Of a stretch of DNA of 64,000 nt, positions 1 to 64,000 are shown piece after piece. The stretch lies in the NCBI RefSeq assembly GCF_024508235.1, contig NZ_CP101943.1, positions 2,329,112 to 2,393,111 on the forward strand. Reading direction: 5' to 3'. The notes below the pieces were generated by a model. That model was given only the letters and a program-made list of their open reading frames with translations. It ran no database searches and had not been told where the DNA came from. The translations under genes and the position numbers were made by a program. The stretch's first letter is position 1; each line of letters starts with the position of its first letter. Source of the DNA: Halococcus qingdaonensis (GTDB lineage Archaea > Halobacteriota > Halobacteria > Halobacteriales > Halococcaceae).

Positions 1-3
1 TGA

Positions 4-1362
4 TCAGCCGTCGAGCGCGCGATCGAGTCGGTCGCCGATGCCGTCGGCGAGTTCGTGGGCGCGTGCTTCGGAGCCGGCCTCGGTGTAGATGCGCACGACG
101 GGTTCGGTGCCGCTTTCGCGGACGAGCAGCCAGGCATCGCCGAAGTCGAGTCGGTAGCCGTCGGTGTCGTTCAGTTCGCCCTCGCTCTCGTCGGCGTACG
201 CTGCAGCGGCGGCGAGCAGCGTCGCACGGTCGGCGTCGCTTTCGTAGCCGACGGTCGTCCGCACGTTGTGGTAGCCACCGACCGCCTCGACGACCGCGCT
301 CGCCGAGCGATCGGCGAGCAGTTCGAGGAAGCGAGCCGCGGTGTACGCGCCGTCACGGGCGAGCCGATGGTCGGGAAAGAGCACGCCACCGTTGCCCTCG
401 CCGGCGATCGGCACCGAAACGCCGTCGTCGTGGAGTTCGCGTACCCGTGAGATAATGCGCGTGCTCCCGACGGGCGTGAGTTCGAGCGTCGCACCCGCCT
501 CGCTGGCGACGTCGACCAGTCGTTGCGAGACCGTCACCGCCGAGACGGTGCTGTCGCCGTCGTCGAGCGTCGCGTCGGCCAGTACCGCGAGCGTCGCGTC
601 GCCCTCGATGTAGTTCCCGTACTCGTCGAAGAAGATCGCCCGATCGGCGTCGCCGTCGTGGGCGATGCCGACGTCGGCGTCCGTTGCGCGCACCAGCCGA
701 CCGAGGTCCGTGAGATGTTCCGGTACTGGCTCGGGATCGCGCCCCGGGAAGCTCCCGTCGCGCTGTGCGTTGACCGTGTGGACCTCGCAGCCGAGTTTCC
801 TGAACAATCCCGGGCTGGTGAGCGACCCCGCCCCGTGACCGGGATCGAGCGCCACGGTGAGATCGGCCGCGGCGATCCGCTCGCGATCGATGGCTGCGAC
901 GACCTCCTCAACGTACTCGCGGCGCGCGCTCGTCACCTGACGAGTGTTCCCCGTCCCGTCCCAGCGAGCGTGCTCGAACGTCCCGTCGTCAAGCAGTTCC
1001 TCGACCTGCTCCAGCCGGTCGACGCCGAACTCGACACCGTCGCTGCCGACGAGTTTGATCCCGTTGTACTGTGGCGGGTTGTGCGAGGCGGTGATCATCA
1101 CCGCCGGCACCCCCTCGCGCTCGGCGTACGACTGCAGAGCCGGCGTCGGCAGCGCACCCAATCGATCGACGTCGCTGCCGGCGCTCGCGAGTCCGCTCGC
1201 CGTCGCGTCGGCGAGCATCTCGCCCGTCGCACGCGTGTCCCGCCCGACGGCCGCCTGGCCGTCGACGAGCGTCCCGACGGCCAGCCCGATCCGCAGACAG
1301 AGCGTCGGCGTCACCTCCTCGTTCGCGACCCCGCGAATCCCACTCGACCCGAACAGTTGCAT
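4..1362 (-). CDS. glmM: Phosphoglucosamine mutase / phosphohexomutase family
   Basis: Alpha-D-phosphohexomutase that interconverts hexose 6- and 1-phosphates; the GlmM branch makes glucosamine-1-phosphate for UDP-GlcNAc. All four family signatures are present: the phosphoserine loop TASHNPPQYNG near residue 90, the metal loop DGDADR near 240, the sugar loop GEGNGG near 325, and the phosphate-binding RESGTEPVVRIY near the C terminus. The product is 452 aa, normal for the family. I start at the ATG at 1362, giving MQLFGSSGIRG, the usual N terminus, with AGGTGA 6-7 nt upstream; a GTG three codons earlier is the alternative. Whether glucosamine, glucose or mannose phosphate is preferred cannot be read from sequence. 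It is divergent from the beta-propeller gene across a palindrome-rich spacer. Confidence 0.88.
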   Translation of the reverse strand: MQLFGSSGIRGVANEEVTPTLCLRIGLAVGTLVDGQAAVGRDTRATGEMLADATASGLASAGSDVDRLGALPTPALQSYAEREGVPAVMITASHNPPQYNGIKLVGSDGVEFGVDRLEQVEELLDDGTFEHARWDGTGNTRQVTSARREYVEEVVAAIDRERIAAADLTVALDPGHGAGSLTSPGLFRKLGCEVHTVNAQRDGSFPGRDPEPVPEHLTDLGRLVRATDADVGIAHDGDADRAIFFDEYGNYIEGDATLAVLADATLDDGDSTVSAVTVSQRLVDVASEAGATLELTPVGSTRIISRVRELHDDGVSVPIAGEGNGGVLFPDHRLARDGAYTAARFLELLADRSASAVVEAVGGYHNVRTTVGYESDADRATLLAAAAAYADESEGELNDTDGYRLDFGDAWLLVRESGTEPVVRIYTEAGSEARAHELADGIGDRLDRALDG

Positions 1363-1371
1363 TCGAGTCAC

Positions 1372-1790
1372 CTGACGGCCCGACTCACAAATCGCTTCCG
1401 ACCCACCTTTTTGCTGCGGGGGATCGCGCGCTTCGCGCGCTCAACCCCTTGCAAAAATCTGGACCAAAAACTGCCGCTCACTCGCGGTGCTCGTTCGCGG
1501 TGTTCTCGTGAACGACCGTAGGGAGTGAACGAGAGCCAGAGAGACGCGAAGCGTCTCCCGTGAACCGCGCTCGCTTCGCTCGCGCGGACGCATCCACCAC
1601 CGCAACCGCAAACCGCAGCACCACGAAGCCCTCGGCTCACTCGCTGCGCTCGTTCGCCTCGCCCTTCATCCACCAGGAAAGCACGGCTCTCCTGAGCCTG
1701 CGGTCGCTTTGCGACCGCAGACGCCGGGCACCACAGCCGCCGGCGCGGCCGCGCCGGAACGCTTTCGCCGTTCGGCGTGCGCATCCGTGC
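1372..1790. repeat. Palindrome-rich intergenic element, copy A
   Basis: A 419 bp spacer between divergent genes, with no credible gene on either strand. It holds stem-loops with three-base loops: GCGCGC-TTC-GCGCGC at 1426-1440, GAGACGC-GAA-GCGTCTC at 1541-1557 and a 10-bp-arm hairpin with a TTT loop at 1698-1720. Conserved blocks are shared with copies at 23460-23871 and 26338-26734: CACCTTTTTGCTGC (1404-1417), GCAAAAATCTGGACCAAAA (1451-1469), CCGCTCACTCGC (1473-1485), CGAAGCCCTCG (near 1625) and CGCCCTTCATCCACCAGGA (near 1660). It presumably also carries the promoters of both flanking genes, but no convincing TATA box stands out. Confidence 0.75.
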
Positions 1791-2573
1791 ATGAGCAGTA
1801 TCGACGAAAAGCGCGTCCACGGCGCGAACACCGAGCCGACGGCGCTGTTCGTCGCCAGCGACATCGGCCTCACCCGCGTCTCGGTCGCCGGCGAGCGCGT
1901 GGGCGAGATCGAACTCCGCGATCGTCGCCCGGCCCACGATCTCGCCGTCGACGAAAAGCTGGCCGTGGCGACCGACGAGGACGTACTGATCGGCGACTCG
2001 CTCATGGAGACGGGGTTCGGCCCGGCGACGGCGGTCGGCTTCCACGACGGGCTCGTCGCCGCCGCTCCCGACGGACGAGTCGCACGCCGAATCGACGACG
2101 AGTGGCACGACGTGGGCACCGTCGAGACGGTTCACGCGATCGACGGTGATCTGCTCGCCACCGATAGTGGGATCTATCGACTTACGGACGACGGCCTCAC
2201 CCACGCGGGTCTCGACGCGGTCCGTGACGTCACCGTCGGGGGCGTTCCGCGGGCCGCGACGGCCACGGGACTCTACCGCCTCGGCAACGGCTGGATGGAT
2301 GAACTCGACGGCGATTTCCGGATGGTGAGCACCGACACCGACGGCGAGCGAGCGCACGCCGCGACGACGGACGACTTCTACGCCCACGATGGCGACGAGT
2401 GGGGGGCGATCGAGATCGGAAAACCGATCGCGGCGGTCGCGTATGCGGGACTGGTCTACGCCGTCGCGACGGACGGAACGCTGCTCGTCGGGACCGACGA
2501 CGGCTGGCGCGACCACCCCCTCGGAATCGGCGAGCCACACGCGCTCGTCGCGGCGGATCGAAACCCCGTTTAA
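1791..2573 (+). CDS. Haloarchaeal beta-propeller protein (HVO_0234-like)
   Basis: A 260-residue acidic protein made of repeated short strands with D-G turns, such as LLATDSGIYRLTDDG, ATATGLYRLGNG and AVATDGTLLVGTDDG, as expected of a beta-propeller. From memory it matches the haloarchaeal family HVO_0234, which lies beside PRPP synthetase as here. No catalytic motif, signal peptide or membrane segment is visible and its function is unknown. The frame stays open upstream, but the ATG at 1791 is chosen because the upstream translation is low-complexity palindrome sequence. It ends 21 nt before prs, which has its own TATA-like box. Confidence 0.7.
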   Translation: MSSIDEKRVHGANTEPTALFVASDIGLTRVSVAGERVGEIELRDRRPAHDLAVDEKLAVATDEDVLIGDSLMETGFGPATAVGFHDGLVAAAPDGRVARRIDDEWHDVGTVETVHAIDGDLLATDSGIYRLTDDGLTHAGLDAVRDVTVGGVPRAATATGLYRLGNGWMDELDGDFRMVSTDTDGERAHAATTDDFYAHDGDEWGAIEIGKPIAAVAYAGLVYAVATDGTLLVGTDDGWRDHPLGIGEPHALVAADRNPV

Positions 2574-2577
2574 CTGG
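2568..2577 (+). promoter_or_regulatory. TATA box for prs
   Basis: GTTTAACTGG is centred about 23 nt before the prs ATG, the spacing expected for a leaderless or nearly leaderless haloarchaeal transcript. It overlaps the last codons and stop of the preceding gene. Confidence 0.5.
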
Positions 2578-2594
2578 CCGTCACAGGTGCACAC

Positions 2595-3437
2595 ATGATC
2601 GTCAGCGCCTCCGGCTCCCAATCGCTCGCCAGCGCGCTCGCGACGGCGCTCGACGAGCCACTCGCCGAGACGACCTACGAGCGCTTTCCCGATGGCGAAC
2701 TGCAGGTTGCGGTGCCGGGCTTCGACGCCGAACGCGCGATCGTCGTCTGTTCGACCGCGACGAGCGACGCCCACATCGAGGCACTCCAGCTTCAGGACGC
2801 CGTCCGCGAGGCCGGCACAAGCGAGATCGTCACCGTGATCCCCTACATGGGCTACGCCCGCCAGGACAGAGCCTTCGAACCCGGCCAACCCGTCTCCGCC
2901 CGCGCGGTCGCGCGCGCACTAAGCACCGGCACCGACCGCGTCGTCACCGTAAATCCCCACGAGGAATCCGTCGGCAACTTCTTCGAGGTGCCCTGTACCA
3001 CCGTCGACGCCGCCGGACGGCTCGCCGATCCTCTACCAGACCTCGACGACCCAGTGTTCATCTCCCCCGACGCAGGTGCCATCGATCTCGCGGAGACGGT
3101 ACGGGACGCCTACGGATCGGGTGAAACGGACCACTTCGAGAAGACCCGCCACAGCAGCACGGACGTCGAGCTCGAACCGCATACCGCCGACGTCACGGGA
3201 CGCGACACCGTGCTTGTCGACGACATCGTCGCCACCGGTTCGACGATGGCTGGAGCCGTCTCGCACCTGAACGACGATACCCGGGTGTTCGTCACCTGCG
3301 TCCACCCGGTCTTCGCCGGTATGGCCAGAACGCGCCTCGCCCGCGCCGGCGTCGCGGCCGTCTACGGGACGGACACGATCGAGCGCGCCGAGAGCGCCGT
3401 CAGCGTCGCACCCGCCGTCGCCGCCGCGCTCGATTAG
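2595..3437 (+). CDS. prs: Ribose-phosphate pyrophosphokinase (PRPP synthetase)
   Basis: Makes PRPP from ribose 5-phosphate and ATP for purine, pyrimidine, histidine and tryptophan synthesis. At 280 aa it has the archaeal short form. Visible motifs are FPDGE near residue 30, the catalytic stretch IPYMGYARQDRAF near 85, SPDAGAI near 155 and the PRPP-binding loop VLVDDIVATGST near 208. Its stop codon overlaps the convergent ileS stop by four bases (3434-3437), so the two transcripts must run into each other. Confidence 0.95.
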   Translation: MIVSASGSQSLASALATALDEPLAETTYERFPDGELQVAVPGFDAERAIVVCSTATSDAHIEALQLQDAVREAGTSEIVTVIPYMGYARQDRAFEPGQPVSARAVARALSTGTDRVVTVNPHEESVGNFFEVPCTTVDAAGRLADPLPDLDDPVFISPDAGAIDLAETVRDAYGSGETDHFEKTRHSSTDVELEPHTADVTGRDTVLVDDIVATGSTMAGAVSHLNDDTRVFVTCVHPVFAGMARTRLARAGVAAVYGTDTIERAESAVSVAPAVAAALD

Positions 3438-6400
3438 TCCGCCCGCGCCTCGGCGACCGGCACGATGGCGATCTCGACGGTCGTCTCCTCGATTGCCCAC
3501 TCGCGTCGGTGGCCGTCCGCGACGTCGCCGAACGCCGCGGCCCTGACCTCCTCGCCGATGAGCGCCTCGTGCTCGCGAGCGAACTCCGCCACTCGGTCGT
3601 CGGCGACGTCGAGCTCGACCCTGATCTCGGCCTCCAGATCGAGGTCCATCTTCTTTCGCATTTCCTGGATCCGCCGGACGACGTCGCGCGCGTAGCCCTC
3701 GCTCTCGACGTCCTCGGTGAGCGTCGTGTCGACGTAGACCGTCCCACCGCCCTCGGCCGCGAACGTATCGGCGGCAACTCCCTCGGGCGTCTCGGTGACG
3801 ATTTCGACCATCTCGTTCGTGAGTTCGACAGACTCGTCGAGCGCGTCCGAAACGGCGGTTTCGAGCGCGGCAAGCGTCGGCTCTTCGACTCGTGCCTCGT
3901 TGAGCGCGGTCATGACGTCGCCCGACCGATCGCCGAACGCCGGTCCGAGCACGCTCATGTCCGCGCTGGCGCTGTATCGCAGCTCACCCCACCGCTCGTC
4001 GGGACCGATCAGATCCACAGTCCTCGCGTTGAGCCGGTCGGCGACGATCGCCGACTGGGATTCCACCGCGTCGGCGACCGCCTCGCTCTCGGCGTCGACG
4101 ACGACGCGCGTGACCGGCCAGCGGAGTTTGCGCTCGGCCTGCTGGCGGGCGGCCGAACCGGCCTCCTCGACGCCGCGAGCGACCCGGACCTCGCGTTCGA
4201 GCCGTTCGTTGCGGAGCTCTTCGTCGGGCTCGGGCCAGTCGCACATGTGGACCGTGTCGAACTCGTCGTTGCCGGTGAGAGTCCCATAGATCTCCTCGGC
4301 GGCGAACGGTGCGTACGGCGCGAGCAGCGCGACGACCTCACGGAGCACGCGGTAGAACGTCGCGTACGCGGCGCGCTTCGAGGGACTGTCCGACTCCTCC
4401 CACATGCGCTCGCGCACGCTCTGGACGTAGAAGCGCGAGACGTCCTCGACAACGAAGTCGAGCAGGGCGTGCAGCGCGCGATCCTGCCGGAAGTTTTCCC
4501 ACTCGTCGGTCATCTCTCCCTCCACGGTTTGCAGCCGCGAGAGCACCCACTCGTCTTCCCGTTCGAGAGTCACGTCGTCGAGGGTGACCTCGGTGGGATC
4601 GAACCCGTCGAGGCGCATGTAGGGAAGAGGGAAGCGGAAGACGTTCCAGAGGATGTTGAGGTTGCGCTGCATCGTCTCGGTCTCGTCCCACGAGAAGCGC
4701 ATGTCGTCGCCCTGTGGTGTGACCGACAGGAGGAACAGCCGCATCGGGTCCGCGCCGTACTCGTCGATGACCTCCTGGGGCTCGACGGTGATGTTCTTCG
4801 ATTTCGACATCCCCCGCCCGTCGGGCATGTTGGCGTAGCCGTGCATCAACACCTCCTTGTAGGGAATCTCGCCGAGCGCTGCCGTCCCCATCCCCAACTG
4901 CGACCAGAACCAGCCCCGTGTCTGGTCGTGGGCCTCCATGATGAGGTCGGCGGGCCAGAGCTCCTCGAACTCGCCTTCCTCCTGGGGGTAATCGAGCGTG
5001 CCCCACGACGCGACCGAGGAATCGAGCCAGACGTCGAAGACGTCCGGCACGCGCGTGTAGGTCGTGCCCTCTTCGGTGATCGTGAGATCGTCGACGGTCG
5101 GGCGGTGGAGATCGACCTCGTCGGGGTCGACGGTTTGGTCGGCGCGTTCGGCCAATTCCTCGCGCGTGCCGATCACGACTACGTCGTCCATCTCGCCGGA
5201 CCAGTCCTCGGGCGTCCAGATCGGGACGGGGATCCCCCAGTAGCGCTGGCGCGAGACGTTCCAGTCGGGCGATCCCTCGATGAAGTCGCGAAAGCGGTTG
5301 TCGCGCGCTTCCTGGGGATGCCACTCGGAGTCCTCGATGTTGTCGAGCATCTCCTCCTTCACGTCGGTGACGGTGATGAACCACTGATCGGTGGCGAGGA
5401 AGACGATATCCGTGTCACAGCGCCAGCATTGGCCGTAATCGTGGGCGTAGGTCTCTTCTGCGAGCAGCAGTCCCCGCTCGTCGAGATCGGCGATGATCCC
5501 GTCGTTTGCGTCACGAACGAACTCGCCGGCGTATTTTCCTGCGTCGTCGAGATAGACGCCGTCGCCGCCGACAGGGCAGAAAATGGGTAAATCGAGCTCC
5601 GATCCGCGCTCGAAGTCCTCTTGGCCGTGACCCGGCGCGGAGTGGACCAGCCCAGTTCTGTCGACCTCGACGTAATCGGCGTGGTAGACCTCACCGACGC
5701 CCTCACCGTCGGGGCGATCGGGTACCTCCTCAGCCAGCGGATGCTCGTACTCCCAGCCGAGCATTTCCTCGCCATCGAGCTCGTCGAGTACCTCGTAATC
5801 GTCGTAGCGACCTTTCTTCAGAACCTCCTCGACGACCTCGGCGGCGAGATAGAGCACCTCCTCTTGGCCGTCCCTTTCCGCACGCACTTTCTGATATTCG
5901 ACGTCCTCGTCGATCGCGACGAACTCGTTGGCGGGAACGGTCCACGGTGTCGTCGTCCAGATGACGAGGTTCCCTTCGCGGTCGGTGAGGGGGAACTCGA
6001 CGTAGATCGAGGGGTCCTCGACCTCGTGGTACTCGACCTCGTTCTTGGCGATAGCCGTCTCACACCGGGGACACTGGGTGATCGAGCGCTTGCCTTGCTC
6101 GACGAGCCCGCGGTCGGCGGCCTGTGCGAACCCCCACCACGCCGCCTCCATGTATTCGGGGTCGACGGTTTTGTACGGGTTCTCCCAGTCCATCCAGACG
6201 CCGAAGGACTTGAAATCCGACTGGAGCCCGTCGAGTTGTTCGTCGGCGTAGGTCTTGCACTCCTCGATGAACGGCTCCATGCCGAACGCCTCGATGTCCT
6301 TCTTGTTGTCGAAGCCCAGTTTCTCCTCGACGCGGGTCTCGATCGGCAGGCCGTGCATGTCGTAGCCCGGTCGATCGGTCACGTCGTAGCCCTGCATTCG

Positions 6401-6622
6401 GTGATACCGGATGTAGGCGTCTTTCAACGTCTTGTTCCACGTCGTCCCCATGTGGGCTGCACCCGACGTGTAGGGCGGCCCGTCGACGAAGAAGAAGTCC
6501 TCGCCGTCGGCGCGGTGTTGCTTGGTCTTGCGGTAGGCGTCGGTCTCGTCCCACTGCTCGAAGACGCGGCCCTCGACCGCATCGGGGTCGTAGCGGTCCG
6601 CGACCGGCTCGAACCTGCTCAT
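3434..6622 (-). CDS. ileS: Isoleucyl-tRNA synthetase
   Basis: Class I aminoacyl-tRNA synthetase charging tRNA-Ile. At 1062 aa it is full length. The N-terminal catalytic fold carries the HIGH-type motif as AHMGTTWNK near residue 57 and the KMSKS loop as GMSKSKN near 610; the editing (CP1) region with TTTPWTVPANEF lies near 225, and Cys pairs CPRC and CWRC are present. The start MSRFEPVADRY at 6622 is preferred, because the in-frame upstream extension of 40 codons is not family-like and runs into the divergent uracil-DNA glycosylase promoter. Confidence 0.95.
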   Translation of the reverse strand: MSRFEPVADRYDPDAVEGRVFEQWDETDAYRKTKQHRADGEDFFFVDGPPYTSGAAHMGTTWNKTLKDAYIRYHRMQGYDVTDRPGYDMHGLPIETRVEEKLGFDNKKDIEAFGMEPFIEECKTYADEQLDGLQSDFKSFGVWMDWENPYKTVDPEYMEAAWWGFAQAADRGLVEQGKRSITQCPRCETAIAKNEVEYHEVEDPSIYVEFPLTDREGNLVIWTTTPWTVPANEFVAIDEDVEYQKVRAERDGQEEVLYLAAEVVEEVLKKGRYDDYEVLDELDGEEMLGWEYEHPLAEEVPDRPDGEGVGEVYHADYVEVDRTGLVHSAPGHGQEDFERGSELDLPIFCPVGGDGVYLDDAGKYAGEFVRDANDGIIADLDERGLLLAEETYAHDYGQCWRCDTDIVFLATDQWFITVTDVKEEMLDNIEDSEWHPQEARDNRFRDFIEGSPDWNVSRQRYWGIPVPIWTPEDWSGEMDDVVVIGTREELAERADQTVDPDEVDLHRPTVDDLTITEEGTTYTRVPDVFDVWLDSSVASWGTLDYPQEEGEFEELWPADLIMEAHDQTRGWFWSQLGMGTAALGEIPYKEVLMHGYANMPDGRGMSKSKNITVEPQEVIDEYGADPMRLFLLSVTPQGDDMRFSWDETETMQRNLNILWNVFRFPLPYMRLDGFDPTEVTLDDVTLEREDEWVLSRLQTVEGEMTDEWENFRQDRALHALLDFVVEDVSRFYVQSVRERMWEESDSPSKRAAYATFYRVLREVVALLAPYAPFAAEEIYGTLTGNDEFDTVHMCDWPEPDEELRNERLEREVRVARGVEEAGSAARQQAERKLRWPVTRVVVDAESEAVADAVESQSAIVADRLNARTVDLIGPDERWGELRYSASADMSVLGPAFGDRSGDVMTALNEARVEEPTLAALETAVSDALDESVELTNEMVEIVTETPEGVAADTFAAEGGGTVYVDTTLTEDVESEGYARDVVRRIQEMRKKMDLDLEAEIRVELDVADDRVAEFAREHEALIGEEVRAAAFGDVADGHRREWAIEETTVEIAIVPVAEARAD

Positions 6623-6740
6623 GACTCGCCTACCCGTGCGGGGACTAAAGGAGCCTCGGTTGTGCAGACCGGCCTGTCGAACCCACGCAGGCGGGTCCAC
6701 TGACCGGAACGGACTCAAACCGGCCGGCCCCACACTCGCC

Positions 6741-7370
6741 ATGCCCGACTATCCCGATCCCGACTCGAAAAACGTCCTCGCGCCCGGCTGTGAGCGCTGC
6801 CCGGCGCTCGCGGACGCCCGCGAACACATCTCGTGGGGCAACGGCTCGCTCGACGCGGAACTCGTGGTAGTCGGCGAAGCACCCGGTGCCGGCACGCCCG
6901 AGGCGGAGCTCTGGAAGGGCGGCAACTGGACCGGCATGGCCTACACCGCACGTCACTCGGGCCGAAAGATTCGAGATCTCTTTGCCGACCTCGGCTTCGA
7001 CAACGACGATCTCTACTACACGAACGCCGTCAAGTGCTTTCCCGAGGGTGAGGACGGGTCGAACCGCGAACCCACGAGCGAAGAGCGGGCGAACTGCCGG
7101 CCCTATCTCGAAACCGAGATCGAGGAGATCGAGCCACGTGCCGTCGTCGCGACCGGCAAACACGCCACGACGAGCCTGCTCGCGACCGAGGGAAAGAGCA
7201 TCGACGGTTTTCTCGACTCGATCCTCGAACCGGTCGCGCTCGGGAGTCTCGAAACGACGCTCGTGCCGGTTCTCCATCCCTCCTACCAGGCCGTTTGGCT
7301 CTCGCGGCTCGATTACACCTACGAGGGCTATCTCGACGCCATCGCCGAGACGCTCGCCGGGGTCGAGTGA
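6741..7370 (+). CDS. Type-4/5 uracil-DNA glycosylase
   Basis: Removes uracil from DNA as the first step of base excision repair. The 209-aa protein has the family Fe-S cysteines (CERC near residue 17, NAVKCFPEG near 97, NCRPY near 118), the active-site loop GEAPGAGTPEAE near 47 and the C-terminal HPS motif VLHPSYQAVW near 180. The ATG at 6741 is chosen because upstream in-frame codons overlap the divergent ileS leader. A HIT-family gene follows 39 nt downstream in the same direction. Type 4 versus type 5 is not certain from reading alone. Confidence 0.87.
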   Translation: MPDYPDPDSKNVLAPGCERCPALADAREHISWGNGSLDAELVVVGEAPGAGTPEAELWKGGNWTGMAYTARHSGRKIRDLFADLGFDNDDLYYTNAVKCFPEGEDGSNREPTSEERANCRPYLETEIEEIEPRAVVATGKHATTSLLATEGKSIDGFLDSILEPVALGSLETTLVPVLHPSYQAVWLSRLDYTYEGYLDAIAETLAGVE

Positions 7371-7409
7371 CGCCAAACCTTCTTGCTCCCCGCACGCGAG
7401 GTGCCGGGT

Positions 7410-7835
7410 ATGTCGAACGATTGCCCGTTCTGCGGGATCGTCGCCGGCGAGATCCCCGGCCGCATCGTCTTCGAGACCGACGACGTGACCGCCTTCCTGG
7501 ATGCGAACCCGCTCGCGCCCGGCCACACGCTCGTCGTGCCGAACGACCACCACGAGCGACTCGCCGACCTCCCCGAGGAACTCGCCCGCGAGGTCTTCGC
7601 CGTGCTCCACCGATTGACACCCGCCGTCGAGACGGCCGCCGACGCCGACGGCTCGAACGTGGCGTTCAACGATGGGCCGGCTGCCGGCCAGGAGGTCCCC
7701 CACCTCCACGGCCACATCATCCCCCGGTTCGACGACGACGGCGGCGCGCCGATCCACGTCGTCGCCGGCGACCGACCCGACCTCACCGAGGACGATCTCG
7801 ACGCCATCGCCGAGGAGATCCGCGACGCTCGATAG
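7410..7835 (+). CDS. HIT-family nucleotide hydrolase
   Basis: Histidine-triad protein of 141 aa, likely hydrolysing AMP-linked nucleotides (Hint/Fhit superfamily). The triad is VPHLHGHIIPR near residue 95, and an N-terminal CPFC pair typical of zinc-containing HIT proteins is at residues 5-8. The middle FNDGPAAGQEVPH also fits the fold. The ATG at 7410 gives MSNDCPFCGIVAGE, the standard N terminus. The natural substrate is unknown. Confidence 0.87.
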   Translation: MSNDCPFCGIVAGEIPGRIVFETDDVTAFLDANPLAPGHTLVVPNDHHERLADLPEELAREVFAVLHRLTPAVETAADADGSNVAFNDGPAAGQEVPHLHGHIIPRFDDDGGAPIHVVAGDRPDLTEDDLDAIAEEIRDAR

Positions 7836-7958
7836 CGCCAATCGTCCGCGGACCGTGATCGTTCGTCGAGTAACTGCCTCTCTCCTCTGAGCGAACGGTG
7901 GCGAGCTGTCCCTGCGTTTCTGTTCCGATCGCTCTAATAATTTTACTCCGTAGGAAAA

Positions 7959-7967
7959 TTTTAAATA
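7959..7967 (+). promoter_or_regulatory. TATA box for tfb
   Basis: TTTTAAATA with an upstream AGGAAAA that could be a BRE. Its centre is 28 nt before the ATG at 7991, which predicts a leaderless mRNA and favours that ATG over the one at 7970. Confidence 0.65.
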
Positions 7968-7990
7968 GCATGCATTACATCGTCACAGAT

Positions 7991-8845
7991 ATGAATTCAA
8001 CCGAATCGTGTCCAGAATGTAATGGGCGGTTGGACGACGCCGGCGAGGAGACGTACTGTCGCGACTGCGGACTGGTCATCGGCGAGGATCGCGTCGATCG
8101 CGGCCCCGAGTGGCGCAACTTCGAAGATGGGCCGGATCGGAAACGGACGGGCGCACCGCTGACCCGTTCGCGCCACGATCGCGGCCTCTCGACGGAGATC
8201 GGTCGTTCGACCCGTCTCACCGGCCGAAAGCGTCGTCTGTTCGCGCGTTTGCGCCGCCAGCACAACCGCACACGAATTTCCTCGCGCGCCGAACGCAATC
8301 GTGTCTACGGGTTCACCGAGGTGCGGCGCATGGTGGGCGCGCTCGGCCTCCCGGACTCGATCCGCGACCGTGCCTGCGTGCTCTTCGAGTCCGCACAGAA
8401 CGAGGACCTGCTGCGCGGACGCTCGCTCGAAGGGTTCGCCGCCGCGGCCGTCTACGCCGTCTGTCGTACCGACGCCCTCTCGCGCACGCTCGCCGAAATC
8501 GGTGCGGTCGCCAAAGCCACACGTGACGAGCTCACCACCGCCTACGACGCCCTGAATCGGGAACTCGGCCTACCGACCGGTCCGATCGATCCCGAGGAAT
8601 ATCTAGCGCGCTTCGCGAACCAACTCGACCTCCCGAACGGGATCGAACGCAGGGCACGCGCGCTCGTCGAGAAGAGCCACGAACTCGGGCTGACCAACGG
8701 GCGCAATCCGAGCGGCGTCGCCGCGGCCTGTCTCTACACCGCCGCGAGCGAACACGACCACGCACTCACACAGCAGTCGGCCGCCGACGTCGCTGGCGTG
8801 ACGCCAGTGACGCTCCGAACGACCTACTACGACCTGCGGGAGTGA
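7991..8845 (+). CDS. tfb: Transcription initiation factor TFB (TFIIB homologue)
   Basis: General archaeal transcription factor that bridges TBP/TATA-BRE and RNA polymerase; haloarchaea usually carry several. The 284-aa protein has an N-terminal zinc ribbon (CPECNG near residue 7, CRDCG near 23), the B-finger region with GPEWRNF, and two cyclin-like repeats (about 105-190 and 200-284; the second ends in GVTPVTLRTTYYDLRE). An ATG at 7970 would add seven residues, but it lies upstream of the predicted transcription start. It is convergent with mcm, with one base between the stops. Confidence 0.92.
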   Translation: MNSTESCPECNGRLDDAGEETYCRDCGLVIGEDRVDRGPEWRNFEDGPDRKRTGAPLTRSRHDRGLSTEIGRSTRLTGRKRRLFARLRRQHNRTRISSRAERNRVYGFTEVRRMVGALGLPDSIRDRACVLFESAQNEDLLRGRSLEGFAAAAVYAVCRTDALSRTLAEIGAVAKATRDELTTAYDALNRELGLPTGPIDPEEYLARFANQLDLPNGIERRARALVEKSHELGLTNGRNPSGVAAACLYTAASEHDHALTQQSAADVAGVTPVTLRTTYYDLRE

Positions 8846-8846
8846 T

Positions 8847-11800
8847 TTAGGTGGTCCGCAGGTGGTCGGTCTGTGGCTCGTACACCTCGCCCTGCCGTCT
8901 GAGCTTTTCGAGTTCGTGCTCGGCCTTCGAGCGCTCCATCCCGGTCTCCTCGGCGCGATCGAGCACCTCCTCGATCGGCGCGCCGGCATCGTACTCGTCC
9001 TCGATGTCGGTGATCAGCGCTTTCATGTTCTTGATCCGGTCACGCTGGCTCTTCGAGGTGCCCGTCTCGACGATGTCGGCGTCGAACTCGCCGGTCTCGG
9101 GATCGACGCCGATGTCCTTGAGACACGAACGGACGATCTCGATGACGCGCTCGGCGTCCTCCAGTTCGACCGTGTCGGCGAGCCGGACGCGCGCGGAGGC
9201 CTCGCCCAGCCTGACGAGTGCCTCCAGTTTCCGCGCGGTCACCGGGACGGGCGCGTCGTCGTCGGAGCCCTCCGCTCGGAGATCGACGTAGAAGTCGCTG
9301 ATCGCCTCTTTGGCCTCCTCGGTCATCGTCGGATAGCAGTTGCGCTGTGCGTAGGCGATATACTTCCGGAGGAGGTCGGGTTCGATCGCCGGGGCCACGG
9401 TGTCGGTGACGGCGTCGACCTCCGACTGGCTGACGTTCGCCGTGGTCTGTTCGGTCCGCTGGGTGTTGAGTTCGCCCGCGTAGTTCGTCCGCAGGATGTG
9501 CTCGGCGAGATCCTTGTCGTGCTCGGGGTCCGGATCGTCGGTGACGGTGAAGATGAGATCGAACCGCGAGATGAGCGCCGGCTCCAGATCGATCTGCTCG
9601 CCGATGGATTCGTACTGATCGAACCGACCGTATTTCGGGTTCGCCGCACCCAACAGCGAACATCTCGATTTGAGCGTGGCGTTGATCCCGGCCTTCGAGA
9701 CCGAGATGGTCTGCTGTTCGAGCGCCTCGTGCATCGCCGAGCGGTCCTCGGAGTTGTGCACCACCATGCCGTTGGCCACGAAGTTGTGGGTTCCGTCGAC
9801 TGTGAGGTCATACACCTTGGGTTCGCCGCTCGTCTCGATCGCGTCCAGCAAGCGCTCGGCTTCACTGCGAACGGCCCGAATTCGGTCGAACGCGGCCGTT
9901 TCGACAGCCGAAAACCGATCCGTCTCGACGACCCCATTGAACCAGCGCGAGACGGTCGAGGCGTCGACATCGAGATCGTCGGCGAGATCGGCGAACGAAA
10001 TCCCGTGGCGATCGAGTGCGTTCCGGAGGGCGTCCCACGTACCCCCGGATGGCTCGGTCGCCAACAGCTCGTGGGCCGTCTCGACGCTGTCCGTGATCGA
10101 ACAGCCGAGCAGATCGGCGAGGTCGCCGCGCAAAAGCCTCGTCCTGTCCGTTTTGGTGTCGGCAGCCGTGGTTTCGACTGCGGCGACGCGCCGCCACTGC
10201 ACGTCGCCGCGAACCAGCGATCGGAACGGTTCCAGATCGGTGTCGGCGACCGTCGCGACGCGGTCGGACAGTCGATCAGCCACGACGGTTCGAAGCCGGT
10301 CACTATCGCCCCACTCGCGGGAGATTTCCTGTTGGGTGTACGCGGTGCCCGCCGCGAGTTCGGCCTGGGAGACGTGATAGCGCTCCGTGATCGCGGCAAG
10401 GGTTTCCCAATCACGGTCACTGGTCAGCCGTTCGACGGTGGCGTCAGCAGCGGATTTGCGCTCTTCGAACGAGTCGAGGACGGTGCGAGCCAACCGGAGC
10501 GAGATATTTGCGTCGCCGTTTTCGAAGCTGCAGTAGGTAGCGTCGACCAGTCCACATTCCGACTGGTGAAGTCGAAGCGAGTCCCGAAGGTCGGCGAGCA
10601 CGTCACCACAGTCCGGTAGCACGTCGATGATGGTCCGATCGCCCGACGCCGCTGCACGAACCGATTCCAGTGCGGACTGCTTGCGATCGAGCGTGAACCC
10701 GACGTGCCGGGCGAACGCATCGATCGAATTCGCGGCCGTGATGGCGAGCACGTACAGATCCCGCCCGGAATCGCGCTGACGCGTATGGATTTGGCTCGTC
10801 ACCGAGAACTCCAGCAGCAGGCTCTTGACCCCCAGCAGCAGCTCGTAGCTCGACGAGGCGATCCTCACGTTCCCGGTGTGCGTGTCGACGGTACCCTCGC
10901 TGTCGGCCAGCGCCCTGACGAACGCAGCCTTCGTGGCGGGCGGCGCGTCCGTGACGCCCTCTGGGAACGCCTTCTCGTCGTAGGTTTCGAGATTCATCCC
11001 GGCATCCAGGACTGCATCGGCGTACTCGCGACCGATGACCCGAACGGTCTCGACGCCGTCGGCACGCTGCTCGCTCGGCGGACGCACCGGCTGTGCGTCG
11101 AACGCCGCACGGGAGACCTGTTCGAAATCCGCCAGCAACTCCGCCTCGCTGTTGGTGAAACGGATGCCGTACACGCCCGCATCGCGGTCGTAGTAGACGT
11201 TGCCGTCGCCGGAGAGATAGCCAAGCACCGCACCGAGAGCCGGCGGCGGCCCCGTCCGTTCGCTCCCTGATCGGGGTGTTGCGGCGACGGCTCCACCGTC
11301 GGTCGCCGGTTGGGGGAGCCGACGCGGAACGTACACCCAATCGCCGGCGTCGAGATCGGCCGCCGGCTTCTCGACACGCTCGCCGCCCTCGAACACGAAG
11401 AACGGGTGGTCGTCCGTGGCCGTGAGCTCCTCGCCCGACTCGGTGCGGACCGTCGTCAGTTCGTCCGGGGCGTCGTACTCGTGGATGGCCGTCACCGGAC
11501 GATCGACGAGCTGTCCGTCATCGGTCATCGTCCACGCGTCGAGATCCACGTCCCGTATCGTCCGACCGTTCGAGTGATGCTCGATCGTCCCCTGCTCGCC
11601 GGCTTCGCGTGCGAGATCGCGGATACGCGAGATGCGCCCATCGCCGAGATGGACGAGCGTATCGCCGGTCACGCATCGCATTTTATCAAGTTCGTCGACC
11701 GCCGCGATCCCCTGATCGGCGAGCACGAGCGCCCCGGCTTCGAGCGTCCACTGCTGACCCTCGCCGAAGTCGTCGCGCACCGCAGCCGCCGTCAGTCCCG

Positions 11801-12866
11801 CGCTCGACGATCCCTTCCCGGAGGTGTAAACTGACCGTGGGGCGATATTTCTGATATACTGAAGCATTACGGACTTGCCAGTACCCGGGTCGCCGATGAG
11901 GAGCATGTGGAGGTCGCCACGGATGCGCGAGCCGTCCGGGAGGTGTTTGGCGACGCCCGAGAAGAGTTGGAGGATCATCGCGAGTTTGGCCTCCTCGTAG
12001 CCGTAGATCGAGGGGGCGATCGAGCCGACCATCTGCTCGTAGATGTCGTCCTCGGCCGAGAGTTCGACGATGGCGCGCTTGTCGGCCTCGGAGATGTCCA
12101 TGTCCTCGAACTGCTCGTCCTCGATCTCGACGGTCACGCCGTCCATGAACAGATCGAACATCGGCGAGGCGTCTCTCCCGGACTCCTGCTGGTCGAGATG
12201 GAGTACGCCGGTGACGCGGACGTGATCGCCCGCCGTCACCTCGCCGGTGATGTCGTCCTCGATGTGGACGTCGATGTTCTGTGGGGTTTCGCCGCCGCGC
12301 AGCCCCTCCGGACTCTCCTGAACCCTGAGTTTCTGTGCGTCGACGAACTCCGACTGGTCGAAGTTGATGTCGAACGGTCCCTGGCGCTCACAGCCCTGAC
12401 ACTCGTGGGGTTCCTGGAAGTCGCCACCGGTCTGTGGGATGCGAGTGAGCGTCCCACAGCGCTGACACTCGAAGGCTGCTTCGGTGATCTTGGGCCTGAC
12501 GTCCGTGGCCTTCCTGACGATGCCCTGCACCGCGAGCAGCTGGCCACGGTGGCGCGCTCGGATCTCGCGGATCTCGGTCGGTTCGTCCAGCCCGCGGATG
12601 CGGACGTGCGCGCGTCCGAGACCCACGTCGACGGGGAGATCGTAGAGCCGTAGCGCCTCCTCTGCGTACTCCTGGAGCTGATCGGGCTGGGAGCGGTAGT
12701 CGTCGGCGAGATCCGAATCGAATCGGTAGAGGTCACCCCAGTCGATGAACAGCGACCGCCGTTCGTTCGGATACTGCTGGGCGAGCTCCCCGATCTCGTT
12801 GCGGTAGTAGTTGCGGTAGAACTCCTCGAAATCGTCGATCAGATCGGCGTTCTCCGCACGAGCCAT
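8847..12866 (-). CDS. mcm: MCM replicative helicase precursor with intein
   Basis: Precursor of 1339 aa; removing the intein leaves a 698-aa MCM, the usual haloarchaeal size. The N-terminal domain has a Cys4 zinc site (CQRC at 134-137, CQGC at 156-159). The AAA+ part has Walker A GDPGTGKS at 325-332, Walker B DELD at 391-394, and SRFDLIF with the arginine finger after the insertion. A winged-helix-like C terminus follows. The intein begins three residues after DELD, so an unspliced protein could not form the ATPase site. MCM unwinds DNA ahead of the fork. The gene is convergent with tfb. Confidence 0.95.
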   Translation of the reverse strand: MARAENADLIDDFEEFYRNYYRNEIGELAQQYPNERRSLFIDWGDLYRFDSDLADDYRSQPDQLQEYAEEALRLYDLPVDVGLGRAHVRIRGLDEPTEIREIRARHRGQLLAVQGIVRKATDVRPKITEAAFECQRCGTLTRIPQTGGDFQEPHECQGCERQGPFDINFDQSEFVDAQKLRVQESPEGLRGGETPQNIDVHIEDDITGEVTAGDHVRVTGVLHLDQQESGRDASPMFDLFMDGVTVEIEDEQFEDMDISEADKRAIVELSAEDDIYEQMVGSIAPSIYGYEEAKLAMILQLFSGVAKHLPDGSRIRGDLHMLLIGDPGTGKSVMLQYIRNIAPRSVYTSGKGSSSAGLTAAAVRDDFGEGQQWTLEAGALVLADQGIAAVDELDKMRCVTGDTLVHLGDGRISRIRDLAREAGEQGTIEHHSNGRTIRDVDLDAWTMTDDGQLVDRPVTAIHEYDAPDELTTVRTESGEELTATDDHPFFVFEGGERVEKPAADLDAGDWVYVPRRLPQPATDGGAVAATPRSGSERTGPPPALGAVLGYLSGDGNVYYDRDAGVYGIRFTNSEAELLADFEQVSRAAFDAQPVRPPSEQRADGVETVRVIGREYADAVLDAGMNLETYDEKAFPEGVTDAPPATKAAFVRALADSEGTVDTHTGNVRIASSSYELLLGVKSLLLEFSVTSQIHTRQRDSGRDLYVLAITAANSIDAFARHVGFTLDRKQSALESVRAAASGDRTIIDVLPDCGDVLADLRDSLRLHQSECGLVDATYCSFENGDANISLRLARTVLDSFEERKSAADATVERLTSDRDWETLAAITERYHVSQAELAAGTAYTQQEISREWGDSDRLRTVVADRLSDRVATVADTDLEPFRSLVRGDVQWRRVAAVETTAADTKTDRTRLLRGDLADLLGCSITDSVETAHELLATEPSGGTWDALRNALDRHGISFADLADDLDVDASTVSRWFNGVVETDRFSAVETAAFDRIRAVRSEAERLLDAIETSGEPKVYDLTVDGTHNFVANGMVVHNSEDRSAMHEALEQQTISVSKAGINATLKSRCSLLGAANPKYGRFDQYESIGEQIDLEPALISRFDLIFTVTDDPDPEHDKDLAEHILRTNYAGELNTQRTEQTTANVSQSEVDAVTDTVAPAIEPDLLRKYIAYAQRNCYPTMTEEAKEAISDFYVDLRAEGSDDDAPVPVTARKLEALVRLGEASARVRLADTVELEDAERVIEIVRSCLKDIGVDPETGEFDADIVETGTSKSQRDRIKNMKALITDIEDEYDAGAPIEEVLDRAEETGMERSKAEHELEKLRRQGEVYEPQTDHLRTT
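9753..11675 (-). mobile_element. Intein in MCM with LAGLIDADG-type endonuclease
   Basis: A protein-splicing element of 641 residues between R397 and S1039 of the precursor. Block A starts with Cys1 (CVTGDTLVHLG). Block B is GEELTATDDHPFFV at intein residues 81-94. The C-terminal blocks end VYDLTVDGTHNFVANG...VVHN, followed by Ser+1, so all splicing residues are present. Two dodecapeptide motifs, LGYLSGDGN (151-159, Asp157) and RALADSEGTV (254-263, Asp258), indicate a homing endonuclease that looks intact. About 350 further residues separate the second motif from the splicing C terminus and contain two helix-turn-helix-like stretches. Confidence 0.93.
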
Positions 12867-12924
12867 TGGCGATGGGTAGTGTGCTTTCGCTCAAGAACCT
12901 TCGCAACGCGCAGTGAAAGTGGAA

Positions 12925-14475
12925 TCAGCCGTTCCCTTGCGAACCGAAGTCGTCGGGGATCGTCTTCGGTTCGTTCGGCGGCCGTTTGCGGTCGTTGCTG
13001 TTGCGGCGGTCGCGCTGGAGCGGGATCGGCGTGCCGCCGTCGGATTCGATCCAGTCGAACAGTCGGTCGTGCATCGCATCGCGGCGGTCGCGGTGGTCGT
13101 TCCCGTGGATGAGGTTTCGCTGTTCCAGCGGATCGGCGTGGAGATCGTACAGTTCGTTCTGCACGGGGCCGTAGTACCAGATATACTTGTACCGGCCGCG
13201 GCGCACCCCGAACATGGTCGGATGCTTCGGAACGCCGCCCCAGTACGACTCGTAGAACGGCCCCGGACGCCCCGAGAGTTCGTCGCCGACGAGCGCCGGC
13301 AGGAACGACCGGCCGCTCACGTGCCCGGGGATCGACTGCCCGGCCGCGTCGAGGAACGTCGGTGCGAAATCGACGTTCGATATCTGCGCGTTCACCGTCG
13401 TTCCGGGATCGATCATCCCCGGTGCGTACGCGAGCAACGGCACGCGGACCGAACTCTCGTAGGCGGTCTGTTTGCCGACCAGTCCATGCTCGCCGAGCGT
13501 GTACCCGTTGTCGCTCGTGTACAGCAGCAGCGTCGAGTCGGCCATCCCCGATTCGTCGAGTCCGTCCATCACCGTGCCGATGCTGTCGTCGAGCGCCAGC
13601 AGCGTCTCGCTGTACCGGCGGTAGAGTTCGTCGAAGCCGAACCGCCCGCCGAAGAGGTAGTTCACGCCACGGACGCCGTTTCGCTGTCGGCGCACCCAGT
13701 CGGGCTTGCCGGCGTAGGCCTGCTTCGTGTTGGCCATCGTCTTCGGATACGCGATGGGTGCGTTCGCGTACCGACTTCGGTGGCGCGGTGCGGGCCGAAA
13801 CCACGCGTGGGCAGCCTTGTGCGAGAGAAACAGGAAGAACGGCTTCTCGCCGTCACGGCTGTCGAGCCAGTCGCGGGCATACTCGGTCAGAATATCGGTG
13901 ATATACCCCTTGCGCTCGACGCGGTTGCCGTCGACGTTCAGTATCGGATCGAAATACCGGCCTTGTCCCTCGAAGCTGACCCAGCGGTCGAACCCGGGGC
14001 GTGGCTTCGCGCTGTCGAGCTGGTAGGTGTGCCACTTGCCGATGTAGGCCGTCTCGTAGCCCGCGTCTTGGAGATATCGGTGGAAGAAGCGAACGTGATC
14101 GGTCTTCGAATGCTGATTGTCGACGATGCCGTGCTCGTGGGCGTACTGGCCGGTGAGGACGGACGCGCGCGAGGGCGCACACAGCGGCGTCCCGACCGAT
14201 GCGTTCCGCAGATGCGCACCCTGCGCAGCCATACGATCCATGTTCGGTGTCTCCAGGAACTCTGGCGTTCCTGGCGCGTTCATGAAGCTCATGAAGTCGT
14301 ACCGGTGGTCGTCACTGTGGATGAACACGAGATTGGGGTGCTCCTCGTCGCCGCCCGGGAGTAGATCGGTGTTCGAGCCACAGCCGCTGAGCAGCCCCGC
14401 CGTCCCGAGCCCGCCGAGCGCCTTCATCGCGTGTCGACGACGGACCCCGGCGGTATCGCTCTCCGAGTCGGTCAT
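12925..14475 (-). CDS. Tat-exported lipoprotein sulfatase
   Basis: Type I sulfatase family, 516 aa. The N terminus has a twin-arginine signal (RRRHAMKALGGLG) ending in the lipobox LLSGC at Cys32, so the protein is probably membrane-anchored outside the cell. The sulfatase signature LCAPSRASVLTG places the formylglycine cysteine at residue 99. Metal ligands include SDDHR near 54-58 and TSDNGYTLGEHG near 315. It would hydrolyse sulfate esters, perhaps of glycans; the substrate is unknown. It lies 58 bp upstream of mcm, probably as an independent unit. Confidence 0.88.
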   Translation of the reverse strand: MTDSESDTAGVRRRHAMKALGGLGTAGLLSGCGSNTDLLPGGDEEHPNLVFIHSDDHRYDFMSFMNAPGTPEFLETPNMDRMAAQGAHLRNASVGTPLCAPSRASVLTGQYAHEHGIVDNQHSKTDHVRFFHRYLQDAGYETAYIGKWHTYQLDSAKPRPGFDRWVSFEGQGRYFDPILNVDGNRVERKGYITDILTEYARDWLDSRDGEKPFFLFLSHKAAHAWFRPAPRHRSRYANAPIAYPKTMANTKQAYAGKPDWVRRQRNGVRGVNYLFGGRFGFDELYRRYSETLLALDDSIGTVMDGLDESGMADSTLLLYTSDNGYTLGEHGLVGKQTAYESSVRVPLLAYAPGMIDPGTTVNAQISNVDFAPTFLDAAGQSIPGHVSGRSFLPALVGDELSGRPGPFYESYWGGVPKHPTMFGVRRGRYKYIWYYGPVQNELYDLHADPLEQRNLIHGNDHRDRRDAMHDRLFDWIESDGGTPIPLQRDRRNSNDRKRPPNEPKTIPDDFGSQGNG

Positions 14476-14638
14476 GAATCGGGTGGGGCGGAACGAGACG
14501 ATGGCTGTGAAGACGGCGATGCCATTGAACGTCGCACTATCTGCGCGGAACTACCCCTGCCGGCCACTTATTCGTTGAGGCCAACGAGGCCTGGCTACCG
14601 GTGGCGATTCGGCGAGAAGTGGAAACCGTACGGATGGA

Positions 14639-15055
14639 CTATCCCGGCGGCCAGTTGGCGTCGAACTCGTACTCTCCGGCCCAGTTGATGCTCGGTTTCA
14701 CCTGTTTTGGCTCCTCGACACGCAGCGACATCTGTGTCTCGAACGCATCCTCTCGAATCCAGTACATCCGCTCCAACTCGTGGCAATAGACGAGAAAGAA
14801 ATCGACGTCACCGTCGTACGTCTGGTAGACGTTTCCGCTTGCATTCGTGTGTTGTGACTTTCCGTGAAAATTCACCGTTCCATCGGCCATCCAGCCAGTT
14901 TTGATCTGTACCTTCAGCAAACTGCCGGCCGGTGTCTCGGCGACGATATCGTACCGCTCGTTGTCTCCGAATGGGATCGAAACCGGGATCTCGCGTCTTT
15001 TCAGTTCGGCGATAACGAGCGCTTCCGTGAGATCGCCCTTTCGATGGGAGTCCAT
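14639..15055 (-). CDS. PD-(D/E)XK nuclease-like protein (group I intron-associated family)
   Basis: A 138-aa protein resembling the group I intron-associated PD-(D/E)XK endonuclease family. The expected catalytic set is visible: Glu11 (GDLTEALV), Asp36 (GDNERYDIV) and Gln50-x-Lys52 (LKVQIKTG). I start at the ATG at 15055 (MDSHRKGDL); further upstream the frame enters tRNA-Pro, whose 3' end is 38 bp away. Family members occur as free-standing genes with no known role in many prokaryotes, and no intron is visible here. Base composition is somewhat less GC-rich than the neighbours. Confidence 0.68.
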   Translation of the reverse strand: MDSHRKGDLTEALVIAELKRREIPVSIPFGDNERYDIVAETPAGSLLKVQIKTGWMADGTVNFHGKSQHTNASGNVYQTYDGDVDFFLVYCHELERMYWIREDAFETQMSLRVEEPKQVKPSINWAGEYEFDANWPPG

Positions 15056-15093
15056 ACCCCCTGCTTTCGCTCGTACTGTAGCAAAAACGTTAG

Positions 15094-15166
15094 TGGGACC
15101 GCGCGGATTTGAACCGCGGTCACGACCACCCAAGGGTCGAAGTATACCAGGCTAACCCACGGTCCC
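15094..15166 (-). tRNA. tRNA-Pro (UGG)
   Basis: A cloverleaf of 73 nt: acceptor GGGACCG/CGGTCCC, anticodon stem CGACC/GGTCG enclosing loop CTTGGGT (anticodon TGG), T arm CGCGG-TTCAAAT-CCGCG, and discriminator A. CCA is not encoded and there is no intron. A TATA-like GAATAAACC (read as GGTTTATTC) sits about 29 bp upstream at 15191-15199, and a T-run (CGTTTTTGC) just downstream could terminate transcription. Confidence 0.95.
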
Positions 15167-15287
15167 GCACACGAACTAATGGACGCCGGCGAATAAACCC
15201 TTGCGTTTCCCGTCGGAGAGCGGCCGAAGCCTCACATCCACAGACGGAGTACGGAAGGCCTATACCGCGCTCGTGCGAGGGTCGCGC

Positions 15288-15563
15288 ATGGTCACGGGAC
15301 TCGAACTCGCGGCTCTCGCAGTCGCGCTCGTCCTGCTGTTCGGGGCTGCGCGCATCTTGCGGGCGGTCAGGCCGCTCGTCGTCAACGCGGTCGTCGGCCT
15401 GCTCGTCTTCCTCGCCGCCAGCTGGTTGGGCATCGGCGTCGAGGTCAACTGGCTCACGCTCGCGGTCGTCGCCATCGGCGGGCTGCCGGGCGCGGTGCTC
15501 GTCGTCCTGCTGTCGGTGTTCGGGCTCGCGTTCACGCCCGACCTCGTCGCCCCGCTCGTCTAG
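15288..15563 (+). CDS. BofA-family small membrane protein
   Basis: A 91-aa hydrophobic protein with about three membrane segments and the family ending LPGAVLVVLLSVFGLAF, resembling the pro-sigma-K processing inhibitor BofA family. Archaea have no sigma K, so the name marks homology only. The start at the ATG at 15288 gives a short N terminus before the first membrane helix. Its stop overlaps the convergent helicase stop by four bases. Confidence 0.72.
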   Translation: MVTGLELAALAVALVLLFGAARILRAVRPLVVNAVVGLLVFLAASWLGIGVEVNWLTLAVVAIGGLPGAVLVVLLSVFGLAFTPDLVAPLV

Positions 15564-17617
15564 CTCTCCTCGTCACGCAGTTCGATCTCGGCCACTGTGT
15601 CGTAGGGGTCCTTCCCCCTGCGAATCCCGTCGAGCATCGTGAACGCCGCCTCGGGTTCGAGGAAGTGTCGCGTCACTACTCGGCCCAGCGGGGTGGGCGA
15701 GAGCCCGTCGATGAACTCGTAGTCGAGGAGTTTGCCGACCGCGTGTTTCATCGGCACGTCGCCGACCATCCGCTCGGTCAGCGCCTTCGCACCCGCGCCC
15801 GCCACGGTGACGTTCGCCAACACCTCCTCGACGGCGCTGGTTTCGTCGTAGCGCATCGCCACGGGCTCCATCTCGCCCTTGAGCAGTCGGAACGCCGTCT
15901 CGTCCTCCGAGCCGGGCATGCTCGAATGGTAGCTGCCGTCGGGCTCGACGAGGACGTAGACGACGCCGCGATCGTGGTAGTCAGGCCGTCCCGCACGGCC
16001 GAGCATCTGGTGGAACTCCTGGACAGTGAGCCACTCGATGCCCATCGCCAGCGAGTCGAAGATCACCTGCGAGGCCGGGAAGTCGACACCGGCCGCGAGC
16101 GCGGCGGTCGTCACCACTGCGGCGAGGTCCTGGTTCGCGAACTGGCGCTCGACGGATTTGCGCCGCGAGTAATCCAGCCCGGCGTGGTAGGCCGCGGCAT
16201 CGTACTCCAACTTCCGCGCGAGTTGGTGACAGCGCCGTCGCGAGTTGGTGAAAATGATCGTCTGGCCGCGATAGCCCTGCGGGGATTTCCGGTCGAACTC
16301 CCGCCGGACCAGTTTGTTTGCCACGCGCGCTTTCTCTTGGCCATCGGCGAAGGTGACGTGGCGCTCGATCGGCACGGGCCGCTCCTCGAACTCGACGAGG
16401 TTCGCCCGGAGCTTTCGGGCCAGCCAACCGGGATTGCCGACCGTCGCCGAGAGATAGAGCCACTGTGTGCCCGCGTTCTTTCCGTTCCCGCCGGCATTCC
16501 CGTTGCGGTTCTCACAGTAGCCCTTCAACCGGGCGATGAGACCGTCGAGGCGGTGGCCGCGGTCGTCGTCCTCCAGCGTGTGAACCTCGTCGATGACGAC
16601 GGTGCCGATGTCGCCGAGATCCTGACCCACCCGGAGCGCGTGGTCGATCCCCTCGTAGGTGCCGACCACGATGTCGGCGTCGGGGTCGAACCGCTCGCCG
16701 TCGTCCCGGACGCGGCTCGCACCGACCCGGATCGTGACGTCCGCGAGATGACCGTACTCGTCCCTGAAGTCCTCGTATTTCTGGTTCGCGAGCGCCACCA
16801 GCGGGACGAGAAAGAGCATCTTCCCCTCGCCGTCGAGTAGGCGATCGAGACCAGCCATCTCGCCGATCAACGTCTTGCCGGTGGCGGTGGCGCTCACCAC
16901 GAGCTGATCGTCACCGTCGAGCGCGCCGTTTTGCACTGCGAGGCTCTGGACGGGCAGAAGGGTCTCGAAGCGATCGTCGAGCAGGCTCTGCATGCCGGGA
17001 TGGAGGCCGAGCGATTCGACGGGAACGGGATCCACGGCCTCGGTCGTAGCGCTCATCTCGTCGAACTTCGTGAGGTCGGGGTCGAGCTGGCCCGAGAGCA
17101 GATTTTTCACGCGTTCGAGATTCTGGACGTCGAGCAGCAGTTCCTGGAGCCGGTCGGCGGCGGTGCTGGAGACGTCGTGATGGGCGAGTTCGGCGTCGAG
17201 TTCGCGGCGCGCGCAGTCCGGACAGATCTGCTCGCCGTCGGCTTCGATCGCCGTCTCGCTCGTGACCGGCGAGTAGCGCCCGGCGCTCGCGCAGTACCGA
17301 CAGGTCCGCACCGTCTTGGCGTCGAGCTGGTAGCCGTCGAGCATCCGCTCGATCCGCTCGCGCTGCGCTCGCCCCGTCTGTTGGGAGATTCGGATGCGAT
17401 CGGCACGCCGTGCGAGTTCGACGAATCGATCGGGAGCCAGCGGCTCCTCGCCCGACTCGTGTCGCCGGGCGAACTTCGCGGGTCGCGGTCCGGCGTCGGT
17501 CGTCCCGAGCGTGAGACGTGCCGATAGCGAGCGCTCGCCGTCGTTCGAGACGGCAACGAGATAGTCGTCGCCGACGCCGTGGACGAACAGCGTCCCGACT
17601 GCGACCTGCTGTGACAC
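15560..17617 (-). CDS. Ski2-like DEAD/DEAH-box helicase with zinc finger
   Basis: A 685-aa superfamily 2 helicase. An N-terminal domain of about 200 residues includes a zinc-ribbon (CRYC near residue 105, CPDC near 135). The core follows: Walker A SATATGKT near 243, DEVH near 335, LSATVG near 395, and motif VI QMLGRAGRPDY near 550. The C terminus resembles the winged-helix part of Ski2/Hel308-type enzymes. It is likely an RNA or DNA helicase; substrate unknown. It has an isolated promoter region shared with no other gene. Confidence 0.86.
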   Translation of the reverse strand: MSQQVAVGTLFVHGVGDDYLVAVSNDGERSLSARLTLGTTDAGPRPAKFARRHESGEEPLAPDRFVELARRADRIRISQQTGRAQRERIERMLDGYQLDAKTVRTCRYCASAGRYSPVTSETAIEADGEQICPDCARRELDAELAHHDVSSTAADRLQELLLDVQNLERVKNLLSGQLDPDLTKFDEMSATTEAVDPVPVESLGLHPGMQSLLDDRFETLLPVQSLAVQNGALDGDDQLVVSATATGKTLIGEMAGLDRLLDGEGKMLFLVPLVALANQKYEDFRDEYGHLADVTIRVGASRVRDDGERFDPDADIVVGTYEGIDHALRVGQDLGDIGTVVIDEVHTLEDDDRGHRLDGLIARLKGYCENRNGNAGGNGKNAGTQWLYLSATVGNPGWLARKLRANLVEFEERPVPIERHVTFADGQEKARVANKLVRREFDRKSPQGYRGQTIIFTNSRRRCHQLARKLEYDAAAYHAGLDYSRRKSVERQFANQDLAAVVTTAALAAGVDFPASQVIFDSLAMGIEWLTVQEFHQMLGRAGRPDYHDRGVVYVLVEPDGSYHSSMPGSEDETAFRLLKGEMEPVAMRYDETSAVEEVLANVTVAGAGAKALTERMVGDVPMKHAVGKLLDYEFIDGLSPTPLGRVVTRHFLEPEAAFTMLDGIRRGKDPYDTVAEIELRDEES

Positions 17618-17657
17618 TAGCTGTGACTACGCGAGCCGGCTATTTCAGTCGCTCGCA

Positions 17658-18032
17658 CTACTCTTCGAGCTCGATGGCGTCGTCACCGTTGGGCACCGCA
17701 CAGATGAACGCGCCCTCCTGCTCGCCCTCGTTGCGGTACCAGTGGACGACGCCGGCAGGGATCAACAGCGAATCGCCGGCGCTCACCGTGTGCTCCTCGT
17801 CCCCGATGCCGACCGTGTATTCGCCCGAGAGAACGTACTGCTCGTGTTCGACCTCGTTGGTGTGTTTGGGCACTCGGCCCCCGGCCGCGAGCGTGAATCG
17901 CCGGATGGCGAAGTTCGGCGCGCCACGCGCCTCGTCGATGAGAACACCCTTTTCGAGGCCATCGGCCGCATCGACCGGCTCGTACTCGATTCCGTCGGCC
18001 CGACGCAGCAGTGCGTCTGTCTGTCGGCTCAT
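17658..18032 (-). CDS. Cupin-domain protein
   Basis: A single-domain cupin of 124 aa. The metal-binding motifs are PKHTNEVEHEQYVLSGEY (His, His, Glu) and PAGVVHWYRN, so a mononuclear metal centre is likely. No fused domain indicates a pathway, and cupins range from dioxygenases to binding proteins. It is divergent from the site-2 protease gene across 76 bp. Confidence 0.8.
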   Translation of the reverse strand: MSRQTDALLRRADGIEYEPVDAADGLEKGVLIDEARGAPNFAIRRFTLAAGGRVPKHTNEVEHEQYVLSGEYTVGIGDEEHTVSAGDSLLIPAGVVHWYRNEGEQEGAFICAVPNGDDAIELEE

Positions 18033-18078
18033 GGCGTTCGTCGGGCCGCCATCGGGGTAAACCCGCCGGCTGGGATGG

Positions 18079-18086
18079 GCTTAAGG
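18079..18086 (+). promoter_or_regulatory. TATA box for the site-2 protease gene
   Basis: GCTTAAGG is centred 26 nt before the ATG at 18109, giving a predicted leaderless transcript. Confidence 0.5.
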
Positions 18087-18108
18087 GACTACCCGCCGTA
18101 GTCGAGCC

Positions 18109-19293
18109 ATGCCAAGCTTCCGGGTCGGTTCTATCGCGGGCATTCCCATCAAGCTCGGACTCTCCTTTCTGCTCGTGCTCCCGCTGCTCGCGTGGCTCAT
18201 CGCCTCGCAGGTCGGCCAGCTCGTGGTGTTGATGAACACCACGTTCGGGACGGGGCTGCCGGGCGCGGCGCTGTCGGCGGGCACGATGCCCTATATCCTC
18301 GGCCTCGCCGCTGCTCTCGGCCTCTTTGCGGGCGTCATCCTCCACGAGCTCGGCCACTCGGTCGTGGCGATGCGCTTCGGCTACGACATCGATTCGATCA
18401 CGCTCTGGTTTCTCGGCGGCATCGCCCAGATGGCCGAGATGCCCGAGGACTGGCGTCAGGAGTTCGCCGTCGCCGTCGCCGGGCCAGTGGTGAGCGTCGC
18501 CCTCGGGATCGTCTCCCTGGGTGCCTTCCTCGTCGTTCCCGAGGACCTGTCGGGTATGCGCTTCGTGATCGCCTATCTCGCGCTGTTGAACATCGCACTT
18601 GCAGCGTTCAACCTCCTCCCGGGCTTTCCGATGGACGGTGGGCGCGTGCTGCGCGCGCTGCTCGCACGCAATCGCACGCACGCCCGCGCCACGCAGATCG
18701 CCGCCGAGGTCGGCAAGGGGTTCGCCTTCCTGCTCGCGCTCGTCGGCCTGTTCGCCGGTGCCATCCTCTACGTCGCCATCGCCTTCTTCATCTACATCAG
18801 CGCCGCGGGCGAGGCCCAGCAGGCGGTGACGAAAGCCGCCCTCCAGGGTGTCGTCGTCGAGCGGGTCATGACCCCCGCGGCGGACATCGACGCCGTCACG
18901 CCCGAGACGAGCGTCGCCGATCTCGTCGATCGGATGCTCACCGAGCGCCACACGGGCTATCCCGTGCTCGACGACGGCGAACTCGTCGGGATGGTCACGC
19001 TCTCCGATGCACAGACCGTCCGCGAGGTCGAACGCGACGCCTACCGCGTCGGCGAGGTGATGAGCCGCGATCTCTACACCGTCCCCGAGGACAGCGACGC
19101 GATGGACGCGCTCTCGACGATGCAGTCGAACGGCGTCGGCCGACTCCCCGTGCTCGACCTCCGCGGCGAGTTCATCGGCCTCGTCTCCCGGACGGACCTG
19201 ATGACGGCGCTGACGATCCTCCAGTCGAGTGGGATGGAATCGACGACTGACACCGCCACCCAGTCGCCGCGTTCGCCCGACGAATCGTTCTAG
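18109..19293 (+). CDS. Site-2 protease family metalloprotease with two CBS domains
   Basis: Intramembrane zinc metalloprotease (M50) of 394 aa. Zinc ligands are in HELGH at residues 79-83, and the third ligand is in FNLLPGFPMDGG (Asp176). About six membrane segments precede two CBS domains (about 255-310 and 325-375) that could sense adenine nucleotides. The substrate is unknown; relatives cleave membrane-bound regulators. Its 3' end overlaps the convergent CinA-like gene by four bases. Confidence 0.88.
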   Translation: MPSFRVGSIAGIPIKLGLSFLLVLPLLAWLIASQVGQLVVLMNTTFGTGLPGAALSAGTMPYILGLAAALGLFAGVILHELGHSVVAMRFGYDIDSITLWFLGGIAQMAEMPEDWRQEFAVAVAGPVVSVALGIVSLGAFLVVPEDLSGMRFVIAYLALLNIALAAFNLLPGFPMDGGRVLRALLARNRTHARATQIAAEVGKGFAFLLALVGLFAGAILYVAIAFFIYISAAGEAQQAVTKAALQGVVVERVMTPAADIDAVTPETSVADLVDRMLTERHTGYPVLDDGELVGMVTLSDAQTVREVERDAYRVGEVMSRDLYTVPEDSDAMDALSTMQSNGVGRLPVLDLRGEFIGLVSRTDLMTALTILQSSGMESTTDTATQSPRSPDESF

Positions 19294-20015
19294 CTGTCGG
19301 GTTCCGGTATCGTCTCGACGCGCGCACGCAGCCACTCGGCCGCCGCGTCGAGTTCGTCGTCGCTCTCGCCGACGAGTTTGAGTCGGTTGTGGCCCGCTGA
19401 GCGGTCGGGATAGCAGCCCACACTCACGTCGAAGCGCTCCTCGGTGGCGGTGAGGTCGGGGATCAGGTCGGCTTCGGGCGTCTCGGTGTAGAACATTCGC
19501 GAGCGCACGTCGCCTCCGAACGCCTCCGCGACGCTCTCGTACATCGCCTTCATCTCCTCGGGAATGCCGGGCAGGACGTAGACGTTCTCGATCAGACAGC
19601 CGGGCGCGAGGCCGGGCTCGTTCAACAGCGCCCGACTGCCCTCGGGGACCGACGCCTCGGCGTCGACGTCGATCGCGATATCCTGGTAGCTCTCGCGGAG
19701 AGCCGCGACGCGCCGTTCGACCGCCTCGCGTGCGCGCTCGTCGACCGCGAGCGACCGATCGAAAGCGTCCGCGACGGCGTCCATCGTCCGATCGTCGGGC
19801 GTCCCGCCCAGCCCGCCAGTGACGATGACCGCGTCGAACGCGTCGGAATACTCCGCGACCTTGCGGGCGATGAGTGAGCGGTCGTCGGGGATGACGAGTA
19901 CCCGCGCGACGGTCGCCCCACGGTCGGTGAGTCGGTCGGCGAGCCACGTTGCGTTCGAATTCGCGGTATCGCCGGAGAGCAGTTCGTCGCCGATGGTGAG
20001 TAGTGCGACGTCCAT
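19290..20015 (-). CDS. CinA-like molybdopterin-binding domain protein
   Basis: A 241-aa protein equal to the N-terminal (MoCF/molybdopterin-binding-like) half of CinA. The start MDVALLTIGDELLSGDTANSNA and the loop VIVTGGLGGTPDD near residue 65 are characteristic, as is VLPGIPEEM near 150. The C-terminal nicotinamide-nucleotide amidase domain of bacterial CinA is absent, as is common in archaea. A role in hydrolysing damaged nucleotides (ADP-ribose pyrophosphatase) is described for the family; here it is inference. Confidence 0.8.
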   Translation of the reverse strand: MDVALLTIGDELLSGDTANSNATWLADRLTDRGATVARVLVIPDDRSLIARKVAEYSDAFDAVIVTGGLGGTPDDRTMDAVADAFDRSLAVDERAREAVERRVAALRESYQDIAIDVDAEASVPEGSRALLNEPGLAPGCLIENVYVLPGIPEEMKAMYESVAEAFGGDVRSRMFYTETPEADLIPDLTATEERFDVSVGCYPDRSAGHNRLKLVGESDDELDAAAEWLRARVETIPEPDS

Positions 20016-20116
20016 TGGCGAAAGGAGGGTGAGCGGACGGATAGCACTTCGCTGTTAGCCCCGGAACACAGCAAATGAGATTGAGGACTCAATGAATAGT
20101 ATAAAATTCTGAAGTA

Positions 20117-20189
20117 GTCCGGGTGCGAGAATCGAACCCGCGTCTCAGCCTCCACAAGGCTGAAGGATGACCATTACCCCAACCCGGAC
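20117..20189 (-). tRNA. tRNA-His (GUG)
   Basis: A cloverleaf with the extra G(-1) paired with C73, the identity element of tRNA-His. Acceptor TCCGGGT/ACCCGGA; anticodon stem CAGCC/GGCTG enclosing loop TTGTGGA (anticodon GTG). The T arm has GCGGGTTCGATTCTCGC. No intron, and CCA is not encoded. A TATA-like CTTTATTCG (complement of 20213-20221) lies about 28 bp upstream. Confidence 0.95.
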
Positions 20190-20287
20190 ACGCAGTTGCC
20201 TCTATTCGGGCGCGAATAAAGTACGTTACGACTCCCGCCGATCGGTCCGCGAGGCTTTTGCCGCTCTCGCCCCAACTCCCGGCAAGC

Positions 20288-20740
20288 GTGGCCATTACGG
20301 ACAAGATATACGTCAAGAACCACCGCCGGATCGGCTCGCAGCTCGAAACGCGTATTCCACGAAGCGCGTTCAGCGGTGCGACCCTCGACCTGCTTTACAC
20401 CGGTGAGAACCTCGCGAAGCTCGACGATGCCACCCAGGAGCGCGTGCTCGACTTCGCCGAGGACTTCCTCGACTGTGACTGCGAGTCGAACCCCTACTGT
20501 GGCCACCCCGAACGCAAGTTCGTCCAGTATCTGCTCGATCTCCGCGCGGGCGGGCTCGGCGCGGAGGCGATCGTCGACATCATGAGCGACGACTATCTCG
20601 TGACCGCCTATCCGGGCGACGTGCTCTCCTTTCTCGATAACTCGGTGCGCACGCTCGACGCGATGGAGGATCTCGCGAGCGTCGAGAAAAACCGGGAGAT
20701 GGAGCGCCGAGTGGGCGAGCGAAAGCGCGATCTGCTCTAA
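20288..20740 (+). CDS. DUF5814 family protein
   Basis: A 150-aa protein beginning VAITDKIYVKNHRRIGSQL from a GTG at 20288; a TTG ten codons earlier is less likely. A Cys cluster CDCESNPYCGHPERKF near residue 68 suggests metal binding, and the C terminus is a charged helix. The same domain is, as I recall, found attached to archaeal Ski2-like helicases, and a Ski2-like helicase lies 3 kb away. Function unknown. It is convergent with the next gene by a four-base overlap. Confidence 0.65.
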   Translation: MAITDKIYVKNHRRIGSQLETRIPRSAFSGATLDLLYTGENLAKLDDATQERVLDFAEDFLDCDCESNPYCGHPERKFVQYLLDLRAGGLGAEAIVDIMSDDYLVTAYPGDVLSFLDNSVRTLDAMEDLASVEKNREMERRVGERKRDLL

Positions 20741-21147
20741 CCGAGTCGGTACGGCTCTTCCTCGTCCTCGCCATCGAGCTCTTCGAGCTGGATCACGTCC
20801 TCGCCGTCCTCTTCCTCGTCGAGGCGCTGACTCAACTGGGTGACGTACCGGCGATGTTCGTCGAGCTGGTCGCGGAGATGGTCGGCTTCGAGTTCGAGGC
20901 GCTCGTGCTCGCGAACGTAGCTCTTGGGCACCTCGACCTTCGGCGGAAAGCTCGACGTCTCCACGTCGCCGTCGTCGACTTCGTGCTCGGGGACGACCTC
21001 GACCTGTCCGTCGTGGGCAACCAGCATCTCGACGTAGTTCCGAAAGACCGCCGACAGCGAGATATCGCGCTCCTCGGCGATCTCGCGCAGCGTCTCGAAG
21101 GCGTCCTCGTTGACGCGAAAGGAGATCGTCTTGTTCTTGTTGCCCAT
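20737..21147 (-). CDS. Ribbon-helix-helix protein with C-terminal coiled coil
   Basis: A 136-aa protein. Residues 1-45 (TISFRVNEDAFETLREIAEERDISLSAVFRNYV) read as a ribbon-helix-helix DNA-binding domain of the CopG/MetJ type. Residues about 85-115 are a heptad-like coiled coil (LELEADHLRDQLDEHRRYV), followed by a very acidic tail. It is likely a dimeric DNA-binding protein or nucleoid-associated regulator; its targets are unknown. Confidence 0.68.
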   Translation of the reverse strand: MGNKNKTISFRVNEDAFETLREIAEERDISLSAVFRNYVEMLVAHDGQVEVVPEHEVDDGDVETSSFPPKVEVPKSYVREHERLELEADHLRDQLDEHRRYVTQLSQRLDEEEDGEDVIQLEELDGEDEEEPYRLG

Positions 21148-21215
21148 CTCGACGCCGAATTACGCCTCCGAGAACTTAGGTCTTCGTCAGACGATCGAAC
21201 GACGAGCGCCGGCGA

Positions 21216-21809
21216 TCAGTCGCTCTCGGCGGCGACCTCGTCGTCTTCTTCGAGGCTTTCGAGCGCCGACACCGCCTCGCGGCGGTAGTTCTCCAGCGGC
21301 AGGTCGTACCGATTTTCGGCCATCCGGGCGTACTCGTTTGTCTCGTCCTCGAAGGCCTGGATCCGCTCGATCGTGCGCTCGGCGGTCTCGACCACCCAGC
21401 GATCGCGCGTGGCGGCGTCGACGACCGTGATCGACTCCGGCCGGACGGCGACGTTCGTGTCACCGTCGTCGGTCTCGTAGGTCCGCGGTTTGCCCGCCAC
21501 CGCGACGTACTCCGGGGGCTCGATCTCCCGGAGCGCGCTCGCGGCTTCGGGCTGGTACTGGCCGGCGTAGACGTAGAAGGTCCCGGTCGGGTCGACCACG
21601 CGCCCCTGCCAGTATTCCGAATCCGAGCCGACGTCCTCGGTCTCGGTCAGCGTGCCGACGAAGAAGATCCGATTGGCGCGCGCGCCCGTCGGCAGGAGGA
21701 GGTAGACCGGCGCGCGCTCCTCGTCGCTCTCCTTGAACGTGTCGCTACCGTCGCTGAACTCGCGGGCGAAGACGCGTTGTGCGACCTCGCGGGTGGGTGC
21801 GCCACTCAT
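21216..21809 (-). CDS. rpap3: RPA-associated protein Rpap3 (OB-fold)
   Basis: A 197-aa partner of the archaeal single-stranded-DNA-binding protein RPA. It has an OB-fold core (RIFFVGTLTETEDVG, YWQGRVVDPTGTFYVYAGQY) near residues 45-105 and an acidic C terminus. In Haloferax the rpa3 and rpap3 genes form one operon; here rpap3 starts within the last four bases of rpa3, so translation is likely coupled. Confidence 0.85.
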   Translation of the reverse strand: MSGAPTREVAQRVFAREFSDGSDTFKESDEERAPVYLLLPTGARANRIFFVGTLTETEDVGSDSEYWQGRVVDPTGTFYVYAGQYQPEAASALREIEPPEYVAVAGKPRTYETDDGDTNVAVRPESITVVDAATRDRWVVETAERTIERIQAFEDETNEYARMAENRYDLPLENYRREAVSALESLEEDDEVAAESD

Positions 21810-23044
21810 AGCGACCTCGCTTTGATCAGCGTTTCCTCGGCATCGGCCGGCCCGCCGAGTACCTCGAACTCGTTGGCGAGCACGTACCGCCCGAGCGTCG
21901 GCCCCTCGACGCGGTAGTAGCTCCCCAGGACGTCGTCACGGATCTCGTCGGCGACGACGGTCGTATCGAGTGCGTCCATCGCCATCTCCTTGGCCTCGTC
22001 GAGGTCGATCCCCGCGAGCTCCTCGGTCGCCTCCTGATTAAAGATGGTCTCGTGGACCTCGTTGCCGTCGTCGATGACCGCCTTCACGCGGAGGTCGAAC
22101 TCACCCTCGACCTCGCCGTGCTCCGAACAGCGCCCGTTCTGGAGCACGCGCGTGCAGTCGTCCTCGGGACAGCGCTTGATGAGCCCGCTCCCGCGCTGAA
22201 TGTCGACGAGTGCGCCCTCGACGGCGATCGCGTCGTCACCGACTTCGAGCTCCTCGTCGAGCTCCTCGATACCCGTCGTGCGATTGAGTTTGACCGAAAA
22301 CCGCCCCTCGTACTCGTCGGTCACGAGGTTTTCGAGCCGGTAGACGCCTCCCTCGTCGAGTTCGGGGAGGTCGGAGGTCGCCCATTTGGTGAACTTGATC
22401 GTTCCCGAGGGATCGCCCAGCAATCCGACCTGGGCGATCGACTCGCTCCGTGGTTCCCAGAGCTGGCTCACTTTCGCCGTCAGATCGACCCACTCCTCGG
22501 GCGTGTCTATCTCGGTGATTTCGCGCTCCTCGCTCGTCCCGCCCGACTCCGGCACGTCGATCTCCTCGTCGACTTCGTCGATGCTCGTGGTCCGGTTGAG
22601 CTTGACCGAGAACCGTCCCTCGTACTCGTCGGTCACGAGGTTTTCGAGCCGATAGGTGCCGCCCTCGTCGAGTTCGGGGAGATCCGACGTCGCCCACGCG
22701 GTGAACTTGATCGTGCCCGTCTCGTCGCCGAGCAGGCCGACCTGTGCGACCGACTCGCTCATCGGCTCCCAGAGCTGGAGCACCTCGACGGTGAGATCGA
22801 CCCACTGCTCGGGCAGCTCGATGCTCTCGATCGTGCGCTCCTCGCTGTCGCCGCCGAGTTCCTCGCGATCCATGTCCGCCTTATCGAGGTAGCTGCTCGT
22901 GACGCTTCGGCGAGCCTCCTCGGCGGGCACTCTGTACTCGTTGACCAGCGTTTCGAGGCGCTCTTCGACCTCCTCGACGCTGATATCTAGTGTATCGGAA
23001 AACTGGTCGTGTATCTCGGTCGCGTGCTGTTGTACGTCCGTCAT
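21806..23044 (-). CDS. rpa3: Replication protein A (Rpa3) with duplicated OB fold
   Basis: Single-stranded-DNA-binding protein for replication and repair, 412 aa. An N-terminal helical domain (1-65) precedes two near-identical OB folds (81-164 and 185-268; 70 of 84 positions identical) and a zinc finger CPEDDC...C...H near 292-309. As I recall, related haloarchaeal Rpa3 proteins have one OB fold, so the second copy appears to be an internal duplication. The ATG at 23044 (MTDVQQHATEIHDQF) is chosen; the upstream in-frame extension is not family-like. It overlaps rpap3 by four bases. Confidence 0.88.
   Translation of the reverse strand: MTDVQQHATEIHDQFSDTLDISVEEVEERLETLVNEYRVPAEEARRSVTSSYLDKADMDREELGGDSEERTIESIELPEQWVDLTVEVLQLWEPMSESVAQVGLLGDETGTIKFTAWATSDLPELDEGGTYRLENLVTDEYEGRFSVKLNRTTSIDEVDEEIDVPESGGTSEEREITEIDTPEEWVDLTAKVSQLWEPRSESIAQVGLLGDPSGTIKFTKWATSDLPELDEGGVYRLENLVTDEYEGRFSVKLNRTTGIEELDEELEVGDDAIAVEGALVDIQRGSGLIKRCPEDDCTRVLQNGRCSEHGEVEGEFDLRVKAVIDDGNEVHETIFNQEATEELAGIDLDEAKEMAMDALDTTVVADEIRDDVLGSYYRVEGPTLGRYVLANEFEVLGGPADAEETLIKARSL
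22241..22804 (-). repeat. Tandem duplication encoding the two OB folds of rpa3
   Basis: Two 252-bp units, 22553-22804 and 22241-22492, offset by 312 bp and highly similar in nucleotide sequence. Long stretches around YRLENLVTDEYEGRFSVKL are almost unchanged at DNA level, which suggests a recent duplication or ongoing gene conversion. Confidence 0.85.
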
Positions 23045-23183
23045 TGGGTGTCCTGTCTCCGCGTTGTTTTCGATGGGAGACAGTCGTCGGTTGGTGCCCA
23101 ATGATATAAAAAGTTGTGCGAGCGGAGTGAAACTGATTCCGGATGGCGACGGGCCTTTGTAGCGCGCCGTCCGATCCACCTGC

Positions 23184-23459
23184 ATGAGCGACGACGGTTC
23201 GATCGCGCGCTTTCTCCACTCGGCGGCGCGCGCCGTGGGCCGACGGTACGCCGAATCGAAGCGCGCCTACAGCGATGGCCAGACCCGCGCCGACAGCGAT
23301 GGCCCGTACGACGAACACGCCCGCATCGTCTGCCGACGTTACGCGCAAAAACGCACCGTCGTCCTCGACGGCTACGAACCCGACTGCTTCGAAGCCGGCC
23401 ATCCCGACTGTGAAGGCTGTCTCGAAGACGTCCGCGAAGGCACCGTCGAAACCTGGTAA
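23184..23459 (+). CDS. Small conserved haloarchaeal protein with C-terminal Cys motif
   Basis: A 91-aa protein; the N-terminal half is basic (RRYAESKRAY) and the C-terminal half contains CFEAGHPDCEGCLEDV, a possible metal-binding knuckle with a further Cys in IVCRRY. I recall similar short proteins across haloarchaea but cannot give a family with certainty. It is divergent from rpa3. Function unknown. Confidence 0.6.
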   Translation: MSDDGSIARFLHSAARAVGRRYAESKRAYSDGQTRADSDGPYDEHARIVCRRYAQKRTVVLDGYEPDCFEAGHPDCEGCLEDVREGTVETW

Positions 23460-23871
23460 TCCACTTTTTTCTGTGCTACGAGACGGCGAAGCCGTCTCGG
23501 CATGACGAAAGGCGCGGAGCGCCTTTCGGACCACGTCGGGTGCGCGCGGGCGCACCACTCCTTGAAAAACCTGGACTAAAAACCTCCGCTCACTCGCCTG
23601 CGGCTCGTTCGCGGTGAACCGCGCTCGTTCCACTCGCGCGGATACAAGCTACCCCGCTACCACACCGCAACAGCCCACATCCCTCCCCAACCGATTCGCT
23701 CGTTCGTTTCACTCACTCGGTCATCCACCGTCAGAACGGAGTTCTGACGAGCCTGCACTCGCCATGCTCGTGCAGACCTCGCACAGTGTTCGCGCTCGGT
23801 GCTCACTTCGTTCGCACACGAGCGCGAGCGCGCGCCGACCACTCCACAACCACAAAAACGACGACCATCGT
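23460..23871. repeat. Palindrome-rich intergenic element, copy B
   Basis: A 412 bp spacer between convergent genes, without a credible gene. Clear stem-loops: CGAGACGGC-GAA-GCCGTCTCG at 23479-23499, CGAAAGGCGC-GGA-GCGCCTTTCG at 23506-23528, GTCAGAAC-GGA-GTTCTGAC at 23730-23748, and a looser GGTGCG/CGCACC pair near 23540. CTTGAAAAACCTGGACTAAA followed by CCGCTCACTCGC (23561-23597) matches copy A at 1448-1485, and GTGAACCGCGCTCG (near 23614) matches copy A near 1560. The right-hand CTTCATCC block of copies A and C is much weaker here. Confidence 0.75.
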
Positions 23872-24555
23872 TCACGGTTCGGGTTCGTTCGGTACCAGCA
23901 GTTCACAGTAGTGAAACTCGCCGTCGCCGACCGGTCGCGTGACCGTCTCACCGGTCGTCACGTCCACCGGCTCGTCGAAAATCGGGCCATCCCGGACGAA
24001 CGTGTGGAACTCGCCGTTCTCGCCACAGGGATCGACATCGTCGGGGAGACCCGCGAGGAACTCCGCATCGAACGCCCGACCGGCAAACGAGCGGTCGAAC
24101 AGGTCGCCATCGACGGAGACGACCGTCGCTTCGAATCGATTGGCGAAATCGGCCGCGAGCGCTGCCGTGTCTCGCCCCCAGAGCGGCCAGTAGCCGTCGA
24201 GATCGGTGTCCGAGAGCTGCTCCTCGCGGTAGGCCCGGATGTCGTCAAGCAGGAGATCGGCGAAGGCGATGCGCTCGATACCCCGGTTCGCATGGTTCTC
24301 GATAGCCACGGCCATCGCCCGCTCGTAGGCCTCGTTCGTCGGATCGGCCGGGAGTTCGACGAACTCGATCGGTAACCCCACTGCCGCGGCCTGGCGCTCG
24401 TAGAGCTCGCGGCGCACGCCATGCATGCTGCTCCTGCCGGTCTCGGCCCCGATCGTCGTCAACAGTCCCTCGACGCGGACGTCCTCGTCCCGTCGCATTT
24501 CGTCGAGTGCGTAGGCGGCGTCCTTGCCGCCGCTCCACGACAGGATCGTCCGCAT
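23872..24555 (-). CDS. Dph6-related ATP pyrophosphatase
   Basis: A 227-aa adenine-nucleotide alpha-hydrolase. The PP-loop SWSGGKDAAYAL is at residues 6-17 and the family signature CGENGEFHTFV near 180. Dph6 performs the final amidation of diphthamide on elongation factor 2; an archaeal role in that pathway is inferred from the family. It starts within the TGATG junction with the upstream SDR gene, so the two are probably co-transcribed, although no shared pathway is evident. Confidence 0.8.
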   Translation of the reverse strand: MRTILSWSGGKDAAYALDEMRRDEDVRVEGLLTTIGAETGRSSMHGVRRELYERQAAAVGLPIEFVELPADPTNEAYERAMAVAIENHANRGIERIAFADLLLDDIRAYREEQLSDTDLDGYWPLWGRDTAALAADFANRFEATVVSVDGDLFDRSFAGRAFDAEFLAGLPDDVDPCGENGEFHTFVRDGPIFDEPVDVTTGETVTRPVGDGEFHYCELLVPNEPEP

Positions 24556-25340
24556 CAGCCTCGCAACGTACCGCCATCGACCGGGAGCGCCGCCCCAGTG
24601 ATGAAACTCGCCCGCGCGCTCGACAGGAACGCCACCGCGTCGCCGAGTTCGCGCGGCTCACCGACCCGTTCGAGAGGGATGCCATCGGACCAGTCGGCCA
24701 GCCCCTCTTCGTAACTGTCGTACTCGCCGCGCTCGACGCCGGCCTCGACGAGTTCCTCGATGCGCGGCGTCTCGTGACTGCCCGGCAGCACGGCGTTCGC
24801 ACGGATGTCGGGCGCGAACTCCCGCGCGACGGTATCGACCACGCCCGTGACGCCGCGCCGGACCGCGTTCGACAGGACGAGCCCTTCGATCGGTTCCGCG
24901 ACGCTCGTCGAAGTGATGGCGACCCACGTGCCGGCGTCGCTGGCTTCGAGATGCGGATGGGTTGCCGTCAATGTCCGGACGACACTCATCACGAGCAGAT
25001 CGTACGCCGCGTACCACTCTTCCTCGGCGATGTCGAGGAACGGTCCGCTCGGCGGGCCGCCGGCCGACGTGACGAGGTGATCGAGCCCACCGAACGCCGC
25101 GACCGTCTCGTCGACGAGTCGTTCGACGTCGTCGCCGTCGGTGATGTCCGCCTCGACCGCGAGCACGTCGCCCGTTCCTACACCTGCGACGGTTTCGCGC
25201 GCTGCGTCGAGTGTGTCGGCGCTCCGCCCGCAGAGCGCGACGTTCGCTCCCGCCGCGGCGAGCGCTTTTGCACTCGCGAGTCCGAGCCCGCTCGTACTCG
25301 CCGTGACGAGCGCCGCGTTGCCGTCGAGTTCGAGATCCAT
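24555..25340 (-). CDS. SDR-family oxidoreductase with atypical active site
   Basis: A short-chain dehydrogenase of 261 aa. The Rossmann start is VTASTSGLGLASAKAL near residue 13, with the catalytic Ser in VAITSTSVAEP near 142. The usual Tyr-x-x-x-Lys is replaced by LSNAVRRG near 158, a known subgroup variation. The C terminus FITGAALPVDGG is typical of NAD(P)-dependent SDRs. The substrate is unknown. The ATG at 25340 is chosen because the upstream extension overlaps the tfx region. Confidence 0.8.
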   Translation of the reverse strand: MDLELDGNAALVTASTSGLGLASAKALAAAGANVALCGRSADTLDAARETVAGVGTGDVLAVEADITDGDDVERLVDETVAAFGGLDHLVTSAGGPPSGPFLDIAEEEWYAAYDLLVMSVVRTLTATHPHLEASDAGTWVAITSTSVAEPIEGLVLSNAVRRGVTGVVDTVAREFAPDIRANAVLPGSHETPRIEELVEAGVERGEYDSYEEGLADWSDGIPLERVGEPRELGDAVAFLSSARASFITGAALPVDGGTLRG

Positions 25341-25362
25341 ACTGGCTCGACACACGCCCAGC

Positions 25363-25842
25363 CTATAGCTCCTGTTCCTGGATCGCCCCGTCGTGACGCA
25401 CCCGCACCTCACCCTCGCGGGTGACGCCAACCAGCAACGACTCCCGGACCTCGCGACCGCGCACCGCCTCGCCGGCCCGCTCGCCGATAGCGTTCATCAG
25501 CTCCGGCGCGGTGTAGTTCACCTTCACGCCGGCCTCGTCGCAGGCGTCGTAGATCTGCTGAGGAACGTCGTAGAGGTCGGTCTCGGCGGCTACCGGAACG
25601 CGAACCGGCGCTTCGAGCGCGTCGACGAACGCCACGGTCTCGCGGGCGCGCGCGACGTTTTCCCGCGCACTCGCCTCGATACCGGCGACGTTCGCCCGCG
25701 AGGTATCGAGGCGCTCGGCGATCGTCCGCTGTTTCAACCCGCGCTCGCGCAGCACCAACACTGTCGCTTGGCGGCGCGTGAGCACGCTGGTCGCCGGATC
25801 GAACCCGATCCGTGAAAGAACGTCGTCCACCTCGTCGGCCAT
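25363..25842 (-). CDS. Tfx-family DNA-binding protein
   Basis: A 159-aa regulator. The N-terminal helix-turn-helix (LTRRQATVLVLRERGLKQR then IAERLDTSRANVAGIEASA) spans residues about 20-60; the C-terminal Tfx domain includes YDACDEAGVKVNYTAPELM. In methanogens Tfx binds the promoter of a formylmethanofuran dehydrogenase operon; the haloarchaeal target is unknown. It is the first gene of a minus-strand run with SDR and Dph6-like genes. Confidence 0.83.
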   Translation of the reverse strand: MADEVDDVLSRIGFDPATSVLTRRQATVLVLRERGLKQRTIAERLDTSRANVAGIEASARENVARARETVAFVDALEAPVRVPVAAETDLYDVPQQIYDACDEAGVKVNYTAPELMNAIGERAGEAVRGREVRESLLVGVTREGEVRVRHDGAIQEQEL

Positions 25843-25860
25843 CGGACTGTCCAGTCCGGC

Positions 25861-26337
25861 CTACCCGCCCCAGAAGTTCTCGCGGCTACCGAGGCGCTGC
25901 CGGCGCTTCGGCCGCCCGTCCGTCTCGTCGTCCGCATCGCTTTCGTCCTCGCCGTCGCCCTCGTCTGCCCCGTCTTCGTCCGCTTCGTCCTCGTCCTCGT
26001 CGTCCATCGGCAGCCGTTCGAGTTCGTCCGCCCGCGCGTGGTTCGAGCGCACCTTCGTGATCTTCACCCGCGAGCGCGCATCGGGGAGGACGCCGTCGAC
26101 GAAGACGATGAACCCGTCCTCGGTGCGGCCGACGCCCGCCCCGCTCTCGTGCATGTCCTCGACGGTGACGACGAGTTCCTCGCCGACGGTGACGGGCTGG
26201 GATTTCAGTTCGCGGATGGGCTGGCTGTAATGGTTACACCACTCCGCACCGCCACGGTTGCCGTAGTGTTGACATCCCATTCCCGCGACCCGCTCGGAAA
26301 AACTGGGGCATTCGTCGGCGAGTGGACAGTCCGCCAT
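25861..26337 (-). CDS. TRAM-domain protein with N-terminal Cys cluster
   Basis: A 158-aa protein. Cys4, Cys10, Cys22 and Cys34 (CPLADEC, GCQHYG, WCNHY) could bind zinc or a cluster. The TRAM domain follows at about 48-105 (VGEELVVTVEDMHESGAGV, FIVFVDGVLPDARSRVKI), a fold that binds RNA in rRNA and tRNA modification enzymes and in archaeal RNA chaperones. A long acidic linker and a basic end (RPKRRQRLG) complete it. No enzyme domain is present. Confidence 0.78.
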   Translation of the reverse strand: MADCPLADECPSFSERVAGMGCQHYGNRGGAEWCNHYSQPIRELKSQPVTVGEELVVTVEDMHESGAGVGRTEDGFIVFVDGVLPDARSRVKITKVRSNHARADELERLPMDDEDEDEADEDGADEGDGEDESDADDETDGRPKRRQRLGSRENFWGG

Positions 26338-26734
26338 GCGGCGGGTAGCGTGCCACCGGGCTAAACATTTACGGGACCACCTTTTGCTGCACTCGCTCCC
26401 TTCGGTCGCTCGCTGGCAAAATGTGGATCAAAAGCCTTCCTCCTTCCCACCGGAAGAGCTTCGCTCTTCCGTGCTCCCGCTCGCCTTCGGCTCGCGGGAA
26501 CTGCGGTCAGTCGTCGGCCCGCTCACTCTCTCCGGTCGCTCGCGGTGCGATCACTGATCACTCCGCAACCATACCATACCGTCGCCGCCACCGCACCGCC
26601 TCCGCCGAAGCCCTCGCCGCGCGCTCCTTTCAGTCGCTACTCGCTCACTGCGTTCGCTCGCGCGGCTCGCCCTTCATCCGCCAGGAACCGCACCGCGACC
26701 GCCCCGCACCGCAACCGCATCCGCTCCGTCCACC
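26338..26734. repeat. Palindrome-rich intergenic element, copy C
   Basis: A 397 bp spacer between two minus-strand genes, with no credible gene. The hairpin GGAAGAGC-TTC-GCTCTTCC is at 26452-26470, with an imperfect CCCGC...GCC-TTC-GGC...GCGGG near 26476-26498. CACCTTTTGCTGC (near 26379), GGCAAAATGTGGATCAAAA (near 26415), GCCGAAGCCCTCGC (near 26605) and CGCCCTTCATCCGCCAGGA (near 26668) are in the same order as copy A. Confidence 0.75.
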
Positions 26735-27991
26735 TCAGCCAAACAGTTCGGTGTAGATGAGCCAGATGTTGAGCACGACGATCAGCGCGATGATCACGCC
26801 AAGCACCGTCGTCGTGCTCGTCCGGTTCTTGAATGATCGCATCAGCCCCTCCTCGCGCGTGAACCACAGCAGCGGGATCAACACGAACGGCAGCTCGAAG
26901 CTCAGCGCGACCTGTGAGGCGACGAGTACGCTCGTGGGATCGAAGCCGGCGATGACGACCGCGAGGCTCGGAACCAGCGTCACCGAGCGCCGGAGCCAGA
27001 CGTTGATCTGGAGATCCAGGAACCCGTCCATCACGGTCTGTCCGGCCATCGTCGCCACCAGCGACGAGGAGAGTCCGGCAGCGATGAGTGCGATGCCGAA
27101 GACCGTACTCGAACTCGCGCCGAAGACGTTCTGCAGCGTGATATAGGCGTCCTGGAGCGTGCTGATCCCCGTGCCCTGCAGGGCCGCGGCCGCGACGATC
27201 AACATCGCGGCGTTGACGAACATCGCCCCCGAGAGCGCGAACACCGTATCGACCGACTCGAACAGGAAGTGGCGCTGATGGACCTCCTCGGTGTCGCCCT
27301 CGGTCTCCATCAGTTTCGTCCGCCGATCCTGGACGATGTAGGGATGGAGATAGACCGAGTGGGGCATCACCGTCGCGCCGAGGATGCCGATGGCGACGTA
27401 GAGTGCATTCGGCCCGGGAATCGACGGTACCAGCCCGCGCCCGATTGCGGCGGCCGTCGGCCGGGCGAGCAGCATCTCGAAGACGAACCCGAGCGCGATG
27501 ACTCCCACGAGAGCCATGATGACGAACTCGACCCAGCGATAGCCGCGGTCGTGGACCGTCCGCACGCCGAGTAGCGCAAAGGAGGCCGCACCCGCGAGCA
27601 GCGCGCCAGCGGGCAGCGGAACCGAGAAGACGAGGCTGAAGCCGATCGCCGCACCGATGATCTCGGCCATGTCCGTCGCGATCATCGCCAGCTCGGCGGC
27701 GGCCCAGAGCAGCCAGATCACACGCGAGGGCAGTCGCTCGCGACAGAGCTGTGCAATGCCCTTGCCGGTGGCGATACCGAGTTTCGCCGCGAGGATCTGG
27801 ATGCCCATCGCCATGAGACTGGCGAGCACGATGACCCACAACAGCGCCGGCCCGTACTTCGCACCGCCGGAAATGTTCGTCGCCCAGTTGCCGGGATCCA
27901 TGTACGCGACGCTGATCAGAAACCCCGGCCCGAGATAGGTGAGCAGTTCGCGAAACGAGACGCTCCGCAGCGAGTCGACGACGTCGCTCAC
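26735..27991 (-). CDS. mntH: Nramp-family Mn/Fe transporter
   Basis: A 418-aa membrane protein with about 11 transmembrane helices, a proton-coupled importer of divalent metals. Both metal-site signatures are intact: DPGNW in TM1 (residues 32-36) and ATVMPHSVYLH in TM6 (206-216). The charged loop RRTKLMETEGDTEEVHQRH between TM6 and TM7 is normal. A 16-bp inverted repeat lies at the predicted transcription start about 180 nt upstream. A paralogue lacking the DPGN motif is at 48006-49280. Confidence 0.92.
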   Translation of the reverse strand: MSDVVDSLRSVSFRELLTYLGPGFLISVAYMDPGNWATNISGGAKYGPALLWVIVLASLMAMGIQILAAKLGIATGKGIAQLCRERLPSRVIWLLWAAAELAMIATDMAEIIGAAIGFSLVFSVPLPAGALLAGAASFALLGVRTVHDRGYRWVEFVIMALVGVIALGFVFEMLLARPTAAAIGRGLVPSIPGPNALYVAIGILGATVMPHSVYLHPYIVQDRRTKLMETEGDTEEVHQRHFLFESVDTVFALSGAMFVNAAMLIVAAAALQGTGISTLQDAYITLQNVFGASSSTVFGIALIAAGLSSSLVATMAGQTVMDGFLDLQINVWLRRSVTLVPSLAVVIAGFDPTSVLVASQVALSFELPFVLIPLLWFTREEGLMRSFKNRTSTTTVLGVIIALIVVLNIWLIYTELFG

Positions 27992-28158
27992 AGCCGACGC
28001 ACCCGCTCGGAGTGAGAGGTCCGATCGTGTCCGTCGCGACCGTATCCACCCCGATCGTGTTCGTTTCGGTCACGCCCGTCGCCGCCGATCCACCGATCAC
28101 GCACCGTCGATCCGCCCGCTTCGAACCGCACCCGCTGTAGTCGTGGAGTCGTCACCGT

Positions 28159-28202
28159 GTTAGCCATGTCTAACTAACTGTTTAGTACTGATGAGTATAT
28201 AC
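28159..28202 (-). promoter_or_regulatory. mntH promoter: TATA box and inverted-repeat operator
   Basis: Read on the minus strand, GTATATAC (28195-28202) is followed about 25 nt later by a 16-bp inverted repeat with GTTAG and CTAAC arms around a 6-bp spacer (28159-28174). The repeat covers the predicted start site, the position of a repressor-type operator. Its form is reminiscent of metal-responsive DtxR/MntR-family boxes; the regulator is not encoded in this window. Confidence 0.55.
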
Positions 28203-28222
28203 GCTTCGCCTCGTAACACCGG

Positions 28223-28231
28223 AGATATATG
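28223..28231 (+). promoter_or_regulatory. TATA box for the PH-domain protein gene
   Basis: AGATATATG is centred about 29 nt before the ATG at 28256, consistent with a very short or absent leader. It is divergent from the mntH promoter. Confidence 0.5.
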
Positions 28232-28255
28232 CGGGCCCCGGGAGTAGCGACCCGC

Positions 28256-28765
28256 ATGACACGGACCGACGTTCCCGACTGGGTGACGCTCACCGAGGGC
28301 GAGGAGGTCCTCTGGCAGGGTCATCCGAGCCTACGACTCGTCACCCCGTCGGCTGTCGTCGCCCTCGCGCTCGCGATCGCCGGGATCGCCCTCACGACCG
28401 TTCTCACCGACCCGTCGATCCGCTGGTTCCCCCTGCTGGGCATCCCGCTGGGGATCGCCGTCGTCGCGTGGGCGTACGTCTCGCTTGTGAGCACGCAGTA
28501 CGTCCTCACGAGCGAGGAGATCTATCGCAAGACCGGTATCGTCAACCAGAGCGTCGCCCAGATCCGTCTCGATCGCGTCCAGAACACGACGTTCAGCCAG
28601 TCGCTGACCGAACGGCTGTTCTCCTATGGCGACATCACGATCTACACTGCCGGCTCGGACACGATGGACATCACCCTCTCGAACGTTCCGGAACCCGAGC
28701 GGGTGAATCAGCAACTCACGGAGGCGCTCGACGCCGCCAGCGGAGTGACGAGAACGCGTCCCTAG
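28256..28765 (+). CDS. PH-domain (YdbS-like) membrane protein
   Basis: A 169-aa protein with two adjacent membrane helices near residues 28-75 followed by a bacterial-type PH domain (YVLTSEEIYRKTGIVNQSVAQ). The motif IRLDRVQNTTFSQSLTERLFSYGDI is the hallmark of the YdbS/YdbT-like family (split here for reading: RLDRVQNT, then LFSYGDI). Function unknown. The ATG at 28256 is chosen by TATA spacing. It overlaps the convergent thrB gene by four bases. Confidence 0.8.
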   Translation: MTRTDVPDWVTLTEGEEVLWQGHPSLRLVTPSAVVALALAIAGIALTTVLTDPSIRWFPLLGIPLGIAVVAWAYVSLVSTQYVLTSEEIYRKTGIVNQSVAQIRLDRVQNTTFSQSLTERLFSYGDITIYTAGSDTMDITLSNVPEPERVNQQLTEALDAASGVTRTRP

Positions 28766-29637
28766 TGAATGGTCGCACCCTGACCGACCCGCGAGCGATA
28801 GACACGTGCCTCGATGCCGGCGTCGGCGAACGCGTCGAGCATCGCGCTACCGACCGCCCGCCGATCGTTCGCCCGACAGGTCGCGAGCACCGCCGGGCCG
28901 GCCCCACTCACCGTGACGCCCGTGGCACCCGCCGCGAACGCGTCCTCGCGCACCGCCGTGTAGCCGTCGATGAGTGCCGCGCGCGCGGGCGTCACGACCG
29001 AATCGTCCATCCCACGCCCGACGAGTGCGGGATCGCCGCGACACATCCCGACCGCGAGGGTCGCGGCCTTCCCGACGGTGTCGACCTGTTCATCCATCGT
29101 CACCTCTTCGGGCACCACCCGGCGCGCGTCGCGCGTCGAGACGACGGTCTCGGGCAGGCAGACCACGAGCGGGAGCGAGGTGTCGACACGCGTGACACCC
29201 TCGTCGGTGGCGACGGTGAACCCACCCAGAATGGAGGGGGCGACGTTGTCGGCGTGCGCGGTTCCCGAGACGACCGCTTCGCCCTCGGCGGCGATCGGAA
29301 CGAGTTCCTCTCGCGTGTGCCCGCGATCGTACAGTTCGTCGAGCGCGACCGCGGCGGCCGCGGCGCTCGCCGCCGAGGAGCCGAGCCCCGAAGCCGGTCG
29401 GATGCCCTTGTCGATCTCAATGCGGGCCGGCGCGTCGAGCGCCGCCGCGACCGCCCCGACCGTGTTCTTCTCCGGGTCCTCAGGGATGTACTCGCTGCCG
29501 GTGCCCGTGACCTCGATCGTGGTTTCGTCGGCCTTCGCGACGCGGACGACGTCGGCCGGGCGTGAGAGTGCGACGCCGAAGACGTCGAAGCCACTCCCGA
29601 GATTGGCGCTCGTCGCCGGGGCCCGGACGGTGAGCAT
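28762..29637 (-). CDS. thrB: Homoserine kinase
   Basis: GHMP kinase of 291 aa that phosphorylates homoserine in threonine synthesis. The N terminus VRAPATSANLGSGFDVFG is the GHMP motif 1, the ATP loop GIRPASGLGSSAAS is near residue 85, and motif 3 is VTVSGAGPAVLAT near 243. The lone gene has its own TATA box; other threonine genes are not in the window. Confidence 0.93.
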   Translation of the reverse strand: MLTVRAPATSANLGSGFDVFGVALSRPADVVRVAKADETTIEVTGTGSEYIPEDPEKNTVGAVAAALDAPARIEIDKGIRPASGLGSSAASAAAAAVALDELYDRGHTREELVPIAAEGEAVVSGTAHADNVAPSILGGFTVATDEGVTRVDTSLPLVVCLPETVVSTRDARRVVPEEVTMDEQVDTVGKAATLAVGMCRGDPALVGRGMDDSVVTPARAALIDGYTAVREDAFAAGATGVTVSGAGPAVLATCRANDRRAVGSAMLDAFADAGIEARVYRSRVGQGATIH

Positions 29638-29658
29638 GGCCCCGATTGCGAGAGTGAA

Positions 29659-29668
29659 GGTAAAAGGC
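29659..29668 (-). promoter_or_regulatory. TATA box for thrB
   Basis: GCCTTTTACC on the minus strand is centred about 26 nt before the thrB ATG, consistent with leaderless transcription. Confidence 0.55.
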
Positions 29669-29748
29669 TAGCGACGACCGCGCCATCGATCGGTTCAGAG
29701 ATAGCAGCCCCGAGACGTTTCTCGCCGTCCGATACTGCTCGGACGCCG

Positions 29749-30111
29749 TCACTCTTCGAGGCAAACCCGGTCGGAGAACGGATCGTACGACGAATCGCTC
29801 GAAACGATCGGGTCGTCGCCCGAGCGCACGAGATGCAGCGCGTCGAGCGGCGTGAGTCCGTGTTCTTCGACGTAGCTCGCGGCCGCAAGAACCGTTTCGA
29901 CGTCGCCACGGACCTCGACGAGCCGACTCGCGTTGGCGACCACACGCTCGGTATTTCGGTCCTCGCGGTAGGCGACCAACAGCAGCTCGACCAGCGTGTA
30001 ATGGGATGTCCACAGTTCCTCGCGATGCTCGTCGTAGAGTTCCGCGGCGCGCTCGCCGAGCCAGTCGTCGTCCGTGATGAGCGCGAGCAGGAAATCGACC
30101 TCGACGTACAT
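29749..30111 (-). CDS. vapC: VapC-type PIN-domain toxin
   Basis: A 120-aa PIN ribonuclease. The acidic residues expected at the active site are visible: Asp in MYVEVDFLLALI, Glu in YTLVELLLVAY, Asp in LTPLDALHLV and Asp in IVSSDSSYD. VapC toxins cut tRNA or rRNA when released from VapB. The ATG at 30111 shares one base with the vapB stop; a GTG one codon earlier is also possible. It forms an operon with vapB. Confidence 0.83.
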   Translation of the reverse strand: MYVEVDFLLALITDDDWLGERAAELYDEHREELWTSHYTLVELLLVAYREDRNTERVVANASRLVEVRGDVETVLAAASYVEEHGLTPLDALHLVRSGDDPIVSSDSSYDPFSDRVCLEE

Positions 30112-30335
30112 CACGAGCCGGCCTCGTCGAGGGCCTCGTCGAGGGCACCCTGCTTCAGTTCCTCGGCCGATTCGTCCACGTCCCGAAATTCCTCGCGGAG
30201 CGCAGCGAGCGGATCCTCGGCGACGGGAACGAGCACGAGACGGTCGCCACGGTCCACGAGTTCGAACCGGTCGCCGAACTTCTCCCGGAGATGTTTCGGG
30301 AGGTAGATACGGCCGTCTTCTGCGTCAACGTCCAT
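30111..30335 (-). CDS. vapB: VapB-type AbrB-fold antitoxin
   Basis: A 74-aa protein. The N-terminal SpoVT/AbrB swapped-hairpin domain (GRIYLPKHLREKFGDRF, LVLVPV) binds DNA; the acidic C-terminal tail from about residue 42 should wrap the toxin. The ATG at 30335 is fixed by a TATA box 27 nt upstream; the longer open frame above it is AT-rich spacer. Confidence 0.8.
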   Translation of the reverse strand: MDVDAEDGRIYLPKHLREKFGDRFELVDRGDRLVLVPVAEDPLAALREEFRDVDESAEELKQGALDEALDEAGS

Positions 30336-30356
30336 AGACAGTATAGTGGATGAAAT

Positions 30357-30368
30357 CCCATAAATACT
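30357..30368 (-). promoter_or_regulatory. TATA box for vapBC
   Basis: AGTATTTATGGG on the minus strand is centred about 27 nt before the vapB start, indicating a leaderless transcript. Confidence 0.6.
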
Positions 30369-30451
30369 CCGAGAAGGAAGAATCGTTCCATGAATCTTAT
30401 TTCTCGCCATTATATTCGATATTGTGGTATGAATTGGTATCATCAGAAACA

Positions 30452-30470
30452 CGCTGGCTGAGATTTGAAC
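30452..30470. repeat. Attachment-site-like copy of the tRNA-Gly 3' end
   Basis: CGCTGGCTGAGATTTGAAC matches positions 31941-31959, the 3' end (acceptor and T arm) of tRNA-Gly, at 18 of 19 bases in the same orientation. This is the arrangement left by integration into a tRNA 3' end: the tRNA is kept whole at one end and the truncated copy marks the other. Confidence 0.6.
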
Positions 30471-30636
30471 CGGAATTAGACGGGACACTCACGTCGTTCA
30501 TTGTGCGCTCCACGCTGGTTCTGCTCCGGTACTACTTCCTGAGTTTCGTGTTGAACAGTGTACGTTGGATCGCCGAATACGGCGGGATGTTGTCGAGGCG
30601 ATGGTACAGCCGTCCATCCAGAGCGAGTGGAGACAA

Positions 30637-31869
30637 TCAGGAACTATCTGTTCCGTACCGTACCCTCATTTGTCTATGGAAGTCCTCAGAATACTGTTCC
30701 CAGGCAGTTCTGCCAATCTCTTCCGGCTCAACACTATCAGGGTGCTCTACTTCTTCCCCGACAATCCATCCGTATTCCATGTAGAATTGTAGGATCTGAG
30801 TAGTAGATTCGGTGGAAATTACTAAGACATCTGTTATATGCGTCGGAATGCCTTCCACTTCTTCCTCTCGGGGGAACGTCGCGTCTGCAAAGGGGAAGCC
30901 CCGACCCAGTTGCTCAACGTAGCCTTTCGTAAGGGGCTCTTTTGGAAGGCTCTCGATTACTCGATGGTTGGTGGAGCAGACCGGGCATTTATTTTCATCA
31001 AGATGGTCCCGCAAGTCGTGTTCGGCCCATTTCCTGCGCATTTCTGCATGATGAGCATCGATGAAATCCGATTCGAGGAACTGCTCTGGATCCTTCAAAA
31101 TTCGTTCTTCAACCTTCTCTCGTTCATGTTCAGACATGGATGCTTGCCCGACGAGCTCAATCCTGTTGTGGAGGAAATCACCCCATATCCCACCCACTTC
31201 TTGAGGCGGCTCGATCACACCTTCTTCTGCAACTTGTGTATTCGTGAGTCCACTTGGGTCAGGAGGAGAGATCGTCGAGAAAAACACTATCTTTGGAAAT
31301 TTGAAAAAGACATGAATGTTATCGTCCCCAAAGACGCTTGTTCCGTCAATATTCCTCTGCATGTATATCTCATAGTTGTCAGGGGCCTCGGGATCAGAGA
31401 TAGCCACGTCTATTTCCTCAGCAAAGAAGATATGATGAGTGGATGGATCCTCTGAGAGCGGCTTTTCATCGAGTAGAATCTGCCTCCAAGTTTCCACCCT
31501 CTTTTCAACTATGTCGATTCTCGGATGGTTAGATTCGTCCCACACTGCCATTTCCGAGACGAGCAACCTCCAAGAAATCGATAGTATGAAACGGTACATC
31601 CATTCACCGTACTCAAATCGTTTCGACTGGTCGCGGACGTGTGGATAGAACGCATGAGATGCGAATTTGCTCTCCCACTCGGAGAAGATCTCCTCACAGC
31701 CCCCACAGAGCATTTTCTCATGCATGTCCTGAATTCTTGTGTTTGGGTCTGTGAATTTTCTCAGAAACGGTGTTGGCCCACTCTTCTTCATCCATCGGAT
31801 TACAAACCGGGGGATAACATGGCTGTTCACCAACTTACGATCCCTGTGACAGAGTTTACATTCAGCCAT
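30637..31869 (-). CDS. Cys-rich HNH-like (treble-clef) protein of unknown function
   Basis: A 410-aa protein in the AT-rich island. The N terminus MAECKLCHRDRKLVNSHVIP has Cys4, Cys7 and His17, and a second pair CGGCEE is at Cys55/Cys58. This C-x2-C...SHVIP...C-x2-C layout resembles HNH_5-type treble-clef nucleases, but the conserved Asn/His after the second Cys pair is not evident. A third pair, KCPVC, is at Cys295/Cys298. The rest is a mixed region without a recognised domain. Codon usage is unlike the neighbours, which fits acquisition. I cannot assign a function; defence or DNA processing would be a guess. Confidence 0.6.
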   Translation of the reverse strand: MAECKLCHRDRKLVNSHVIPRFVIRWMKKSGPTPFLRKFTDPNTRIQDMHEKMLCGGCEEIFSEWESKFASHAFYPHVRDQSKRFEYGEWMYRFILSISWRLLVSEMAVWDESNHPRIDIVEKRVETWRQILLDEKPLSEDPSTHHIFFAEEIDVAISDPEAPDNYEIYMQRNIDGTSVFGDDNIHVFFKFPKIVFFSTISPPDPSGLTNTQVAEEGVIEPPQEVGGIWGDFLHNRIELVGQASMSEHEREKVEERILKDPEQFLESDFIDAHHAEMRRKWAEHDLRDHLDENKCPVCSTNHRVIESLPKEPLTKGYVEQLGRGFPFADATFPREEEVEGIPTHITDVLVISTESTTQILQFYMEYGWIVGEEVEHPDSVEPEEIGRTAWEQYSEDFHRQMRVRYGTDSS

Positions 31870-31938
31870 GACCGTTCAGAATTGGTGCCAAAACAAAATT
31901 GTTATTGCTAGTGTGTTAACGACAATATGAAACGGGAG

Positions 31939-32009
31939 TGCGCTGGCCGAGATTTGAACTCGGGTTGTGACCATGGCAAGGTCACGTGATACCACTACAC
32001 TACCAGCGC
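31939..32009 (-). tRNA. tRNA-Gly (GCC)
   Basis: A 71-nt cloverleaf: acceptor GCGCTGG/CCAGCGC with discriminator A, anticodon stem TGACC/GGTCA around loop TTGCCAT (anticodon GCC), and T arm CCGAG-TTCAAATC-TCGG. CCA is not encoded. A TATA-like GTTTTTACA (complement near 32037-32045) lies about 32 bp upstream. Its 3' end is one border of the AT-rich island. Confidence 0.95.
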
Positions 32010-32108
32010 CCTGCACTCCATGGTCGGAGGGTCGAGTGTAAAAACGTTCCGAAGCGGTCGCGGCCGTCGTTCCTGTGAACTGTCGACACGGGTGCATGGA
32101 AACGCTAT

Positions 32109-32118
32109 CCTTTTACCA
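32109..32118 (+). promoter_or_regulatory. Likely TATA box for the ribosomal protein cluster
   Basis: CCTTTTACCA is the only clear TATA-like sequence upstream of the SPOUT methyltransferase gene and the L3-SecY run. It predicts transcription from about 32140, seven bases before a GTG and about 30 before the preferred ATG. Confidence 0.45.
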
Positions 32119-32170
32119 CCGAGTACGATAGGAGCGCTACAGTCTAGTGGCACGGCGCGAAAGCGTCGGC

Positions 32171-33001
32171 ATGACACGTAGCGTACTCGTGCCGTCATCG
32201 CTCTGCCGGGAGGCCGCCGACAAACGCGAGGCGACCCACAAGGTCGGTCTCGTCGCTCGTGCGGCCACCGTCTTCCGGGTCGACCGCGTAACGGTCTTTC
32301 CGGACCTCGACGGCGACCGGCGATGGGGTGGCGGGTTCGTTTCCACGGTACTGGCGTACGCCGCGACCGCCCCCTACCTTCGAAAGGAGGCGTGGGGCAC
32401 GCGGGACGAACTGGAGTACGCGGGTGTCCTGCCGCCGCTTCGCGCGGCCGCTCGGACCGGCTCCGAATCGAACGGTTCGGGGTCGTTAAGACAGGGAATC
32501 GTGACCGAGGTCGGCCCTGATGGACGCGTTCGGGTCAATTGCGGACTGCAACACCCGATCTCGCTCGTCGCACCGCCGGAGATGGCGGTCGACGAGGGGG
32601 AGCGCGTGACCGTCAGGATCTCTTCGCGAGAGCCGGTTCGTGCGCGTATCACGGACGAATCCCCACCGGGGTTCGCCGTCGAGCGCGCGGACCTCTCGGC
32701 AGCGCTCGGCCGTGAGGACGCCGGGTTCCGGGTCGCAACGTCGCGCCACGGTGAGGTGCTGACGACGGAGCGACTCGGAACGCTGGCCGGACGTGCCGAC
32801 GACGGACTGACCGTCGCCTTCGGCGCGCCCGAGCGAGGGCTGCCGGCGATGCTCGACATCGACACGGCGTCGGTGGCGAGCGACTCACCCCACGAGGGGT
32901 TCGATTGCTGGCTCAACACGGTTCCGAAGCAGGGCAGCGAGGTCGTCCGCACCGAAGAAGCGGTGTTCGCGACGCTCGCGCCTCTGACGCTTCCACAGTG
33001 A
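32171..33001 (+). CDS. SPOUT-family RNA methyltransferase (COG2106-like)
   Basis: A 276-aa protein with N terminus TRSVLVPSSLCREAADKRE and the deep-knot region near the C terminus; a central insert (residues about 105-170) has an OB-like ring typical of the MTH1 group. It is thought to methylate RNA, with target not established in archaea. It usually heads the L3 cluster in haloarchaea, as here. The ATG at 32171 is chosen; a GTG at 32147 would add eight residues. Confidence 0.77.
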   Translation: MTRSVLVPSSLCREAADKREATHKVGLVARAATVFRVDRVTVFPDLDGDRRWGGGFVSTVLAYAATAPYLRKEAWGTRDELEYAGVLPPLRAAARTGSESNGSGSLRQGIVTEVGPDGRVRVNCGLQHPISLVAPPEMAVDEGERVTVRISSREPVRARITDESPPGFAVERADLSAALGREDAGFRVATSRHGEVLTTERLGTLAGRADDGLTVAFGAPERGLPAMLDIDTASVASDSPHEGFDCWLNTVPKQGSEVVRTEEAVFATLAPLTLPQ

Positions 33002-33013
33002 GGTAGCACACAC

Positions 33014-34024
33014 ATGGTACAACCAACCAGACCACGCAAAGGCTCGCTCGGCTACGGGCCGCGAACGCGCGCGCACAGCGAAGTGCCGCGTTTCGGCTCG
33101 TGGCCGGACGACGACGGACAGCCCGGGCTGCAGGGGTTCGCCGGCTACAAGGCCGGCATGAGCCACGTCGTGATGATCGACGACGCGGCCAACTCGCCAC
33201 GTGAGGGGATGGAGCAGACCGTCCCCGTCACAGTGGTCGAGACGCCCCCGATGCGCGCGGTCGCGCTCAGAGCCTACGAACAGACACCCTACGGACTCCG
33301 CCCGCTCACCGAGACGTGGACCGACGAGTTCCACGACGATCTCGACCGGGCGCTCGACGTTCCCGACGGCGAATCGGATCCCGGTGCCTTCGAGGAGGCA
33401 GTCGAGAACAACGAGATCGGCGAGATCCGCGCGATCACCCACACCGTGCCGGGCGAGATGGCCAACGTGCCGAAAAAGCGCCCGGACGTGATGGAGACGC
33501 GCGTCGGCGGCAGTGATCTCGACGAGCGCGTCGAGTTCGGTCTCGACCTCATCGCAGGCGGGGGCCAACACGAGCTGACCGAAGTGTTCCGGCCCGGCGA
33601 ATACATGGACGCAGCGGGCGTCACGAAGGGCAAAGGGACGCAGGGCCCCGTCAAGCGCTGGGGCGTCCAGAAGCGGAAGGGCAAACACTTCCGGCAGGGG
33701 TACAAGCGACGTATCGGCAACCTCGGCCCGTGGAACCCATCGCGCGTGCGCTCGACAGTCCCCCAGCAGGGACAGACAGGCTATCACCAGCGCACGGAGC
33801 TCAACAAGCGCCTCGTGAGCGTCGGCGACGGCGACGACGCCAGCGCCGAGGGTGGCTTCGTCGGCTACGGCGAGGTCGACGGTCCCTACGCGCTCGTCAA
33901 AGGCTCGCTTCCCGGTCCGGACCAGCGGCTTCTCAGGTTCCGACCGGCGATCCGACCCGGAGACCAGCCGCGCCTCGATCCCGAGGTGCGCTACGTCTCG
34001 ACGGCATCGAACCAAGGACAATGA
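33014..34024 (+). CDS. rpl3: Ribosomal protein L3 (uL3)
   Basis: Large-subunit protein near the peptidyl transferase centre, 336 aa, archaeal length. The N terminus RPRKGSLGYGPRTRA and the central KRWGVQKRKGKHFRQGYKR are conserved L3 stretches. Its stop TGA overlaps the rpl4 start (ATGA), typical of the tight packing in this operon. Confidence 0.97.
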   Translation: MVQPTRPRKGSLGYGPRTRAHSEVPRFGSWPDDDGQPGLQGFAGYKAGMSHVVMIDDAANSPREGMEQTVPVTVVETPPMRAVALRAYEQTPYGLRPLTETWTDEFHDDLDRALDVPDGESDPGAFEEAVENNEIGEIRAITHTVPGEMANVPKKRPDVMETRVGGSDLDERVEFGLDLIAGGGQHELTEVFRPGEYMDAAGVTKGKGTQGPVKRWGVQKRKGKHFRQGYKRRIGNLGPWNPSRVRSTVPQQGQTGYHQRTELNKRLVSVGDGDDASAEGGFVGYGEVDGPYALVKGSLPGPDQRLLRFRPAIRPGDQPRLDPEVRYVSTASNQGQ

Positions 34025-34764
34025 CGACAGTATACGACACGGACGGTACGGAGGCCGGCGACGTGGAGCTCCCGGACGTCTTCGAGACGCCCCATCGACC
34101 GGAGCTCATCGGTCGGGCGGTGCGCACCGCACAGGCCAACCGGGCACAGCCCTACGGCGCGGACGACTACGCGGGCATGCGAACGCCCGCCGAGTCGTTC
34201 GGTAGCGGTCGCGGCATGGCTCACGTCCCCCGATCGAACGGCCAGGGACGGCGCGTCCCCCAGACCGTGGGCGGGCGACCGGCTCACCCACCGAAGGAGG
34301 AGAACGATCGCTCGATCAAGCTCAACGACAACGAGCGCAAGCTCGCGACCCGCAGCGCCATCGCGGCCACGGCGGACGCCGAGCGCGTGAGCGAGCGCGG
34401 CCACGAGGTCGCGGAGTTCGACGGCGAGCTCCCGATCGTCGTGGACGACGAATTCGAGGAACTCGTGAAGACCCAGGACGTGGTCTCGCTGCTCGAATCG
34501 CTCGGCGTTCACGGCGACATCGAGCGTGCCGAGGACAGAACCGTACGCGCCGGGCGCGGGACGACCCGTGGCCGGAAGTACAAACGCCCGACCTCGATCC
34601 TGTTCGTCACGAGCGGCGAGCCGTCGCGGGCGGCCCGCAACCTCGCGGGTGCCGACGTGGCCACCGCGAGCGAGGTGAACACCGAGGACCTCGCGCCGGG
34701 CACGCAGTCCGGTCGGCTGACGATCTGGACCGAGAGCGCGATCGAGGAGGTGGAAGACCGATGA
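34021..34764 (+). CDS. rpl4: Ribosomal protein L4 (uL4)
   Basis: A 247-aa exit-tunnel protein. The conserved loop AHVPRSNGQGRRVPQTVGG is near residues 70-90, and the C terminus matches archaeal L4. The ATG at 34021 overlaps the rpl3 stop; the long in-frame extension above it is a shadow of rpl3. Confidence 0.96.
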   Translation: MTTVYDTDGTEAGDVELPDVFETPHRPELIGRAVRTAQANRAQPYGADDYAGMRTPAESFGSGRGMAHVPRSNGQGRRVPQTVGGRPAHPPKEENDRSIKLNDNERKLATRSAIAATADAERVSERGHEVAEFDGELPIVVDDEFEELVKTQDVVSLLESLGVHGDIERAEDRTVRAGRGTTRGRKYKRPTSILFVTSGEPSRAARNLAGADVATASEVNTEDLAPGTQSGRLTIWTESAIEEVEDR

Positions 34765-35012
34765 GCGATGTGAAATATCCCTACGTGACCGAGAAGGCGA
34801 TGAACGACATGGACTACCGCAACACGCTCCAGTTCATCGTCGCGAGCGACGCGGCGAAGCCGGGCATCCGCGAGGAGGTCGAGGAGCGCTTCGACGTCGC
34901 GATCACGAACGTGCGTACGCAGGTCACGCCACAGGGCGAGAAGAAAGCCACGGTGACATTGAGCGAGGACGACGACGCACAGGACGTCGCCTCGCGGATC
35001 GGGGTGTTCTGA
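34761..35012 (+). CDS. rpl23: Ribosomal protein L23 (uL23)
   Basis: An 83-aa protein at the tunnel exit, a docking site for SRP. The N terminus KYPYVTEKAMNDMD and the loop VRTQVTPQGEKKATVTL are conserved. It overlaps rpl4 by four bases and ends two bases before the rpl2 start. Confidence 0.96.
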   Translation: MSDVKYPYVTEKAMNDMDYRNTLQFIVASDAAKPGIREEVEERFDVAITNVRTQVTPQGEKKATVTLSEDDDAQDVASRIGVF

Positions 35013-35014
35013 AG

Positions 35015-35728
35015 ATGGGACGACGAATCCAGGGTCAACGGCGTGGTCGCGGGACGCCGACGTTCCGTGCGCCCTCCCATCGGTACAAGGCGGAGCTCTC
35101 GCATCCAACCACCGAGGACGACGACGTGGTCACGGGCACCGTGATCGACATCGAGCACGATCCGGCCCGCAGTGCCCCGGTTGCAGCGGTCGAGTTCGAC
35201 GATGACGATCAGCGCCTCGTGCTCGCGCCGGAAGGCATCGGCGTCGGCGAGGAGATCCAGGTCGGCGTGTCGGCCGAGATCAAGCCCGGCAACACGCTGC
35301 CGCTGGCGGAGATCCCGGAGGGTGTGCCGGTCTGTAACATCGAGAGCCAGCCCGGTGACGGCGGGAAGTTCGCCCGGTCGTCGGGCGTCAACGCCCAGCT
35401 GATCACCCACGATCGGCAGGCGGCGATCGTCGAGCTGCCGAGCGGCGAGACGAAGCGACTCAGCCCGCAGTGTCGAGCCACGATCGGTGTGGTCGCCGGT
35501 GGCGGTCGCACCGAGAAGCCGTTCGTGAAGGCGGGCAACAAACACCACAAGATGCGCGCACGGGGCTCGAAATACCCGCGCGTGCGTGGCGTGGCGATGA
35601 ACGCCGTCGACCACCCGTTTGGCGGTGGCGGTCGACAGCATCCCGGCCAACCGAAGAGCGTCTCGCGGGACGCCCCGCCGGGACGGAAGGTCGGCGACAT
35701 CGCCAGCAAGCGGACGGGGAGGAAATGA
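35015..35728 (+). CDS. rpl2: Ribosomal protein L2 (uL2)
   Basis: A 237-aa protein needed for the peptidyl transferase centre. The start [19 protein letters not shown] and the conserved C-terminal [14 protein letters not shown] near residue 205 identify it. The universally conserved His of this last motif is present. Confidence 0.97.
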
Positions 35729-35729
35729 G

Positions 35730-36152
35730 ATGAGTTCGGACTACAGAACCGGTCGCGAGGGCGAGTTCACCTACCGCGGCCACACGATCGAGGAGCTACA
35801 GGCAATGGACCTCGACGAGGTCGCCGACCTGCTGCCGGCGCGCAAACGCCGCAGCATCGAGCGCGGCCTCTCGGTCGAGAAGGAGAAACTGCTCGCCAAA
35901 GCGCGCGAGAAGGGCGACGAGGAGACGGCGAACGACCCGATCCGGACGCATCTGCGCGACATGCCGGTGCTGCCGGCGTTCGTCGGGAAGACCTTCGCCG
36001 TCCACAACGGTCAGGAGTTCGAGCGCGTCAGGATCGAGCCGGAGATGCTCGGCCACTATCTGGGCGAGTTCCAGCTCACCCGGACGTCGGTCGAACACGG
36101 ACAGGCGGGCATCGGCGCGACGCGCTCGTCGAAGTTCGTCCCGCTCAAATGA
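35730..36152 (+). CDS. rps19: Ribosomal protein S19 (uS19)
   Basis: A 140-aa small-subunit head protein. The N-terminal extension ([19 protein letters not shown]) is archaeal/eukaryotic in type; the C-terminal core is [11 protein letters not shown] and [13 protein letters not shown]. The ATG at 35730 is one base after the rpl2 stop. Confidence 0.96.
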
Positions 36153-36167
36153 TGGAGACATAACGCA

Positions 36168-36638
36168 ATGGGAATCAGTTACAGCGTGGACGCGGACCCG
36201 GAGAAAACGGCGAAAGCCATGCTCCGCGAGCGCCACATGAGCCACAAGCACAGCAAGGAAATCGCCCGAGAGATCAAGGGAAAGACCGTCGCCGAGGCGA
36301 GCGACTACCTCGAAGCGGTCATCGCGGGCGACCAGTCGGTGCCATTCCGATCACACAACACCGGAGTGGGCCACCGTAACGACATCGACGGCTGGGACGC
36401 CGGTCGGTATCCCGAGAAGGCCAGCGAGGCCTTCCTCGATCTACTCGAAAACGTCGGCGCGAACGCCGAACACCAGGGATTCGAGCCCGATCCGATGACG
36501 ATCGATCACGTCGCCGCCCACAAGGTCGGCGAGGTGCAGGGTCGCAAGCCCCGCGCGATGGGGCGGGCGACGGCGTGGAACACGCCCGAGGTCGACGTCG
36601 AGATGGTCGTCGCCGAACCCGAGGAGGGTGAGAGCTGA
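36168..36638 (+). CDS. rpl22: Ribosomal protein L22 (uL22)
   Basis: A 156-aa protein lining the exit tunnel, with the archaeal core KAMLRERHMSHKHSKEIAR at about residues 12-30 and the C-terminal GRKPRAMGRATAWNTPEVD. Its stop shares a base with the rps3 start. Confidence 0.96.
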   Translation: MGISYSVDADPEKTAKAMLRERHMSHKHSKEIAREIKGKTVAEASDYLEAVIAGDQSVPFRSHNTGVGHRNDIDGWDAGRYPEKASEAFLDLLENVGANAEHQGFEPDPMTIDHVAAHKVGEVQGRKPRAMGRATAWNTPEVDVEMVVAEPEEGES

Positions 36639-37765
36639 TGGCGACCGAACAGCAGTTCATCGAGGACGGGATGCAGCGCACCCAGATCGACGAGTTCTTC
36701 GCCGACGAGCTGGCCCGCGCGGGCTACGGCGGGATGGATCTGGCCAAGACCCCGATGGGCACGCAGATCGTGCTCCGGGCGGAGAAACCGGGGATGGTGA
36801 TCGGCAAGGGTGGGAAGAACATCCGGAAGATCACGAGCGAGCTCGAGGAGCGCTTCGATCTCGACGATCCCCAGATCGACGTCCAGGAGGTCGACGAACC
36901 CGACCTCAACGCACAGATCGTCGCCGACCGGCTCGGCAACGCCCTCGAACGCGGCTGGTACTTCCGAAAGGCCGGCCACACGACGATCGACCGCATCATG
37001 GACGCGGGCGCGCGCGGTGCTGAGATCACCCTCAACGGGAAGGTGACCGGTGCACGCTCGCGCAACGAGAAGTTCAACCGCGGCTACATCAAGCACAACG
37101 GCGAGCCCTCACAGGACATCGTCGACCGCGGTGACGGCGTCGCGGTGATGAAGCTCGGGACGATCGGCGTCACGGTGAAGATCATCCCGCCGAACGCCGA
37201 CCTGCCCGACGACTTCCGCATCCACGAGGACGTCGACACGGAGTCGCTCGTCCCCGAGGAGATCGAGGGCGACGAGGTCGAGGCGCTGCTCGGCGAGGCC
37301 GAGGAGCCGGCCGACGACTCCGAAGAGTCCGACGCCGACGAGGAGTTCGAGCTCGGCGAGGACGAAGCGGAGGCCGAGACGGCCGAGATCGAAGAAGAGG
37401 AGATCGTCGAGGAGGGCGTCGACGCCGAAGCGGGTGCGGCCGAGACCGCGCCCGACGACGCCGAGATCGACGAGGAGCTCTCCGAGGACACCGAGGCCGA
37501 CGCCGAGGCGATCCTCGACGAGATGGAATCGGCCGAGGACACCGAGGCTGACGCCGAGAGCGGTGCGGAGCTGACGGTGATCGATGGCGTCGGCGACGCC
37601 AAAGCGGAGGCGCTCGTCGAGGCCGGCTTCGAGACCGTCGCCGACATCCAGGACGCGAGCGAGGACGATCTCGCCGAGGCCGAGGGCGTCGGTGACGCCT
37701 TCGCCGAGCGCATCAAGGAGGGTGCGAGCGAGGTCGATCCCGCGGACGTGGAGGGTGGGAACTGA
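36638..37765 (+). CDS. rps3: Ribosomal protein S3 (uS3) with acidic linker and helix-hairpin-helix tail
   Basis: A 375-aa small-subunit protein. The KH domain has the GXXG loop IGKGGKNI at residues 55-62; the second conserved domain ([16 protein letters not shown]) ends near 210. It is followed by a 100-residue, extremely acidic linker (residues about 210-310) and a helix-hairpin-helix module from 311 ([20 protein letters not shown]). The module is very similar to two copies at the N terminus of L32e 4 kb away. Confidence 0.95.
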
Positions 37766-37989
37766 TGGCCATCCTGCACAGCGCGGAGATCCGCGACATG
37801 ACGCCGGCCGAGCGCGAGGTCGAACAGGAGGAGCTCGAAACCGAGCTGCTCAACTCGCGGGCCGTTCAGGCCGCCGGCGGTGCGCCCGACAACCCGGGCC
37901 GGATCAAGGAGCTGCGGCGAACGATCGCCCGGCTGAAGACGATCCGGCGAGAAGAGGGCGACCTCGACGAGAGCGAGGAGGCGTCGTGA
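37765..37989 (+). CDS. rpl29: Ribosomal protein L29 (uL29)
   Basis: A 74-aa protein beginning [18 protein letters not shown], with the conserved [15 protein letters not shown] helix. Its ATG shares a base with the rps3 stop and its stop with the next start, so translational coupling is likely. Confidence 0.95.
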
Positions 37990-38273
37990 TGGCGCTGACG
38001 GCCGAGACGGTCGCGCGACACGAGCTTCGCGGGCTGCAGACCCGGGTTGCCGCGGCGAGCAACGGCTCGCTGGTCGGCATCGAAGGGTCGGTCGTCTCCG
38101 AGAGCGAGAACACGCTCGTGGTCGAACAGGGCGAACGAACGAAACGAGTACCGAAAGCCGGGGCGACCTTCGAGTTCGCGCTCGAAGGCGAGCACGCGAC
38201 GGTCGCGGGCGAACGACTGGTCGCGCCGCCGGCCCGGCGGACGGAAACGACAGGTGATTCGAAATGGCGTTAG
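37989..38273 (+). CDS. rnp1: Ribonuclease P protein component 1 (Rpp29/Pop4)
   Basis: A 94-aa subunit of RNase P, which cuts the 5' leader of pre-tRNAs. The Sm-like barrel core ([29 protein letters not shown]) is typical. It lies in its usual place between L29 and S17. It overlaps rps17 by ten bases. Confidence 0.9.
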
Positions 38274-38683
38274 GACTCAACGTAACGGAACCGGAGACGA
38301 CCTGCGACGACCCGAACTGTCCGTTCCACGGGACGCTGTCCGTGCGCGGCGGGACGGTCGACGGCATGGTCGCCTCCACGGAGATGGATCGATCGGTCGT
38401 CGTCGAGCGCGAGTACGACGTCGCGGTACCGAAATACGACCGACAGATGAAACGACGGTCGCGCACGCCGGCACACGCGCCGGACTGCCTCGATCTCGAG
38501 GTCGGCGACGCGGTGCGCATCGCCGAGACGCGCCCGCTGTCGAAGACGAAAGCACACGTTGTCGTCTCGACTCTCGACACGACGCGCGATCTGGGTGCGA
38601 GCAGTCTGTCGGGGCCGTCCGATCCCGAGAGCGAGGTCGACCTGAGCGAGATCGAGGCCGACGAAGCGGAGGGCGAGAGCTGA
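38264..38683 (+). CDS. rps17: Ribosomal protein S17 (uS17)
   Basis: A 139-aa protein with the archaeal Cys pair [11 protein letters not shown] near residues 13-22 and the core [18 protein letters not shown]. The acidic C-terminal tail is haloarchaeal. It starts inside rnp1 and shares a base with the rpl14 start. Confidence 0.95.
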
Positions 38684-39081
38684 TGGAAGCGCTCTCGGCC
38701 GACGTCACGCAGGGACTCGAAAAGGGCTCGCTCGTGACGTGTGCGGACAACACGGGCGCACGCGAGCTGAAGGTGATCAGCGTCGCGGGCTACTCGGGCG
38801 TCAAGAGCCGGCATCCGAAGGCCGGCCTCGGCGACAAGATCACCGTGTCGGTGACGAAGGGCACGCCGGAAATGCGCCGGCAGGTGCTCGAAGCGGTCGT
38901 CATCCGCCAGCGCAAGCCGATCCGGCGGCCCGACGGCACGCGCGTCACGTTCGAGGACAACGCCGCCGTCGTGGTCGACGACAACGAGGATCCCCGTGGC
39001 ACCGAGCTGCGGGGGCCGGTCGCCCGCGAGGTCGCCGAACGGTTCGGCTCGATCGCGAGCGCGGCGACGATGATCGTCTAA
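38683..39081 (+). CDS. rpl14: Ribosomal protein L14 (uL14)
   Basis: A 132-aa protein with the signatures [18 protein letters not shown] and [19 protein letters not shown]. It binds the L19/L24e bridge region. The start codon overlaps the S17 stop. Confidence 0.97.
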
Positions 39082-39088
39082 GACTACC

Positions 39089-39445
39089 ATGAGCAAACAA
39101 CCACACAAACAACGGACACGCGAGGAGCGCGCGCCGCTCCACGAGAAGCACAGACAGGTCCGTGCGACGCTCGCGGGCGATCTCCGCGAGGAGTACGGCC
39201 GCCGTAGCGCGCGAGTGAACGCGGGCGACACCGTCGAGGTCATGCGCGGCGATTTCGCCGGCGAAGAGGGCGAGGTCGTCACCGTCGATCTCCAGGACGC
39301 GGTCGTCCACGTCGAGGAGATCACCCTCGAAACCGCCGACGGCGAGGACGTCGCCCGGGCGCTCGACGCGAGCAACCTCCGGATCACGGAGCTCACGCTC
39401 GACGACGATCGCCGCGAGGCACGGCTGGAGGGCGACGATGAGTAA
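39089..39445 (+). CDS. rpl24: Ribosomal protein L24 (uL24)
   Basis: A 118-aa protein with the KOW motif [20 protein letters not shown] near residues 43-62 and the archaeal N terminus [15 protein letters not shown]. It initiates 50S assembly. It overlaps rps4e by eight bases. Confidence 0.95.
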
Positions 39446-40211
39446 ACACCAGAAACGGCTCTCGGTGCCGGATTCGTGGCCCGTCGAGCGCAAGACGGCG
39501 ACGTTCACGGTGAAGGCCGCCGCCGGTCCGCACGGCGAACAGGGCGTGCCGCTGCTGATCGTGCTCCGCGACGTGCTCGGCTACGTCGACAACCGCAAGG
39601 AGGCGCGCTACGCGCTGAATCAGGGCACCATCCTGATCAACGGCGCATCCCTCGACGACGAGGAGCGCCCGATCGGCATGTTCGACATCGTCGAGTTCAC
39701 CGAGCGTGACGAACATTACCGCGTGTTCCCCGACGAGGGCGGCCGGCTCGCGCTCTCGCCGATCGACGCCGCCGACGCCGACTCGAAGCTCGGCAAGATC
39801 GTCGGCAAGGGGCAGGTCCCCGGCGGCAACACACAGCTCGCGCTGCACGACGGTCACACCCTCGAAGTCGACGATGGCAGCGAGTACGCCGGTAGCGACT
39901 CGATCGTCATCGACCACGACGACGAGATCCTCGCCCACTTCCCCTACGAGGAGGGAGCGCTCGTGACGGCCGTGCGCGGCCAGCACGCCGGCGAGATCGG
40001 CGAGATCGAGGAGATCCAGGTCACGCCCGGCAGTGCGGCGAACAACGTCATCGTCAGCCAGGAGGAGGGTGACGGCTTCGAGACGATCGCCGACTACGTC
40101 GTCGTCATCGACGAGAACTTCGTCAAGGAGGACGACGAGGAGACCGTCACGACGGCCGGCGAGGACACCGCAGCGGCCGAGGATCCGACCGACGGAGGTG
40201 ACGACGAATGA
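39438..40211 (+). CDS. rps4e: Ribosomal protein S4e (eS4)
   Basis: A 257-aa archaeal/eukaryotic small-subunit protein. The start [18 protein letters not shown], the S4 RNA-binding stretch [17 protein letters not shown] and a KOW-type segment ([18 protein letters not shown]) are visible. The acidic tail is haloarchaeal. Confidence 0.96.
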
Positions 40212-40726
40212 GCGACGCCGCCGGCTTCCACGAGATGCGCGAGCCCGTCGTCGAGAAGGTCGTCGTCCACATGGGTGTCGGCCAGGGCGGGCGTGAGCTC
40301 GCCGACGGCGAGGAGATCCTGGAGGCGGTAACGGGCCAGGAGAGCGTCCGGACGCGCGCGGAGGCGACCCGGCCGGAGTTCGGCATCCGCCAGGGCGACC
40401 CGATCGGCGCGAAGGTGACGCTCCGCGGCGACGACGCCGAGGAGTTCCTGGCAACGGCGCTCGAACTCGCGACGATCGAACGGTCGCAGTTCGACGAGAC
40501 GGGGAACTTCAGCTTCGGCATCGCCGAGCACACGGAGTTCCCGAGCCAGGAGTACGATCCGAACACCGGGATCTACGGGATGGACGTGACCGTGAACCTC
40601 GCCCGCCCGGGCGCACGCATCAAACGCCGCACCAAGGCCACCCGATCGATCCCGGGCCGTCATCGCCTCGACGCCGAGGACGCGATCAGCTATCTCGAAG
40701 AGAGCTACGACATGGAGGTACAATGA
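40208..40726 (+). CDS. rpl5: Ribosomal protein L5 (uL5)
   Basis: A 172-aa protein binding 5S r[22 protein letters not shown] and [18 protein letters not shown] are conserved L5 stretches. Four-base overlaps with rps4e and rps14. Confidence 0.96.
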
Positions 40727-40896
40727 GCGAAAGCGACGTGGAGACGGGCGAACACGCGAGCAAACGCACGGGCCAGCTCGAGGCCTGCCAGCGCTGCGGG
40801 CGCAAGCAGGGGCTCGTCGGGAAATACGACATCTGGCTCTGCCGACAGTGTTTCCGTGAGATCGCCCGCGGCATGGGGTTCGAGAAATACCAATGA
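40723..40896 (+). CDS. rps14: Ribosomal protein S14, zinc form (uS14)
   Basis: A 57-aa protein with zinc-binding CQRCGRK and CRQCFREIA pairs, ending [10 protein letters not shown]. It is the short archaeal type and lies in the expected position between L5 and S8, overlapping each by four bases. Confidence 0.95.
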
Positions 40897-41285
40897 CCGA
40901 CAACGATCCGCTCGCCGACGCGCTCTCCGGCATCGACAACGCCGAAGGCGTCGGCCAGCTCGACTTCACCGTGCAGCCCGCCTCGAACACGATCGGCTCC
41001 GTCCTGGAGGTCATCTACGACCGCGGCTACATCGACGGCTTCGAGTTCGTCGACGATGGCCGTGCCGGGAAGTTCGAGGTCGAACTCAGAGGCAAGATCA
41101 ACCGCTGTGGCGTCGTCAAGCCCCGGTATTCGGCCGGGGCCGACGAGTTCGAGAAATGGGAGAAACGGTTCCTCCCGGCCCGCGACTACGGGACGCTCAT
41201 CGTCACGACGAGCCACGGCGTGATGAGCCACTACGAGGCCAGAGAGGAAGGTCTCGGCGGGCAGGTGCTCGCCTACGTATACTGA
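40893..41285 (+). CDS. rps8: Ribosomal protein S8 (uS8)
   Basis: A 130-aa protein binding helix 21 of 16S r[19 protein letters not shown] at the start and the C-terminal [19 protein letters not shown] are conserved. It overlaps the rps14 stop by four bases. Confidence 0.96.
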
Positions 41286-41287
41286 TA

Positions 41288-41836
41288 ATGACAGAACAAC
41301 GACTCACGATTCCGGAGGGGGCAAGCGCGGAGACGGAGCGCTTCGACCTCACGATCTCCGGCGAGAACGGCAGCGTCACGCGACGGCTCTGGTATCCGAA
41401 CGTCTCGGTCTCCGTCGAGGACGACGCGGTGGTCCTCGCGAGCGACGCCGAGGACGCCAAGACGACGGCGACGATGAGCACGTTCGTCAGCCACATCCAG
41501 AACGCCTTTCACGGCGTCAGCGAGGGCTGGACCTACGAGATGGACGTCTTCTACTCGCACTTCCCGATGCAGGTGCGTGTCGAGGACGGCGACGTCGTGA
41601 TCCAGAACTTCCTCGGCGAGCAGGCACCGCGCCGAACGCCGATCCGTGGCGACACGACCGTGGAGGTCGACGACGAGCATATCACGCTCTCGGGGCCGAA
41701 CAAGGAGGACGTCGGCCAGACCGCCGCGGACATCGAACAGCTCACCCGCGTCAGCGGGAAGGACACACGGGTGTTCCAGGACGGCGTCTACATCAGCGGC
41801 AAACCGACCCGGGAGGTGAGCGCCAGTGGCCAGTAA
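41288..41836 (+). CDS. rpl6: Ribosomal protein L6 (uL6)
   Basis: A 182-aa protein of two similar domains, with the archaeal stretch [19 protein letters not shown] near residue 62 and [19 protein letters not shown] near the C terminus. The ATG at 41288 follows S8 by two bases. It overlaps rpl32e by 11 bases. Confidence 0.95.
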
Positions 41837-42731
41837 CGAACGCGAACTCACGGCCATCGACGGCGTCGGCGAGGAGACCGCGGACGAACTCCGTGATGCC
41901 GGCTACGAGACGATCGACGATCTCCGCGACGCCGATCAGGACGAACTGAGCGAGGTCGAGGGGATCGGTACCGCACTCGCCGCGCGCATCGCGGCCGACG
42001 TCGGCGAGATCGACGTCGACGAGTCGGACGAGGAGACGCCCGAAGAACTGACCGAGGTCAGCGGCGTCGGCGAGGAGAAGGCCGACGCGCTGCGCGAGGC
42101 CGACTTCGAGTCGGTCGCCGACCTCGAACGGGCCGAGCAGTCCGATCTGGCCGATGTCGAAGGCATCGGCAACGCGCTCGCAGCGCGGATCAAGGCCGAC
42201 GTCGGCGGGCTCGAAGTCGACGAGGAGACCGACACCGAGGTCGAGGACGAGACGCCCGAAGAGGAGGAGACCGAGGACGTCGAAACCGAACTCCGCCCGC
42301 GGGGGCTGACCGAGAAGACGCCCGACCTCGACGACGAGGAGCAGCGACTGCTCGGCGAGCGCCGGCGGCGGTCCCAGCCGCAGTTCAACCGGCAGGACCA
42401 CCACAAGAAAAAGCGCGTGTCGACCTCGTGGCGACGCCCGCGCGGCCAGCTCTCGAAGCAGCGCCGCGGTGTCAAGGGCAAGGGCGCGAAAGTCGGGGCG
42501 GGCTACCGGACCGCGACGGACGTTCGCGGCCGCCACCCGAGCGGGTTCGAGGAGGTCCGTGTCGAGAACACCGACGACCTAGAGGGTGTCGACGGCGACA
42601 CCCACGCCGTACGGATCGGCTCCACGGTCGGCGGTCGCAAACGCGAGCGCATCGAGGAGCAGGCCGAAGACGACGGGATCCGGGTGCTCAACCCGACCTA
42701 CGTCGAAGTCGAGGTGAACGAGAATGAGTGA
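41826..42731 (+). CDS. rpl32e: Ribosomal protein L32e (eL32) with two N-terminal helix-hairpin-helix modules
   Basis: A 301-aa protein from a GTG start inside rpl6. Two 50-residue helix-hairpin-helix modules start at residues 7 and 74 (both with GVGEE-ADxLR and GIGxALAARI), joined by acidic linkers. The L32e core begins near 170 ([27 protein letters not shown]-like start) and ends with the conserved RRSGRKPRERIEEQ-type region. Such N-terminal extensions occur in other haloarchaeal L32e proteins. Confidence 0.93.
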
Positions 42732-43185
42732 TCTGAGCGCACAGCGACGGCTCGCGGCGGACGTCCTCGACGTCGGGGAGAACCGCGTCTGGTTCGATCC
42801 CGACCAACAGGGGGAGATCGCCGAGGCGATCACCCGCGAGGACATCCGCGAGCTCGTCACGGAAGGGACGGTCGACGCGAAGGCGGCGAAATCGAACTCG
42901 CGTGGCCGTGCGCGCGAGCGTAACAGCCAGCGTGCTGCCGGCCATCGGAAGGGCCCCGGGAGTCGGAAGGGGACCGCCGGCGCGCGCGAGAACAGCAAGG
43001 ACGCATGGGTCTCGCGGATCCGTGCGCAGCGTCGTCGGTTGAAGGAGCTGCGCGCGGAGGGCACCATCGACCGAACGCAGTACCGCACGCTGTACGACAA
43101 GGCGGGCGGCGGCGAGTTCGACAGCGTCGACAGGCTGGAGAGCTTCGCCGTGGACGAATTCGACATCGAACTGGAGGACGAATAA
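42724..43185 (+). CDS. rpl19e: Ribosomal protein L19e (eL19)
   Basis: A 153-aa protein: [19 protein letters not shown] at the start, then the basic [16 protein letters not shown] near residue 75 and a long helical C terminus. It overlaps rpl32e by eight bases, and its stop shares a base with the rpl18 start. Confidence 0.96.
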
Positions 43186-43766
43186 TGGCAACAGGACCAC
43201 GATACAACGTACCGATGCGCCGCCGGCGCGAGGTCCGGACGGACTACCATCAGCGGTTGCGCCTGTTGAAATCAGGCAAACCCCGACTGGTTGCCAGAAA
43301 GAGCAACCGCCACGTCAGGGCGCAGCTGGTGACCCCCAGTCCCGACGGAGACGAAACGCACGCGAGCGCGAGCTCGGCCGATCTCGACGAGTACGGCTGG
43401 GAGGCTCCGACAGGGAACCTGCCCAGTGCGTATCTCACGGGACTGCTGGCCGGGCTGCGCGCGCGAGACACCGAGATCGACGAGGCAGTGCTCGACATCG
43501 GGCTCAACGCCGCGACGCCGGGGAGCAAGCTGTTCGCGATCCAGGAAGGTGCCATCGATGCGGGGCTCGACGTCCCGCACAACGAGTCGGTGTTCGCCGA
43601 CTGGGAGCGCACGAGCGGCGAGCATATCGCCGACTACGCGGAGAGTCGCGACGAGCCGCTCTATTCGGGCGACTTCGACGCGAGCGAGCTGCCCGACCAC
43701 TTCGAGGAAGTCAGAACGACAATCATGGACGAATTCGACCACGAACTGGGAGGCGGCGATGAGTAA
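43185..43766 (+). CDS. rpl18: Ribosomal protein L18 (uL18)
   Basis: A 193-aa 5S rRNA-binding protein, with [20 protein letters not shown] at the start and [13 protein letters not shown] near residue 38. Its length, with a C-terminal extension, is archaeal. It overlaps rps5 by eight bases. Confidence 0.96.
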
Positions 43767-44391
43767 TCGAGGCTGGGAGCCGCGCACGCGGCTCGGCAAA
43801 CTGGTCGCCGAGGAGGAGATCACCTCGATGGACGAGGCGCTCAACTCGGGGCTCCCGCTGAAGGAGCCGGAGATCACCGATCAGCTGCTCTCGATCGAGG
43901 ACGACGTTCTGGACATCAACATGGTCCAGCGGATGACCGACTCCGGTCGGCGGGTGAAGTTCCGGTGTGTCGTCGCCATCGGCGACCGCAACGGGTATGT
44001 GGGGTATGCCGAGGGCCGCGACGACCAGGTCGGCTCGGCGATCCAGAAAGCAATCGAGATCGCGAAGCTCAATATGGTGCGCGTCTCGCGTGGCTGTGGC
44101 TCGTGGGAGTGTGGCTGCGGCCGCCCGCACACCGTTGCACTGCGGACGGACGGAAAGGCCGGCAGCGTCGAGGTCGAGCTCCGGCCGGCCCCCAGAGGGC
44201 TCGGGCTCGCGGCGGGTGAGACCGCTCGCTCGGTGCTCGAACTCGCTGGTATCGAGGACATTTGGACGCACTCGTCGGGCAAGACTCGGACGACCGTGAA
44301 CTTCGCGAAGGCGACGTTCAACGCGCTCAAGGCGACCAGCGAGGCACGGGTGCCAGAGCGCGCCATCGAGCAGCGTGAGGTGATCGAGTGA
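43759..44391 (+). CDS. rps5: Ribosomal protein S5 (uS5)
   Basis: A 210-aa small-subunit protein. The double-stranded-RNA-binding part [19 protein letters not shown] is near residue 68, a Cys-rich stretch [14 protein letters not shown] near 110 (usual in archaeal S5), and the C-terminal domain follows. The stop shares a base with the rpl30 ATG. Confidence 0.96.
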
Positions 44392-44855
44392 TGCAAGCGC
44401 TCGTCCAGCTGCGCGGCGAGGTGAACATGGAGGGCGGCGTTCGCGATACGCTCTCGATGCTCAACGTCCACAGCACGAACCACTGCGCGCTCGTCCCCGA
44501 GACCGACACCTACGAGGGGATGATAACGAAGGTCAACGACTACGTCGCCTTCGGCGAGCCGAGTCCGGGCGTGCTCGCGACGCTGCTGCAGACGCGTGGC
44601 GAGCCCGCCGAGGGAGCGGCCGAGATCGACGACGAGTGGGTGAGCGAGAACACCGACTACGACGACGTCTCGGCGCTCGCTGAAGGACTTCTCGCCGAGG
44701 AGACGACGCTGCGCGAGGCGGGGCTGACGCCCGCACTACGACTCCACCCGCCGCGGGGCGGTCACGACGGCGTGAAACACCCCGTGCCGGAGGACGGCGA
44801 GCTCGGCAGGCACAGTACGGAGGAAATCGACGCGCTGTTGACGGCGATGCGGTAA
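44391..44855 (+). CDS. rpl30: Ribosomal protein L30 (uL30)
   Basis: A 154-aa archaeal-length L30 (bacterial forms are about 60 aa). The N terminus QALVQLRGEVNMEGGVRDTL and the C-terminal RLHPPRGGHDGVKHP are conserved. The ATG at 44391 is preferred over a GTG one codon earlier because of its overlap with the S5 stop. Confidence 0.95.
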   Translation: MQALVQLRGEVNMEGGVRDTLSMLNVHSTNHCALVPETDTYEGMITKVNDYVAFGEPSPGVLATLLQTRGEPAEGAAEIDDEWVSENTDYDDVSALAEGLLAEETTLREAGLTPALRLHPPRGGHDGVKHPVPEDGELGRHSTEEIDALLTAMR

Positions 44856-44877
44856 TCGCCGTCGAGGACTACCAACG

Positions 44878-45393
44878 ATGACAAGCAAAAAACGACGCCA
44901 GCGCGGTTCGCGCACCCACAGCGGCGGCTCGCACAAGAACCGCCGCGGGGCCGGCCATCGGGGCGGTCGCGGGCGCGCGGGACGCGACGATCACGAGTTT
45001 CACAACTACGGACCGCTCGGCAAACACGGGTTCAGCCGCCCGGAAAAGGCGAAAGAAGAGATCCTCACCGTCGAGGTACGTGAACTCGACGAGGACGCCG
45101 CCCTCTACGCGGCCGACGGGGTCGCCGAGGAGACCGACGACGGCTACGAACTCGACGCACGCGACATCGTCGAGGACGGCCACGACGCCGACGCCGTGAA
45201 GGTGCTCGGCGGCGGCCAGGTCCGCCAGAGCCTCACGGTGACGGCCGACGCATTCTCCGAGAATGCGCGCGAACTCATCGACGCGGCCGGCGGCGAGGCC
45301 ACGTTGAGCGAGCGCGGCGAGGAGCGACTGGCCGCACGCGAGGACGACGAGGACGAGGAAGCCGAAGAGGCTACAAACGCGGAGTCGGAATAG
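44878..45393 (+). CDS. rpl15: Ribosomal protein L15 (uL15)
   Basis: A 171-aa protein with the glycine/arginine-rich N terminus (RTHSGGSHKNRRGAGHRGG), the conserved HNYGPLGKHGFSRP near residue 42, and a very acidic tail. It is followed after 7 bases by secY, as in most archaeal spc-type clusters. Confidence 0.96.
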   Translation: MTSKKRRQRGSRTHSGGSHKNRRGAGHRGGRGRAGRDDHEFHNYGPLGKHGFSRPEKAKEEILTVEVRELDEDAALYAADGVAEETDDGYELDARDIVEDGHDADAVKVLGGGQVRQSLTVTADAFSENARELIDAAGGEATLSERGEERLAAREDDEDEEAEEATNAESE

Positions 45394-45400
45394 ACCGAAA

Positions 45401-46825
45401 ATGGGCTGGAAGGAGACCGCAGAACCCGTTCTGACGCGGATGCCCTCGGTCAGACAGCCCGAGGGCCACGTCCCGTTCAGGCGGAAACTCGGCTGGACGC
45501 TCGGCGTACTCGTGCTGTATTTCTTCCTGACGAACGTCACCCTCTACGGGTTGGGCGGGCAGGGAGGCGACCTCTTCGGGCGCTTTCGCTCGATCCTCGC
45601 CGGGCAGTCCGGCTCGGTCCTCCAGCTCGGTATCGGTCCGATCGTCACCGCGAGCATCGTGTTACAGCTACTCGGCGGCGCGAACCTGCTGGGTTTAGAT
45701 ACGAACGATCCACGCGATCAGGTGCTCTATCAGGGGCTCCAGAAGTTCCTAGTGCTCGTGATGATCTGCATCACGGGGCTGCCGATGGTGTTTGCCGGCA
45801 ACTACCTGCCGGCGAGCCAGCAGGTAGCGGCGTCGCTCGGCATCGGCATCGGCGGCGTGAAGTGGCTGCTGTTCGCCCAGATCTTCGTCGGGGCGATCCT
45901 CGTGCTGTTCATGGACGAGGTCATCTCGAAGTGGGGCGTCGGCTCCGGGATCGGCCTGTTCATCATCGCCGGCGTGAGCCAGAGCCTCATCGGTGGCTTC
46001 TTCGGCGGAGACGGGTTCTTCAGCAGCTGGCTCGACATCATTACCGGAGCGATCGAGGTTTCGCCGCTGACGAGCGAAGGCATCCAGACGCTGCTGTTCG
46101 GTCAGGGAGATCTCATCGCGCTGTTCACCACGATCCTGATCTTCGTGGTGGTGGTCTACGCCGAGTCGGTGCGCGTCGAGATCCCGCTCTCCCATGCGAG
46201 AGTCAAGGGCGCGCGCGGGCGCTTCCCGGTGAAACTCATCTACGCGAGCGTCCTGCCGATGATCCTCGTGCGGGCGCTCCAGGCGAACATCCAGTTCCTC
46301 GGCCGGATCCTCAACTCGCAGCTCGGGCTGCCGTCGTGGCTCGGCGTCTATTCGGGTGGCCAGCCGGTCGGCGGGCTGTTCTACTATCTCGCACCGATCA
46401 ACGCCCCCGAGCAGTGGCTCGGCGCGAGTCAGGCCGCCTGGCAGGTCGCGCTGCGTATCGGTGTCGATCTCACCTTCATGGTCGTCGGCGGTGCGATCTT
46501 CGCGATCTTCTGGGTCGAGACCGCCGACATGGGGCCGGAGGCGACCGCGAAGCAGATCCAGAACTCCGGCATGCAGATCCCGGGCTTCCGGCAGAACCCC
46601 GGCGTCATCGAGAAGGTGATGGAGCGGTACATCCCGCAGGTCACGGTTATCGGCGGGGCCCTGGTTGGCGTGCTCGCCGTCGGGGCGAACATGATGGGCA
46701 CCATCGGCTCGGTTTCGGGAACGGGATTGCTGCTCACGGTATCGATCACCTACAAGCTCTACGAGGAGATCGCCGAGGAGCAGCTGATGGAGATGCATCC
46801 GATGATGCGCCAGATGTTCGGCTGA
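45401..46825 (+). CDS. secY: Preprotein translocase subunit SecY
   Basis: The central channel of the Sec system, 474 aa with ten membrane helices. The plug/TM2 region (LQLGIGPIVTASIVLQLLGG), the loop ESVRVEIPLSHARVKGARGRFPVKL near residue 250 (split: VRVEIPLSHARVKGARG) and TM10 (GTGLLLTVSITYKLYEEI) are conserved. It ends the ribosomal run. No poly-T terminator is obvious in the 188-bp spacer downstream. Confidence 0.97.
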   Translation: MGWKETAEPVLTRMPSVRQPEGHVPFRRKLGWTLGVLVLYFFLTNVTLYGLGGQGGDLFGRFRSILAGQSGSVLQLGIGPIVTASIVLQLLGGANLLGLDTNDPRDQVLYQGLQKFLVLVMICITGLPMVFAGNYLPASQQVAASLGIGIGGVKWLLFAQIFVGAILVLFMDEVISKWGVGSGIGLFIIAGVSQSLIGGFFGGDGFFSSWLDIITGAIEVSPLTSEGIQTLLFGQGDLIALFTTILIFVVVVYAESVRVEIPLSHARVKGARGRFPVKLIYASVLPMILVRALQANIQFLGRILNSQLGLPSWLGVYSGGQPVGGLFYYLAPINAPEQWLGASQAAWQVALRIGVDLTFMVVGGAIFAIFWVETADMGPEATAKQIQNSGMQIPGFRQNPGVIEKVMERYIPQVTVIGGALVGVLAVGANMMGTIGSVSGTGLLLTVSITYKLYEEIAEEQLMEMHPMMRQMFG

Positions 46826-47013
46826 GAGCGGCTGCGGAGCTGCGATCCGGCCGCGAGCACACGATCCGAACGCTCCCTCGAATCGGCGGGTAACGATCGA
46901 GCGGCGAACTGTTTTAGGCGAACGATCGGGATCGGCACGGACGGTGAATCGAGACGCGAACGAACAGGCATATCACCGTCGTTCCCGCCGTTCCGACGGA
47001 ACGAACTGCTCCA

Positions 47014-47781
47014 ATGCTCCTGTCAAACATCGTCGTGGCCGCACTCGTCGTCATCGCCTTCGGCTCCGGGATCGGCATCGCAGCTATCGGTCCCGGCGGT
47101 GTCTTTCTGACGATCGCGCTCTATGCATTGACGCCGTTACCATCAGCGACGGTCGCCGGGACGGCCCAACTGCTGTTCGTCGTGACCGGTCTCGTCGCCA
47201 CGCTGGCGTACGCTCGGTCCGGCGAACTCGGGCGGGAGAACGCGTGGACGGCCGGGTTGCTCTCTGGTGGGAGTGTCGTCGGGGCGCTGTTCGGCGCGTG
47301 GCTCAACGGCTTCGTCTCGCGGGGGCTGTTCGGCCTGCTACTCGGCGTGCTCGCCGGCGGGACGGGCCTCCTCATTCTCTATCGCGAGCGACGCGCGCTC
47401 GATACGATCGTTACCATCGACCCCACGACGCGTTCGGGTGCCGTCGGCTACGCCGTGCTCGGGGTCGTACTCGGCGCGTGTAGCGGCCTGCTCGGCGTCG
47501 GCGGACCGGTCATCGCGGTGCCGGCGCTGATCGTCGTCGGCACGCCGATGTTGGCCGCCATCGCCGTCGCACAGGTGCAGTCGGTGTTCATCGGCTCGTT
47601 CGCGGCGCTTGGCTATCTCTTCCAGGATGCGGTTTCGGCCTCGCTCGCCGCCCTCGTCGGACTGCCGCTGCTGCTCGGCGTCGTCGCCGGGTGGCTGGTC
47701 GCACATCGCATCGAGCCCGACCGGCTGAAAGCACTGCTCGGGGTCGTCCTCTTGGTCGTAGCTCCCTCGCTCGCCCTGTAG
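47014..47781 (+). CDS. TSUP-family (TauE/SafE-like) membrane transporter
   Basis: A 255-aa protein with about eight hydrophobic helices in two related halves; the repeated signatures GIGIAAIGPGGVFLTIAL and GACSGLLGVGGPVIAVPAL mark the TSUP family, exporters of sulfite, sulfonates or related anions. The substrate is unknown. It stands alone between secY and the divergent Nramp gene. Confidence 0.83.
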   Translation: MLLSNIVVAALVVIAFGSGIGIAAIGPGGVFLTIALYALTPLPSATVAGTAQLLFVVTGLVATLAYARSGELGRENAWTAGLLSGGSVVGALFGAWLNGFVSRGLFGLLLGVLAGGTGLLILYRERRALDTIVTIDPTTRSGAVGYAVLGVVLGACSGLLGVGGPVIAVPALIVVGTPMLAAIAVAQVQSVFIGSFAALGYLFQDAVSASLAALVGLPLLLGVVAGWLVAHRIEPDRLKALLGVVLLVVAPSLAL

Positions 47782-48005
47782 ATCGGTGTAGAGCCGGTGA
47801 ACACGAACGTTCGGATCCCGTCGGCTTCGGGGAAAGACGCTCCGTGGTGTGGGATACAATGAAATACATACGGATATCGATTCGCAAGCAACGAACTTAG
47901 GGGATCGTAACGGCTAGTGTTGGTCGTCGCAGTGCTCCGCGGCTCACGTTATCGACGTCGACAGTGACGAGTGGGTCGCGGGGCGAAACCGGGTTCGGAA
48001 GACAC

Positions 48006-49280
48006 ATGTCAGGAACTACATCATCGTATCGAGAACGGCTTCGTGACACGGCATCGGGATTTTTCCAACAATACGGACTGGCGTTCGTGATGGTCGCCAG
48101 CTACTTCGGCTCCGGCTCGATCTTCATCGCCAGCTCGGCCGGCGTTCGCTTCGGCTACGCGCTGCTGTGGGCGGTCGTCGGCGCGGCGCTGCTCGGTTTC
48201 ATGGCCCAGGACATGAGCGCGCGGCTCGGCATCTTCGGCGAGCCGCTGATGGTGTTCATCAGGCGGAAGCTCGGTGGGCGGCTGGCGACCGCGCTCGCGC
48301 TCGTCCTGTCGAGTGGCTGTCTGCTGTGGGCGTTCGAGCTGACCGCCGCCGTCGGCAAGGGGCTCTCCCTGCTGCTCGGCGGCGCTGTCGGCTGGATGCC
48401 GCTGGCCTTCCTCGCCGGACTGGCCGCCGTCGCCGTCGGCGTGCTCAACTACGAGGGGATCGAGCAACTGATGACCGCGATGATGATCGGACTGTTAGTG
48501 GTCTATCTCGCCGTTACCGGCACGACCGCCCCGCCGCTGTCGGCGATCGCCGGCGGATTCGTCCCGAGCGTCCCGGACGTCGGCGCGCTCACGCTCGTCG
48601 CGTCGATCCTCGGAACGACCGCGCTCTGGCCGAACTTCTTCCTCGAATCGAACCTCGTCGACGAGAAAGGCTGGACCGGGATTTCGGATGTCACCCCGAT
48701 GCGCCGCGATCTCTCCATCGGCTACGCCGTCGGCGGTGTGACGACGATCGCCATCCTCGTCCTCGCGGCGGCCGTGCTCCGACCGGCGGGCTACACCGAG
48801 CTCGAAACGTTCCTCACGCCGGGGCTCGCGCTCGGCGAGGTGCTCGGCGAGTGGGCGCGCACCGTCTTCCTCGTCGGCGCGGTCGCGGCGGCGTTCAACA
48901 GCATCATCCCGATCATGTGGACGCCCTCATATCTCATCCAACATGCGCGTGGGAAGGAAGCCGACTCTGCGAACCGGAGCTTCAAGCTCATCTACGGAGT
49001 GTTGGTCACGATAAGTGGCCTCTCGCCGCTGATCACGATCTTCTTCGGCCTCGGTATCATCGACATGATCCTGCTCTTTCCGGCCTACAACGCCATCGTC
49101 GGGCTGCCGATTACGGCCGTCTTCCTCTTCTGGGCGGTCAACGATGCGGACGTGATGGGCGAATACCGCAACTCGCGGCTGCTCTCCGTGGTGAACGCGG
49201 CGCTGGTGCTGCTGGCGATCGTCTCGGCGGCGACGTCGCTACCTGGCGTCGTCGACGCGCTCGTCTCCGGCGGGCTCTGA
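48006..49280 (+). CDS. Divergent Nramp-superfamily membrane protein
   Basis: A 424-aa protein with about 11 membrane helices aligned with the Nramp fold. In TM1 the metal-binding DPGN is replaced by GSGS (SYFGSGSIFIASSAG, residues 33-46). In TM6 the Met-Pro-His is replaced by LWPNFFLES. Key Asp/Asn and Met ligands are therefore missing and the substrate is probably not Mn2+ or Fe2+. It could carry another ion or act differently. The ATG at 48006 is preferred; an upstream start at 47964 is possible. No operon partner is evident. Confidence 0.78.
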   Translation: MSGTTSSYRERLRDTASGFFQQYGLAFVMVASYFGSGSIFIASSAGVRFGYALLWAVVGAALLGFMAQDMSARLGIFGEPLMVFIRRKLGGRLATALALVLSSGCLLWAFELTAAVGKGLSLLLGGAVGWMPLAFLAGLAAVAVGVLNYEGIEQLMTAMMIGLLVVYLAVTGTTAPPLSAIAGGFVPSVPDVGALTLVASILGTTALWPNFFLESNLVDEKGWTGISDVTPMRRDLSIGYAVGGVTTIAILVLAAAVLRPAGYTELETFLTPGLALGEVLGEWARTVFLVGAVAAAFNSIIPIMWTPSYLIQHARGKEADSANRSFKLIYGVLVTISGLSPLITIFFGLGIIDMILLFPAYNAIVGLPITAVFLFWAVNDADVMGEYRNSRLLSVVNAALVLLAIVSAATSLPGVVDALVSGGL

Positions 49281-49322
49281 ACACCGCCAAGAGCTTTGTC
49301 GGTCGCCGCGGTAGCGATGGGA

Positions 49323-51008
49323 ATGACGACCGCAGCCGCCGACGGGGGATCGCGATCGCGCGTCGAGTTCCTCGCGCCAGGGGTCGTCGCCGGCACGGCG
49401 CTCTTCCTCGGCGTGCTTGACTCGACGATGATGAACGTCGCCGTGCCGGCGATCGTTAGCGACCTGAACACGACCGTGAGCGCGATGCACGGCGCGATCG
49501 CGGTCTACTCGATGGTGATGGCCGCGCTGATCGTCCCGGGTGGGGCGCTCCGCTCGGTCGTCGACACCCGGCGACTCCTCGTGATCGCGCTCGGGATCTA
49601 CAGCGTCGGCACGCTCGTCGCGGGTGCCAGCCCGAACATGGTCACGCTGTTCGTCGGCTGGTCGCTGATCGAGGGTGCCGCCGCGGCGCTCTTGCTCCCG
49701 CTCACCTACTCGATCATCGTCGAGAACTACACCGGCAGCGCCCGCACCAAGGCGTTCGGGGCGATCGGCGGCGTCACCGCCGTCGGCACCGCCATCGGGC
49801 CGATGGTCGGCGGCGTTCTCACGACGTTCGCGAGCTGGCGCTGGGGGATGTTCGGCGAGCTCCTGCTCGTCCTCGTCGTGCTCTCGCTCACGCGCTATCT
49901 CGATGCCTCGCCGAGCACGCGCCGACTCTCGACCGACGTCGGCGGCGTGATACTGTCGATCCTCGGCGTCGTCGTGATGATCGGCGGGACGTTGCTCGCC
50001 GGGCGCTACGGCTGGGTACGGCCGCTGCGCCCGTTCGTCCTAGCCGGCACGACGATCCAGCCACTCGGCGTCTCGCCGGCGATATGGCTCGTCGCCATCG
50101 GCGTGGTGATCCTCGCGGCGTTCGTTCAGTGGGAGGGGCGGCGGGCACGGATCGGGCGGTCGCTGCTGGTGCCGCCGAGCGTGCTGCGCAATCGGACGTT
50201 CGCCGCGGGCATCGCCACGTTCGCGGCCGAATCGCTGTTCCTCTCCGGGTTCATGTTCACCGTGCCGGTGTATCTCCAGTCGGCGCTCGGCTACTCGGCG
50301 TTCGAGACCGGGCTTGCGCTGTTGCCGTTCTCGCTGGCGACGCTGCTCGTGGCGACGGTCTCGACTGGCTGGCGCGCCTACGTCGCGCCGAAACGCCTCG
50401 TTCAGGCGGGGCTCGTGCTGATGGCGGTCGGCTTGCTGCTACTTGTCGCACGGACCGATCTCTCGCTGACGCTCGCCGGGCTGGTCGTTCCCATGCTCGT
50501 CATCGGCGTCGGGCTCGGACTGTTCACCGGGCAGCTCGTTGATCTCACGATGTCGGCGGTGCCGGCGACCGAGTCGTCGGTCGCCTCCGGCGTCATCAAC
50601 TCGCTAAGCCAGCTCGGCTACGCGTTCGGCACGGCGGTCACCGGCTCGTTCCTGCTCGCGGGTTTCTACGGGGAGATCGTCGACGGCGTGGCGCGGCTGG
50701 CGGGAGCGGCGGTCGCCGGCGACGATCGCCGACGGCTCGTCGTCGCGCTCCAGGACGGAGTGGACGCGACGACGCAGGCACAGCAGGCGGCGTTCGTCGA
50801 CGGGCTCGCACCGGCGCTGCGCGCGGAGCTGCTCACCGTCGTCCGGACGGCCATGCAGAGCACCCAACGGAGCGTCCTGCTGTTGCTCGTCCTGTTCGTC
50901 CTCTGTACGCTTCTCGCCGCGAGCTTCCTCCCGGCGACGCGCGAACGCGAGCCAAGTTCGACGCTCGGGACGGCGACCGATAGGGGCGAGCGGATCCCCG
51001 AGGAGTGA
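49323..51008 (+). CDS. MFS drug/solute transporter, 14-TM (DHA2) type
   Basis: A 561-aa protein with about 14 hydrophobic helices. The N-terminal LDSTMMNVAVPAI in TM1 is the DHA2/EmrB-QacA signature, and GPMVGGVLTTFASWRWGM (motif C region) is in TM5. It is likely a proton-driven exporter of unknown substrate. ATGs at 49317 and 49323 are both possible. The preceding spacer is short (42 bp), but a shared transcript with the Nramp gene is only inferred. Confidence 0.86.
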   Translation: MTTAAADGGSRSRVEFLAPGVVAGTALFLGVLDSTMMNVAVPAIVSDLNTTVSAMHGAIAVYSMVMAALIVPGGALRSVVDTRRLLVIALGIYSVGTLVAGASPNMVTLFVGWSLIEGAAAALLLPLTYSIIVENYTGSARTKAFGAIGGVTAVGTAIGPMVGGVLTTFASWRWGMFGELLLVLVVLSLTRYLDASPSTRRLSTDVGGVILSILGVVVMIGGTLLAGRYGWVRPLRPFVLAGTTIQPLGVSPAIWLVAIGVVILAAFVQWEGRRARIGRSLLVPPSVLRNRTFAAGIATFAAESLFLSGFMFTVPVYLQSALGYSAFETGLALLPFSLATLLVATVSTGWRAYVAPKRLVQAGLVLMAVGLLLLVARTDLSLTLAGLVVPMLVIGVGLGLFTGQLVDLTMSAVPATESSVASGVINSLSQLGYAFGTAVTGSFLLAGFYGEIVDGVARLAGAAVAGDDRRRLVVALQDGVDATTQAQQAAFVDGLAPALRAELLTVVRTAMQSTQRSVLLLLVLFVLCTLLAASFLPATREREPSSTLGTATDRGERIPEE

Positions 51009-51022
51009 CGACCGCGGTCGAG

Positions 51023-51688
51023 TCAGCGCGCCCGGCGGGCGTCGAGCCGCGCGGCGAGCTGGTCGGAGACGTCGGTGAGGTGAGCGGTGGCGAAGACCGC
51101 GACGAGGACGCCACCCAGTACGTCGTAGAACAGATCGAGCGCGGTGTCTTCGAGCCCGTACTGAGTGAGCACCTGCGCGGTGCCGAAGGCGGCCGCGGCC
51201 TCGGCGATCAGGAACTCAAGCAGCTCCCAGACGACGCCGAAGGCGACGATGAACAGGAGCAAGTAGACGAACGTGAACGCCGGCGGCATGACGATATATT
51301 CGGTGTGTTCGTCGAGCGCACGCGTCGTCGCGTAGGCGACGCCCGCGACCAACGAGGACGACAGCGCGTGTGTAACGTGATCGTACCACCAGATCGAGCT
51401 GTACGCGCTCGCGAAGTCGAGAACGGGCAGCGGGAGCGTGCCGACCGCATGGAGGAACATCGCGGTCGTGATCCAGAGCACGATGCCGACGTCCATCGTG
51501 AGCGTGTAGCGCCGTTCGAGCACCGCCGGCAGGAACGTGACCGCGAGGGCGATGCCGGCGTTCGTGACCGTTCCCACCGCCCCCGTGAGCACGCCCGCGA
51601 GCACGACAGCCGCGAGAATCGCCTGCATCGCCCGCACCAGCCACGCCTGTTGGGTCGGAGAGAGACCGACACGGCGGCGGATCTTCAT
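51023..51688 (-). CDS. Polytopic membrane protein (YjdF/DUF2238-like)
   Basis: A 221-aa protein with about five membrane helices. Motifs WWYDHVTHALSSSLVAG and FGVVWELLEFLI, then DTALDLFYDVLGG, resemble the DUF2238/YjdF family; conserved acidic and His residues inside membrane segments suggest an ion- or lipid-related role, but function is unknown. It overlaps the upstream gene by four bases, forming a two-gene operon. Confidence 0.62.
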   Translation of the reverse strand: MKIRRRVGLSPTQQAWLVRAMQAILAAVVLAGVLTGAVGTVTNAGIALAVTFLPAVLERRYTLTMDVGIVLWITTAMFLHAVGTLPLPVLDFASAYSSIWWYDHVTHALSSSLVAGVAYATTRALDEHTEYIVMPPAFTFVYLLLFIVAFGVVWELLEFLIAEAAAAFGTAQVLTQYGLEDTALDLFYDVLGGVLVAVFATAHLTDVSDQLAARLDARRAR

Positions 51689-52284
51689 ACGGCCTCACCC
51701 GCCGGACGGCGTGCGGCGTTCGCGCGCAGTCGCCGTCGGAAATACCAGACGAACACCCCGGCAGCGATCAGGCCGGCGACCAACGTCGTCAGGAAGAACA
51801 CCATCAGTTCCCGATTCGTTGCGAAGAAGACCGTGCCGAGATACTCCGCCGACAGCCACGAGCCAAACGCCCAGATGCCGGCGACGCCGAGCGTGGCGAT
51901 CGTCGCGAACCAAACCGCGAAGCCTGGCGTCATCCGAACGGTGGTCGTCAGTTGGAGGGTGACGACGACGAGCAACGCGAGCGTCGCGACCGCGATGCTC
52001 CGGACGAAGCCGGCGACGAACGGCAGTTCGACGGCACTCAGACCGAACGGAAGCACGGTGAGCGCCAGCAGCGGCCAGGGAATCGTCCGCCGCCACGAAC
52101 GTCCGACCCAGGCCGGCACGACGGTGACGACGACCGCGACGACAGCAGTGGTAGCGGTCACCAGCTCGCCGGCGAGAATGTTTCCGACGGCCGACAGCGC
52201 CAGCACCGCCGCAAACAGCCACGCGATGGCGGCGTTCGTCCGCTCATCTTCGATGAACCACTCCTCGGGCAACCGCTGGCTCAT
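51685..52284 (-). CDS. Uncharacterised polytopic membrane protein
   Basis: A 199-aa protein with about five hydrophobic helices and a positively charged C terminus (RRRLRANAARR). No family motif was recognised. It sits immediately upstream of the DUF2238-like gene with a four-base overlap, so the two probably act together in the membrane. Confidence 0.55.
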   Translation of the reverse strand: MSQRLPEEWFIEDERTNAAIAWLFAAVLALSAVGNILAGELVTATTAVVAVVVTVVPAWVGRSWRRTIPWPLLALTVLPFGLSAVELPFVAGFVRSIAVATLALLVVVTLQLTTTVRMTPGFAVWFATIATLGVAGIWAFGSWLSAEYLGTVFFATNRELMVFFLTTLVAGLIAAGVFVWYFRRRLRANAARRPAGEAV

Positions 52285-52425
52285 CGCCCGTGCTCCGTCG
52301 CCACGAACGATCGCGGTCGGGGTCGGAACCGACGGCCCCGTCGTCGAAGCAGTGCGGGCGTCATCGCATCACTACTGAGTTCGAAACGAGCAGGAAGGAT
52401 AGATGTTGGGAGTCTGTCGCCCGAA

Positions 52426-52839
52426 CTACTCGGTCTGGGTCTTCTCGATGTTGGTCTTCTCGCCGCGGAAGATGGCCGCGCCGTCCTGGGCGACCATCTC
52501 GGCGAGCACGGCACATTTGACGCGCATCGGGCTGATATCCACACCGAGAAGGTCGATCACGTCGTCGCGGTCGAGCTCGTCGAGTTCGTCGAGGGTCATC
52601 CCCTGGAGCTCGCTGGTGAGCATGCTCGCGCTCGCCTGGCTGATCGCGCAGCCGTCGCCGTGGAAGGAGGCGTATTCGATCGTCTCGCCGTCGTCTTCGA
52701 GTTGGATATCGACGGTGATCTCGTCGCCACACATCGGGTTCTCGCCGACGTGGCTGAAGGTGGGATCGTCGAGTTCGCCGTAGTTGCGGGGGTTCTTGTA
52801 GTGGTCGAGGATCTGCTGACGGTACATGTCCGAGCCCAT
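52426..52839 (-). CDS. SufU/IscU-type iron-sulfur cluster scaffold protein
   Basis: A 137-aa scaffold with the three cluster-binding Cys in PMCGDEI, DGCAISQAS and VKCAVL; the Asp next to the first Cys is also present. The start MGSDMYRQQILDHYKNPRNYG is typical of SufU/IscU. It is not next to other suf genes here. The ATG at 52839 is used; a Met four codons later is also possible. Confidence 0.88.
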   Translation of the reverse strand: MGSDMYRQQILDHYKNPRNYGELDDPTFSHVGENPMCGDEITVDIQLEDDGETIEYASFHGDGCAISQASASMLTSELQGMTLDELDELDRDDVIDLLGVDISPMRVKCAVLAEMVAQDGAAIFRGEKTNIEKTQTE

Positions 52840-52894
52840 GCTCATGATGGGCCAAATAGACGTGTGCGACCCAAAAGGATTCCGGGCAGCCGTC

Positions 52895-53044
52895 TCAGGC
52901 GCTGCGGCGCTCGCGAGCCTTCCGGCGAAGGTTCTTGTAGCCACACTTCCGACAGCTGTCCGCTCCGGCAGGGTTGCGGGCGTTACAGCGCATGCAGATC
53001 ATCTTCTCGAGAATGCGCGCTTCCGCCTGGTCGAATCTGGCCAT
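52895..53044 (-). CDS. rpl40e: Ribosomal protein L40e (eL40)
   Basis: A 49-aa zinc-finger protein. [19 protein letters not shown] is the Cys4 core and [12 protein letters not shown] the basic end. It is much shorter than most gene callers accept, but is an exact match in layout to archaeal L40e. It lies 44 bp from the Tsr3 gene on the same strand, a common pair in haloarchaea. Confidence 0.93.
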
Positions 53045-53088
53045 ACCGCTCGCAACAGGTCGGCGGGGTTAAGCGTTTCCGAAACGGG

Positions 53089-53592
53089 CTACTCGGCGGC
53101 GAGATACTCCTCCTGGACGGCGACGACGTCGCCCGAATCCGCACAGTCGGCGTACCGCCGCAGCGGTTCGTCGTTGAGTTCGAGGAAGGTGTGCCCCCAG
53201 CGAAACTTCGCGAGGAGTGCCTCGGCGTGGGAGCGCTCGCCGAGAACACAGAGCGCGCCCGCGAGCGCCTCGACGGTCGTCAGCTGGAACGGCGTGCCGT
53301 AGTTCACCGGGTTGGCCGCGACCAGAAAGGGGAGCGCCCGGTGCGGCCCGCCGAGCGAGAACTGCTCGGCCTCGGCGGTCTCCCACGAGCAATCGAGCGC
53401 GACGAGCCGTTCGGGCGTGACGTCGCGGCGATCGGCCGGCGACAGCGCCTGCTCGGCATGGGGGTTCAACACCACACCCGGGGGCGTTTCGCGGGCCGAG
53501 CGATGGAGAGTGGCGAGATCGAACCGGGCGAGCTTGCGGGCGGTGCATTTGTCCGGATCGTCGTCACCCTCGTAGCGGACGTGCAGCTCCAC
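53089..53592 (-). CDS. Tsr3-like rRNA aminocarboxypropyltransferase (DUF367)
   Basis: A 167-aa protein of the Tsr3 family, which transfers the acp group from SAM to small-subunit rRNA. Characteristic stretches are CTARKLARF near residue 16, [16 protein letters not shown] near 40, LVALDCSW near 63 and [20 protein letters not shown] near 94. The GTG at 53592 fits the usual N terminus. A longer frame extends upstream, but it is a shadow of the malate dehydrogenase gene. Confidence 0.83.
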
Positions 53593-53630
53593 GACGGCGC
53601 TATGCAGTGCGAAAGGAAAGCTCGCTCGAC

Positions 53631-54542
53631 TCAGCGGATTGCGTCGTACTGCTCTTCGAGCTTGTCGGCGGCCTGGCCGAGCTGTTCGCGCTCGTACTCC
53701 GAGAGCGTCCAGTCGACGACCGCCGCGCCGTCGCTCGTGAGTTTGACGGGAACACCGACGCTCACGCCCTCGTGGCCGTACTCGCCGTCGAGCGGGACCG
53801 AGGCCGGGAGCACCGTGCCGGTGTCGCGGACGATCGATTCGACAATGTGGCCGACGCCGGTCGCCGGCCCCCACTGGGTCGCGCCCTTGCGCTCGATGAC
53901 GTTCATCGCGCTCTCCTGGAGCCCCTCCAGGATGTCCGCGCGCTCGTCGTCGCCGAACGAGCGGTCCTCGCCGTCGATGCGCACCTTGGAGAAGACGGGC
54001 ACCTGTGCGTCGCCGTGCTCGCCGAGGATCGTCGCGTCCACGTTGGTGACCTGCGTGTCGAAGCGCTCGGCGAGCACGTAGCGAAAGCGCGCGGAGTCGA
54101 GTCGGCCGCCGAAGCCGATGACGTGGCCTCTGGGCCTGTCGCCCATCTCGTAGAGGTGGCGGTTGAGCAGATCCATCGGGTTCGAGGTCGTGACCGAGAC
54201 GAACTCGTCGTTGTGCTCGGCCAGCGAGTCGCCGATCTCCTCCATGATCGGTGCGTTGTCCTCGCCGAGATCGAGCCGACTCTGGCCGGGCTCGCGCGGG
54301 ATACCAGCGGTGATGACGACAACGTCCGAGCCGGCCGTGTCCTCGTAAGTTCCCTGGCGGATCGTCGTGTTCGTGTCGTAGGCCACCCCGTGGTTGACGT
54401 CGGCGGCCTGACCCACGGTCGTGTCCTCCTGATCGGGGATGTCCACGAAAACGATCTCGTCGGCGATGCCGCGCAACGCGATGTTGTAGCCCGCGGCCGC
54501 CCCCACCGTGCCCGCCGCACCAACCACGCTCACTTTGACCAT
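53631..54542 (-). CDS. mdh: Malate dehydrogenase (LDH-like, NAD-dependent)
   Basis: A 303-aa enzyme interconverting malate and oxaloacetate. The Rossmann motif [14 protein letters not shown] is at residues 6-19, the substrate-binding Arg is in [15 protein letters not shown] near 80-95, and the catalytic His is in [10 protein letters not shown] near 175. The form is the haloarchaeal tetrameric LDH-like type. The ATG at 54542 is used; the frame above it has no homology. Confidence 0.95.
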
Positions 54543-54755
54543 GATACCGGAATGACTCACGGAGCGGGCTAAAGCGCTTCGGAACCCCACTATTTTCCAC
54601 GCAAGTTTACCCGGTTCGGCGGCATGACGACCCCGAACGGGAACGTCCACCGCTGCCGATTCACCACAGAAGGCACAGCACGGGGACTGTGTCCGCAGTC
54701 ACAGCGCTGCGAGCACACCCACAGTCCTTTTTGAAGCGCGACGCCTTGTTCGGAT

Positions 54756-55385
54756 ATGAGCGAGTTCGACAAGGAAGCCGAACGTGAAAAACTCCGCAAG
54801 CGCTTCGCCGAGGAGGACGAAAAGCGTGAGACGACCGAACAGATGAGCGAGCTGCTCCTCCAGGGCGCGACGATGACCGACACCCACTGTGATCGCTGTG
54901 GGAGCCCGCTCTTTCGTTACGACGGCCAAACGTTCTGCCCGACCTGCCAACAGTCCGCTGACGACGGCGGGGCGGACGACCGACCAGCCACCACGGACGC
55001 GGCCGACGAGCCCACGCCCGCGAGCGCGAACGGCGGGCAGAGCGCCAGCGAACAGCCGCGCACACAGCCGGACGCGAGCGCGGATCAGGCCACACGAACC
55101 CCGACCCAACAGCCGCAGAGTCCGACACAACCGGCGCAGAACCAGCAGACAGCGGCTCGAACGGATGGCACGAGTCGGGCAAGCGGACAGCAGTCAGAAA
55201 CAACCACCCGGCCCGCAGGTGGGGCGGGCGATCTTGGGGCGGCCGAGGCGTCGCTGTCGCGCACGCTCCGGGAACTGGCGGCCACGGCCGAGAAAACCGA
55301 GGATCTCGGACGGACGCGCGAACAGCTCGCCGCCGCCCGCGAGGCCGCCGAGGCGCTCGACGCGGTGCGGACCGCTCGGAAGTAG
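54756..55385 (+). CDS. Autoantigen p27 (SSSCA1)-like zinc-finger protein
   Basis: A 209-aa protein. The N-terminal 65 residues match the p27/SSSCA1 domain: MSELLLQGATMTDTHCDRCG and FCPTCQQS supply a Cys4 zinc ribbon. A low-complexity linker rich in Gln, Thr, Ala and Pro follows (about 70-165), then a C-terminal helical coiled-coil segment. Function unknown. Confidence 0.78.
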   Translation: MSEFDKEAEREKLRKRFAEEDEKRETTEQMSELLLQGATMTDTHCDRCGSPLFRYDGQTFCPTCQQSADDGGADDRPATTDAADEPTPASANGGQSASEQPRTQPDASADQATRTPTQQPQSPTQPAQNQQTAARTDGTSRASGQQSETTTRPAGGAGDLGAAEASLSRTLRELAATAEKTEDLGRTREQLAAAREAAEALDAVRTARK

Positions 55386-55763
55386 TCAGACCGTCTCGTC
55401 CGGATCGATATCGAAATGCGGGCCATCGCGAGCGATGTCGAAGCCCATGAACGCGAACAGACCGGCCAGCGAGAGGGTGGCGACGGCGTAAAGCAGTCCA
55501 CCGTCGGCCCACGAGAACAGAACGGTGAGCAGGTTGACGACCCCCATCATGGCGAAGCCGAGTCCGAGGATTCGGTGCCAGCCGAACCGTCTGGTGAGGG
55601 GCGTCTCGAATCCCGCGAGGACGAACAGCACCCCAACGGCCAACAGCCCCGCGAAGCCGACCAATCCCTCGATCGAGCCGGAGAGCGAAAACCCGGAGAG
55701 GGCGAACAGGCCACCCATCACTGCGACGATGATATAGCCGAACCAGCGGAAACCGCGGCGCAT
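55386..55763 (-). CDS. Small four-helix membrane protein
   Basis: A 125-aa protein with four hydrophobic helices (about residues 8-28, 35-52, 65-83 and 90-108) and an acidic tail. No family was recognised. It begins 44 bp from the Hef gene on the same strand and ends one base after the convergent zinc-finger gene. Confidence 0.6.
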   Translation of the reverse strand: MRRGFRWFGYIIVAVMGGLFALSGFSLSGSIEGLVGFAGLLAVGVLFVLAGFETPLTRRFGWHRILGLGFAMMGVVNLLTVLFSWADGGLLYAVATLSLAGLFAFMGFDIARDGPHFDIDPDETV

Positions 55764-55807
55764 GGTGCCCGAAACGATTGGATCAATAAAAAGAGTATCG
55801 CCGACGA

Positions 55808-58240
55808 TCAGGGATCGTAGTCGCTGCCGACGACCTCGCGGATGCGCTCGGCGGTCACTTCGCCGACGCCCGACACCTCCAGGAGGTCAGCCTCGTTGGC
55901 GATCATCACGCCCTCGACGGTGCCGAACTCCTCTAGGAGGGCGCGCGCGGTCACGGGGCCGATGTCCGCGATCGCGCTCACGACGTACTCCTGCTGTTCG
56001 GTGAGCGTTTTGGCTCCCTTCTCGCCGTGGACGCTCACCTCGCGGTCGGCCACCTCCTGCTCGCGGCCAGCGATTACGTGCAGGAGGTCGGCCGTGTCGG
56101 ACTCGTCGGTCGTGCGGAGCACGCTCGCGCCGAAATCCACCGCCAGCGAGGCGAGCGCGCCCCGGATGGCGTTCGGATGGACGTTACGCTCGCCGTAGAG
56201 GTCGTCGCCCTCGACGAGCACCACGGGCCGGGCGTAGTGGCGCGCCGCGTCGCCGACCTGCTCGAAGAGCGAGCGATCGCCCCCGGTGAGGGTATCCAGG
56301 AAGTCGCCCACGGATTTGCGCTCGACGACGACCCTGTCGGAGAGCACGTAATCGCCCACGGCGAGCGTTTCGAGGCGCGTCTCGCAGTCCTCGCGTGTCG
56401 AGAGATCGCGGGCGATGGACGAATCGAGCTCGCGTTGATCGACGACGATCTCGACACCGTCGTCGTCGGCTGCGGCGGCGGTCGCCACGACTCCTTCGTC
56501 GGTTGCGTCATCGGCATCGGCCTCGTCCTCGTCGGTCTCGGCCGTGTCGGCCGCTTCGTCCGTCGGATCGGTTTCGCCGGGCACGGCGAACGACGATAGC
56601 CCCGACTGATCGCCGTCACCGGCCGTCGCACCGGCTTCCGACGACGCGGCTCCATCGCTCTCGAACGCGTCGAGTCCCTGCTGGGCGAGGTCCGATTCGA
56701 TGGTTTCGGCGGCCCCTTTCAGATTCTGGAGTTCGTCGGTCATCCTGGACTGCTCGTGACGGGACTTCCAGAAGTACGCCTCGTCGCGGGTGTCCTCGGC
56801 GAGCAGCACCATCACTCGGCCCTCGGTCTGTCGTCCCGTTCGACCCTTGCGCTGGATCGAGCGAATCGCCGTCGGCACCGGCTCGTAGAACAGCACCAGA
56901 TCGACCTCGGGCACATCGAGACCCTCCTCGGCAACCGACGTCGAGACCAGCACCTCGAACTCGCCGGTGCGAAACGCGTCGAGGGTTGCCTGCTGTTCGT
57001 TCTGGGTCATCCCGTCCGACCCCTCCTTGTCGCCCTGGCCGACGAACTTCCGGGTCTCGAAGTGTGCGCCCAAGAACTCCGTGAGGGTTTCGGCAGTGTC
57101 TCTGGATTCGGTGAAGACGATGACGCGCTCGCCGCCCTCGATGCCGAGACATTGGGCGAGCAGGATGCGCGCCCGGCGGAACTTCGGGTGGAGATCGTCG
57201 TACGTCTCCGCCTGCTCCATCGCTTCTCTCACTTTGGCTTCGGAGACGAGCCGCTGGCTCGCCTTCGACGCGCCCGACGAGCGCGCGGCGTTGCGCTGTC
57301 GTTCGAAATACCGCCTGAGCGACTCGACGCTCTGGGTTTCGGCGAGCGTCACCGCCCGCCGGAGCTTCATCACCTCGGCGTGGATGCTCATCCCCTCGTA
57401 GCCCTCAGACTGGTCGTTGTCGATGAGCTGCTGGAGCTCGCTCCGGATCCGGTTGAGGTCACGCTGGGAGATGTCCGCGCTCGTCGCGCGCGTCACGCCG
57501 AGTTCCTTCAGTTTCTCCAGTCGTTCTTCGATGACTGCGACCAGCGAATCCCGGATGGCGAGGATCTCGTCCGGTAGCGTCACGCGCTCCCACTCGACTG
57601 ACGTATCGTGGGTGTAGTCGGCCACGTCGGCGTCTTCTTCGGTCATCACCGCGACGTTCGAGAGACCCAGATTCTCACAAACCGACCGGATCGCCTCCTC
57701 GTCACCGCCCGGCGAGGCGCTCATCCCCGTCACGAGCGGTTGCTCCGCATCGGCGTGGTAGCGCTCGGCGATGTAGTTGTAGGCGTAGTTGCCCGACGCG
57801 CGGTGGCACTCGTCGAAGGTGAGGTGGGTAGTAGTGGCGAGATCGATGCGGCCGCCGATGAGGTCGTTCTCGACGACCTGCGGGGTGGCGATGACGACCC
57901 GCGCGCGCTCGAACAGCTCCTCGCGGTCGTCGGGGCTGACCTCGCCGGTGAACACGACGATCTCGTCGTCCGGTATCGTCAGCGCGTCGCGATAGAACTC
58001 GGCGTGCTGGGTGACCAAGGGTTTCGTCGGCGCGAGCAGCAGCGACGTCCCACCCTGCTCGTGGAGGCGCTCGGCGGTCACGAGCAGACTCACGGTCGTC
58101 TTTCCGAGTCCGGTGGGTAGGCAGACGAGCGTGTGCCCGCTCGCGGCTTCACTGGCGAGGTCGGCCTGATAGCGCCGGCGTTCGAGCACGCCAGGTTCGA
58201 CGAGCGGGCGCTCGACGGACTCCTCACCGGTGGTCGCCAT
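55808..58240 (-). CDS. hef: Hef helicase/nuclease (XPF/FANCM family)
   Basis: An 810-aa protein for processing stalled forks and branched DNA. The superfamily 2 helicase has Walker A PTGLGKT at 42-48 and DECH at 143-146, with QRKGRTGRQ near 455. An acidic linker follows, then an XPF/ERCC4-type nuclease with the ERKSVGDF motif at 640-647 and a C-terminal double helix-hairpin-helix (about 755-805). Both halves are intact. Minus strand, alone except for the small membrane protein gene. Confidence 0.94.
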   Translation of the reverse strand: MATTGEESVERPLVEPGVLERRRYQADLASEAASGHTLVCLPTGLGKTTVSLLVTAERLHEQGGTSLLLAPTKPLVTQHAEFYRDALTIPDDEIVVFTGEVSPDDREELFERARVVIATPQVVENDLIGGRIDLATTTHLTFDECHRASGNYAYNYIAERYHADAEQPLVTGMSASPGGDEEAIRSVCENLGLSNVAVMTEEDADVADYTHDTSVEWERVTLPDEILAIRDSLVAVIEERLEKLKELGVTRATSADISQRDLNRIRSELQQLIDNDQSEGYEGMSIHAEVMKLRRAVTLAETQSVESLRRYFERQRNAARSSGASKASQRLVSEAKVREAMEQAETYDDLHPKFRRARILLAQCLGIEGGERVIVFTESRDTAETLTEFLGAHFETRKFVGQGDKEGSDGMTQNEQQATLDAFRTGEFEVLVSTSVAEEGLDVPEVDLVLFYEPVPTAIRSIQRKGRTGRQTEGRVMVLLAEDTRDEAYFWKSRHEQSRMTDELQNLKGAAETIESDLAQQGLDAFESDGAASSEAGATAGDGDQSGLSSFAVPGETDPTDEAADTAETDEDEADADDATDEGVVATAAAADDDGVEIVVDQRELDSSIARDLSTREDCETRLETLAVGDYVLSDRVVVERKSVGDFLDTLTGGDRSLFEQVGDAARHYARPVVLVEGDDLYGERNVHPNAIRGALASLAVDFGASVLRTTDESDTADLLHVIAGREQEVADREVSVHGEKGAKTLTEQQEYVVSAIADIGPVTARALLEEFGTVEGVMIANEADLLEVSGVGEVTAERIREVVGSDYDP

Positions 58241-58318
58241 TGGGCCGTTCTACCGGGCCATTCCGAATAAGCGTTCGCAGATGCGGGTGAAAGTGAAATC
58301 GAGTTTCGGGGCGGTCGC

Positions 58319-58906
58319 TTAGCCGGAAGCAAATGGGAGCCCGTGAGCGGTAAGCCGGAGTCCGATCGTGATGGCGACTGCCGCCGCGATCGGGATCGTG
58401 AGGTTGTCGTCGATGACGTAGCCCCGGACGACGGGCTTGACGCCGTCGGCGAGCGTCGCGGCGAACGCGCCGCAGACGGCGGGAACGGGCGCAACGAACG
58501 GGATCGCGATGAGAAAACAGACCGCGAACGTGGCCGCGATCACCGACAGTTCTTTTATGCTCTGGAGTTCGCCGGAGCCCAGCAGGCCGCTGAGCGGATC
58601 GGCGATCGTCAACATTAGGATCGCAGGGATGGCGATCGCGGGCTGGAAGACGAGCGCGACGGCGGTGCCGCTGAACGTGTAGAGCGCGTAGCCCGCGAGG
58701 TTGTCCTGTTCGTACTCGCGGGTGAGCTCGTCGTAGAGCCGCCAGTCGAGGCCGACGAACAGGCGCAGGGCTTCGAGACAGCAGACGACGACCGAGCCGG
58801 CGACGAGCAGCCAGCGGAACTGCTCGTAGCTGATGATATCGAGGAGATACACCGCCGGCAGCGCCGTGCCGCTGGCGTGGACGGCTCGGCGCTTGAGTTC
58901 GCCCAT
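58319..58906 (-). CDS. Polyprenol/dolichol-kinase-like membrane protein
   Basis: A 195-aa protein with about six membrane helices and start GELKRRAVHASGTALPAVY. The motif LTIADPLSGLLGSG near residue 100 and AATLADGVKPVVRG resemble CTP-dependent polyprenol or diacylglycerol kinases and CDP-diglyceride synthase relatives. It would feed lipid-carrier synthesis, which is inference. Its start shares a base with the glyS stop. Confidence 0.7.
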   Translation of the reverse strand: MGELKRRAVHASGTALPAVYLLDIISYEQFRWLLVAGSVVVCCLEALRLFVGLDWRLYDELTREYEQDNLAGYALYTFSGTAVALVFQPAIAIPAILMLTIADPLSGLLGSGELQSIKELSVIAATFAVCFLIAIPFVAPVPAVCGAFAATLADGVKPVVRGYVIDDNLTIPIAAAVAITIGLRLTAHGLPFASG

Positions 58907-60651
58907 CAGTCGACGAGCGATTCGCCCGCCCGCAGCGCCGCGAGTCGGGCGGGCAGCTCGTCGATCGCGATGCGCGTCTGCGCCGTGGAGTCGCGCTCGC
59001 GTACCGTCACCGTCCCCTCGTCGAGCGATTCGTAATCGACGGTGACGCAGTAGGGCGTCCCGACCTCGTCCTGACGGCGGTAGCGCCGCCCGATGTTACC
59101 CGAGTCGTCGTACTCCACCGCGAAGCCGGCCGCGCGCAGGTCGGCGGCGATCTCGTTGGCGCGCTCGCCGAGTCCATCTTTGTCCATCAGTGGGAACACA
59201 CCGATGAAGGTCGGTGCGAGCTCCGAGGGGAGGGAGAGATAGCTCCGAGATTCGCCCTCGACTTCGTCCTCGCGGTAGCTGTGGACCAGAACGGTGTAGA
59301 GCACGCGCCCGATGCCGAACGAAGGCTCGATGACGTGAGGCGTGACGTGCTCGCCGGTGATGGTCTCCGTTCGCACTGCAAACCCGGTTTTCTCGGTCGG
59401 CACAGTGTACTGCTCGCCATCGAGGTCGATTTCGACCGCCTCGCCGTCGAACGCCGACGGCTCCCGTTCGGCGAGTGCGGCGAGTTCGTCGGCCACGTCG
59501 CCGGCGTCCGCGCCGAACTCCGGCCCGAGATAGCTCATGTCGGGCTCGACCGAGGGGCGTTCGACGGTCTTCGGCTCGTCGTAGGGCCTGAACACCGAGA
59601 ACGCCTCGTCGGAGTGATCATCGTGTTTCGAGAGGTCGTAGGCCCCGCGATCCGCGAACCCGGTGATCTCGATCCAGTTGCCGTCGAGTTCGGCCTCGGC
59701 GTCCCAGCAGTCGCTCGCGTAGTGGGAGAGCTCGTCGGGCAGGTGCTGGCGGTATCTGAATCGGTCCATATCGACGCCGACCGCCTCGCACCACTGCCTC
59801 GCGATCGCGAGATAGTAGGCGATCCACTCGCTTTCGACGACGCCCGCATCGAGCGCCTCGGCGACGCTCATGCGCTCGATGCTCCCCTCACCCTCCTGTA
59901 CAGTCGCCGAGTAGAGCGGCAGGGTGACGTCTTCGACGCGCTCGATGGGAGGCCCGTCGCTCTCGGGATCGACGAACTGTTCGAGTTCGGCCATCGTGAA
60001 CTCGCGCACCCGGATGAGCGAGCGCCGGGGACTGATCTCGTTGCGATAGCCGTGACCGATCTGGGCGACGCCGAAGGGGAGCTGGTTGCGCGCGTACTCG
60101 GCCAGCCGGGGGAACTCAACGAAGATGCCCTGTGCGGTCTCGGGGCGCAGATAACCCGGCGACGAGGAGCCTGGCCCGATCGTCGTCTCGAACATCAGGT
60201 TGAACGCCTCGACGGGCTCGCCGGCCAGTTCAGTTCCACACGACGGACAGGCGATCCCGTGCTCGGCGATGAGTTCGGCGATGCGATCGGTGCCGAAGCT
60301 CTCTGCCTCCTCGATGTCGGTGTTGTCCTCGACGAGATGGTCGGCGCGGTGGTTCGCACCGCATTCAGGGCATTCGAGGATCATGTCGTCGAAGCCATCG
60401 AGATGACCCGATGCCTCGAACACCGGTTCCGGCGTGACCGTCGGCGAGGAAATCTCCATGTTGTCCTCGCGGGTGACGAACCGTTCGCGCCAGCTCGCTT
60501 CGAGATTACGCTTCAGTGCCGCACCCTCCGGCCCGTAGGTGTAGAACCCGCTCGCACCGCCGTAGGCCTCGTTCGCGGGGAAGAAGAAACCGCGGCGCTT
60601 GGCGAGCTCGGCGAGCGTGTCGGCGTCCGCGCCGGTCGTCGCATCAGCCAT
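58906..60651 (-). CDS. glyS: Glycyl-tRNA synthetase
   Basis: Class II synthetase of 581 aa, the archaeal/eukaryotic alpha2 type. Motif regions are FFPANEAYGGASGFYTYGPEG near the start, LRPETAQGIFVEF near 170, GVAQIGHGYRNEISPR (motif 2) near 200 and the C-terminal anticodon-binding domain. A zinc-like CPECGANH and a CPSCGTEL pair are present. It starts within the last bases of the CBS gene, so co-transcription is likely. Confidence 0.96.
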   Translation of the reverse strand: MADATTGADADTLAELAKRRGFFFPANEAYGGASGFYTYGPEGAALKRNLEASWRERFVTREDNMEISSPTVTPEPVFEASGHLDGFDDMILECPECGANHRADHLVEDNTDIEEAESFGTDRIAELIAEHGIACPSCGTELAGEPVEAFNLMFETTIGPGSSSPGYLRPETAQGIFVEFPRLAEYARNQLPFGVAQIGHGYRNEISPRRSLIRVREFTMAELEQFVDPESDGPPIERVEDVTLPLYSATVQEGEGSIERMSVAEALDAGVVESEWIAYYLAIARQWCEAVGVDMDRFRYRQHLPDELSHYASDCWDAEAELDGNWIEITGFADRGAYDLSKHDDHSDEAFSVFRPYDEPKTVERPSVEPDMSYLGPEFGADAGDVADELAALAEREPSAFDGEAVEIDLDGEQYTVPTEKTGFAVRTETITGEHVTPHVIEPSFGIGRVLYTVLVHSYREDEVEGESRSYLSLPSELAPTFIGVFPLMDKDGLGERANEIAADLRAAGFAVEYDDSGNIGRRYRRQDEVGTPYCVTVDYESLDEGTVTVRERDSTAQTRIAIDELPARLAALRAGESLVD

Positions 60652-61495
60652 CGAGCGCCTCCAGGAGGTTGATATCCCGGACGATGCCGATGAGCTCGCT
60701 CCCGCTGACGAGCGGGATCTGTTCGATGTCGTTCGTGATCATCGCCCGCGCGGCCTCCTGTGCGGTCCGCGTGGTGCCGACGCTCACGACGTCGGCGGTC
60801 ATGAACTCGCGCACCGGCTCGTGGGGGATCTCGACGTTGCGCGTCGGGAAGTAGCGGTTGCCGACGGCCTTGATCCCCTCCCACATCCAGTCGTCGTCCT
60901 GATCGGCGATCGATTCGCCGGTCTCGGCCTCGCCCTCGACGACCCGGGCCACCTCGAGGATGTCCGGTTCGGTGAGCATGCCACACATCTCGCCATCGTC
61001 GTCGAGCACCACGGCGTAGGGCACGCCCGAGTGTGAGAGTTCGCGCTCGGCGACCGTCAGCGGCGTGTCGACGTAGACTGCGTTCGCGGTTCGAGAGGCG
61101 AGTTCGCCGACCTGCGTGTCGCCGGCGGCGTCACCTTCGGCGATGGCTCGCACGACGTCGGTAACGGTGATGATCCCCTCCAGATAGCCGTCGACCACCG
61201 GAACACGGCGAGCGCTCTCTTCGACCATCGTCGCGGCGACCGTCTCGATGGCGGTATCGATGGTCGTCGTCGGTCCCTCCTCGACCAGCAGAGCGAGCTG
61301 GTCCTCGTCGGGCCGTTCGATGAGCGTCTGTCGCGAGACCAGCCCCCGGAACTCCTCGTCGCCGCCCTCGCCCTTGACGACGGGGACCGAGGAGAACGCT
61401 CGTTCCTGAAGGTATTCGAGCGCGTCGTCGCGCGTCCCGGGCAGCGAAACCGTAACGAGCGACTCGCGCGGCGTCATCGCGTCGGCGACGTTCAT
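60644..61495 (-). CDS. CBS-domain protein with four CBS repeats
   Basis: A 283-aa protein of four CBS motifs in two Bateman pairs; the repeats contain VPVVDGYLEGIITVTDVVRA and VVLDDDGEMCGMLTEPDIL, and the last FGIVRDINLLEALD-type end. Such proteins sense adenosine nucleotides. There is no catalytic domain. It heads an operon with glyS and the polyprenol-kinase-like gene; whether it regulates them is unknown. Confidence 0.87.
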   Translation of the reverse strand: MNVADAMTPRESLVTVSLPGTRDDALEYLQERAFSSVPVVKGEGGDEEFRGLVSRQTLIERPDEDQLALLVEEGPTTTIDTAIETVAATMVEESARRVPVVDGYLEGIITVTDVVRAIAEGDAAGDTQVGELASRTANAVYVDTPLTVAERELSHSGVPYAVVLDDDGEMCGMLTEPDILEVARVVEGEAETGESIADQDDDWMWEGIKAVGNRYFPTRNVEIPHEPVREFMTADVVSVGTTRTAQEAARAMITNDIEQIPLVSGSELIGIVRDINLLEALDG

Positions 61496-61541
61496 ACGGG
61501 GTCACTGGCTTCCCACCTACAAAGTCCTTCCACTTCGCGGG

Positions 61542-62072
61542 CTACCGAACGGCGTCGTAATCGGTCGCCGGGAAGAACTTCTCGGGGTCGTCGTGCTCGA
61601 ACGACCCCAGCCGCGTGCCGTCGAGCGTCTGGAGATGCGTGTACATCATCCCGGCCTCGCTGGCGGCCCCCATCAACGGTCGCGAGCCACGGCGCTCGAA
61701 CCCGCCGGCGACGAACACCGCCGTCTCGCTTTCGGGATCAGCCAGCATGGTCACCAGAAACACCTGGCCGTGCGATTCGTTGCGGAAGACGTCGTAGCGC
61801 GGGAACTCGCCGTCCTCGAACGCCGACGAAAATTCGTCGGCGTAGTTGTCGGGGATCACGTAGACCAGCCCGAAGCGCTCGTCGTCGCTGGTTTCGGGCG
61901 CTTCGGTCGCCGTGTGACCGGCCGGGATTGTGAGCGTCTCCCAGCCGTCGGCCGCGTACTCGGCGGCGAGGGCGTCCATGTCGTCGAGCGTGGCCGCCCA
62001 CGCCTCCTTCAGACCGTCGGAACGGGCGGCGAGCCGATCGCCTTGGTCCGGGTTCTCACTTGTTTCGGGCAT
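61542..62072 (-). CDS. Conserved haloarchaeal protein of unknown function
   Basis: A 176-aa acidic soluble protein without recognised motifs. Conserved-looking segments include GWETLTIPAGHTATEAPE and FGLVYVIPDNYADEF, and a late GGFERRGSRPLMGAA. I recall similar proteins in other haloarchaea but cannot name a family confidently. It has its own spacer of 46 bp before the CBS gene. Confidence 0.6.
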   Translation of the reverse strand: MPETSENPDQGDRLAARSDGLKEAWAATLDDMDALAAEYAADGWETLTIPAGHTATEAPETSDDERFGLVYVIPDNYADEFSSAFEDGEFPRYDVFRNESHGQVFLVTMLADPESETAVFVAGGFERRGSRPLMGAASEAGMMYTHLQTLDGTRLGSFEHDDPEKFFPATDYDAVR

Positions 62073-62120
62073 ACGCGCGCTGGGACTCGTGGCGTGTAAA
62101 GCCTGTTGCTCGGCGCGGTC

Positions 62121-62531
62121 TCAGACGGCGATGCCGAACCCGGTCTCCATCACGAACGAGGTGAGCAACACGAGCACGCTCGCGACGAACAGCTTCGCCG
62201 GCGACGACAGCCGGTCGTCTGGCGCGAGCCCGTACCGCCCGAGCGGCGGCAGCCGCTGGACGGCCGCCTGGAAGCGCGTCTCCTCGCGCTCGTCGACCGG
62301 GTCGTCGTCCTTCCACGGCGGTGTCGGTCGGAGCTGGAACGCCGAGATGCCGAAGACGAAGAAGCCGACGAAGAACAGGGCGAACTTCACGCCGACCAGC
62401 CCCCAGCCGAGCGGGACGCTCACGACCGCCGCGAGCGCGACGAGTACGGCCACGAACGCGACGGCGTAGACCAGCGCGTCGATCGCCTGGCGCAGCCGGA
62501 GCGCCTCCGGGTGCGGCCGGTCGGCGGCCAT
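62121..62531 (-). CDS. Conserved membrane protein after the peptide ABC genes
   Basis: A 136-aa protein with about three hydrophobic helices (roughly 20-42, 46-65 and 110-130). The ATG at 62531 shares a base with the dppF stop, so it is probably the last gene of that operon. No family motif was recognised; a link to transport is inference from position only. Confidence 0.6.
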   Translation of the reverse strand: MAADRPHPEALRLRQAIDALVYAVAFVAVLVALAAVVSVPLGWGLVGVKFALFFVGFFVFGISAFQLRPTPPWKDDDPVDEREETRFQAAVQRLPPLGRYGLAPDDRLSSPAKLFVASVLVLLTSFVMETGFGIAV

Positions 62532-63868
62532 CACTGCTCGCCGAAGACGGTGTGGGTGAAGAACTCGGCCGGCTCCTCGTGTTCGTCCTTGTGACGGTGG
62601 CAGAGGCTCGTCCGGCCGGCCGCGCTCACCTCGTGGTGAGCCGGCGTCTCCCTGTCGCACTCGCTGCCGAACTCCTCGCGCAGGAGGTCGATCGCGCCCG
62701 CCTCGTCGTTGTCGCGCAGGCGTTCTTCCACCGCGTCGAGCTGCTCCTGGATCGACGGCGGCACCGCAACGTCGCCGAACAGCTCTTCGTGCATCTCGTC
62801 GACGTCCGAAAACCGGGTCTCCATGCCGAGCAGTGCGCGCGCCCGCTCGGAGAGCGAGCGCTCGGCACGATCACGCTCGCGCAGCACCTCGCGGAACACC
62901 TCGATGCGTTCCCAGAGCTCGTCGTCCGTGTCACGATATTTCTCGGGTCTGATCTTCGCCGGACAGCGCGTGCTGAACGGACAGCCCGTCGGCGGGTCGC
63001 GCGGGCTCGGCGGGGTGCCCCGCAGCGTGATGCGCTCCTTGTCGCTCTGGGGATCGGCCTCGGGGATCGCCGACAGCAGCGCGTGCGTGTACGGGTTCGC
63101 CGGGTCGGCGAACAGCTCCTCGGCGGGACCGACCTCCATGATGTTGCCGAGATACATCACGGCCACGCGATCACAGATATGCCTGACGACGGAGAGATCG
63201 TGCGCGATGAACAGATACGTGAGCCCGAACTCGTTTTGCAGCTCCTCCAAGAGGTTCAGGATCTTCGCCTGTACGGAGACGTCGAGCGCGCTCACGGGTT
63301 CGTCGAGCACGATGAACTCCGGCGAGAGCGCGAGCGCGCGGGCGATGCCGACGCGCTGGCGCTGGCCGCCGGAGAACTGGTGGGGATATCTGTAATAATG
63401 CTCCTCGCGCAACCCGACGGTTTCGAGCAGTTCGCGCACGCGCTGGCGGCGCTCGCGTGGCGACTTCCAGTCGTGGACGTCGAGCGGTTCGCGGATGATC
63501 TCGCCGACGGTCATCCGGTCGTTGAGACTCGATTCGGGGTCCTGGAAGACGATCTGGGCGTTCCGCCGCCAGTTCTTCAGTTCGCTGCCCGACAGCTTCG
63601 TGACGTCGGTGCCGTCGAATTCGACCGTGCCCGCGGTCGCCGATTCCAACTGGACGAGCGTCCGCCCGAGCGTGGTCTTCCCACAGCCGGACTCGCCGAC
63701 CAGCCCGAGCGTCTCGCCGCGCTCGATCCGGAGCGTCACGTCGTCGACGGCCTTGACCGGCTCGTCGGAGAGCAGCCCGCCACCCTCGTAGTAGGTCTTC
63801 AGGTTCTCGACGTCGACCAGCGTCTCACCGCTCGATACCTCCGTCTCGCGCTGAATCGTTTCACTCAT
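62531..63868 (-). CDS. Oligopeptide/dipeptide ABC transporter ATPase (DppF/OppF-like)
   Basis: A 445-aa ATP-binding subunit. Walker [10 protein letters not shown] is near residue 58, Q-loop FQDPESSLN near 110, signature SGGQRQRVG near 167, and Walker [13 protein letters not shown] near 185. The C-terminal oligopeptide-type Cys motif GCPFSTRCP is present near 300. About 110 residues then separate it from a late CHRH Cys-His pair, more than in most members. It overlaps the upstream partner gene by eight bases. Confidence 0.9.
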
Positions 63869-64000
63869 TGAGTGCCTCCTCGCTGTCCTCGCCGCGCCGC
63901 CGATGGGTCTCGACGGCGCTCTCGCGCGACTGGTCCTCGGGGTAGAGCAGACAGGCGGCGGTGTGATCTGACGCCCCCTCGTTCACCGGCACCGAGACCG
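63861..64000 (-). CDS. DppD/OppD-like ABC ATPase, C-terminal fragment (runs off the window)
   Basis: Only the last 45 codons are present. The segment [14 protein letters not shown] followed by a charged tail fits the end of an oligopeptide ABC ATPase, usually C...H.AC.L..D. It precedes the dppF-like gene and overlaps it by eight bases. The identity is inferred from context and this short motif. Confidence 0.55.

Follow-up and report, generated by a model that had tools for sequence, protein, structure and literature searches.

The Rpa3 protein encoded in the window, a 64,000-nucleotide stretch of Halococcus qingdaonensis DNA, carries two near-identical tandem OB folds, and this doubling is old, lineage-specific, and common to the whole genus Halococcus and two sister genera. 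The best overall explanation, and one we regard as probably correct, is an old duplication of the OB fold in this lineage, after which both copies were kept and exposed to partial gene conversion, in a protein that would act as a linear ssDNA binder. The original prediction had read the repeat as a sign of recent duplication or gene conversion; as a whole it is supported in part, as a lineage-specific tandem duplication and some gene conversion were found and the recent date was not. Zinc-finger RPAs with two OB folds have been described in Methanosarcina, and the Halococcus Rpa3 is a variant with a changed domain number.

RESULTS AND DISCUSSION

A repeated OB fold in an otherwise ordinary rpa3

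The layout of the gene and its neighbors is given in Table 1. Between residues 81-164 and 185-268 of Rpa3, 70 of 84 positions are identical, exactly the count first reported, against 6.7 on average and at most 19 when the second unit was shuffled 10,000 times. The fuller unit (residues 67-164 against 171-268, ungapped) agrees at 78 of 98 positions, with OB-A and OB-B offset by 104 residues. The claimed closeness in DNA was also borne out, with 205 of 252 nucleotides identical and a 300-nt repeat (22242-22541 and 22554-22853; 79% identity, spacing of 312 nt) that Tandem Repeats Finder describes as 312 x 2.0 with a score of 810. Positions 22241-22804, to which the feature was originally assigned, correspond to residues 81-268, and the repeat proper extends to 22853. 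As had been noted, the N-terminal domain (residues 1-66) and the zinc-finger/C-terminal domain (residues 269-412) are each present in one copy.

Table 1. Features of the rpa3 locus, in positions of the window
Feature	Positions	Strand	Remarks
rpa3 coding region	21809..23044	-	412 codons; TGA stop 21806-21808
N-terminal helical domain, residues 1-66, three main helices	22847..23044	-	model helices 4-15, 23-36, 41-55
OB-A, residues 67-164	22553..22846	-	OB profile match; model strands 81-157; faster-diverging copy in the window
Linker OB-A/OB-B, residues 165-170	22535..22552	-	
OB-B, residues 171-268	22241..22534	-	OB profile and model; copy nearest the single OB fold of other haloarchaea
C-terminal domain, residues 269-412, Cx4Cx8Cx2H zinc-finger motif (C292, C297, C306, H309)	21809..22240	-	
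rpap3 partner gene, 197 aa	21216..21809	-	ATGA: rpap3 start codon overlaps rpa3 stop
Ribbon-helix-helix-like gene (label by eye)	20737..21147	-	often after rpap3; synteny marker, outside the mechanism

The window protein matched NCBIfam profile NF005553 (replication factor A, 311 aa) in two stretches with 629.4 bits, against a cut-off of 353, and a Pfam search of the same protein gave no match above the Pfam cut-offs. A homolog of rpap3 was present at 108 of 110 rpa3 loci examined, two-OB and single-OB alike, and a homolog of the ribbon-helix-helix-like gene at 76 of these 110, which include some genomes twice because two collections were used. The retention of both neighbors across rpa3 loci indicates that the rpa3 of the window is the normal chromosomal ortholog. 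By score, synteny, and tree the protein is an ortholog belonging to NF005553, and its altered OB number makes it a variant rather than a plain member. It resembles Haloferax volcanii Rpa3 (HvoRpa3, D4GZS1) in its score above the profile cut-off (629 versus 353 bits), in the gene order rpa3-rpap3 (PMC8329085), and in a Cx4Cx8Cx2H CCCH zinc finger (PMC3438722), but differs from HvoRpa3 and NF005553 in having two OB folds and 412 aa where these have a single OB fold and 311 profile positions.

An AlphaFold2 model built on 34 sequences (mean pLDDT 79.1, pTM 0.43) places N-terminal helices ahead of two barrels rich in strands, whose strand patterns match, and a mixed C-terminal domain; as the whole-model pTM is low, the packing and arrangement of these domains are not predicted by the model. 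Among the best Foldseek matches are the RPA structures 4gop_C (E 1.6e-15) and 8aaj_A, which we take to be chains of Rpa1/RPA70 subunits. The OB domain of Methanosarcina mazei MM0293 (2ken) was also matched, with a TM-score of 0.84 by target and 48% identity, and OB-B matched the M. mazei OB domain (2kbn/2ken) with an E value of 4.5e-24. The predicted helical domain may correspond to the archaeal AROD domain, which is described at the equivalent N-terminal position (PMC10122647), a name assigned by position and helix content alone. The C-terminal region of haloarchaeal Rpa3 is described as a divergent zinc-finger OB fold resembling DBD-C (PMC8329085, PMC3438722). Taken with this literature, the domain anatomy gives the order helical domain, OB-A, OB-B, and zinc-finger OB-C, which resembles DBD-A, DBD-B, and DBD-C of RPA70. 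In both eukaryotic RPA70 and Pyrococcus abyssi Rpa1 the OB series likewise ends in a zinc-finger OB fold, but identity to these proteins is 14%, the whole-model TM-scores are low, and Pyrococcus Rpa1 has one OB fold ahead of the zinc-finger OB fold, rather than the two of the window (PMC10122647).

Distribution of the second OB fold in Halobacteriales

The two-OB form is not universal. Of 146 Halobacteriales genomes, 141 were matched at E 1e-60, and two-OB Rpa3 was found in 13 of these, all from one family: ten from Halococcus (g1), two from g2, and one from g3. For 127 of the 128 other matched genomes, among the matches listed, the best row begins at residue 156-179 of the query, which is the single-OB pattern; the remaining genome, G043, has its row outside the list. 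Both OB folds are present in 10 of 10 Halococcus genomes, nine of which have the full length of 412 codons, while in G003 the gene ends at the contig end, at residue 303, yet holds both. An assembly artifact as the source of the doubling was ruled out by the agreement of all 10 Halococcus assemblies. For g2, two of four genomes encode two-OB Rpa3 and the remaining two, with completeness of 88% and 77%, had no rpa3 match; the one g3 genome encodes the two-OB form, and all three genomes of g4, the fourth genus of the family, a single-OB Rpa3.

With an OB profile, one OB fold was detected at 89 of 89 haloarchaeal single-type loci (83 distinct OB sequences) and at 19 of 19 further haloarchaeal loci, and none of the 13 two-OB genes had one or three copies; these tables cover best-ranked or hand-chosen loci. 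The statement in the original prediction that related haloarchaeal Rpa3 proteins have one OB fold was correct at all 89 loci and agrees with PMC8329085 and PMC3438722, which describe single-OB HvoRpa3 and two-OB Methanosarcina RPAs. A two-OB Halococcus Rpa3 was not found in the literature searched, the name Halococcus occurring 0 times in the same two papers. In a contig scan, the two-OB proteins among the best 80 of 174 relatives came from Halococcus, including Halococcus thailandensis (L075) and H. morrhuae (L078), from two related MAGs, and, at 46-50% identity, from four members of ANME-2/Methanosarcinales/Methanoperedens.

Single-OB paralogs were observed alongside the two-OB gene. The genome of the window has a second rpa3 with one OB fold and a frameshift near the end of that fold (L002 1498-2423, G000:C1:2019138-2020060; L201), followed by an rpap3-like gene of its own (276 aa). 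The surrounding stretch has 57.9% G+C (window, 65.9%) and contains open reading frames judged by eye to be transposase-like and PIN-like. Some Halococcus genomes, such as G009, which has 23 rpa3 match rows, and G005, hold many such paralogs (L015, L016, L024, L025, L029, L044, L049-L053). In the tree of the non-OB part of Rpa3, the two-OB gene of g1 and g3 has one group of these as its sister (92/87), and a second group diverges deep in the tree. The paralog-rich contigs also encode proteins of 190-224 aa that consist of two OB folds without the zinc finger or the N-terminal helical domain (L044 8022-8718, L045 1743-2439, L030 G005:C27).

An old duplication, probably within the haloarchaeal lineage

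A recent duplication, in the species of the window or its nearest relatives, would be suggested by the 70 of 84 identical residues and 79% DNA identity, but is so improbable as to be practically negligible. The doubling is present in 10 of 10 Halococcus genomes and in three genomes of two sister genera, and the Halococcus A and B copies split by position. In the window, OB-A and OB-B are separated by a dS of 0.70 (0.30-1.51 across Halococcus), whereas for the rest of rpa3 the window differs from G009 by 0.20, from G003 by 0.27 (101 codons), and from the other Halococcus clades by 0.55-0.77, so that the A/B value is about that between clades. At third positions, A/B identity is 0.65 in the window versus 0.64 for cross-species A/B pairs. 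Distribution, dS, and positional clades together refute the recent date, and the DNA similarity of the copies fits protein conservation and codon bias acting over an old divergence.

The OB tree (62 rows, 98 columns), in which, as in the Rpa3 non-OB tree, the single-OB loci are a selection of 25 from haloarchaea and 3 from g4, groups all 26 two-OB copies in one clade (96/87) inside the haloarchaeal single OB folds and apart from those of ANME and Methanoperedens. The Halococcus OB-A (94/90) and OB-B (97/88) copies form separate clades, which indicates that the duplication predates the genus. OB-A is farther from the single OB folds than OB-B (0.65 versus 0.72). The place of the two-OB clade bears on the idea that two OB folds were already present in an ancestor shared with Methanosarcinales and ANME, that most haloarchaea lost one, and that Halococcus and its kin kept both and later homogenized them. 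Such retention would accommodate the two-OB relatives at 46-50% identity in ANME-2 and Methanoperedens and the known two-OB MacRPA2/3 (PMC8329085, PMC3438722), and conversion can wipe out the signal of an old origin. Against it, the A and B copies of the Halococcus clade nest within haloarchaeal single OB folds (96/87) and every other haloarchaeal lineage examined, including g4 of the same family, has one OB fold, so that retention requires several losses rather than one gain; we consider it highly unlikely.

Methanosarcina acetivorans RPA2 and RPA3 also have two tandem OB folds before the zinc finger with an N-terminal region ahead of them, and an Rpap-like gene is present there (PMC8329085, PMC3438722), but their zinc-finger spacing is Cx2C (PMC3438722) versus Cx4C in the window. 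The OB folds of the window nest in the haloarchaeal single OB fold instead of forming pairs with OB1 and OB2 of the methanogen type, in a tree whose rows were from ANME and Methanoperedens rather than M. acetivorans and with a pattern that conversion can mimic.

With the non-OB part of Rpa3 and Rpap3 combined in one tree (44 rows, 409 columns), the genera that have two OB folds fall into a single clade (86/95, not starred), which moderately supports their monophyly, and the 44 rows require no more than two changes of OB state. The Rpa3 non-OB tree alone leaves g2 unplaced and needs three changes, so g2 may represent a second duplication. The simplest reading of these trees would be one gain of the second OB fold, with a second gain in g2 or g3 possible. 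Two or three independent duplications in g1, g2, and g3, instead of one followed by conversion, would explain why identity is 81% within the g3 pair and 59-73% between this pair and copies of the other two-OB genera; why the g3 copies are sisters in the OB tree (100/97); why the 13 B copies as one clade are rejected (p 0.038); and why the OB linker, which is longer in the two sister genera than in Halococcus, differs in length and sequence. Changes of OB number are, moreover, common in the phylum. The single clade of the three genera (86/95), the failure to reject the 13 A copies as a clade (p 0.16), and the partial conversion seen independently within Halococcus all weigh against this reading, which we consider rather doubtful. 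For g3 itself, the sequences support either conversion or a separate duplication.

Partial gene conversion between the copies

Gene conversion, the other half of the original prediction, was found in a restricted form. For the first ~57 codons of the unit (residues 67-123 and their OB-B partners), the Halococcus copies are split A|B with 100/100 support, and a grouping of A with B in the subclade of G004, G005, G001, and G008 is rejected (p 0.0077). For the last ~41 codons (residues 124-164 and partners), the A and B copies of this same subclade group together (98/99) and OB-A as a clade is rejected (p 0.0096). By consensus-site counts, 12 of 13 positional sites are early and 9 of 10 concerted sites late, with 3 cross sites (Fisher p 0.0001). 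The break point was spotted in the data first and tested afterwards, and a permutation in which the cut was searched anew in each shuffle gave p 0.012. The positional 5' part and the species-clustered 3' part support partial conversion in one subclade, which is not that of the window; in the tree of the 3' part, the window's own Halococcus subclade has no resolved grouping.

Concerted evolution of the whole unit in Halococcus was ruled out, as the positional pattern dominates over 45 species pairs, with 901 positional, 291 concerted, and 151 cross sites, or 294, 197, and 115, respectively, at third positions; these pairs are not independent. Among strictly fixed sites of Halococcus OB-A and OB-B, 5 are positional and 0 concerted. 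Near-identical tandem domains need not be recent, since conservation and partial gene conversion can keep the copies alike.

The sequence of events that we favor would begin with an ancient event in which the OB fold of haloarchaeal Rpa3 was duplicated in tandem, in the lineage of Halococcus and the two sister genera. Both copies would have been retained, with OB-B staying nearer the ancestral fold and OB-A diverging by position, and conversion may then have re-homogenized the last ~41 codons in one Halococcus subclade and, in one sister genus, a large part of the unit. The resulting Rpa3 would be a linear ssDNA binder composed of the helical domain, OB-A, OB-B, and the zinc-finger OB-C, paired with Rpap3; pairing of the two proteins is presumed here.

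What the second OB fold may contribute

A Trp and a Tyr are kept in both OB folds (W117 and Y141 in OB-A, W221 and Y245 in OB-B), and W221 and Y245 align with W56 and F79 of SsoSSB (numbering by count from the alignment), residues that affect ssDNA binding (PMC8954794). From homology and these aromatic residues we infer that both OB folds bind ssDNA. Single-OB HvRPA3 binds an 18-mer with a Kd of 24 nM in 3 M KCl, which its authors consider broadly comparable to two-OB RPAs (PMC3438722), so the expected gain from a second OB fold lies in track length or binding modes and not in affinity. The extra OB fold would thus most likely lengthen the bound ssDNA track rather than raise affinity, and the longer ssDNA footprint put forward in the original prediction is plausible.

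It is unlikely that the extra fold instead has no part in ssDNA binding and serves as a spacer or a module for protein contacts, with the N-terminal helical domain or Rpap3 as possible partners. K116 and K119, which flank the Trp and are at least 95% conserved in single OB folds, are gone from OB-A in 12 of the 13 two-OB proteins, so OB-A might bind DNA less well, and the AROD of Pyrococcus RPA reportedly binds an OB fold (PMC10122647). Against such a role, OB-A retains W117 and Y141, the counterparts of the OB-B residues aligned with DNA-contacting residues of SsoSSB, and the two copies are similarly constrained between species (dN to the other subclade about 0.11 for OB-A and 0.12 for OB-B). 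Neither lysine is present in the M. mazei OB fold, and functional loss of OB-A was not upheld on this ground. The occurrence of one- and two-OB Rpa3 in related genera, with the same gene, neighbors, and salt, provides a natural pair for the role of the second OB fold.

OB number across the phylum

The original prediction had added that the repeat could still expand or contract. All 13 two-OB genes have two copies, which gives no sign of this within the family, and OB number does shift over longer times in the phylum: of 31 loci from outside Halobacteriales, one OB fold was counted at 7, two at 19, and three at 5, counts that give no frequencies, as 20 of the 31 were chosen non-randomly for variety in size. 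Among 36 OB folds of 17 proteins (about one per genus), 21 are nearer to an OB fold of their own protein than to those of other proteins. The Rpa1-like proteins of ANME-2, Methanoperedens, and other Halobacteriota (L079, L080, L130, L131, L155, L156, L171, L181-L185) resemble the window protein in that the tandem OB folds of one protein are frequently closer to each other than to those of other genera, but they represent distinct lineages, each with duplications or conversions of its own, and some have three OB folds.

This likeness within proteins makes recurrent gain and homogenization look like a habit of the family. As a tentative generalization, possible rather than probable, the OB number of archaeal Rpa1-like proteins may have been repeatedly re-set by in-frame tandem duplication, intragenic conversion, and loss, such that the length of the ssDNA track is tuned by recombination at the protein's own gene, with Halococcus re-gaining an RPA70-like A-B-C order. 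Three tandem OB folds were observed in the Rpa1-like proteins L181 (G325), whose second and third are 87% identical, and L182-L185 (genus g66). The two OB folds of L171 (G345) are 95% identical and L196 (G305), of the same genus, has one; the two may be paralogs, and the pair is a candidate for a truly recent duplication.

Follow-up and report, generated by a model that had tools for sequence, protein, structure and literature searches.

A small AT-rich island at tRNA-Gly(GCC) of Halococcus qingdaonensis: probable remnant of a larger integrated element

Archaeal elements mobilized by tyrosine recombinases target the 3′ end of tRNA genes, which is the end that archaeal integrases prefer (PMC8371274). 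Low-GC islands in Halorubrum ezzemoulense often lie near tRNA genes, and some of them carry restriction-modification genes (PMC11078007). A related kind of element, the cis-mobilizable element (CIME), has been described from bacterial ICEs and IMEs. CIMEs keep two attachment sites and have lost the genes for integration and transfer; they arise when an ICE or IME undergoes deletion, and are moved in cis once an element whose integrase matches has accreted to them (PMC5704250).

Here we analyse a 64,000-nucleotide stretch of the H. qingdaonensis genome (the window; NZ_CP101943.1, positions 2,329,112 to 2,393,111). It holds a 1.47-kb island in which both copies of a tRNA-derived attachment site are kept, integration and transfer genes are absent, and only one gene lies between the repeats. 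We consider it likely that the island is the remnant of a larger mobile element, integrated at tRNA-Gly(GCC) and collapsed by internal deletion.

The tRNA-Gly tail repeat and the island that it bounds

The features of the locus are as follows (window coordinates).

29749 to 30114, minus strand: vapC-like PIN toxin gene (PF01850), in the flank
30111 to 30335, minus strand: vapB-like antitoxin gene, in the flank and outside the repeat-bounded island; its MazE/AbrB-type match is just under the Pfam cut-off
30452 to 30470, minus strand: distal repeat, attR-like, putative displaced tRNA tail with one mismatch, unique in the genome
30471 to 31940, no strand: AT-rich island, foreign by composition and absent from nine congeners
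30505 to 30629, plus strand: decayed, frameshifted C-terminal end of a PhoU/AbrB-type gene, recognized by DNA identity to genes at two congener loci (L037 and L038)
30637 to 31869, minus strand: intact gene for a 410-aa protein with relatives in mobile elements, a candidate defence gene
31938 to 32009, minus strand: tRNA-Gly(GCC), intact, the presumed integration target (ARAGORN; one copy per genome of the genus)
31941 to 31959, minus strand: tRNA-side repeat, attL-like, from the T loop to the acceptor end, found by repeat match

The two repeat copies are identical at 18 of 19 positions, with one mismatch and on the same strand, as a first-pass annotation of the sequence had reported. If one 1-nt gap is allowed the match grows to 23 nt (to 30473), and spans the T arm and the 3′ strand of the acceptor. 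The distal copy lies downstream of the tRNA-Gly 3′ end, oriented as a displaced tail would be; a direct repeat of the tRNA 3′ end is thus present at both borders of the island, and tRNA-Gly is intact.

A chance origin of the 19-nt repeat was rejected on the basis of the expected number of matches, which is 0.02 per window when up to three mismatches are allowed, and of genome-wide counts. In the 2.70-Mb single-contig genome, the repeat pair are the only matches at two or fewer mismatches, and two further, unrelated matches to the 19-nt tail appear at three. The border is found nowhere else in the genome, which answers the concern that the match might recur beside other tRNAs, and the nine other genomes of the genus each contain the tail exactly once, in the tRNA itself. 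A shuffle test of the gapped alignment, in which 2 of 2000 shuffles attain the score of the repeat, is weaker because it allows gaps over a short AT-rich stretch, and the genome-wide counts are the better test.

The distal copy might instead be what is left of a tandem tRNA-Gly gene, the AT-rich DNA having arrived by an unrelated route. Some other haloarchaeal genomes (G137, G214, G341, G353 and G016) do have the tRNA-Gly tail two to four times at short intervals; however, there is a single copy in all genomes of the genus, and the match is limited to the 3′ 23 nt. Beside the distal copy, tRNA similarity beyond the T arm was not detectable, 1908 of 2000 shuffles scoring as well. We disfavour a decayed tandem gene on these two grounds and regard it as extremely unlikely; since further tRNA similarity is lacking, the distal copy reads, from its sequence, as a tail and not as a whole decayed tRNA.

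The island has a GC content of 48.4%, against 66.3% in the remainder of the window, and is the sole stretch of the window below 55% GC at a 1.4-kb scale. The 114 bp to the left of the distal repeat are likewise AT-rich (35%), and composition alone therefore does not fix the left border. The 410-aa gene (48% GC) is the only intact gene between the repeats. It has a GC3 of 0.52, compared to 0.77–0.86 in its neighbours, and 48% of its arginine codons are AGA or AGG, compared to 0–10%. The contrast in GC and the foreign codon use of one gene had both been seen in the first-pass annotation and are upheld by these figures. Between this gene and the distal repeat lies the PhoU/AbrB-type fragment, which has 70–72% DNA identity to intact genes that are 4–5 kb from tRNA-Gly in L037 and L038.

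The element had been described as about 1.5 kb long and free of a recombinase, and we indeed found no recombinase, integrase, integrase fragment or integrase pseudogene between the repeats. Across the whole assembly, from which plasmids may be missing, PF00589 matched only one protein, of 431 aa and with counterparts in relatives, which we take to be Xer-like. The genome has no match to PF16795, and an SSV-type integrase was ruled out on this basis. The integrase of the G086 element described below, used as a query against the assembly, found nothing.

The same site in other genomes of the genus

On the 5′ side of tRNA-Gly is a conserved RNA methyltransferase gene (PF02598), and another gene on this side is presumably that of ribosomal protein L3. 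On the 3′ side the order is AT-rich DNA, the distal tail copy, the vapBC-like pair, and a gene for a GHMP kinase, which we take to be thrB. Among the genomes compared, the island occurs at tRNA-Gly in this one only; the nine congeners have neither the island nor a second tail copy, and in 9 of 9 the tRNA-Gly flank is either uninterrupted, as integration would predict, or differently occupied. In L033 and L036, thrB begins approximately 110 bp beyond tRNA-Gly, and in L037 and L038 (genomes G069 and G085) the vapBC pair lies approximately 160–200 bp beyond it, which is the present arrangement minus the island. L035:1-1051 (G034:C7) contains an AT-rich, frameshifted gene for an AriA/OLD-like ATPase, approximately 20 bp from tRNA-Gly and running to the contig end. 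The flank is variable within the genus, and may be a recurrent landing site.

We also note that L034:1986-2190 (G133:C50), between tRNA-Thr(CGT) and tRNA-Gly, includes a stretch that resembles another truncated tRNA tail (GGATTTGAATCC).

The nearest relatives of the locus, L030 and L031, are approximately 98% identical to it on the tRNA and ribosomal-protein side. The difference from them covers window positions 29731–31937 and so exceeds the repeat-bounded island: vapBC and the island together occupy the position at which these relatives have a gene that we read as phosphodiesterase-like. This extent would be accounted for by homologous recombination at a variable locus, in which vapBC and the AT-rich DNA were exchanged for the phosphodiesterase-like gene between conserved flanks, the element having integrated in an older donor lineage and not here. 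It is also consistent with such an exchange that G069 and G085 share vapBC with this genome and also contain genes similar to the PhoU fragment. Recombination would explain how the block arrived in this strain, but not why a tRNA-tail repeat bounds its AT-rich part; it complements integration, and as an explanation of the island in its own right we judge it decidedly unlikely.

The 410-aa protein and the elements that carry its relatives

Matches to the 410-aa protein were found in 14 of the 392 genomes of the order (this genome included), some of them to the C-terminal domain only. G101 and G012 (66%) and G100 (64%) hold the closest relatives, the G101 locus corresponding to plasmid pHSR2-01 of Halanaeroarchaeum sulfurireducens. 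Bacterial relatives have the N-terminal two thirds of the protein. Residues 3–280 are matched by phrog_26326 (E 1.7e-73), whose profile is 303 long and does not include the C-terminal domain; one match, weak and partial, came from the phage collection, and a search of IMG/VR found no relatives, although PHROGs has a family. The C-terminal domain (Cx2C, HR) also occurs apart, within short separate proteins of other haloarchaea (L048, L049 and L050).

Residues C4, C7, H17, C55, C58 and E59 are invariant in the family, an arrangement of Cys, His and Glu in the N-terminal region that recalls, by analogy, HNH zinc domains. One family member has a weak match to HNH_5 (E 0.025), and the 410-aa protein itself a weak match to an HNH PHROG (E 0.05). 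The N-terminal 145 residues give a good model (pLDDT 84.5), for which fold comparisons with Foldseek and VIA-align returned low-scoring, mostly helical look-alikes, with no HNH chain among the matches. The full-length model is poor (pLDDT 57) and its fold search gave no usable match; a profile search of solved structures gave no credible match either.

Relatives of the gene are found beside a type I restriction system (G086), a Mrr-type nuclease and two ThsB-like TIR proteins (G169), a STAND-TPR ATPase (G119), and an Avs-like ATPase (G100). PADLOC models match only such neighbours elsewhere, and gave no match to the 410-aa protein. By association with the neighbours of its relatives only, the 410-aa gene is a possible defence gene.

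Two of the relatives are carried by full-size elements. G086:C20:198090-215675 (L043, L061) is a 17.5-kb element at tRNA-Thr(GGT), with its integrase next to the distal tail copy; the relative of the 410-aa gene is 2 kb from the tRNA, and type I restriction genes are present. In G100, the relative lies in an interval of approximately 51 kb that runs from tRNA-Val(CAC) to a copy of the tRNA-Val tail, and the integrase adjoins this copy. The repeats of the window, G086 and G100 all include the T-loop bases GTTCAAATC and continue as far as the end of the tRNA, that of the window stopping at most one or two bases short. The congeners G034, G085, G005 and G053 encode integrases related to that of G086, and G069 a more weakly related one; the G034 copy is beside a tRNA-Thr tail repeat, and those of G005 and G053 are beside tRNA-Thr(CGT). 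The location of these integrases at tRNA-Thr, together with the matching repeat borders, supports integration by a tyrosine recombinase at a tRNA 3′ end, followed here by loss of the integrase side. The earlier proposal of tRNA-directed integration is accordingly strengthened by tRNA-integrated elements that carry cargo relatives and have the same kind of border, with an integrase at the far end.

The protein family also occurs in other genomes as a lone low-GC gene amid host genes, including G099 and G116 (L045:10103-11293 and L046:8002-9195), two genomes of the same taxonomic family, where the lone relative has one in-frame stop. No second copy of the 1.5-kb unit was present in any genome searched. 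Other elements with the 19-nt border and an integrase elsewhere, which the first-pass annotation had suggested looking for, were sought and not found, nor was a parent element with tRNA-Gly(GCC) specificity. A pattern search for the tRNA tail found two tRNA-Gly-like tails in one viral contig and two places in one Natronorubrum plasmid, neither of which is established as a parent. The two tail copies of the viral contig (L077, IMGVR_UViG_3300010222_000002) are 166 bp apart.

Origin of the island and comparison with known systems

The lone occurrences raise the alternative that the island never was larger. It would then be comparable to a minimal satellite cassette: a small one-gene unit that brings its own attachment site and is integrated by an enzyme acting in trans, encoded by a plasmid, provirus or ICE in the same cell. 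Such a passenger would fit a single gene between repeats with no integrase fragment, the related integrases that circulate in the genus, and the case of G034, where an AT-rich gene for a defence-like ATPase stands alone at this tRNA-Gly. However, the G034 island is cut by the contig end and seen only in part, no repeated copy of the unit or helper integrase came to light in the genomes and assembly searched, the distal repeat has drifted, and the decayed gene end inside the island points to decay. We consider an integrase-free passenger unlikely. A wider form of the idea, in which the tRNA-Gly(GCC) of the genus receives single-gene cassettes that lack an integrase and are inserted and swapped by integrases of other elements acting in trans, and in which the 410-aa family is a new defence gene, seems to us highly improbable.

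The origin of a 1.5-kb element without a recombinase is best explained by the decay of a larger element, through a deletion that we infer; a novel type of small element is the poorer explanation. A tyrosine recombinase would have inserted the larger element into the stretch of tRNA-Gly(GCC) from the T loop to the 3′ end, which would have restored an intact tRNA at one border and displaced the original tail to 30452–30470. Internal deletion may then have spared only the 410-aa gene, the one nearest the tRNA, and removed all the rest, including the integrase expected beside the distal repeat. The remnant would no longer be able to move by itself, and the drift of the distal repeat suggests, from sequence comparison, that it is fixed; the 410-aa gene was perhaps retained as a defence gene.

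We favour this collapsed remnant because the larger elements of G086 and G100 carry cargo relatives and have at their far end the integrase, the part missing here; because the tail repeat is unique, the composition foreign, and the site free of the island in nine congeners, two of which have vapBC immediately next to the tRNA; and because a decayed gene end sits where the integrase would be expected. Three points count against it: the island holds no integrase fragment, so that the deletion is not directly seen; genes near tRNA-Gly in two congeners are similar to the PhoU fragment, so that part of the island is perhaps debris of local rearrangement; and an intact parent specific for tRNA-Gly(GCC) was not found.

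The locus offers a haloarchaeal example of a small integration scar with clear borders, whose history can be read from sites that lack the island and from full-size relatives of the cargo. It also draws attention to an uncharacterised family of haloarchaeal and some bacterial proteins whose genes, in mobile elements, repeatedly have defence genes as neighbours.

Among described systems, the closest to the island is the CIME, and a decayed element of this kind is the best reading. The likeness lies in the two kept attachment sites and the absent integration and transfer genes; descent from an ICE or IME and mobilization by accretion would be conjecture here. CIMEs were described from bacterial elements, whereas the island is archaeal and is only 1.5 kb long, with one gene. 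The restriction-carrying islands of H. ezzemoulense all have integrases, in contrast to the present one (PMC11078007). With archaeal tRNA-integrated elements the island shares a 3′-end target, a restored tRNA, and a displaced tail as the far border (PMC8371274); it differs in having no integrase and in its size, which is far below that of the elements in G086 and G100. The scar of a decayed element is a known kind of genomic scar.
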